Of a stretch of DNA of 20,737 nt, positions 1 to 20,737 are shown in pieces (the stretch's first letter is position 1; every line of letters begins with the position of its first letter). A program made the translations under genes and the position numbers. Below the pieces are notes generated by a model that was given only the letters and a program-made list of their open reading frames with translations, did no database searches and was not told where the DNA came from. The DNA is from Microcaldota archaeon. Its GTDB lineage: Archaea > Micrarchaeota > Micrarchaeia > Norongarragalinales > UBA8480. The stretch covers positions 1-20,737 of the forward strand of contig JAUYPK010000083.1 in the NCBI GenBank assembly GCA_030697615.1. Direction: 5' to 3'.

Positions 1-34
1 GCAAAATGCCATGGCGGTCATTTAGTTTGTATAT

Positions 35-508
35 TTAGAATAGTTTTCCCAATGTCGGCTTTTCCCCTTCTTGCTGGTGTTTGCCCATCTTTACCAAGAT
101 GTCGCGGTTTGTTTCAAGGGTTTTCTTGTTAACGTCTTGCAATGCCTTTAGCAGGGCAATGATTTGGTCAAGCTTGTCTTCCATTTCATCAGCGTTTCCA
201 ATGTCAGTTTTTGAAATGTTTTTCATTATTTCGTCGCTTTCCCCACCACTGACGCTTTCAAGCATGTTTTTTATGTCAACTGCAACTGTCTTTTCACTTT
301 CCCCATCTATCTTAGTTATTTGCAATTCGCCGCTTTCTTCACTTTGCGCTGCTGCTTTTGAAGGTTTTGCTGAAGCGGTTTCTTTAAGTGCTTTTGCCAT
401 TTCCCCTTCTGGGTTTTCAATTCCAAGCTCCTGCAAGTTAGAGAGTATATCCGCTTCGCTCATGCCAGCGTCTTTCATTTGCTTTACAATTAGTTTAACA
501 TCTGCCAT
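35..508 (-). CDS. Small coiled-coil protein of unknown function
   Basis: I do not recognise a named family. The 157-residue product has three parts. A short helical N-terminal segment (about residues 1-35, beginning MADVKLIVKQMKDAGMSEAD) looks like the recurring 'isolate helix plus GMSEADIL helix' seen at the start of many small archaeal proteins. A low-complexity Ala/Ser/Glu/Lys linker follows (about 38-75). A C-terminal amphipathic helix (about 105-150) is probably a coiled coil. The frame stays open upstream to 580, but I chose the ATG at 508 because a TATA-like box (531-539) lies about 27 bp before it and the upstream extension would overlap the divergent promoter. No membrane segment or catalytic motif is visible. 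It is divergent from the HerA-like gene, and a structural or adaptor role is only a guess. Confidence 0.7.
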   Translation of the reverse strand: MADVKLIVKQMKDAGMSEADILSNLQELGIENPEGEMAKALKETASAKPSKAAAQSEESGELQITKIDGESEKTVAVDIKNMLESVSGGESDEIMKNISKTDIGNADEMEDKLDQIIALLKALQDVNKKTLETNRDILVKMGKHQQEGEKPTLGKLF

Positions 509-530
509 AAATTGGGTTACGATGCTGTTT

Positions 531-539
531 CTTATAAAA
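531..539 (-). promoter_or_regulatory. TATA-like box for the gene ending at 35
   Basis: On the minus strand this reads TTTTATAAG, centred about 27 bp before the ATG at 508. That spacing fits a leaderless or very short-leader archaeal transcript. Confidence 0.5.
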
Positions 540-565
540 CCTGCGTTGTATGCTTTTAAAACAAC

Positions 566-573
566 ATATTTAT
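566..573 (+). promoter_or_regulatory. TATA-like box for the HerA-like gene
   Basis: ATATTTAT is centred about 28 bp before the ATG at 598. This supports that start over an upstream in-frame codon at 550, which would put the promoter inside the coding region. Confidence 0.45.
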
Positions 574-597
574 TGTTCAACTACGTTAACGCACTGT

Positions 598-1965
598 ATG
601 GACATCGACATCCCCGAATGGAGTAAACTAGCTGAAATTGAGTGGAGTGGCCAGCCACTCGTGCTTTTACAACGCGATGATACCGTGTTGATGCTTTTGG
701 CAGAAAAAAGACTTGACCGGACAATTGGCTTTGCGTGTGCTGCTTGTAAGCCGTTTGTAGTGAAGGGCGACGCTGCGAAACTAGATTTAGTGAAATTTTC
801 AAACGAAGTTACTCTTGTCAAGAAACTCAACGCTTCTACGCCTGAATCTTTTCTACTTGCGTTCACCAAACCAAGCTACGTCCAGTTTTCACAAAACGCA
901 ATTTCACAAGCCGCGAACCTCCATGTAAAACAACTCCAAGAGTTAAACTACGAAGTGAAAAACATGGCTAGCGTAACGCTGGGAGAAGTTGAAAATGGCT
1001 CTAACCCGCTTTTGGGAGACCCGGCGTTGTTATTTTCATTTCTTTCAATGCTACGTTCAGCTGTTAAAGCGCCTGGCTTGCAAAGCGTAGTTGGGCTAAA
1101 TTTAGCTGGTGAAAAAGTATCGTGTTCAATTCCAAGTGTTTCGCTTGGCTTAACTGTTGGCGGGACAAAACCACAAAGAATGCATGTGCTTCACTTGCTT
1201 TGTGAAGAAGTGATGCAGCAAAATGGGACCGTAGTTGTTTTTGACACGAATAATAGTTTTGCAGGTTTATCGCGGCCAAGTGGAGCTGAACTTACAGAAT
1301 TCACTGCTTTTTCCATGCCTGGCTTAGCAGCTGGTTTTCCAGTGCATGAAGTTATTCCAGGCAAAAACGCTTTTGTTAAACTTTCCGAATTCACACCAGC
1401 TGCTTTAACCGCGCCGTTTGGGCTGACTGGAAGCGACATTGCGCCGTACGTTGAAAAAGCGTTTCAAAGCGGAAGTATGGAATTGTTGAACGAAGCTAAT
1501 GCGACTAATGGTTTAAATCAGTTTACCGCTTTGCGTGTTAACCGCGTTGTAAAAGTTATGCAGCAGTGTTTCCAAGGCGTTTTTGCAAGTAATTCCAACG
1601 TAGAATTTTCACATTCGCTTGGCAAAATGCTCCACATTAACCTGTCGAAATGTAGCGAAGAGGCAAAAGCGTTTTTTTCACTTGGGTTGTTAAAGCAGCT
1701 TGAAAAAAGTGAGGGGTCAATTTTCATCGTGTTTGAACAAGATGCAAAAGAGATAAAGACGCTTGTTGAATTTAGCGTGAATAAGTTTCTTGGTTCAAAC
1801 GTTTCAATCCTATGCCATTCCGAGGATGAAAATGACGTGCCTTTTGTTAACTCAGCTGATTTCTTTGTTGAAATTCTAGACAAAGACGTTGCAATCACAC
1901 TTGCCGGTAAGTCGCCGCAGCGCGTAAAGCTACGGCCAACTTATTCAGCGTGCAGCGAAAATTAA
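598..1965 (+). CDS. HerA/FtsK-like P-loop protein, probably ATPase-dead
   Basis: The 455-residue protein follows the HerA/FtsK-type ATPase layout. A degenerate P-loop lies at about 183-194 (LGLTVGGTKPQR): an extra Thr separates the last Gly from Lys, and Pro stands where Ser/Thr is required. After it come the helix MHVLHLLCEEVMQQNG and a strand ending VVVFDTNNSFAGL, in the place of the HerA 'VIDPHGEY' strand. A segment at about 344-370 (LHINLSKCSEEAKAFFSLGL) matches the HerA 'I.LS.L.EEAQ..' strand-helix, just before the Walker B position, here IFIVFEQ instead of hhhhDE. I infer fold homology with loss of ATP hydrolysis, so a regulatory or scaffold role is likely. The N-terminal 180 residues are not assigned. 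The start is set by the TATA box at 566. Its 3' end overlaps the convergent sigma-like gene by 21 bp. Confidence 0.6.
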   Translation: MDIDIPEWSKLAEIEWSGQPLVLLQRDDTVLMLLAEKRLDRTIGFACAACKPFVVKGDAAKLDLVKFSNEVTLVKKLNASTPESFLLAFTKPSYVQFSQNAISQAANLHVKQLQELNYEVKNMASVTLGEVENGSNPLLGDPALLFSFLSMLRSAVKAPGLQSVVGLNLAGEKVSCSIPSVSLGLTVGGTKPQRMHVLHLLCEEVMQQNGTVVVFDTNNSFAGLSRPSGAELTEFTAFSMPGLAAGFPVHEVIPGKNAFVKLSEFTPAALTAPFGLTGSDIAPYVEKAFQSGSMELLNEANATNGLNQFTALRVNRVVKVMQQCFQGVFASNSNVEFSHSLGKMLHINLSKCSEEAKAFFSLGLLKQLEKSEGSIFIVFEQDAKEIKTLVEFSVNKFLGSNVSILCHSEDENDVPFVNSADFFVEILDKDVAITLAGKSPQRVKLRPTYSACSEN

Positions 1966-2862
1966 CCGTTTACCTTTTGCCCTTAATTTTTGCTTTGCTT
2001 TTGTTTCAATTGCAGAAATAGCATTTGCCTTAATTCCAAATTCGCTTGACATTTGCCGCTGTGTTTTATCCATAACGTGACGTAAGGCGAGCATTGTAGC
2101 TTCATGTGCATCGATGATTCCAGTTGTGTGCCACCGGTGTATTATTTTCAATGCTTTTTGCACTTCTTTTTCGCCACTTTTACTTTCTTTTGCCACGTGT
2201 TTTTCTTCCTTTAGTGGAAAGGTTCTTTTATCGCGTTGGTTTTCCTTGTGCTTGCTTCTAATTGCGCTAGCTATTCTTGAACCTATTCTCAACCGTGCAT
2301 AGCCTTCAAATTCGTCCGGATGCATAGTTGTAGGGTCACGTATTTCAAGTGCGTCGGTTAAACCCTGTAGCCCTATGCTGTGTGCTTGTTGTGGCTCGAG
2401 AAATTTTGGCCAAGCACGTGCCATTTTTGGCCACGGAGTTTTGTTCCGAAGCACTTCTCCAATTAAGTGTATTCGCTCTTCAATTTCTCTTCTTGTTGCT
2501 TTTCTTATCCTCGGTAGCTTATCCATAGATAAAGTCAACAAACCACGTTTAGCGAGTGTCTGCATTTTATTTTCTATTATGCTTTTGCGTTTTTCTTGGG
2601 TCATTCCTCGAAATTCGTACATTCCTTTTAACCTTTCAGCTAGCTCCACTATGTTGTACTGGCTGCCTCTTCTGTGTCTAGGTGCATGTGCAAGAATAGC
2701 TAAGTGTAAAGGGGTAAGTGGGACTTCTGGCGGTTTAGGGTGTTGCTTTTGTGGTGGAAGCCTTGATGCCATTTCGTTAACGTGGCTTGAAAAACTCTGC
2801 AAAGTTGGATAGCGGTTTGTCCCTAACCGAGCTTCCAATTTTGCATACCAACCTTTTAACAT
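1945..2862 (-). CDS. Sigma-70-like protein (regions 2- and 4-like)
   Basis: The 305-residue basic protein carries two segments resembling bacterial sigma factors. Residues about 160-205 (AHSIGLQGLTDALEIRDP, then DEFEGYARLRIGSRIASAIR) follow the region 2 pattern 'IGLLRAVEKFDPERG..F.TYA...IR.AI..A'. Residues about 235-298 resemble region 4: an acidic/LAL helix, then a helix-turn-helix (TQRQMSSEFGIKANAISAIE) ending in ETKAKQKLR, like the sigma 'Ie.kAl.KLR'. Residues about 50-112 look like an extra winged-helix-type domain ending in KMQTLAKRGLL. A clear region 3 is absent. It starts 12 bp after the upstream gene's stop with GGAGAGTGA nearby, so the two genes are probably co-transcribed. Archaeal polymerase normally uses TBP/TFB, so the function is unknown; a mobile-element regulator is an alternative. 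Sigma-like proteins have, as I recall, been noted in some single-cell archaeal genomes. Confidence 0.6.
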   Translation of the reverse strand: MLKGWYAKLEARLGTNRYPTLQSFSSHVNEMASRLPPQKQHPKPPEVPLTPLHLAILAHAPRHRRGSQYNIVELAERLKGMYEFRGMTQEKRKSIIENKMQTLAKRGLLTLSMDKLPRIRKATRREIEERIHLIGEVLRNKTPWPKMARAWPKFLEPQQAHSIGLQGLTDALEIRDPTTMHPDEFEGYARLRIGSRIASAIRSKHKENQRDKRTFPLKEEKHVAKESKSGEKEVQKALKIIHRWHTTGIIDAHEATMLALRHVMDKTQRQMSSEFGIKANAISAIETKAKQKLRAKGKRLIFAAR

Positions 2863-2874
2863 GTTATTATAATT

Positions 2875-3516
2875 TCACTCTCCATTTCCGAGCGTTATTT
2901 TATGCCTAGCTCTTGATGCGAGGTTACTTATCCATGAATTACTTACTTTAAGTTCTCTTGCAATTTTCCACCTTTTGTGTCCCATTGCATCAAGTGCCAA
3001 TATGAGTGCCTCTCGTTTTGTAATTCGTCCAGCTTTATGGTGGTTTAAAAGCCCCTGCAATGCAACTGAAGGTAATAATGATTGCTGTGGCTCTGGTTCC
3101 ATGCGTTTATGTAATGTGATTAATTCACTTCTAAATTCAGTTAAATTTTTATAAGTGTCCGGAACTTGAGGCGGCCCGGGTTTGCGGTAAATGTTTGTTA
3201 AAAACGCAAGCGCTTGTTCGTGTACTCGCGGAATTCCAGTTCGCCCTGTTTTGAAGTGTTTTGATATTTGACTATGCGTGTATCCAATTGCTATTAGTGA
3301 ATGTATAATTGAGTGATGCGTCCCTGCACTTGGGTTACGTTGCAGTTCCTTAATTTCGCCCAGTAAAGTTTCTTTTTGATCTCTTCTCAATGCATATGGA
3401 GTTACGCCGTGGCTTTCAGCTATTTCGCGCCCAATTGCTTGAGCATGCGCTAAAACAGCGCCAGCTGTCCTAAATGTAATCCCTTCAAAACTCCGCCGTA
3501 AGTTACTCATCTGCAT
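2875..3516 (-). CDS. Helix-turn-helix protein with a sigma region 4-like C-terminus
   Basis: The 213-residue basic protein has two probable helix-turn-helix units. One lies at about 68-105 (IIHSLIAIGYTHSQISKHFK). The other is at about 167-207 (KREALILALDAMGHKRWKIA, then RELKVSNSWISNLASRARHK). The C-terminal unit aligns without gaps to that of the next gene: both read xEAxxLAL....K......E[LF]......IS.[LI]...A..K[IL], so the two domains are paralogous. No region 2-like segment is visible. The start is the ATG at 3516, with a TATA-like box (3537-3545) about 25 bp upstream; an ATG at 3510 is also possible. It is the first gene of the pair and is probably a DNA-binding partner or regulator of the sigma-like protein. 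It has no known family name that I can assign. Confidence 0.6.
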   Translation of the reverse strand: MQMSNLRRSFEGITFRTAGAVLAHAQAIGREIAESHGVTPYALRRDQKETLLGEIKELQRNPSAGTHHSIIHSLIAIGYTHSQISKHFKTGRTGIPRVHEQALAFLTNIYRKPGPPQVPDTYKNLTEFRSELITLHKRMEPEPQQSLLPSVALQGLLNHHKAGRITKREALILALDAMGHKRWKIARELKVSNSWISNLASRARHKITLGNGE

Positions 3517-3536
3517 GTAAAAGTTAAGGCTGCGTC

Positions 3537-3545
3537 AGTTTTAAT
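3537..3545 (-). promoter_or_regulatory. TATA-like box of the sigma-like gene pair
   Basis: ATTAAAACT on the minus strand is centred about 25 bp before the ATG at 3516, the spacing expected for a leaderless archaeal transcript. No comparable element is seen in the 12 bp between the pair, consistent with one operon. Confidence 0.5.
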
Positions 3546-3559
3546 CATCTTCGCTTTCT

Positions 3560-3988
3560 TCATTCATCGTCTTTCTTTTTGCTTGCCGCTTTTTTCTTTT
3601 GTTGTTCCACTTTTTGTTCGAAGAGTTCGTTTACAAGTTCGTTGACTTGCCGCACTGTGACAAATTCCAGTGGGTTAATCAAACCTAGCGTGTATTTCAC
3701 GTTGTACACGTCGTTTTTAATCGCTTCATTTTCCTTCATTGCCTTTTCAAAAGTTTCTTTCAAAGCTTTGATCTCGCCGCTTTGTTCCATGTCTAAATGA
3801 GCTGCGCCTGTTCCGCCGCCGCTTTCCTCTATTTTTCGCAGCCTCTCGGTAAGTTTAAACAGCGAATTTGCAATTGTCACGTTTTGGGTTTCCAAGCGTT
3901 TGAGTTTTTCTGCAAGTAGGTTTACTTTGGAATCTACGCTTTTAATTTCTGCGCGCAACGCGTCAACAGCTCTAATTTCAACTGGCAT
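3560..3988 (-). CDS. Small coiled-coil protein of unknown function
   Basis: The 142-residue protein is mostly helical. A heptad-patterned coiled coil covers about residues 10-55 (for example SVDSKVNLLAEKLKRLETQN and LFKLTERLRKIEE). A Gly-rich break follows (SGGGTGAA), then a second helix (about 70-95). A conserved-looking patch TLGLINPLEFVTVRQVNELV lies at about 100-120, with a Lys/Glu tail after it. No enzymatic motif, signal peptide or membrane segment is visible. It is divergent from polB across 50 bp and lies upstream of the sigma-like pair on the same strand with a 43-bp gap. Cytoplasmic scaffold proteins such as archaellum FlaC/D/E subunits share this general look, but I cannot claim membership. 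Confidence 0.65.
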   Translation of the reverse strand: MPVEIRAVDALRAEIKSVDSKVNLLAEKLKRLETQNVTIANSLFKLTERLRKIEESGGGTGAAHLDMEQSGEIKALKETFEKAMKENEAIKNDVYNVKYTLGLINPLEFVTVRQVNELVNELFEQKVEQQKKKAASKKKDDE

Positions 3989-4000
3989 TCTTTATATCAC

Positions 4001-4010
4001 AAATTTAAAC
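4001..4010 (+). promoter_or_regulatory. TATA-like box in the polB divergent promoter
   Basis: AAATTTAAAC contains a self-complementary TTTAAA centred about 33 bp before the polB ATG at 4039. The divergent gene at 3988 more likely uses ATATTAAAAG (minus strand, about 4022-4031), since TTTAAA is only about 17 bp from its ATG. The two promoters therefore interleave. Confidence 0.45.
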
Positions 4011-4038
4011 GCTCTTGTGCTTTTAATATGTTATTGAA

Positions 4039-6477
4039 ATGGTTTCTACGCGCGCGTTTTTGCTTGACATTGGCTATGCCCACGGGAGCGGGGTTGCGAC
4101 TTCGTCGCTATCCGGACTTCGGGGTAAAACCTTTAGGCTAGTTTTAAAACGAGAAAGCGACGGCAAAGTATTCCGCCTCTTCGATGATTCTTTTGAGCCG
4201 TACTTTTATCTTTTGCCGCGAGAGGGTGTAACGCAAGAGCAGATATTGAAAGTAACTGGATTTTACCGCGGAACAAATGTAGCTGTTGCTAGGGTTGAAG
4301 AAGTTGAGCGAAAATTAAAGGGGGAAATTGTAAAGCTGTTTAAAGTTTATGCAAAGCATCCTGGCCATGTTCCGGTTCTTGCAAGTGAGTTGAAGCAATA
4401 CGGCGAGCGGTTTGAACACCAAGTTCATTTTGTGCTGCGTTATTTGCTTGATAAGAAACTCCAGCCGCTTGGGTTAGTTGAGGTTAAGCACAGTGGAAAA
4501 ATGGTTATGGGTATTTCTGCTGTTGCTGATTCACCGTTGCCTTCATTGCGGGTTTTGGCGTTTGACATTGAAACTTATAACCCTGGTGTAAAAAGTGATC
4601 CAAGGAAAGATCCCTGTTTAATGATTAGCTACGCAACTAATGAAAAGAGCGGGGTTATTTCTTATGGCAAAAAGTTCAGTCACGACTTTGTTGAAGTGGT
4701 TGCAAGCGAAAAAGCGATGCTCGAAAGGTTTTGTGAAATTGTTAGGGAGAACCACGTTGATGTAATCGCTACGTATAATGGGGATGAGTTTGACCTTCCA
4801 TTTTTACGCGAACGTGCAAAAGTTCTCAACGCTGATTTTAGATTGGGGCGGGATAGAGCGTTACCACGAACAAGAAAAAAAGGTATTCGCAATGCATCTT
4901 CCCTTGGCGGTAGGATTCACTTTGATGCTTATCCCGTAGTTGCTTTTCTTAACTTTATAGGTGCGTTTAAACTCCAGCGGCTAACGTTGCAAGACGCAGT
5001 TACTGCAATTACTGGAAAACCAAAAGCTGACATAGTAAAAATGGACATCCACAAAATTTGGGACTCGGGTTTAACAAAAGATTTAGATTACCTCGCTTTT
5101 TACAACCGTGATGATTCAATTGCCTGTCTTGCGGTTACAAATTATTCTCTTCCGTTGCAAATTGAAATGGCACGCTTAACCGGTAATCTAGTATTTGACA
5201 CTAGCCGCGCAAGCGCAATGCCGCTTGTTGAACCGTTCATTATGAAAAAAGCCCTTGAACGCGGAGAGTTAATTCCGTCTAAGCCAGCGTACAGTGAAAA
5301 TGACAAGCTTCCGCCAGTTGAAGGCGCGTTTGTAAAAATTCCAAACCCCGGCGTTTACGAAAATATCGCTGTGCTTGACTTCAAATCCCTCTACCCTTCA
5401 ATAATTATTTCATACAACGTTGGTCCAGATAGTTACAACTGCGACTGTTGTAAAAGTGACGGGTTTGTTTCGCCGCAGGGCCATAGGTTTTGCAAGAAAA
5501 AGAAAAGCATCATTGCAGAGACACTAAGCGATATCCTCGATTCCCGTTTTGCGATTCAGAAAAAGATGAAAACACTAACGGACAAGGAAAGCGACGAGTA
5601 TAAGCAACTCTACGCGCGGCAGTGGTCGTTGAAGATTTTGGCAAACAGCGTCTACGGCTTGACGCTTAACCCGCGTTTCAGGTGGTACACTCGCGAAGGC
5701 GGCGAATCCACAACCGCGTGGGCAAGGCAATATATTCAAGAGGTTAATAAAAAAGCTGAAGAGACGGGGTTTGAAGTAATTTATAACGACACAGATTCGA
5801 TTATGCTGCTGTATAAAACTGAAAATTCAGTGCTTGAGTTCCGCGATGCGGTTAACAAAACTCTTCCTGAAAGGATGGAGTTAGAGTTGGAGGACTTTTA
5901 CACTCGTGGTTTGTTCGTTGCGAAAAAAGGAGAAGCTGGAAAAGATGGCAAAGGCGCGAGGAAGAAATACGCCTTGATCAACAAGGAAGGTAAAATTAAA
6001 ATACGCGGCTTTGAACTTGTGAGGCGCGATTGGAGCAAAGTTGCGCGCGAAGTACAGCGAAGCGTGTTAGAAATTCTCTTAAAAGAAGGCAACGTTGACA
6101 AAGCTGTTGCGTTAGTGCGTAAAACAGTTGCAGAATTACAAAGCGGCAAAGTTCCGCTTGACGACCTCGTGATTTTAACGCAGTTGCGAAAGAGCCCTAA
6201 GGACTACGCTATCATGAGTCCAGAGGTGAGCGCTTATACAAAAGCAATTAACGCAGGGATCCGTGTGCCTGAAGCGGTTGTAATGTACGTTGTAACTTCA
6301 AAGGGAAAAAGCATTTCTGAAAAAGCGTTTGTCCGCGAAATGGCGCAGGACTACGACGCGGATTATTACATTAACCACCAGCTTATGCCCGCTGTTTTGA
6401 AAATCCTAGCAGAACTCGGCGTAACCGAAGACGACCTATTGACAAACAGCAAACAGCATACGCTTGGAAGCTGGTGA
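4039..6477 (+). CDS. polB: DNA polymerase, family B (PolB type)
   Basis: This is the replicative or repair DNA polymerase with 3'-5' proofreading. The 812-residue length is slightly above the usual 770-800 of archaeal PolB. Exo I is FDIETY (D176, E178), Exo II is YNGDEFDLPF (about 246-255) and Exo III is YNRDD (355-359). Motif A is LDFKSLYPSII (D447), motif B is KILANSVYG (532-540), and motif C is YNDTDS (582-587) with Asn in place of the usual Gly. A Cys cluster CDCC...HRFC (468-485) follows motif A, where hyperthermophile polymerases also carry cysteines. The thumb begins near IRGFELVRRDWS. The C-terminus, KQHTLGSW, fits a PCNA-interacting peptide (Q..L..W). All catalytic acids are present and no intein interrupts the gene. 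Confidence 0.97.
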   Translation: MVSTRAFLLDIGYAHGSGVATSSLSGLRGKTFRLVLKRESDGKVFRLFDDSFEPYFYLLPREGVTQEQILKVTGFYRGTNVAVARVEEVERKLKGEIVKLFKVYAKHPGHVPVLASELKQYGERFEHQVHFVLRYLLDKKLQPLGLVEVKHSGKMVMGISAVADSPLPSLRVLAFDIETYNPGVKSDPRKDPCLMISYATNEKSGVISYGKKFSHDFVEVVASEKAMLERFCEIVRENHVDVIATYNGDEFDLPFLRERAKVLNADFRLGRDRALPRTRKKGIRNASSLGGRIHFDAYPVVAFLNFIGAFKLQRLTLQDAVTAITGKPKADIVKMDIHKIWDSGLTKDLDYLAFYNRDDSIACLAVTNYSLPLQIEMARLTGNLVFDTSRASAMPLVEPFIMKKALERGELIPSKPAYSENDKLPPVEGAFVKIPNPGVYENIAVLDFKSLYPSIIISYNVGPDSYNCDCCKSDGFVSPQGHRFCKKKKSIIAETLSDILDSRFAIQKKMKTLTDKESDEYKQLYARQWSLKILANSVYGLTLNPRFRWYTREGGESTTAWARQYIQEVNKKAEETGFEVIYNDTDSIMLLYKTENSVLEFRDAVNKTLPERMELELEDFYTRGLFVAKKGEAGKDGKGARKKYALINKEGKIKIRGFELVRRDWSKVAREVQRSVLEILLKEGNVDKAVALVRKTVAELQSGKVPLDDLVILTQLRKSPKDYAIMSPEVSAYTKAINAGIRVPEAVVMYVVTSKGKSISEKAFVREMAQDYDADYYINHQLMPAVLKILAELGVTEDDLLTNSKQHTLGSW

Positions 6478-6540
6478 GTGGATTTTCCGTTTGTCTACTT
6501 TTTAACCGTTTTAGTTGCAGTTTAGGAAATCTACGCCATA

Positions 6541-6549
6541 CTTTTTTTC
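6541..6549 (+). terminator. T-run downstream of polB
   Basis: A run of seven T residues lies about 65 bp after the polB stop within a T-rich 60-bp stretch, and no hairpin precedes it. This fits the T-rich intrinsic termination used by archaeal RNA polymerase. The rest of the 6478-6590 gap shows nothing else. Confidence 0.35.
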
Positions 6550-6593
6550 TGTTTGTCTTCCCAATTAGGCAAAGCTTTTAAATATCCATTGCA

Positions 6594-6619
6594 GATATCT
6601 ATTTATGATATCTATAAAT
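6594..6619 (+). promoter_or_regulatory. Tandem 13-bp repeat, probable operator of the toxin-antitoxin pair
   Basis: GATATCTATTTAT and GATATCTATAAAT lie head-to-tail without a gap and differ at two positions. The second overlaps the ATG at 6618. Arms ATTTAT (6601-6606) and ATAAAT (6614-6619) also form an inverted repeat around the second unit. A TATA-like TTTTAAATA lies just upstream (about 6577-6585). Autorepression by the antitoxin encoded downstream would be typical for this type of module; this is inference. Confidence 0.5.
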
Positions 6620-6908
6620 GCTTGCTCCGTTCTTCGAAGGTTTGCGTGTAGTTGGTTCAAAAGCAGCGGAGCGTGAGCTTTTTGATTTGGGCCTCTGGTT
6701 AAATGATGCCGTGGAGGTTCTGGATTCGGGTTTTGAGTGCAGTAGAAGTAGACGAAAATCAGATAAAATTGAAAGGTGCTTGAGAAAAGGCAATAGGGTT
6801 CTGAGGGTAGTTGGCGCATATAGTTACAATTACCTCCTTAGAGAAGAGGTTTTGGTTATAGTTCATGTTTCAATAGAGGGTTTAAAATGGTCAAACAAAA
6901 CAAGATGA
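6618..6908 (+). CDS. Putative toxin, DUF4258-like small protein
   Basis: The 96-residue protein looks like the small DUF4258-type proteins that pair with YgiT/MqsA-type zinc-ribbon antitoxins. An N-terminal helix (VGSKAAERELFDLGL) is followed by DAVEVLDSGFECSRSRRKSD, like the family's 'di.evl..G' stretch. The end has alternating strands (RVLRVVGAYSYNYLLREEVL, then VIVHVS). The match rests on pattern memory plus context, since the next gene encodes the expected antitoxin type and overlaps it by 22 bp. I cannot name catalytic residues; conserved-looking Arg, Lys and His residues are candidates. If it is a toxin, it probably acts on RNA or translation, but nothing in the sequence proves that. 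Confidence 0.6.
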   Translation: MLAPFFEGLRVVGSKAAERELFDLGLWLNDAVEVLDSGFECSRSRRKSDKIERCLRKGNRVLRVVGAYSYNYLLREEVLVIVHVSIEGLKWSNKTR

Positions 6909-7222
6909 AATGTGTTTTTTGTGGTAAACGGACAAAGTACCGTGAGATAGTGGTAACCCTTCAAGGTGGTGTGCCTTCAAAGGCATGGCAATGTACTTCG
7001 TGCAAGGATTATTATTTAGATCCAGAAGCAACACAAAAAGTTTTACTTCTTAACAAATTACAGCGTGGCGTTAGCATTAAAATCGGCCAGCTAGGAAATA
7101 GTATATTTTTCAGATTTCCCGCTGATGTAGTTCGTTTATTTAATTTGAAAAAAGGCAAAGAAGCTACTGCGAGGGTGGTTTCCAACAAAGGAAAGTTAGT
7201 ATTCGAAATAACGCCTAACTAA
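6887..7222 (+). CDS. Zinc-ribbon plus AbrB-domain antitoxin-like protein
   Basis: The 111-residue protein has two domains. Residues 8-44 form a YgiT/MqsA-type zinc ribbon with CxxC pairs at C9/C12 (CVFCG) and C36/C39 (CTSCKDYY). Residues about 62-109 are a SpoVT/AbrB/MazE-type DNA-binding domain (SIKIGQLGNSIFFRFPADVV, then RLFNLKKG). In this family the ribbon usually contacts the toxin and the other domain binds the operator. The start at 6887 is chosen because GAGGG lies 6 nt upstream, a Shine-Dalgarno-like site that is rare in this window. An alternative ATG at 6905 would make an ATGA overlap with the toxin stop. Ribbon-AbrB is less usual than the bacterial ribbon-HTH arrangement. Confidence 0.75.
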   Translation: MVKQNKMKCVFCGKRTKYREIVVTLQGGVPSKAWQCTSCKDYYLDPEATQKVLLLNKLQRGVSIKIGQLGNSIFFRFPADVVRLFNLKKGKEATARVVSNKGKLVFEITPN

Positions 7223-7230
7223 TTTTTTCT
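7223..7230 (+). terminator. T-run after the antitoxin gene
   Basis: A run of six T residues (TTTTTTCT) directly follows the stop codon, without a preceding hairpin. It is a plausible archaeal T-rich terminator at a convergent gene boundary. Confidence 0.35.
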
Positions 7231-7235
7231 AGTTT

Positions 7236-7700
7236 TCACCTTATTTGATAAGGGAATTCATCGTCGTCTGCGCTTGGGGTTGAAGCTAGTACAAGTATGA
7301 TGTCGCTGGGTTTTCCAGCCACTACTGCGTGAGCTATTCTTGGCTTAACCCAAACTGCAACTGGCTTATCTGCACGTGCTATGATTGTTTCTTTTTTCTT
7401 TGTCTCAATATCTTCGAGCTTAATTGTAAGGTCGCCGACAACTGGAATCATCAATTCATTCTTTTTCTCATGATAGTGGTTACCAGCAGCGTTTCCCTTT
7501 TTTAAAAACCTAACAAAGTAAGCGTAACGCGTCTTGAACCCATTAACTCGCGGATACCGCTCGTCGTATGCAACGATTAATTCCCTACCTGGCTTAACCG
7601 CTTTTGAACGAGGTTTAATGTGGTAAATTGTGCACAGCTTTCGTTTTTCTATTTTAAGCGGTTTTGAATAGTATTCGATAGGTGGAAGTTTTGATTCCAT
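7236..7700 (-). CDS. Cupin protein, sugar ketoisomerase/epimerase-like
   Basis: The 154-residue protein is a single-domain cupin. The metal-site motif GNHYHEKKNELMIPVVGDL (about residues 73-91) supplies HxH and Glu/Asn positions. The second motif is around VAVWVKPRIAHAVVAG. The C-terminal STPSADDDEFPYQI resembles the end of the FdtA/QdtA/WxcM-like family, which isomerises or epimerises dTDP-4-keto-6-deoxyhexoses for glycan synthesis. I infer a nucleotide-sugar or related carbohydrate role; a plain metal-binding cupin of another function is possible. It starts 40 bp after the PEP-domain gene on the same strand and may be co-transcribed. No sugar-nucleotide biosynthesis genes are nearby to confirm the role. 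Confidence 0.65.
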   Translation of the reverse strand: MESKLPPIEYYSKPLKIEKRKLCTIYHIKPRSKAVKPGRELIVAYDERYPRVNGFKTRYAYFVRFLKKGNAAGNHYHEKKNELMIPVVGDLTIKLEDIETKKKETIIARADKPVAVWVKPRIAHAVVAGKPSDIILVLASTPSADDDEFPYQIR

Positions 7701-7740
7701 GTTATTTACTTAGTAAAGCAGAAGAGGTTAAAAAAAGCTA

Positions 7741-9195
7741 CTAAATCTTTTTCACAGTGCCTTTATCCGCGTCAACTTCAACCACGTCGCCGTCTTTTAG
7801 CATTTTTGTTGCGTTGCCTGTTCCAATGATGCATGGCAACCCGAGCTCTCGCGAGACAATTGCAGCGTGGCAAGTAATGCCGCCTTCATCTGTAACAATT
7901 GCACAAGCGCGTTTCATTGCAGGGACAAAAGTTGGAGTAGTGTTCTTTGCAACTAGTACGTCGCCTTGCTGCACTTTAGCCAGTTCGCTTACTTCGTTGA
8001 CAACTTTTACCGTTCCAATTGCCTTGCCTTTAACTGCAGCAACTCCTTTTACTTCTCCAGAATTTTTAATATGTTCGCGCTCTATGTGTAGGGATTTCAT
8101 TAGTGCTTCACTTTCACTCCCGTTAAGTACATACGCGTTTTGTCCACTTAGAAGAATAGTGCAGTTGCGCTGGCGGTCAGCGATTAACTTTTCATATTCC
8201 AGTTTTCCAGTGAGGCTAGCTTCAACTTCTTCAAATGTCAAGTATTTCACTTGGTTTAGTGCAATTCCTAGCTTCTTTGCAAGGTTTACAAAATGAGGTG
8301 CAGATGCTTTGTTTCCAAGTCCGAATAAACTCTCGCCGTAAATGCGCAAGTAAATTCCCTTTCTAAACAGTGCAATCAATTCAGGGTCAAGTGAATACTT
8401 TGCAATTACTTCGCCTGCTTTTTTGTCCACTTTTGCTTGAAACGCTTGTTTATCGCTAAGTTTTTGCTTGAGTGATTCGAGGGTTTCCCCAAGTAGCGGA
8501 TTATTTTCTTCCAGCCACGTTTCAAACGGTGGAATTGGGTCGTCCATGTAAAAATAAGCAAATCCAAACTCTTCGAAGTGGCGTTTTAACATTTCGTTAA
8601 CTTGTGCTTCGCTTGCATTACTTTCCTTTATTTTTATCACAATTTCCAGCAGGTTTAATTCCTGTTCGAATTGAAGCGTTGGCTTATGCGGAACCGCTAG
8701 TTCAATCATGTCACTCTCGTCGCTTACATTTTTCCCAATCTGCAACGCTAAGCTACTGCACACTTCTATAACTGAGCTTACTGCGGTGCATGCAATTTCG
8801 TGTTTTTTCATGAACTCTTTTAAGTATTGCAGTGAATCTTCGCTGCGGTGGCTTTTGCAGTAATTTCCAAAATCTTCGTAAGCGGTTTCAACTTTTTTCA
8901 ACATTTCCTCTATCTGGTTTTTTGATTGGAGTGACTCGCTTAGGTTTTTTCGCAGTTCTTCCATTTCGCTTTTAACCCGTAGCATCACCCAATCTCTTCC
9001 TTTTGAATTAACTAGTACGTGTTCAAACCTACTTCCGATAAACTGCGGATAAAGCACGGGGTAGTTAATCGTCAAGTGATAAAAGCCAAAGTAAAACGGT
9101 AAATTACGGCCAGCAAACTCAAACCAATTTACGTGAAGTGCATCTGGAGAATGTTGCTTCACGCTTTCAACAGTTGCAGGAGAATAGATTTTCAT
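7741..9195 (-). CDS. PEP-utilising swivelling (phosphohistidine) domain protein with an unassigned N-terminus
   Basis: The last 90 residues of this 484-residue protein are a PEP-utilising mobile domain. The phosphorylatable His (about 443) lies in GGITCHAAIVSRELGLP, the signature of PEP synthase, PPDK and Enzyme I, and the end is DGDVVEVDADKGTVKKI. The ATP-grasp domain and PEP/pyruvate TIM barrel of those enzymes are absent. Instead about 390 residues form a mainly helical region, with a coiled-coil-like stretch (SEMEELRKNLSESLQSKNQI). The His may be phosphorylated by an enzyme encoded elsewhere, or the unit may work as part of a PEP synthase-like complex. I chose ATG 9195; GTG 9204 is 26 bp from a TATA-like box (9226-9233) and is also possible. 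Confidence 0.75.
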   Translation of the reverse strand: MKIYSPATVESVKQHSPDALHVNWFEFAGRNLPFYFGFYHLTINYPVLYPQFIGSRFEHVLVNSKGRDWVMLRVKSEMEELRKNLSESLQSKNQIEEMLKKVETAYEDFGNYCKSHRSEDSLQYLKEFMKKHEIACTAVSSVIEVCSSLALQIGKNVSDESDMIELAVPHKPTLQFEQELNLLEIVIKIKESNASEAQVNEMLKRHFEEFGFAYFYMDDPIPPFETWLEENNPLLGETLESLKQKLSDKQAFQAKVDKKAGEVIAKYSLDPELIALFRKGIYLRIYGESLFGLGNKASAPHFVNLAKKLGIALNQVKYLTFEEVEASLTGKLEYEKLIADRQRNCTILLSGQNAYVLNGSESEALMKSLHIEREHIKNSGEVKGVAAVKGKAIGTVKVVNEVSELAKVQQGDVLVAKNTTPTFVPAMKRACAIVTDEGGITCHAAIVSRELGLPCIIGTGNATKMLKDGDVVEVDADKGTVKKI

Positions 9196-9225
9196 TTCAA
9201 ACACACTAATTCTTACTTTTTTGGT

Positions 9226-9233
9226 TTTTATAT
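9226..9233 (-). promoter_or_regulatory. TATA-like box for the PEP-domain gene
   Basis: ATATAAAA on the minus strand lies 26 bp from a GTG (9204) and 35 bp from the chosen ATG (9195). Confidence 0.45.
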
Positions 9234-9239
9234 GTTGAA

Positions 9240-9253
9240 CCGCTAAACAGCGG
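9240..9253. repeat. Perfect inverted repeat between divergent genes
   Basis: CCGCT-AAAC-AGCGG lies between the TATA-like boxes of the PEP-domain gene and map. It is GC-rich in an AT-rich gap. It could be an operator shared by both promoters; a chance hairpin of five pairs cannot be excluded. Confidence 0.35.
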
Positions 9254-9266
9254 CTCGTGCGATGTG

Positions 9267-9274
9267 TATAATAT
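9267..9274 (+). promoter_or_regulatory. TATA-like box for map
   Basis: TATAATAT is centred about 29 bp before the map ATG at 9299, giving a transcript with almost no leader. Confidence 0.5.
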
Positions 9275-9298
9275 TGTTTTAGTATCTTTAATTCACTT

Positions 9299-10210
9299 AT
9301 GGAAAAAGAAATTTACGATAAATATGTTAAAGCTGGACAAATTGCATCCCAGGTTCAAGAGCTTGCAATGAAAAACGCCAAGCCTGGCAAAAAACTCCTA
9401 GAGTTAGCGGATGAACTTGAAAAGAAAACAATTGAACTCGGCGGAGAAATAGCGTTTCCAGCCAACCTTTCACGCAACCATGAAGCAGCTCACTACACTC
9501 CAAGTTTCAATGACGAACTTACAATTGGCGAAAAAGACGTGCTTAAGGTTGATGTTGGCGTACACGTTGACGGCTACATTGCAGACTGTGCGTTTACCTT
9601 AGATTTTTCAGGCGAACACGGCAAGCTTGTTGAGGCAAGTGCAGCTGCATTGCAAACCGCTGTTTCAATGGCAAAGCCAGGCGTCAATGTTCGAAGCATT
9701 GGCAAAGCAATTGAAACTGAAATTATGAAGCGTGGTTTAAAGCCAATTTCAAACCTTTCGGGGCACCGCGTTGAACAGTTTTTCCTCCATGCTGGCGAAA
9801 ATATGCCAAACGTAGAAAGCGGTAACTACGTTTTACAAGAAGGTGACACTTTTGCAATTGAACCATTTGCAACAAATGGATACGGCGAAATAGTTGAAGG
9901 TGGGGACGTTGAGATTTTCATGCTTGCAAGTCACCATCTACGCGCGCGTATGCCGTCCACAAGAAAAGTGCTTGAAGTGATAGTTGAAAAATATCCTGAA
10001 TTGCCGTTTGCAAAACGTTGGCTGCATAATGCGTTGCCAGAAGTTGCAGAGTTTTCAATGAACGCCGCGTTTCGCGAGCTTCAGTTGAACGGCGTGCTTC
10101 ATCCATATCCAGTTCTTGTAGAAAAAGCAAAGGGGCTCGTGTCACAAGCTGAAACTACAATTATAGTAACAGAAGATGGCTGCGTGCCAACTGTACCTGT
10201 TCGGTTGTAA
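9299..10210 (+). CDS. map: Methionine aminopeptidase, type II
   Basis: It removes the initiator methionine from nascent proteins in the cytoplasm. The 303-residue length is normal for archaeal type II enzymes (about 295). All five metal ligands are visible: D85 and D96 (VDVGVHVDGYIAD), H156 (LSGHRVEQ), E188 (FAIEPFAT) and E285 (QAETTII). The substrate-site His is in AHYTP (H65). The insert around residues 215-275, a winged-helix-like subdomain, marks type II. It is divergent from the PEP-domain gene and has its own TATA-like box at 9267. Nothing suggests damage. Confidence 0.97.
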   Translation: MEKEIYDKYVKAGQIASQVQELAMKNAKPGKKLLELADELEKKTIELGGEIAFPANLSRNHEAAHYTPSFNDELTIGEKDVLKVDVGVHVDGYIADCAFTLDFSGEHGKLVEASAAALQTAVSMAKPGVNVRSIGKAIETEIMKRGLKPISNLSGHRVEQFFLHAGENMPNVESGNYVLQEGDTFAIEPFATNGYGEIVEGGDVEIFMLASHHLRARMPSTRKVLEVIVEKYPELPFAKRWLHNALPEVAEFSMNAAFRELQLNGVLHPYPVLVEKAKGLVSQAETTIIVTEDGCVPTVPVRL

Positions 10211-10212
10211 TT

Positions 10213-10251
10213 TATGGTGTGTAGGGTGTCAAACCAACACAAAACACCATA
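10213..10251 (+). terminator. Long hairpin after map
   Basis: Eight-base arms TATGGTGT (10213-10220) and ACACCATA (10244-10251) are perfect complements. An inner GTGT/ACAC extends the stem after a three-base internal mismatch, leaving a loop of about seven bases. It starts three bases after the map stop. It could be a terminator, an mRNA 3'-end stabiliser or a protein-binding palindrome; there is no T-run after it. Confidence 0.45.
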
Positions 10252-10285
10252 ACGCGTTAAAGTAACTACTTTATAGGGACAACGC

Positions 10286-10292
10286 TTAAATA
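10286..10292 (+). promoter_or_regulatory. TATA-like box for the surface protein
   Basis: TTAAATA is centred about 24 bp before the ATG at 10313. This favours that start over an in-frame TTG at 10301. Confidence 0.45.
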
Positions 10293-10312
10293 GTAGTGTT
10301 TTGCTTAACTTT

Positions 10313-12901
10313 ATGCAAAACATGAATAAACCATTTAACTTAGGTATTAACTTCAGTGTATTATTTTTATCCCTATTTGCATTGGTATTTTTAGCAGTGC
10401 CGGTAGTTGCTGCACCTGCGGCTTTTCCAGGCTGTGCTCCAAGTGGGCCAACTGTAGAATGTGTAATTTCATCTAACACAGTTATTTCTTCAGCGTTTAA
10501 CAATGATGTTTTCCAATATGGCCGACTTGTTATTGACCCGACGGTTAGCTTATCTTTTTCTCCAATTAGTGACATTTACCAAAACGGGAGTAACATAACT
10601 ATAATTGCACAGCGGATAGAAATCGCTGGCAACATCGCTGTAGATGCCGGTTCTGGTGTTAGTCCGTGGGTTTTAAACGGTGGAAATGGCGGTTCACTTA
10701 ACTTAATTGCTAAGCAAGGTCTTTTCACCGCAGTTGGAAGTCAATTAACTGCTAGAGGGGGCAATGGGTCAACTTCGGCTTGTTTAGCTGGAAACGGTGG
10801 CAGCGGTGGAAAGATTAGTTTACGTACAGTTCCAGGCGCATCAGTTTCACTTCTAGGTACTTATAATGTTTCAGGCGGGTTAGGTGCAACTCTACCAGTT
10901 GCGGATAATTGTACAACTGCAAACGGCACAAACGGAGCGCTAGGCGTTTTTGAAACAACTTCTTACACTCCTTCTGTTGTTGACTTTTTCCTAGCTGAAC
11001 CAGATGGCACGCCGGTTCCAATCCCAATAATTCCAGGTTTAATATACCTTCCAGTTGGCATTTTATCCGGAGCTAACCAAACAGTTGTTATAAACGCAGT
11101 TGACGAATTCAGCGACGCAATTGTACCAACAAGTTCAACTTGGACATCAAGTAACTCTTCAATTGCAACTATCATTCAGCTAAATTCAACTCACGTTCAA
11201 GTGGTTGGCCATTTAGTTGGAGATGCAAATATAACCGTAAGGATAAACGGGGTTGAGAAGAGTTTCACGGTTAACGTTGTACCGGGCGAACTTGATTATA
11301 TTACTGTAACTCCGCCTTCAAACACTTCGCTTGTTTACGGACAAATCGCCACGCTTAAAGTTAACGCTTTCGATGCAGCTGGAAATAGTATAATTCCAAA
11401 CACTTACCACAGCGAAATCGGTTTAATTAGTTTTGAAGTTGTCCAAGGTGCTTTGCTTGGAAACGTCTCTTCGTGTTTGTCAACTCCGTCTTGTAGGTTC
11501 GCAAACAGGACTGGCGGCTACCCGGTTACTTTCCAAGCTGCAAGTAAGCCAGGCGTTGCAACTCTGCGCATAACCCGAGGTTCGCAAGTTGTAGACACTA
11601 ACTTTACAATTTCAATGCCGCTTTTTGCAGTTGCGGCTATAAACTTACTTCCGTTAAATCCAACTGTTACTTCGGGTTCAAGTGTTAACTTTATTGTCAA
11701 CGGTTTAGACGCAGACGGCGACGAAGCTGCTTTTAATGCGAGTTCATGGAGCGTGGCAAACGTTACCGGAACTGCTAATATTAATTCCAACGGCACGCTA
11801 ATCGCAGGGCTGCCTGGATCCGTGACTGTAAGCGCTACTTTGAATGGGTTAGTTAATTCAACAAACGTAGTTATAGTGCTTGGACAAGCTAATCACTTTG
11901 CTATAAATGGACCAACAACTGTGGTTGCTGGTCAGGCAATTGCATTTACCGCGTTGCTTCAAGATCAAGGCAACAACAATTTATCCGCTTACAATGGACA
12001 AGTTCCACAAGTAGTTTGGTCAACGTCAAGCGGCACAATTTACCCCAACGCTACGCTAGTTGCAACAACTGCTGGAAGCGTAACTGTAACAGCTACGTTA
12101 TTACAAAACCCAGCTGTACGTGGCACTTACGTTGTTTTAGTAACTCCGGGAGATGTTGTTGGGCTTGGAGTTGCAGAAAGCGGTTCGGGAATACAAGTTG
12201 GCAACACTTATGTATTAACCGCAAGTTTAGTTGACAAGTATGGAAACCGCGTTGCTGACACCGATGCAACTTGGACGATTCTAAACGCAACTGGAACCGC
12301 GACGCTTAGCGGCAGGTTAATTACCCCTACAAAAGTTGGCTACGTTACCGTGTACGCTGTTTCACTTACAAACCCAGCTTTAACTGCAACTGGCGTATTT
12401 ACAATAACTGCCGGCCAGCCAACTTCAATAACAATTGCGCCTCCATCTGCATCAATTAGGCCAGGAAACATAGTTACGTTTTCAATTCAGGCACACGATG
12501 CTTTTGGCAACAGCTACGTTTACCAAAATACAAACGCTTCGTGGGTGGTTTCAAACACTGGAATAGCGGTAATTTCAAACAATGGTATCCTAACCGCCCT
12601 TGGTCCGGGGTCAGTAACCGTAACTGCAACTATTGGTTTAGTTTCAAAGTCAGTTACAGTAACTGTGCTTGAATCACTTGACAGGCAAGCTCAAGTTGCT
12701 GCAGGGTTTTCAACTCAACTTGCAACAACCACTGTTCCTGGACAGCAACCGCGTGTTTCAATTAACACTGGCACTGCAAGCGGCACTGGTTTGTTAAGCG
12801 GCTTCTTCACAGCTGGAGCAGACAGCGACATGCTTCTACTTGGCGCACTTGCACTTCTCCTTGTAGGTATGGTTGCCTATTGGATAAGCGGAAGAAGCTA
12901 A
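10313..12901 (+). CDS. Large secreted surface protein with Ig-like (Big) repeats
   Basis: The 862-residue protein is exported and probably anchored. The N-terminus has a classic signal peptide (about 1-34, hydrophobic FSVLFLSLFALVFLAVPVVA ending in Ala-Ala). A Gly/Asn-rich region (about 40-225, repeats such as GGNGGSLNLIA and GGNGSTSACLAGNGGSGGK) looks like a right-handed beta-helix. From about 235 to 795 there are roughly five or six bacterial Ig-like (Big_2-type) modules, each with a 'W..SN...A.I..NG.L.A...G..TVTA' signature. A C-terminal helix (MLLLGALALLLVGMVAYWIS) ends in a short basic tail. Many N-x-S/T sequons imply N-glycosylation. An adhesin or S-layer-associated role is inferred. 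ATG 10313 is set by the TATA box. Confidence 0.85.
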   Translation: MQNMNKPFNLGINFSVLFLSLFALVFLAVPVVAAPAAFPGCAPSGPTVECVISSNTVISSAFNNDVFQYGRLVIDPTVSLSFSPISDIYQNGSNITIIAQRIEIAGNIAVDAGSGVSPWVLNGGNGGSLNLIAKQGLFTAVGSQLTARGGNGSTSACLAGNGGSGGKISLRTVPGASVSLLGTYNVSGGLGATLPVADNCTTANGTNGALGVFETTSYTPSVVDFFLAEPDGTPVPIPIIPGLIYLPVGILSGANQTVVINAVDEFSDAIVPTSSTWTSSNSSIATIIQLNSTHVQVVGHLVGDANITVRINGVEKSFTVNVVPGELDYITVTPPSNTSLVYGQIATLKVNAFDAAGNSIIPNTYHSEIGLISFEVVQGALLGNVSSCLSTPSCRFANRTGGYPVTFQAASKPGVATLRITRGSQVVDTNFTISMPLFAVAAINLLPLNPTVTSGSSVNFIVNGLDADGDEAAFNASSWSVANVTGTANINSNGTLIAGLPGSVTVSATLNGLVNSTNVVIVLGQANHFAINGPTTVVAGQAIAFTALLQDQGNNNLSAYNGQVPQVVWSTSSGTIYPNATLVATTAGSVTVTATLLQNPAVRGTYVVLVTPGDVVGLGVAESGSGIQVGNTYVLTASLVDKYGNRVADTDATWTILNATGTATLSGRLITPTKVGYVTVYAVSLTNPALTATGVFTITAGQPTSITIAPPSASIRPGNIVTFSIQAHDAFGNSYVYQNTNASWVVSNTGIAVISNNGILTALGPGSVTVTATIGLVSKSVTVTVLESLDRQAQVAAGFSTQLATTTVPGQQPRVSINTGTASGTGLLSGFFTAGADSDMLLLGALALLLVGMVAYWISGRS

Positions 12902-12957
12902 ACTTGTTTTTCGGTGTGTCTTTTCTTTCTTCTTTTCTACTTGGTTTTTTTCCTTTG
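12902..12957 (+). terminator. Pyrimidine-rich terminator after the surface-protein gene
   Basis: About 50 bases directly after the stop are almost all T and C, including runs of five and seven T residues, and there is no hairpin. This is a good candidate for archaeal T-rich termination. Confidence 0.5.
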
Positions 12958-12966
12958 GCGTAAAAG

Positions 12967-12974
12967 TTTAAAAA
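12967..12974 (+). promoter_or_regulatory. TATA-like box for the gene at 13005
   Basis: TTTAAAAA lies about 35 bp before the ATG, just after the T-rich terminator. Confidence 0.45.
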
Positions 12975-13004
12975 CACTGGCTGTTTTATCTTTTCTAACC
13001 TATT

Positions 13005-14111
13005 ATGCCTGAAAAACAAAAGCAGATTGAAAAGCCAGTTGTTAAAAACGACGCTGGTTTCTTCACTGAAGAGCTGAACAAAAAACTTCCAATTCTGTTT
13101 GTATCACTAGTTTTCTTCCTTCTTGCCTGCTATACGTTTATTTCAACTGGCATAACTTTTTCGTACATTTTTGATTTCAGTAGCGCGTTAACAAACCCGA
13201 CTCAGCTTATTTCACTTCAATCCATAATATTTGCAGTTGTATTTTCAATTGCGCTTAGCTTATCTGCCTTTTTTGGATTTGGGCTTAAAATGCCACAAGC
13301 AGCTATTCCAATTGTATTGTTTGGATTAATTGGGTTAGTTTCTTTTGTAGTTTTGCCTGGCTACGCTCCGCTTTTCCTAGTTTTTGGGCTTGCTTTTGGT
13401 GCAAGCGCAATTTTTGCATCTAAAAAAGAAAAGTTTGACTTCGACTCTTTTTCAACATCAACGCGCCGTGCATTAACTGTATTTGTCATATTAGCTGTTT
13501 TGTTTTCAATTGTAAAAATTGAGCTGAACAAAGACGCTTATTTTGACCAGTTTTTAACCGGCGCAGCTTCGCTTTCGCCACAGCTTGCAAAACAAGTTTT
13601 GCCGCTTTGCGTCCAGCCGTTTTCAAAGGTTAATGCTGAAGATGTTGTTCCACGAAGCGCGTCGGATTTACAAGCACAAGCTAGTTATGACCAGTGTAGA
13701 ACCGTAATGATAGCGAGTGCTGGAAGCTCAGCTGGTAATTTAGAGCAGACTATTCCGTCTTTTTCCCAGCTCAGTGCAGCTGACCAAACTCAGTTACAAG
13801 ACCAAACCCGTGCTGCAACGTTGCAAAGCGTAAGGCAACTAATCAATGGGTTAGTTTCGCAGTTGGAAAGCACCGCCGTGCAAGACGAGTTAGCCAATTT
13901 CAAGCCATCAAAGCGGGACTTGGATGAACTACGCACTCAGCTCAGTGCAGTTTCTTACTTCCAATTAGTTGAAAATTACTTCTCCATATTTATTGGCTTC
14001 ATCATATTTTCCCTACTCTCAGTATTCACATCAGTAGCTAAATTCATAAGCTACCCAATAAACTACATAATACTCAAAGCCAGCGAATTAAAAATAGAAG
14101 CGAAGGAATAA
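13005..14111 (+). CDS. Six-helix membrane protein of unknown function
   Basis: I do not recognise a family. The 368-residue protein has about five membrane segments in the N-terminal half (about 28-50, 70-92, 98-117, 119-137 and 155-173). A large, probably external, polar domain follows (about 174-323) with two cysteines (C202, C231) that could form a disulfide, and many Gln/Ser residues. A last membrane helix lies at about 324-348, before a short basic tail. It follows the surface-protein gene on the same strand with its own promoter, so it may be an envelope component. The nearby CcdA/redoxin pair would fit a disulfide in the external domain, but that link is speculative. Confidence 0.75.
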   Translation: MPEKQKQIEKPVVKNDAGFFTEELNKKLPILFVSLVFFLLACYTFISTGITFSYIFDFSSALTNPTQLISLQSIIFAVVFSIALSLSAFFGFGLKMPQAAIPIVLFGLIGLVSFVVLPGYAPLFLVFGLAFGASAIFASKKEKFDFDSFSTSTRRALTVFVILAVLFSIVKIELNKDAYFDQFLTGAASLSPQLAKQVLPLCVQPFSKVNAEDVVPRSASDLQAQASYDQCRTVMIASAGSSAGNLEQTIPSFSQLSAADQTQLQDQTRAATLQSVRQLINGLVSQLESTAVQDELANFKPSKRDLDELRTQLSAVSYFQLVENYFSIFIGFIIFSLLSVFTSVAKFISYPINYIILKASELKIEAKE

Positions 14112-14143
14112 AAGCGAAAAGAGAGCGGAAGAGCGCGTTGTGA

Positions 14144-15262
14144 TCATCCGAACGTAAACGTGTAGAGCTTAAACCCTTTTCCAGCAACGTCAATTGTAAT
14201 CTTCTGTGGCTTGTAAGTGTCCTTATTCACTAAACTATAAAGTCGCTCGTTGCCAGTATGTACTGTTGCTGTATTGTTTACAACTTGAGCATCAAACCCA
14301 GTGCTGTTTTGTTGCAACTGCACTTCGTCGAGTAAAATTTCAAGCGTAGCGTTTCCACCCGCTACTATGTTTAAGTTTTTTGCCTGAAATATAAGCACAA
14401 CTTTTCCAGTGTCAGAAACTAGTTCCATGTTATCTGGGTTATTTTTCCAACTTCCGTTAAAATAAACTAAACTTGTCCAAGTTACATTTGGAAGTGAATA
14501 GTTCACCACTTGACCATTTTGAAAACCTTCGATGTTGCCAAGTGGAGTCCTAGCAAACTGATGGCCTAAGTATATTTCGCTTGAACCTAGCTTAGTGTTA
14601 TCCACTTGTGGTGAAGATATGCTTGGCGAAATTAAGTTGCCCATTTCAATGGAGGTATTGCGCTCAATAAGCAGCTTTTGGATTTCTTCTTCTATTTCTG
14701 CATAATTTCCTTCCCCAATATGGTCATAGCGGATAAAACCATTTATGTCAATTAAATAGTGGCGTGGCCAGTAGCGATTTTGATAAGCGTTCCAAGTGCC
14801 GTGGTCATTGTCCAGCACAACTGGATAAGTTAAGTTAAACTTTTCAACTGCCATTTGTACGTTGGTGTAATTTTTTTCAAATTCAAATTCTGGTGAATGA
14901 ACTCCGAGTATTACGAGCCCTTGATTTTTGTATTTCTCATACCAGCCTTCAAGATACGGTAGTGTTCGTATGCAGTTTATGCACGAATAAGTCCAGAAGT
15001 CAAGCAGAACTACTTTGCCTCGCAGATCAGTTAATTTCAACCCTTTTGGTGCATTAATGTAATAATTATCAATGCCAACTAATTCAGGCGCTTTTTGTAA
15101 CAGTGAGTTTTGTTGAGGGTCAGCATCTAAACTAGGATTGTAATTGTTATAGTTGTTGTTTGTGCTTACTTGCGCTTTGAAAGACTGCACGTAAAAAATA
15201 GCTGCAGCTATAACCACTATTGCTATTGCCAAGGTTATTGGGCTACTTAATTTAATGTTCAT
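14144..15262 (-). CDS. Membrane-anchored thioredoxin-like protein, DipZ C-terminal type
   Basis: The 372-residue protein has an N-terminal anchor (about 8-27) and an Asn-rich linker, then an AhpC/TlpA-type redoxin domain (about 60-205). The active site is CINC (C94/C97) in FWTYSCINCIRTLPYL, exactly the context of the DipZ redoxin. NRYWPRHYLIDINGFIRYDH supplies the cis-Pro side. Residues about 225-372 form a beta-rich domain (LGHQFARTPLGNIEGFQ) matching the carbohydrate-module-like C-terminus of mycobacterial DipZ. It acts outside the membrane, reducing disulfides or peroxides. It starts 14 bp after the ccdA stop, so the pair is a split version of the fused DipZ protein. Substrates are unknown. 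Confidence 0.88.
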   Translation of the reverse strand: MNIKLSSPITLAIAIVVIAAAIFYVQSFKAQVSTNNNYNNYNPSLDADPQQNSLLQKAPELVGIDNYYINAPKGLKLTDLRGKVVLLDFWTYSCINCIRTLPYLEGWYEKYKNQGLVILGVHSPEFEFEKNYTNVQMAVEKFNLTYPVVLDNDHGTWNAYQNRYWPRHYLIDINGFIRYDHIGEGNYAEIEEEIQKLLIERNTSIEMGNLISPSISSPQVDNTKLGSSEIYLGHQFARTPLGNIEGFQNGQVVNYSLPNVTWTSLVYFNGSWKNNPDNMELVSDTGKVVLIFQAKNLNIVAGGNATLEILLDEVQLQQNSTGFDAQVVNNTATVHTGNERLYSLVNKDTYKPQKITIDVAGKGFKLYTFTFG

Positions 15263-15276
15263 GTTTTAATTCAATT

Positions 15277-15987
15277 TCATTTTGGTATAAAGTTTTCCAA
15301 TGGGAAAAGGCTAGCTATGAGCGGCAACGTACCTGTGAAAACTAATATCCCTAATATTACCAGTACAATGCCAAAAACTACGTTTAGCCACTTGAGATGA
15401 TTTGCAAGTAGTTTAATTAATTTGGCCGACCGCGAAGCAAACAGTCCAACAAGCAGAAATGGAATTCCAAGCCCAAGCGAATAGCTAAGCATAAGCGGCA
15501 ATGCTGATGCGGGGTTAGTGATTGCTAATGTAAGTATTCCTCCAAGCACTGCGCCTACGCATGGAGTCCACCCAACTGCAAATGCCGCACCGAACAAAAA
15601 CGAAGTTACGTATGAAACTTTGGTTTGCTTTACAGTTAGCTTGTGTTCTGATTCAAGCGCGTCTATTCTAATTATTTTCATTAACATTAAGCCAAAAATA
15701 ATAAGTATTATTCCGCCAACGTACCCGAGATAAGTTTGAACTTCATACGCCACGTTTGACAAAACACTTTGCAGCAACACGCCGATTATTGAAAATATAA
15801 TTGAAAAACCAAGCACGAAAAAGACGCTGTTTAGAAATATTTCACTCCTCATTTTAATTGAATATGCTTCTTTGACAGTTGTACCAGCTAAGAAAGTTAG
15901 ATAAGCTGGTATGAGTGGCAAAACGCAGGGGCTGAGGAAAGAAACTAAACCTGCAAAAAACGCAACCAAAAAAGACAATTCAGCCAT
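15277..15987 (-). CDS. ccdA: CcdA-type membrane electron transporter
   Basis: It carries reducing equivalents from cytoplasmic thioredoxin across the membrane. The 236-residue, six-helix protein matches the CcdA/DsbD-gamma family. The two redox cysteines are C21 in SFLSPCVLPLIPAY and C143 in GWTPCVGAVLGG, the standard positions in helices 1 and 4. Each sits beside the conserved prolines. It is followed directly by the extracytoplasmic redoxin, which is its likely acceptor. A TATA-like stretch (TTTTTATAAAA, about 16000-16010 on the minus strand) lies between the gene and the upstream tRNA. Confidence 0.95.
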   Translation of the reverse strand: MAELSFLVAFFAGLVSFLSPCVLPLIPAYLTFLAGTTVKEAYSIKMRSEIFLNSVFFVLGFSIIFSIIGVLLQSVLSNVAYEVQTYLGYVGGIILIIFGLMLMKIIRIDALESEHKLTVKQTKVSYVTSFLFGAAFAVGWTPCVGAVLGGILTLAITNPASALPLMLSYSLGLGIPFLLVGLFASRSAKLIKLLANHLKWLNVVFGIVLVILGILVFTGTLPLIASLFPLENFIPK

Positions 15988-15999
15988 TTATGTAACCTG

Positions 16000-16014
16000 T
16001 TTTATAAAAATTAA
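16000..16014 (-). promoter_or_regulatory. Combined tRNA 3' T-rich tract and ccdA TATA-like box
   Basis: Downstream of the tRNA the minus strand reads TTTAATTTTTATAAA. The T-rich part could end tRNA transcription and TTTATAAA could start ccdA transcription about 20 bp later. The dual role is inferred. Confidence 0.35.
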
Positions 16015-16030
16015 AGCGGGCCCGGTGGGA

Positions 16031-16075
16031 TTAACGCTACAAGGCGGCAAGTCAAAACGATTGCCGGTTTGCAGA
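16031..16075 (-). other. Non-canonical tRNA intron at position 59/60 (T-loop), 45 nt
   Basis: T-stem strands GTGGG and CCCAC are separated by the T-loop plus 45 extra bases. AATC is repeated at both junctions, so the exact cut is ambiguous by sequence alone. The fold chooses 59/60: two three-base AAT bulges, each cut AA|T, flank a four-position helix (TTCG/CGTT, two pairs and two T-T mismatches). Outside it lie GTGGG/CCCAC and CTGCAA/TTGTAG. Inside, CGGCAA/TTGCCG closes a ten-base loop. Confidence 0.8.
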
Positions 16076-16098
16076 TTCGAACCCACGAACCTACTGGT

Positions 16099-16152
16099 GT
16101 CTCCCCAGTTAGCTGGATCGAAGCTTCGACTTCCAGATCAACAGCGGTTAGA
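16099..16152 (-). other. Canonical tRNA intron at position 37/38, 54 nt
   Basis: The bulge-helix-bulge is well formed. Bulge GA|T holds the 5' cut after A37, a four-pair helix joins TTCC to GGAG, and bulge AC|A holds the 3' cut before A38. It is flanked by the ACTGG/CCAGT stem and a short CTA/TGG helix. The intron body has a strong hairpin: CTGGA/TCCAG, a two-base AG bulge, then the self-complementary TCGAAGCTTCGA. Confidence 0.85.
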
Positions 16153-16214
16153 TCGGAACCAGTCGCTCTATCCAGGCTGAGCTACGGGCCCACTTTGAAA
16201 GTATTTAGAAAGGG

Positions 16215-16226
16215 TTTTTTTATTAA
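16215..16226 (-). promoter_or_regulatory. TATA-like box for the tRNA gene
   Basis: TTAATAAAAAAA on the minus strand is centred about 30 bp before the tRNA 5' end at 16191. Confidence 0.4.
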
Positions 16227-16252
16227 CGCTTTGTTATGGGCGCATTTATCGC

Positions 16253-17134
16253 TTATTTCTTATGCATCGCCAGCGCTGATAACCCTCCGAGTATGTAGAT
16301 CCAGCCGATTGTCACTATGCGCGCTGCGATTACAGCTGCTGCCAACGTAGCTGCTGGCGCTGATTCTTTTAGTAGTAAGAACATTGTTGCGTCTAGGGAG
16401 CCTAAGCCGCCTGGAACTGTTGAAACTAGCCCAATTATGATAGCTATTGCGTACGAACCAATCACTTCTGTGTAAGGTAAGTCTATTCCAACTGCTTTAA
16501 ACGCAAGTGAAACCGCTGTGAGTTCAGCAAGCCAAGCTCCAAGCGCAATTACCAATGCAGTAGCTAGGGGTTTTTTCTTGAATGTGTGGAGGGTAAACTC
16601 AGAAAGGAAACCCAGTTGTTTAATGTGGGATAATTTTTTCACAACAAAGTCCGCCTTGTACGCGATTACAATAAGGAGCAATGCAAGTATGAGAAAACCA
16701 AACAATATGCTCCCGTATGTTGATGCAACTAGCGTAGTAAACATAAGTATCGCAATTATGTCGAATAAATGCTCCCACAGGATTGTTAGCAGCGTTATTC
16801 GTTTTTTTACGCCGTATTTTTCTAGGTAAAACACTTTAGTCGCTTCACCTACGCGCGCAGGTGTAATGTTACTAACCGCTATTCCTAGCGACTGTATCTT
16901 GAACAGTTCTGTAAAGTTTATGTTTGGGTTTATTTCAGCGACGAGTGTTTTCCACTTAAGTGTTTTTAATGCCATTGAAACTGTTTCCAGAACCAGCGCA
17001 GCTCCTAGTAGGAATAGGTTGGCTTTTAGCAGCACATCCATTGTCTGCGTCAAGTCAATATATTGCGAAGCGAAGTAAAGCACAACTGCTAAGATGACTA
17101 TAATTGCAATGAAGCCCAAGTGTTTTTTTTCCAT
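16253..17134 (-). CDS. UPF0104/LPG-synthase-like membrane protein (flippase-like)
   Basis: The 293-residue protein has about eight membrane segments and belongs to the lysylphosphatidylglycerol synthase transmembrane/UPF0104 family (AglD2/MprF flippase-like domain). Family signatures are SNITPARVGEATKVFYLEKY (about 93-112) and STVPGGLGSLDATMFLLL (about 238-255). There is no catalytic C-terminal domain, so it is the stand-alone membrane form found in many archaea, thought to move lipids or lipid-linked sugars. The substrate is not known. It begins with ATG 17134 and is divergent from the methyltransferase across 51 bp. The tRNA gene lies 61 bp downstream on the same strand. Confidence 0.88.
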   Translation of the reverse strand: MEKKHLGFIAIIVILAVVLYFASQYIDLTQTMDVLLKANLFLLGAALVLETVSMALKTLKWKTLVAEINPNINFTELFKIQSLGIAVSNITPARVGEATKVFYLEKYGVKKRITLLTILWEHLFDIIAILMFTTLVASTYGSILFGFLILALLLIVIAYKADFVVKKLSHIKQLGFLSEFTLHTFKKKPLATALVIALGAWLAELTAVSLAFKAVGIDLPYTEVIGSYAIAIIIGLVSTVPGGLGSLDATMFLLLKESAPAATLAAAVIAARIVTIGWIYILGGLSALAMHKK

Positions 17135-17149
17135 TTTTCTTCACTTACC

Positions 17150-17158
17150 AATTTAAAC
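17150..17158 (+). promoter_or_regulatory. TATA-like box for the methyltransferase
   Basis: AATTTAAAC is centred about 32 bp before the ATG at 17186. Its TTTAAA core is symmetric but lies only about 21 bp from the divergent ATG at 17134, so that gene may use another element (minus-strand GGTTAAAAG near 17170). Confidence 0.4.
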
Positions 17159-17185
17159 TGCTTTTGTTCTTTTAACCTTATACAT

Positions 17186-17821
17186 ATGCAAAACGTTTAC
17201 AACTTAATCGCTGAAGAGTGGAACGAGTATAAGCAAAAGCCGCTTCCAGCAGCGGAAATGCTCTTTATCTACGCAGTGGGTAACGCTGTTCTTGATGCAG
17301 GTACTGGTAACGGCCGCCACTTGCCGCTTCTAGCAAAGAAGTTTGAAAAAGTGTACGCGATTGACAGCAGCGCAAAGCTGCTTGAAATAGCAAAGCGCAA
17401 CCATTCCGATCTAAAGGTTAATTTTGAAGTTGCTGATGTTAGCTTACTTCCGTTTCCAGAAAATTCCTTTGACACTATTCTATGTACAGCTGTGCTTCAC
17501 CATTTGAATGCTGAAGATGCGGTTGTTGCGTTTAATGAACTACGCCGCGTGTTAAAACCAGGTGGAGTGTTGCTGGCAAGCGTGTGGAATAAACACCAGC
17601 AGCGCTTTGAAAAAATATCTGGAAACGAAGCTGATGTCTCGTGGAAGATGAAAAGTGGAAATGTTGTGCAGCGTTTCGTTTACTTTTTTGAAAAAAAGGA
17701 CGTTGAACAACTTGCTGCTGATGCGGGTTTTGAAGTTGTTGAAATCTTTTTCGAAAAAAATGGTGAGAAAAGTGAACAAAAAGGAGCGGGGAACTTGTGT
17801 TTTGTGCTGAAAAAAGTTTAA
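17186..17821 (+). CDS. SAM-dependent methyltransferase, Trm9/ABH8-like
   Basis: The 211-residue class I methyltransferase binds SAM at VLDAGTGNGRHLPLL (about 35-49), with the acidic strand-2 residue in VYAIDSSAKLLE. Motif IV is FDTILCTAVLHHL, and the post-IV motif is ELRRVLKPGGVLLASVW. The opening VYNLIAEEWNEYKQKPLP matches the 'VYD.IA..F...R..PWP' start of Trm9-type tRNA wobble-uridine methyltransferases, and SVWNKHQQRF fits the 'VWA.EQ' segment. Trm9 completes 5-carboxymethyluridine esters at U34. The substrate here is inferred; a UbiE-like small-molecule role is possible. The frame is open upstream to a GTG at 17120, but the ATG at 17186 fits the TATA box. It ends 6 bp from the convergent fibrillarin stop. 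Confidence 0.82.
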   Translation: MQNVYNLIAEEWNEYKQKPLPAAEMLFIYAVGNAVLDAGTGNGRHLPLLAKKFEKVYAIDSSAKLLEIAKRNHSDLKVNFEVADVSLLPFPENSFDTILCTAVLHHLNAEDAVVAFNELRRVLKPGGVLLASVWNKHQQRFEKISGNEADVSWKMKSGNVVQRFVYFFEKKDVEQLAADAGFEVVEIFFEKNGEKSEQKGAGNLCFVLKKV

Positions 17822-17827
17822 ACTCTT

Positions 17828-18484
17828 TTATCTAGTTTCTCCAGTTATCATGCAGTGGTCGATTTCAAACGGGTCTAGGATAATTAGTTCTTTTACGTTT
17901 GCCGCTTTGCTTATTTTTGCCTTTTCCTGGTTGTAAACTATTCGCGGGTTAGCTGTTGAGTCAATGCACCGTGACTTAATTGCAATTAGAAAAGACTTTG
18001 CCTTAAATGCAAGTAAATTACGCAGAAGGATGTTCGTCTGTTCGCGGTCTGCAACGTCTTCAAAAATCACGTCGACTTTCTTCACTTCGCTATACTGATC
18101 TGGAAGGCGTGCGTCTGCAAGGATCGGGTACAAGTTTTTGCGTTGTTCGCATAGCATGAGCAAGTCACGCATTGACTGTGCTGAAAATTCAACGCAGTAC
18201 ACTTTGCCGCTTTCGCCAACTATGTCGCTAACGTGGCTAGCGGTTGTTCCATTTGCACTGCCTAAATATAATACGCTGCTTCCGGGCTTAATTGCCAAGC
18301 TTTTCAAACCTTTGACAAGCGCTGCGCCTAACTTGCTGCGCTTTGGATCCCAAATGCGGTATTCTTTTCCCCCGTTTTTTACGAGGTTTTCCTTGTAAAC
18401 TTTTACGCCGGGAACTGCGTTTAGCGTAGCGTATTTCCCGTCGATTTTAAACACTCCTGGAAAAACTTCCCTTATATTTGCCAT
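17828..18484 (-). CDS. flpA: Fibrillarin-like rRNA/tRNA 2'-O-methyltransferase
   Basis: This is the catalytic subunit of C/D box ribonucleoproteins. It 2'-O-methylates rRNA and tRNA at sites set by guide RNAs. The 218-residue length is near the archaeal norm (about 227). The N-terminal domain holds GKEYRIWDPKRSKLGAALVKG, a fibrillarin hallmark. The SAM site is VLYLGSANGTTASHVSDIVG, the next acidic strand is VYCVEFSAQ, and the catalytic region is VDVIFEDVADREQ followed by AIKSRCID, giving Asp and Lys of the tetrad. The C-terminus DPFEIDHCMITG fits the family 'DPYekDHa.v.g'. It lies 35 bp after nop5, the usual archaeal order, so the two are probably one operon. Confidence 0.96.
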   Translation of the reverse strand: MANIREVFPGVFKIDGKYATLNAVPGVKVYKENLVKNGGKEYRIWDPKRSKLGAALVKGLKSLAIKPGSSVLYLGSANGTTASHVSDIVGESGKVYCVEFSAQSMRDLLMLCEQRKNLYPILADARLPDQYSEVKKVDVIFEDVADREQTNILLRNLLAFKAKSFLIAIKSRCIDSTANPRIVYNQEKAKISKAANVKELIILDPFEIDHCMITGETR

Positions 18485-18519
18485 TTATTTATAAACCCAC
18501 ATTTTGTTTATTTGCTATT

Positions 18520-19305
18520 TTATTTCACATCTCTTTCTCTTTTTTCAATGCTTTGCTTTAATTTTTCTGCAATGAAGTTATGTGAATAGAAATCAGCGCG
18601 AGCTGCCAATGCTAGTTTGCTTGCTAATGTCCTTGCCATTTTTCCACGGTTACCTTCCTTTGCGTTGCGTACAATTGGAGACTGGAAAATAATCCCGTGT
18701 TTTGGCGGCTTTGACCCGGGCCTACGTAGATATTTGAAAAGCGCTTTTTCTGCACCAAGGAGTTGAACCGTGCTTCCAGGCATTTTTGCCAATCTTTCTA
18801 AACCGCCGGCAATTGTAACTAGCCTCGCTGCAAGCAGAGGGTCAAGTAAGTATGAAAGGTTTGGAAACGCTGTTTTTGCAACTGAACCAACGTATTTTTC
18901 AATTTTGTTCCGCGTTGCAAACAAGTTATAAGCGCCCGAAGCAAGTTCTTTCAACGCTTCACTATCTTCACTTGTAAGTTCAGCGCCGAAGCTCTTTTCA
19001 GCTAGTTCAATTAGTTCAGCTGCCTTCACTTCGCCGGCCATATCTGCAAGGGTAGTATATTCGAGATTTTCTTTTTTGCCAAAAACAGCTACTATTTTGC
19101 ACAGCACTTCTTCGTTTGCTAGATCTACTTCTGGAAAGTTAAGCTTAAACCATTCCAATACGCGGTTATACAAAACGTTTTTAGCGTGGTCCAAGTCGTC
19201 GATGCTACGTACAGCTTGCATTACTGACAAGTCTCTCCGCTGGAACTCTTTTTTCACAGCTGCCTTAGCTTTTTTCAAAAATTCTTCTCTCTCGTTTACT
19301 GTCAT
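18520..19305 (-). CDS. nop5: Nop5 (Nop56/58-like) protein lacking the N-terminal domain
   Basis: This is a core C/D box ribonucleoprotein scaffold. The 261-residue protein contains the coiled coil (MQAVRSIDDLDHAKNVLYNR, then VLEWFKLNFPEV) and the Nop domain (LLAARLVTIAGGLERLAKMP, STVQLLGAEKALFKYLR, KPPKHGIIFQSP, and RGKMARTLASKLALAARADF). From memory of Pyrococcus Nop5 (about 400 residues), the first roughly 120 residues, the domain that binds fibrillarin, have no counterpart. Upstream sequence is a promoter, so no split piece is hidden there. The basic C-terminal tail is also short. ATG 19305 was chosen over an upstream TTG because a TATA-like box lies 24 bp before it. Confidence 0.9.
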   Translation of the reverse strand: MTVNEREEFLKKAKAAVKKEFQRRDLSVMQAVRSIDDLDHAKNVLYNRVLEWFKLNFPEVDLANEEVLCKIVAVFGKKENLEYTTLADMAGEVKAAELIELAEKSFGAELTSEDSEALKELASGAYNLFATRNKIEKYVGSVAKTAFPNLSYLLDPLLAARLVTIAGGLERLAKMPGSTVQLLGAEKALFKYLRRPGSKPPKHGIIFQSPIVRNAKEGNRGKMARTLASKLALAARADFYSHNFIAEKLKQSIEKRERDVK

Positions 19306-19324
19306 AAAGTTCAAATACAACTCG

Positions 19325-19332
19325 CTTAAATT
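19325..19332 (-). promoter_or_regulatory. TATA-like box for nop5
   Basis: AATTTAAG on the minus strand is centred about 24 bp before the ATG at 19305. Confidence 0.45.
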
Positions 19333-19370
19333 ATTAAAAAGTCGCTGTATTATTTTTAGGCGAATGCAGG

Positions 19371-19378
19371 TTTAAAAA
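19371..19378 (+). promoter_or_regulatory. TATA-like box for pyrB
   Basis: TTTAAAAA is centred about 29 bp before the pyrB ATG at 19403. It is the same element and similar spacing as the gene at 13005. Confidence 0.5.
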
Positions 19379-19402
19379 CTGCGCTTTGCCATATATTCGT
19401 CG

Positions 19403-20341
19403 ATGAAACTCGACCACGTTTTAAGCGTATCGCAATTTTTTGACACGTCTATTTTAGAACAGCTTTTTTCACGCGTTGCTTACTTAGAGCAGGCAGACAA
19501 GGGGAATTACCTTGAACCAACCCTTAAGGGCAAGATGCTTGCAACGCTTTTCTACGAACCAAGTACGCGTACGAGGTTTTCGTTTGAAAGCGCAATGCAA
19601 AAACTCGGCGGCAACGTCATAACAACAGAGAGCGCCGGTATGTTTTCATCTGCCATTAAAGGAGAGTCGCTTGAAGACACTATTAAAATCACAAGTGGGT
19701 ATGCAGATGCGATTGTGTTGCGCCATCCTGAGTTAGGCTCTGCTGCTAGAGCAGCGGCGGTTTCAGAAGTTCCAGTTATAAACGCTGGCGACGGGCCAGG
19801 TGAACACCCAACGCAGGCGCTTCTTGATTTGTACACTATCAAAAAGGAGCTTGGTAGAATAGAGGGGTTAAAAGTTGCAATGGTTGGCGACTTACGTTAC
19901 GGCCGCACTGTCCACTCTCTTTTGCAATTGCTTGCGCTTTTCCCACAAGTGTCAATGTACTTTGTTTCGCCCGAAGTAATTGGCCTTCCGGAAAAATATT
20001 CCACTTATTTGAAGGAAAAGGGAGTGCAGTTTAATCACTTGCAAGAGTTTGACTCGATTCTGGGAGAAATTGACGTGATGTACGTTACGCGCATCCAAAA
20101 AGAGCGGTTTGCCTCGCAAGATGACTACAATTCGGTTAAAGATGCTTTTGTAATTACGTCTAAAACGCTGGAAAAAATGAAATCCAATTCAATAGTAATG
20201 CATCCGCTTCCGCGTGTTGGGGAGATTTTGCCAGAAGTTGATTCTGATAACACACGCGCTGCTTATTTCCGCCAGGCTAAAAACGGGCTTTACGTTAGGA
20301 TGGCGCTGTTGGAATTGCTAATGCAAAGCCGCCAAACGTAA
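19403..20341 (+). CDS. pyrB: Aspartate carbamoyltransferase, catalytic subunit
   Basis: It condenses carbamoyl phosphate with aspartate, the committed step of pyrimidine synthesis. The 312-residue length is typical. The carbamoyl-phosphate motif is FYEPSTRTRFSFE (Ser-Thr-Arg-Thr). The aspartate side shows HPTQALLDLYT, LRYGRTVHSL and the 'HPLPR' loop (MHPLPRVGEILPEVDSDNTR). The 80s-loop region is SSAIKGESLEDTIK, with the Lys that reaches the neighbouring active site. No regulatory subunit gene (pyrI) follows; the next gene is an unrelated membrane protein. Whether the enzyme is unregulated or pyrI lies elsewhere cannot be told from here. Confidence 0.97.
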   Translation: MKLDHVLSVSQFFDTSILEQLFSRVAYLEQADKGNYLEPTLKGKMLATLFYEPSTRTRFSFESAMQKLGGNVITTESAGMFSSAIKGESLEDTIKITSGYADAIVLRHPELGSAARAAAVSEVPVINAGDGPGEHPTQALLDLYTIKKELGRIEGLKVAMVGDLRYGRTVHSLLQLLALFPQVSMYFVSPEVIGLPEKYSTYLKEKGVQFNHLQEFDSILGEIDVMYVTRIQKERFASQDDYNSVKDAFVITSKTLEKMKSNSIVMHPLPRVGEILPEVDSDNTRAAYFRQAKNGLYVRMALLELLMQSRQT

Positions 20342-20396
20342 GAAAATGTAAAACGCATATTTTTATTCGCCGGCCGTGTTATTCTTCTGATTTTAA

Positions 20397-20737
20397 ATGT
20401 CTGCCATTTCCCTTTTACTTCCGTTGTTACAAGTTAGCTCGGAAATCCAGCAAACTGGAGCGTTCTATTCAACAATCGGCACTGGGATGCTTGTATTTTT
20501 CTTAGTTTCCATTATTGCCATCGCTCTTTCGTTGAGGAGTATTTCTAACCGCGGCATGCTTCAATTGTGGAAGTTGAAATGGACTGCGGTTGTAATTATT
20601 TTTGGGCTAGTTGGCTGCATTGCTTATTTTTTCATTGGCCTGAAAGAGGCGAAGAAGGAACAAGACGGAGGGGATGAAGGGGAAGAAAGCGAAGAAAAAG
20701 AAGAAGCTAAACCCCAAAGCAAACCACAAGGCAAAAA
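20397..20737 (+). CDS. Small membrane protein, incomplete at the window end
   Basis: The reading frame from ATG 20397 stays open to the end, giving 113 residues of an unfinished protein. A membrane helix (about 30-46, GMLVFFLVSIIAIALSL) is followed by a basic loop (LQLWKLKW) and a second helix (about 64-80, TAVVIIFGLVGCIAYFF). A very acidic/Lys-rich tail starts EAKKEQDGGDEGEESEEKEE. The first 14 residues are also hydrophobic and could be a signal or a third helix. The WKLKW...GCIAYFFIGL pattern resembles PLDc_N-type two-helix proteins, but weakly. A TATA-like ATATTTTTATT lies about 35 bp upstream. Confidence 0.7.
   Translation, partial: MSAISLLLPLLQVSSEIQQTGAFYSTIGTGMLVFFLVSIIAIALSLRSISNRGMLQLWKLKWTAVVIIFGLVGCIAYFFIGLKEAKKEQDGGDEGEESEEKEEAKPQSKPQGK

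Follow-up and report, generated by a model that had tools for sequence, protein, structure and literature searches.

Transcription in archaea is initiated by TBP and TFB. Sigma factors were reportedly first described from archaea by Rinke et al. in 2013. The locus studied here raises the question of whether a micrarchaeon also possesses a sigma-type initiation system of its own. The window, that is, the whole stretch of 20,737 nucleotides that was analyzed (contig JAUYPK010000083.1), was read in a first-pass annotation as carrying two adjacent genes with sigma-70-like domains, the larger with regions 2 and 4 behind an added N-terminus and the smaller without region 2. Both open reading frames were confirmed on the minus strand: one of 305 aa at positions 1945 to 2862, for which profiles and an AlphaFold model indicate an N-terminal motif, a winged-helix-like segment, sigma2, a linker, and a sigma4-like helix-turn-helix (HTH), and one of 213 aa at 2875 to 3516 (hereafter the partner), with the same motif, a first HTH-like segment, and a C-terminal HTH of sigma4/LuxR/Tfx-like type. 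In the direction of transcription, a gene for a probable coiled-coil protein of 142 aa (3560 to 3988, minus strand), which is kept in relatives and lies outside the sigma family, is followed after 43 bp by the partner gene and after a further 12 bp by the 305-aa gene; possibly the coiled-coil gene is the first gene of a transcription unit with the pair. The 305-aa gene overlaps the end of a convergent 471-aa gene by 21 bp. Codon use is coding-like in both open reading frames, and the remaining five frames are negative for each.

The host genome (G000) comprises 843,168 bases in 153 contigs, with a completeness of 71.6%. As the annotation had supposed, the host is a DPANN archaeon, a micrarchaeon: the polB gene of the window is nearest to records of Ca. 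Micrarchaeota (71% identity with isolate nzgw33 and 53% with Sv246). Fragmentation of the bin is what would favor the view that the contigs with sigma genes are bacterial sequences binned by mistake. However, the pair shares its contig with this archaeal polB, which is 73% identical to that of a same-genus genome (G001; 54% for G005), and with a conserved gene order; the stated contamination is 0.26%, and a protein search gave no full-length relative outside the host genome. Contamination is thus ruled out for the copy in the window by polB identity and gene order, and the five other contigs with sigma genes of this family were judged by eye; as a whole, a binning artefact seems extremely unlikely.

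By itself, the sequence of the 305-aa protein stays under every curated cut-off. The sigma70-ECF model TIGR02937 gives 40.3 bits against a cut-off of 42.9 (E = 2.4e-10, residues 165-295), Pfam Sigma70_r4 gives 22.3 bits against 24.1 (E = 9.3e-5), Sigma70_r2 has no match at E <= 1, and a region 2 profile built from presumed bacterial sigma factors yields 2 bits. The evidence from its paralogs in the same genome bridges these weak single-sequence scores, and for this reason the sigma assignment is firm. When four paralogs are made into a profile that leaves out the 305-aa protein, this protein scores 120.8 bits, the maximum among 2000 shuffled sequences (1000 per window protein) being 8.2 bits. 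The paralog profile A2, which contains the 305-aa protein, reaches proteins with primary-sigma Pfam domains at an E of about 1e-9 among 5.8 billion proteins; profile A4, which also includes two other micrarchaeal sigma fragments, finds 80 PDB sequences at E <= 0.01 (best 2.1e-15), and all 60 of those listed are sigma factors. Alignment of the family profile to presumed bacterial sigma factors with hhalign gave a probability of 98.2 (E 4e-14), over region 2 only. Sequence profiles and the predicted structure thus uphold the claimed region 2 homology.

In the AlphaFold model, the region 2 bundle (residues 123-206, positions 2245 to 2496) superposes on domain 2 of Taq sigmaA (3ugo) at 1.9 A over 73 residues; its block pLDDT is 91-96, falling to 71 at residues 141-150 and 75 at 201-210. 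Sigma or RNAP-complex entries make up 49 of the 50 rows listed in the model comparison, the exception being an epitope scaffold (3les); with Foldseek alone, neither PDB nor the viral models gave a match at E <= 0.001. The region 4-like HTH (residues about 230-297, positions 1972 to 2175), which had likewise been claimed, is suggested by Sigma70_r4, below its cut-off as given above, by a PHROG sigma family at E = 1.1e-4, and by a confident helical model (block pLDDT of 82-90 for residues 231-290 and 64 for 291-300). Ahead of sigma2, the extra N-terminal module is indeed present and consists of two parts: a motif at positions 2743 to 2862, in which His27 is invariant in the family (alignment A7), and a further segment at residues about 48-118 (2509 to 2721), where the modeled helices and two short strands fit a winged-helix reading.

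It could be argued that both proteins are generic HTH proteins that look sigma-like by chance, since single-sequence Pfam searches return a weak r4/HTH match for the 305-aa protein and GerE, of the LuxR type, for the partner. Nevertheless, the matches of the 305-aa protein go beyond generic HTH families to sigma profiles and a predicted sigma2 bundle, which rule out this explanation for that protein, and for the pair it is very unlikely; at the C-terminus of the partner, matches to an archaeal transcription factor (PDB 8hno) and to sigma4 tie. Neither window protein matched the TFIIB repeats (PF00382) at E <= 1, and the absence of any match at E <= 0.01 in PADLOC led us to reject a defence-system identity. 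The 305-aa protein is a strongly diverged sigma-70-type protein.

The partner lacks region 2, as had been noted, and its kinship to the 305-aa protein is visible through the family. Profile A2, which lacks the partner, matches it at E = 2.2e-10, and the four-paralog profile scores it at 35.4 bits. In contrast, when the window proteins are compared directly by BLASTP, no match emerges (best E 1.2), so that the description of the pair as clearly related overstates what a comparison of these two alone can show. The N-terminal motif of the partner (3406 to 3516) is detected at E = 1.2e-15 by a motif search whose alignment, A7, contains it. In BLASTP, the partner matches residues 4-131 of a 489-aa paralog, F489, at E = 9e-7, and the sigma4 end of F489 matches the partner at 6e-5. 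Its C-terminal HTH (residues about 150-212, positions 2881 to 3069) passes the cut-off of PF00196 over the HTH only (24.1 bits against 23.5, residues 166-209) and falls short of that of Tfx, TIGR00721 (21.8 bits against 60.25). In this HTH the partner resembles Tfx-like and LuxR-type regulators, such as PDB 8hno; unlike them, it bears the family N-terminal motif and matches the sigma family profile. The AlphaFold model of the partner is poor, with a mean pLDDT of 57.7.

Seven proteins of the host genome have this private N-terminal motif in common: six with region 2, and the partner. A motif search of the genome found eight places (E from 3e-19 to 1e-10), two of them in F489 and one in the 305-aa protein (E = 5.3e-15; A7 contains this protein as well), and one histidine is invariant across the seven. 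Besides the window pair, the members are F489 on contig C128, F280 on C76, F287 on C86, F289 on C95, and F345 on C135, and four of these paralogs are 21-29% identical to the 305-aa protein. The TIGR02937 cut-off is exceeded by two of the six region 2 members (F489, 46.1 bits; F345, 48.6 bits); F280 and F289 reach 27.7 and 19.3 bits, and F287 has no NCBIfam match at E <= 0.1 and no Pfam match at E <= 1. F489 also passes Sigma70_r2 (27.8 bits against a cut-off of 24). Matches above this cut-off in the host genome lie on C39, C128, and C135, the window locus not being among them. The protein on C39 (L067), 452 aa long and of sigma2-sigma3 type, bears homing-endonuclease-associated repeats; it does not have the N-terminal motif and lies outside the family.

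A quick tree of 48 rows, which came with long-branch warnings, places the six region 2 members on one side of a branch with an SH-aLRT support of 99. The 35 micrarchaeal rows of this tree include the C39 protein and also L195 and L196, from loci recorded as Woesearchaeota/Nanoarchaeota; left out were the near copies P0004, P0005, P0007, and P0012, one duplicate each of G087 and G161, the partner, two open reading frames of the G064 array described below, the 579-aa open reading frame of G087, and many other sigma matches. All six region 2 members trace back to one expansion within this micrarchaeal lineage.

The family appears to be confined to its host. Each window protein finds only itself among 5.8 billion proteins, and with the 305-aa query one of 60 related genomes, its own, gave a match. 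At E <= 0.01 the family profile matches 11 of 147 genomes, the ten other than the host weakly (best 1e-8). No family member, and no convincing match to the N-terminal motif, was found in six other genomes of the host's family; motif matches in G001 and G002 (E 0.046 and 0.011) were dropped, the open reading frames looking like thymidylate synthase by eye. Two weak motif matches were seen in G003. The order of the 181-aa gene, the 471-aa gene, the coiled-coil gene, and polB is kept in G001, G005, and G003, and the sigma pair is absent from all three: in its place, G001 has a 165-aa open reading frame with no Pfam or PHROG match at E <= 0.01, and G005 and G003 have some 285-325 bases between the aligned neighboring stretches. 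The simplest reading is that the pair was gained in the host lineage, with loss in the relatives as the alternative.

Absence of the pair from a locus of conserved gene order, together with the occurrence of sigma factors in phages, might suggest that a mobile element, such as a virus or a plasmid, carries the sigma genes as cargo or is regulated by them. However, the seven members are spread over six contigs where the neighboring genes look chromosomal by eye, and in codon use the genome's eight sigma-type genes, partner included (0.12-0.18 per codon, their other reading frames being negative), are close to 14 other genes of the window (0.12-0.30). No relative of the 305-aa protein turned up in a scan of viral contigs, and the 44 records that F489 returned from phage proteins were all partial, with less than 60% identity and none covering 80% of it; the best of them, at 27.5% identity, spans 42% of F489. 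The earlier suggestion of a regulator of an integrated element is therefore not supported by the contigs or the viral searches, and we consider a mobile origin improbable.

If these proteins are sigma-derived, do they still work as sigma factors? On the clamp-helix contact residues, to which the first-pass annotation had pointed, we compared the family with E. coli sigma in columns anchored by hand on a shared G408/L412 frame. The pair Q406-E407 of region 2.2, which we take to be the one docking sigma on the bacterial core RNA polymerase, is present in seven of the seven presumed bacterial rows listed and is kept in none of the six family members. Q alone occurs in one (F287), every member has I, L, or A at position 407, and at the places of D403, Q406, E407, and N409 the 305-aa protein has Q, S, I, and L. 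The pair W433-W434, presumably the promoter-melting aromatics of primary-type sigma only, is also found in none of the six (W433 in none, W434 in one, and Y430 in four); ECF sigmas are not known to have this pair either. TFB is present on contig C117 of the host, and an ordinary archaeal Rpo1 on C145. The C39 protein, outside the family, keeps Q-E at 406-407, and the cell may therefore also employ a more ordinary sigma.

These data do not bear out the pair as an initiation or promoter-selection system. Because the contact and melting pairs are lost and TFB and an ordinary Rpo1 are present, we favor sigma-derived DNA-binding regulators, a description that residue comparison makes better supported than that of working sigma factors. 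Our main reading, to which we give a probability of about 0.6, is a private, diverged sigma-70-derived family that expanded once in this lineage and acts as gene-specific regulators beside TFB. Each copy would use its HTH-like parts and the sigma2 surface to recognize a promoter-proximal DNA target of its own, and would regulate particular genes alongside the normal TFB machinery, the polymerase being contacted weakly or by residues other than those of bacterial sigma. The partner would probably be a subunit that binds together with the 305-aa protein or modulates it; joint action is argued from the match of its N-terminal half in F489, a protein that also carries sigma2 and sigma4.

The missing contact and melting residues could just as well reflect re-adaptation to the archaeal clamp, and the family may dock on the polymerase by another surface. 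On this ground one may propose a true alternative initiation factor, in which sigma2-sigma4 docks on the archaeal clamp and flap and serves its own promoters in parallel to TFB, the altered residues being an adaptation. The full sigma2-sigma4 layout with a sigma-like fold speaks for it, as do the several paralogs, which alternative specificities would predict, and Q at 406 in other micrarchaeal sigma-like proteins (e.g., G005, G026, G020, G047, G061, and C39). Against it stand the lost residue pairs in the family itself and the clamp coil of Rpo1, which by eye cannot be told apart from that of G001, a genome that yielded no family member, so that no co-change is visible. We regard this proposal as a possibility of clearly lower standing than gene-specific regulators beside TFB.

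Sigma-like genes are not restricted to this host. Loose TIGR02937 matches occur in all 14 control genomes, archaea included, and for that reason our counts rest on matches above cut-off or on Pfam Sigma70_r2. The latter is passed by 35 of 301 genomes of the class, by all ten bacterial controls, and by none of the four archaeal controls. Within the host's family, G005 has one sigma-like protein passing region 2, which is primary-sigma-like, and G003 has one above the region 2 cut-off; the same-genus genomes G001 and G002 have marginal TIGR02937 matches (8.2e-4 and 0.001), neither with a Sigma70_r2 match. Among 32 genomes behind named archaeal loci, hand-chosen out of 80 loci, seven pass Sigma70_r2, their loci being recorded as Woesearchaeota (5), Nanoarchaeota (1), and Nanoarchaeia (1); it is passed by none of the seven with loci recorded as Methanofastidiosum, Theionarchaea, Euryarchaeota, or Hydrothermarchaeota. 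Some Sigma70_r2 matches in archaeal genomes, chiefly short ECF-like ones, may be contamination.

Groups of sigma-like genes were also encountered in other micrarchaeal families. G064 has seven such open reading frames in tandem, flanked by genes that look like DUF498 and aconitase X on inspection by eye. Six of the seven match TIGR02937 at E <= 0.001, one above cut-off; the seventh (L073 6757-7788) has a weak RpoD match only (E = 0.009). G087 has three sigma-like open reading frames in a similar place. The three sigma-like genes of G195 group together, with a support of 99 in the quick tree. The G064 array and the G195 trio suggest a recurrent process. A wider and tentative hypothesis, which we think rather doubtful at present, is that in some Micrarchaeota bacterial sigma factors have been remodeled into a parallel layer of promoter selection, which works on the archaeal polymerase by way of a new docking surface and, owing to repeated lineage-private expansions, has many specificities in each cell.

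With the bacterial sigma-70 family (TIGR02937; Pfam Sigma70_r2/r4), the proteins described here share the sigma2 fold, the order of sigma2 and then a C-terminal HTH, and homology at the profile level. Unlike that family, they carry a private N-terminal motif and a winged-helix-like segment, have lost the contact and melting pairs, and reside in an archaeal host with TFB. The sigma part of MzaA, the sigma of the MZA defence system, matches F489 at 7.6e-9 over the sigma2 stretch only. Sigma-70 genes in archaea have already been published. According to the portions available of Castelle et al. (2021, PMC8204110), DPANN archaea carry them, with a particular prevalence in Woesearchaeota and with their control given as unknown; as far as those portions go, these homologs, like the present family, belong to small archaea in which TFB is found too. 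The available part of another paper (PMC6126073) credits the first description of archaeal sigma factors to Rinke et al. 2013. In the portions of these two papers considered here, there is no description of a multi-copy private family, of a partner devoid of region 2, or of lost contacts, and the private multi-copy family was not found in print in the literature searched, a scope that leaves out most subscription papers.

In the 0.84 Mb recovered of a reduced genome, six intact family proteins with sigma2 are kept, together with the partner, which lacks region 2, and one more protein of sigma type. Such retention would be hard to explain unless these proteins do something. The family makes it testable whether the sigma fold has been refitted to the archaeal polymerase or turned into ordinary DNA-binding regulators.

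In the same-genus genome G001, the place of the sigma pair is occupied by a 165-aa ORF (L081:2805-3302, minus strand), for which no Pfam or PHROG match was found. The organism's own genome also encodes, on contig C39, a 452-aa sigma-type protein (L067:571-1929, minus strand), in which homing-endonuclease-associated repeats are followed by sigma region 2 and then by a segment resembling region 3. This protein gave no match to region 4, and it retains the Q-E pair (Q406-E407 of E. coli, a core RNA polymerase contact).

Micrarchaeal sigma-like proteins of 417-698 aa (loci L049, L046, L058 and L011) have long N-termini, judged repeat-like by eye, ahead of the sigma part. In another micrarchaeal genome, G064, seven diverged sigma-like ORFs of 304-361 aa lie in tandem on contig C13 (L073:3853-11137), flanked by genes with a resemblance, judged by eye, to DUF498 and aconitase X. 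At a similar place in G087 (L074) there are three sigma-like ORFs, one of which (579 aa) appears as two units.

Elsewhere in the window, a 487-aa protein (7741-9204) is recognised by Pfam only at its C-terminus, as a PEP-utiliser mobile domain, and an 866-aa protein (10301-12901) contains a group 2 Ig-like domain and, as judged by eye, a probable C-terminal membrane anchor. At 14144-15987, a thioredoxin-like protein with a Thioredoxin_10 domain adjoins a DsbD-type membrane protein; the two likely form an exported disulfide relay.
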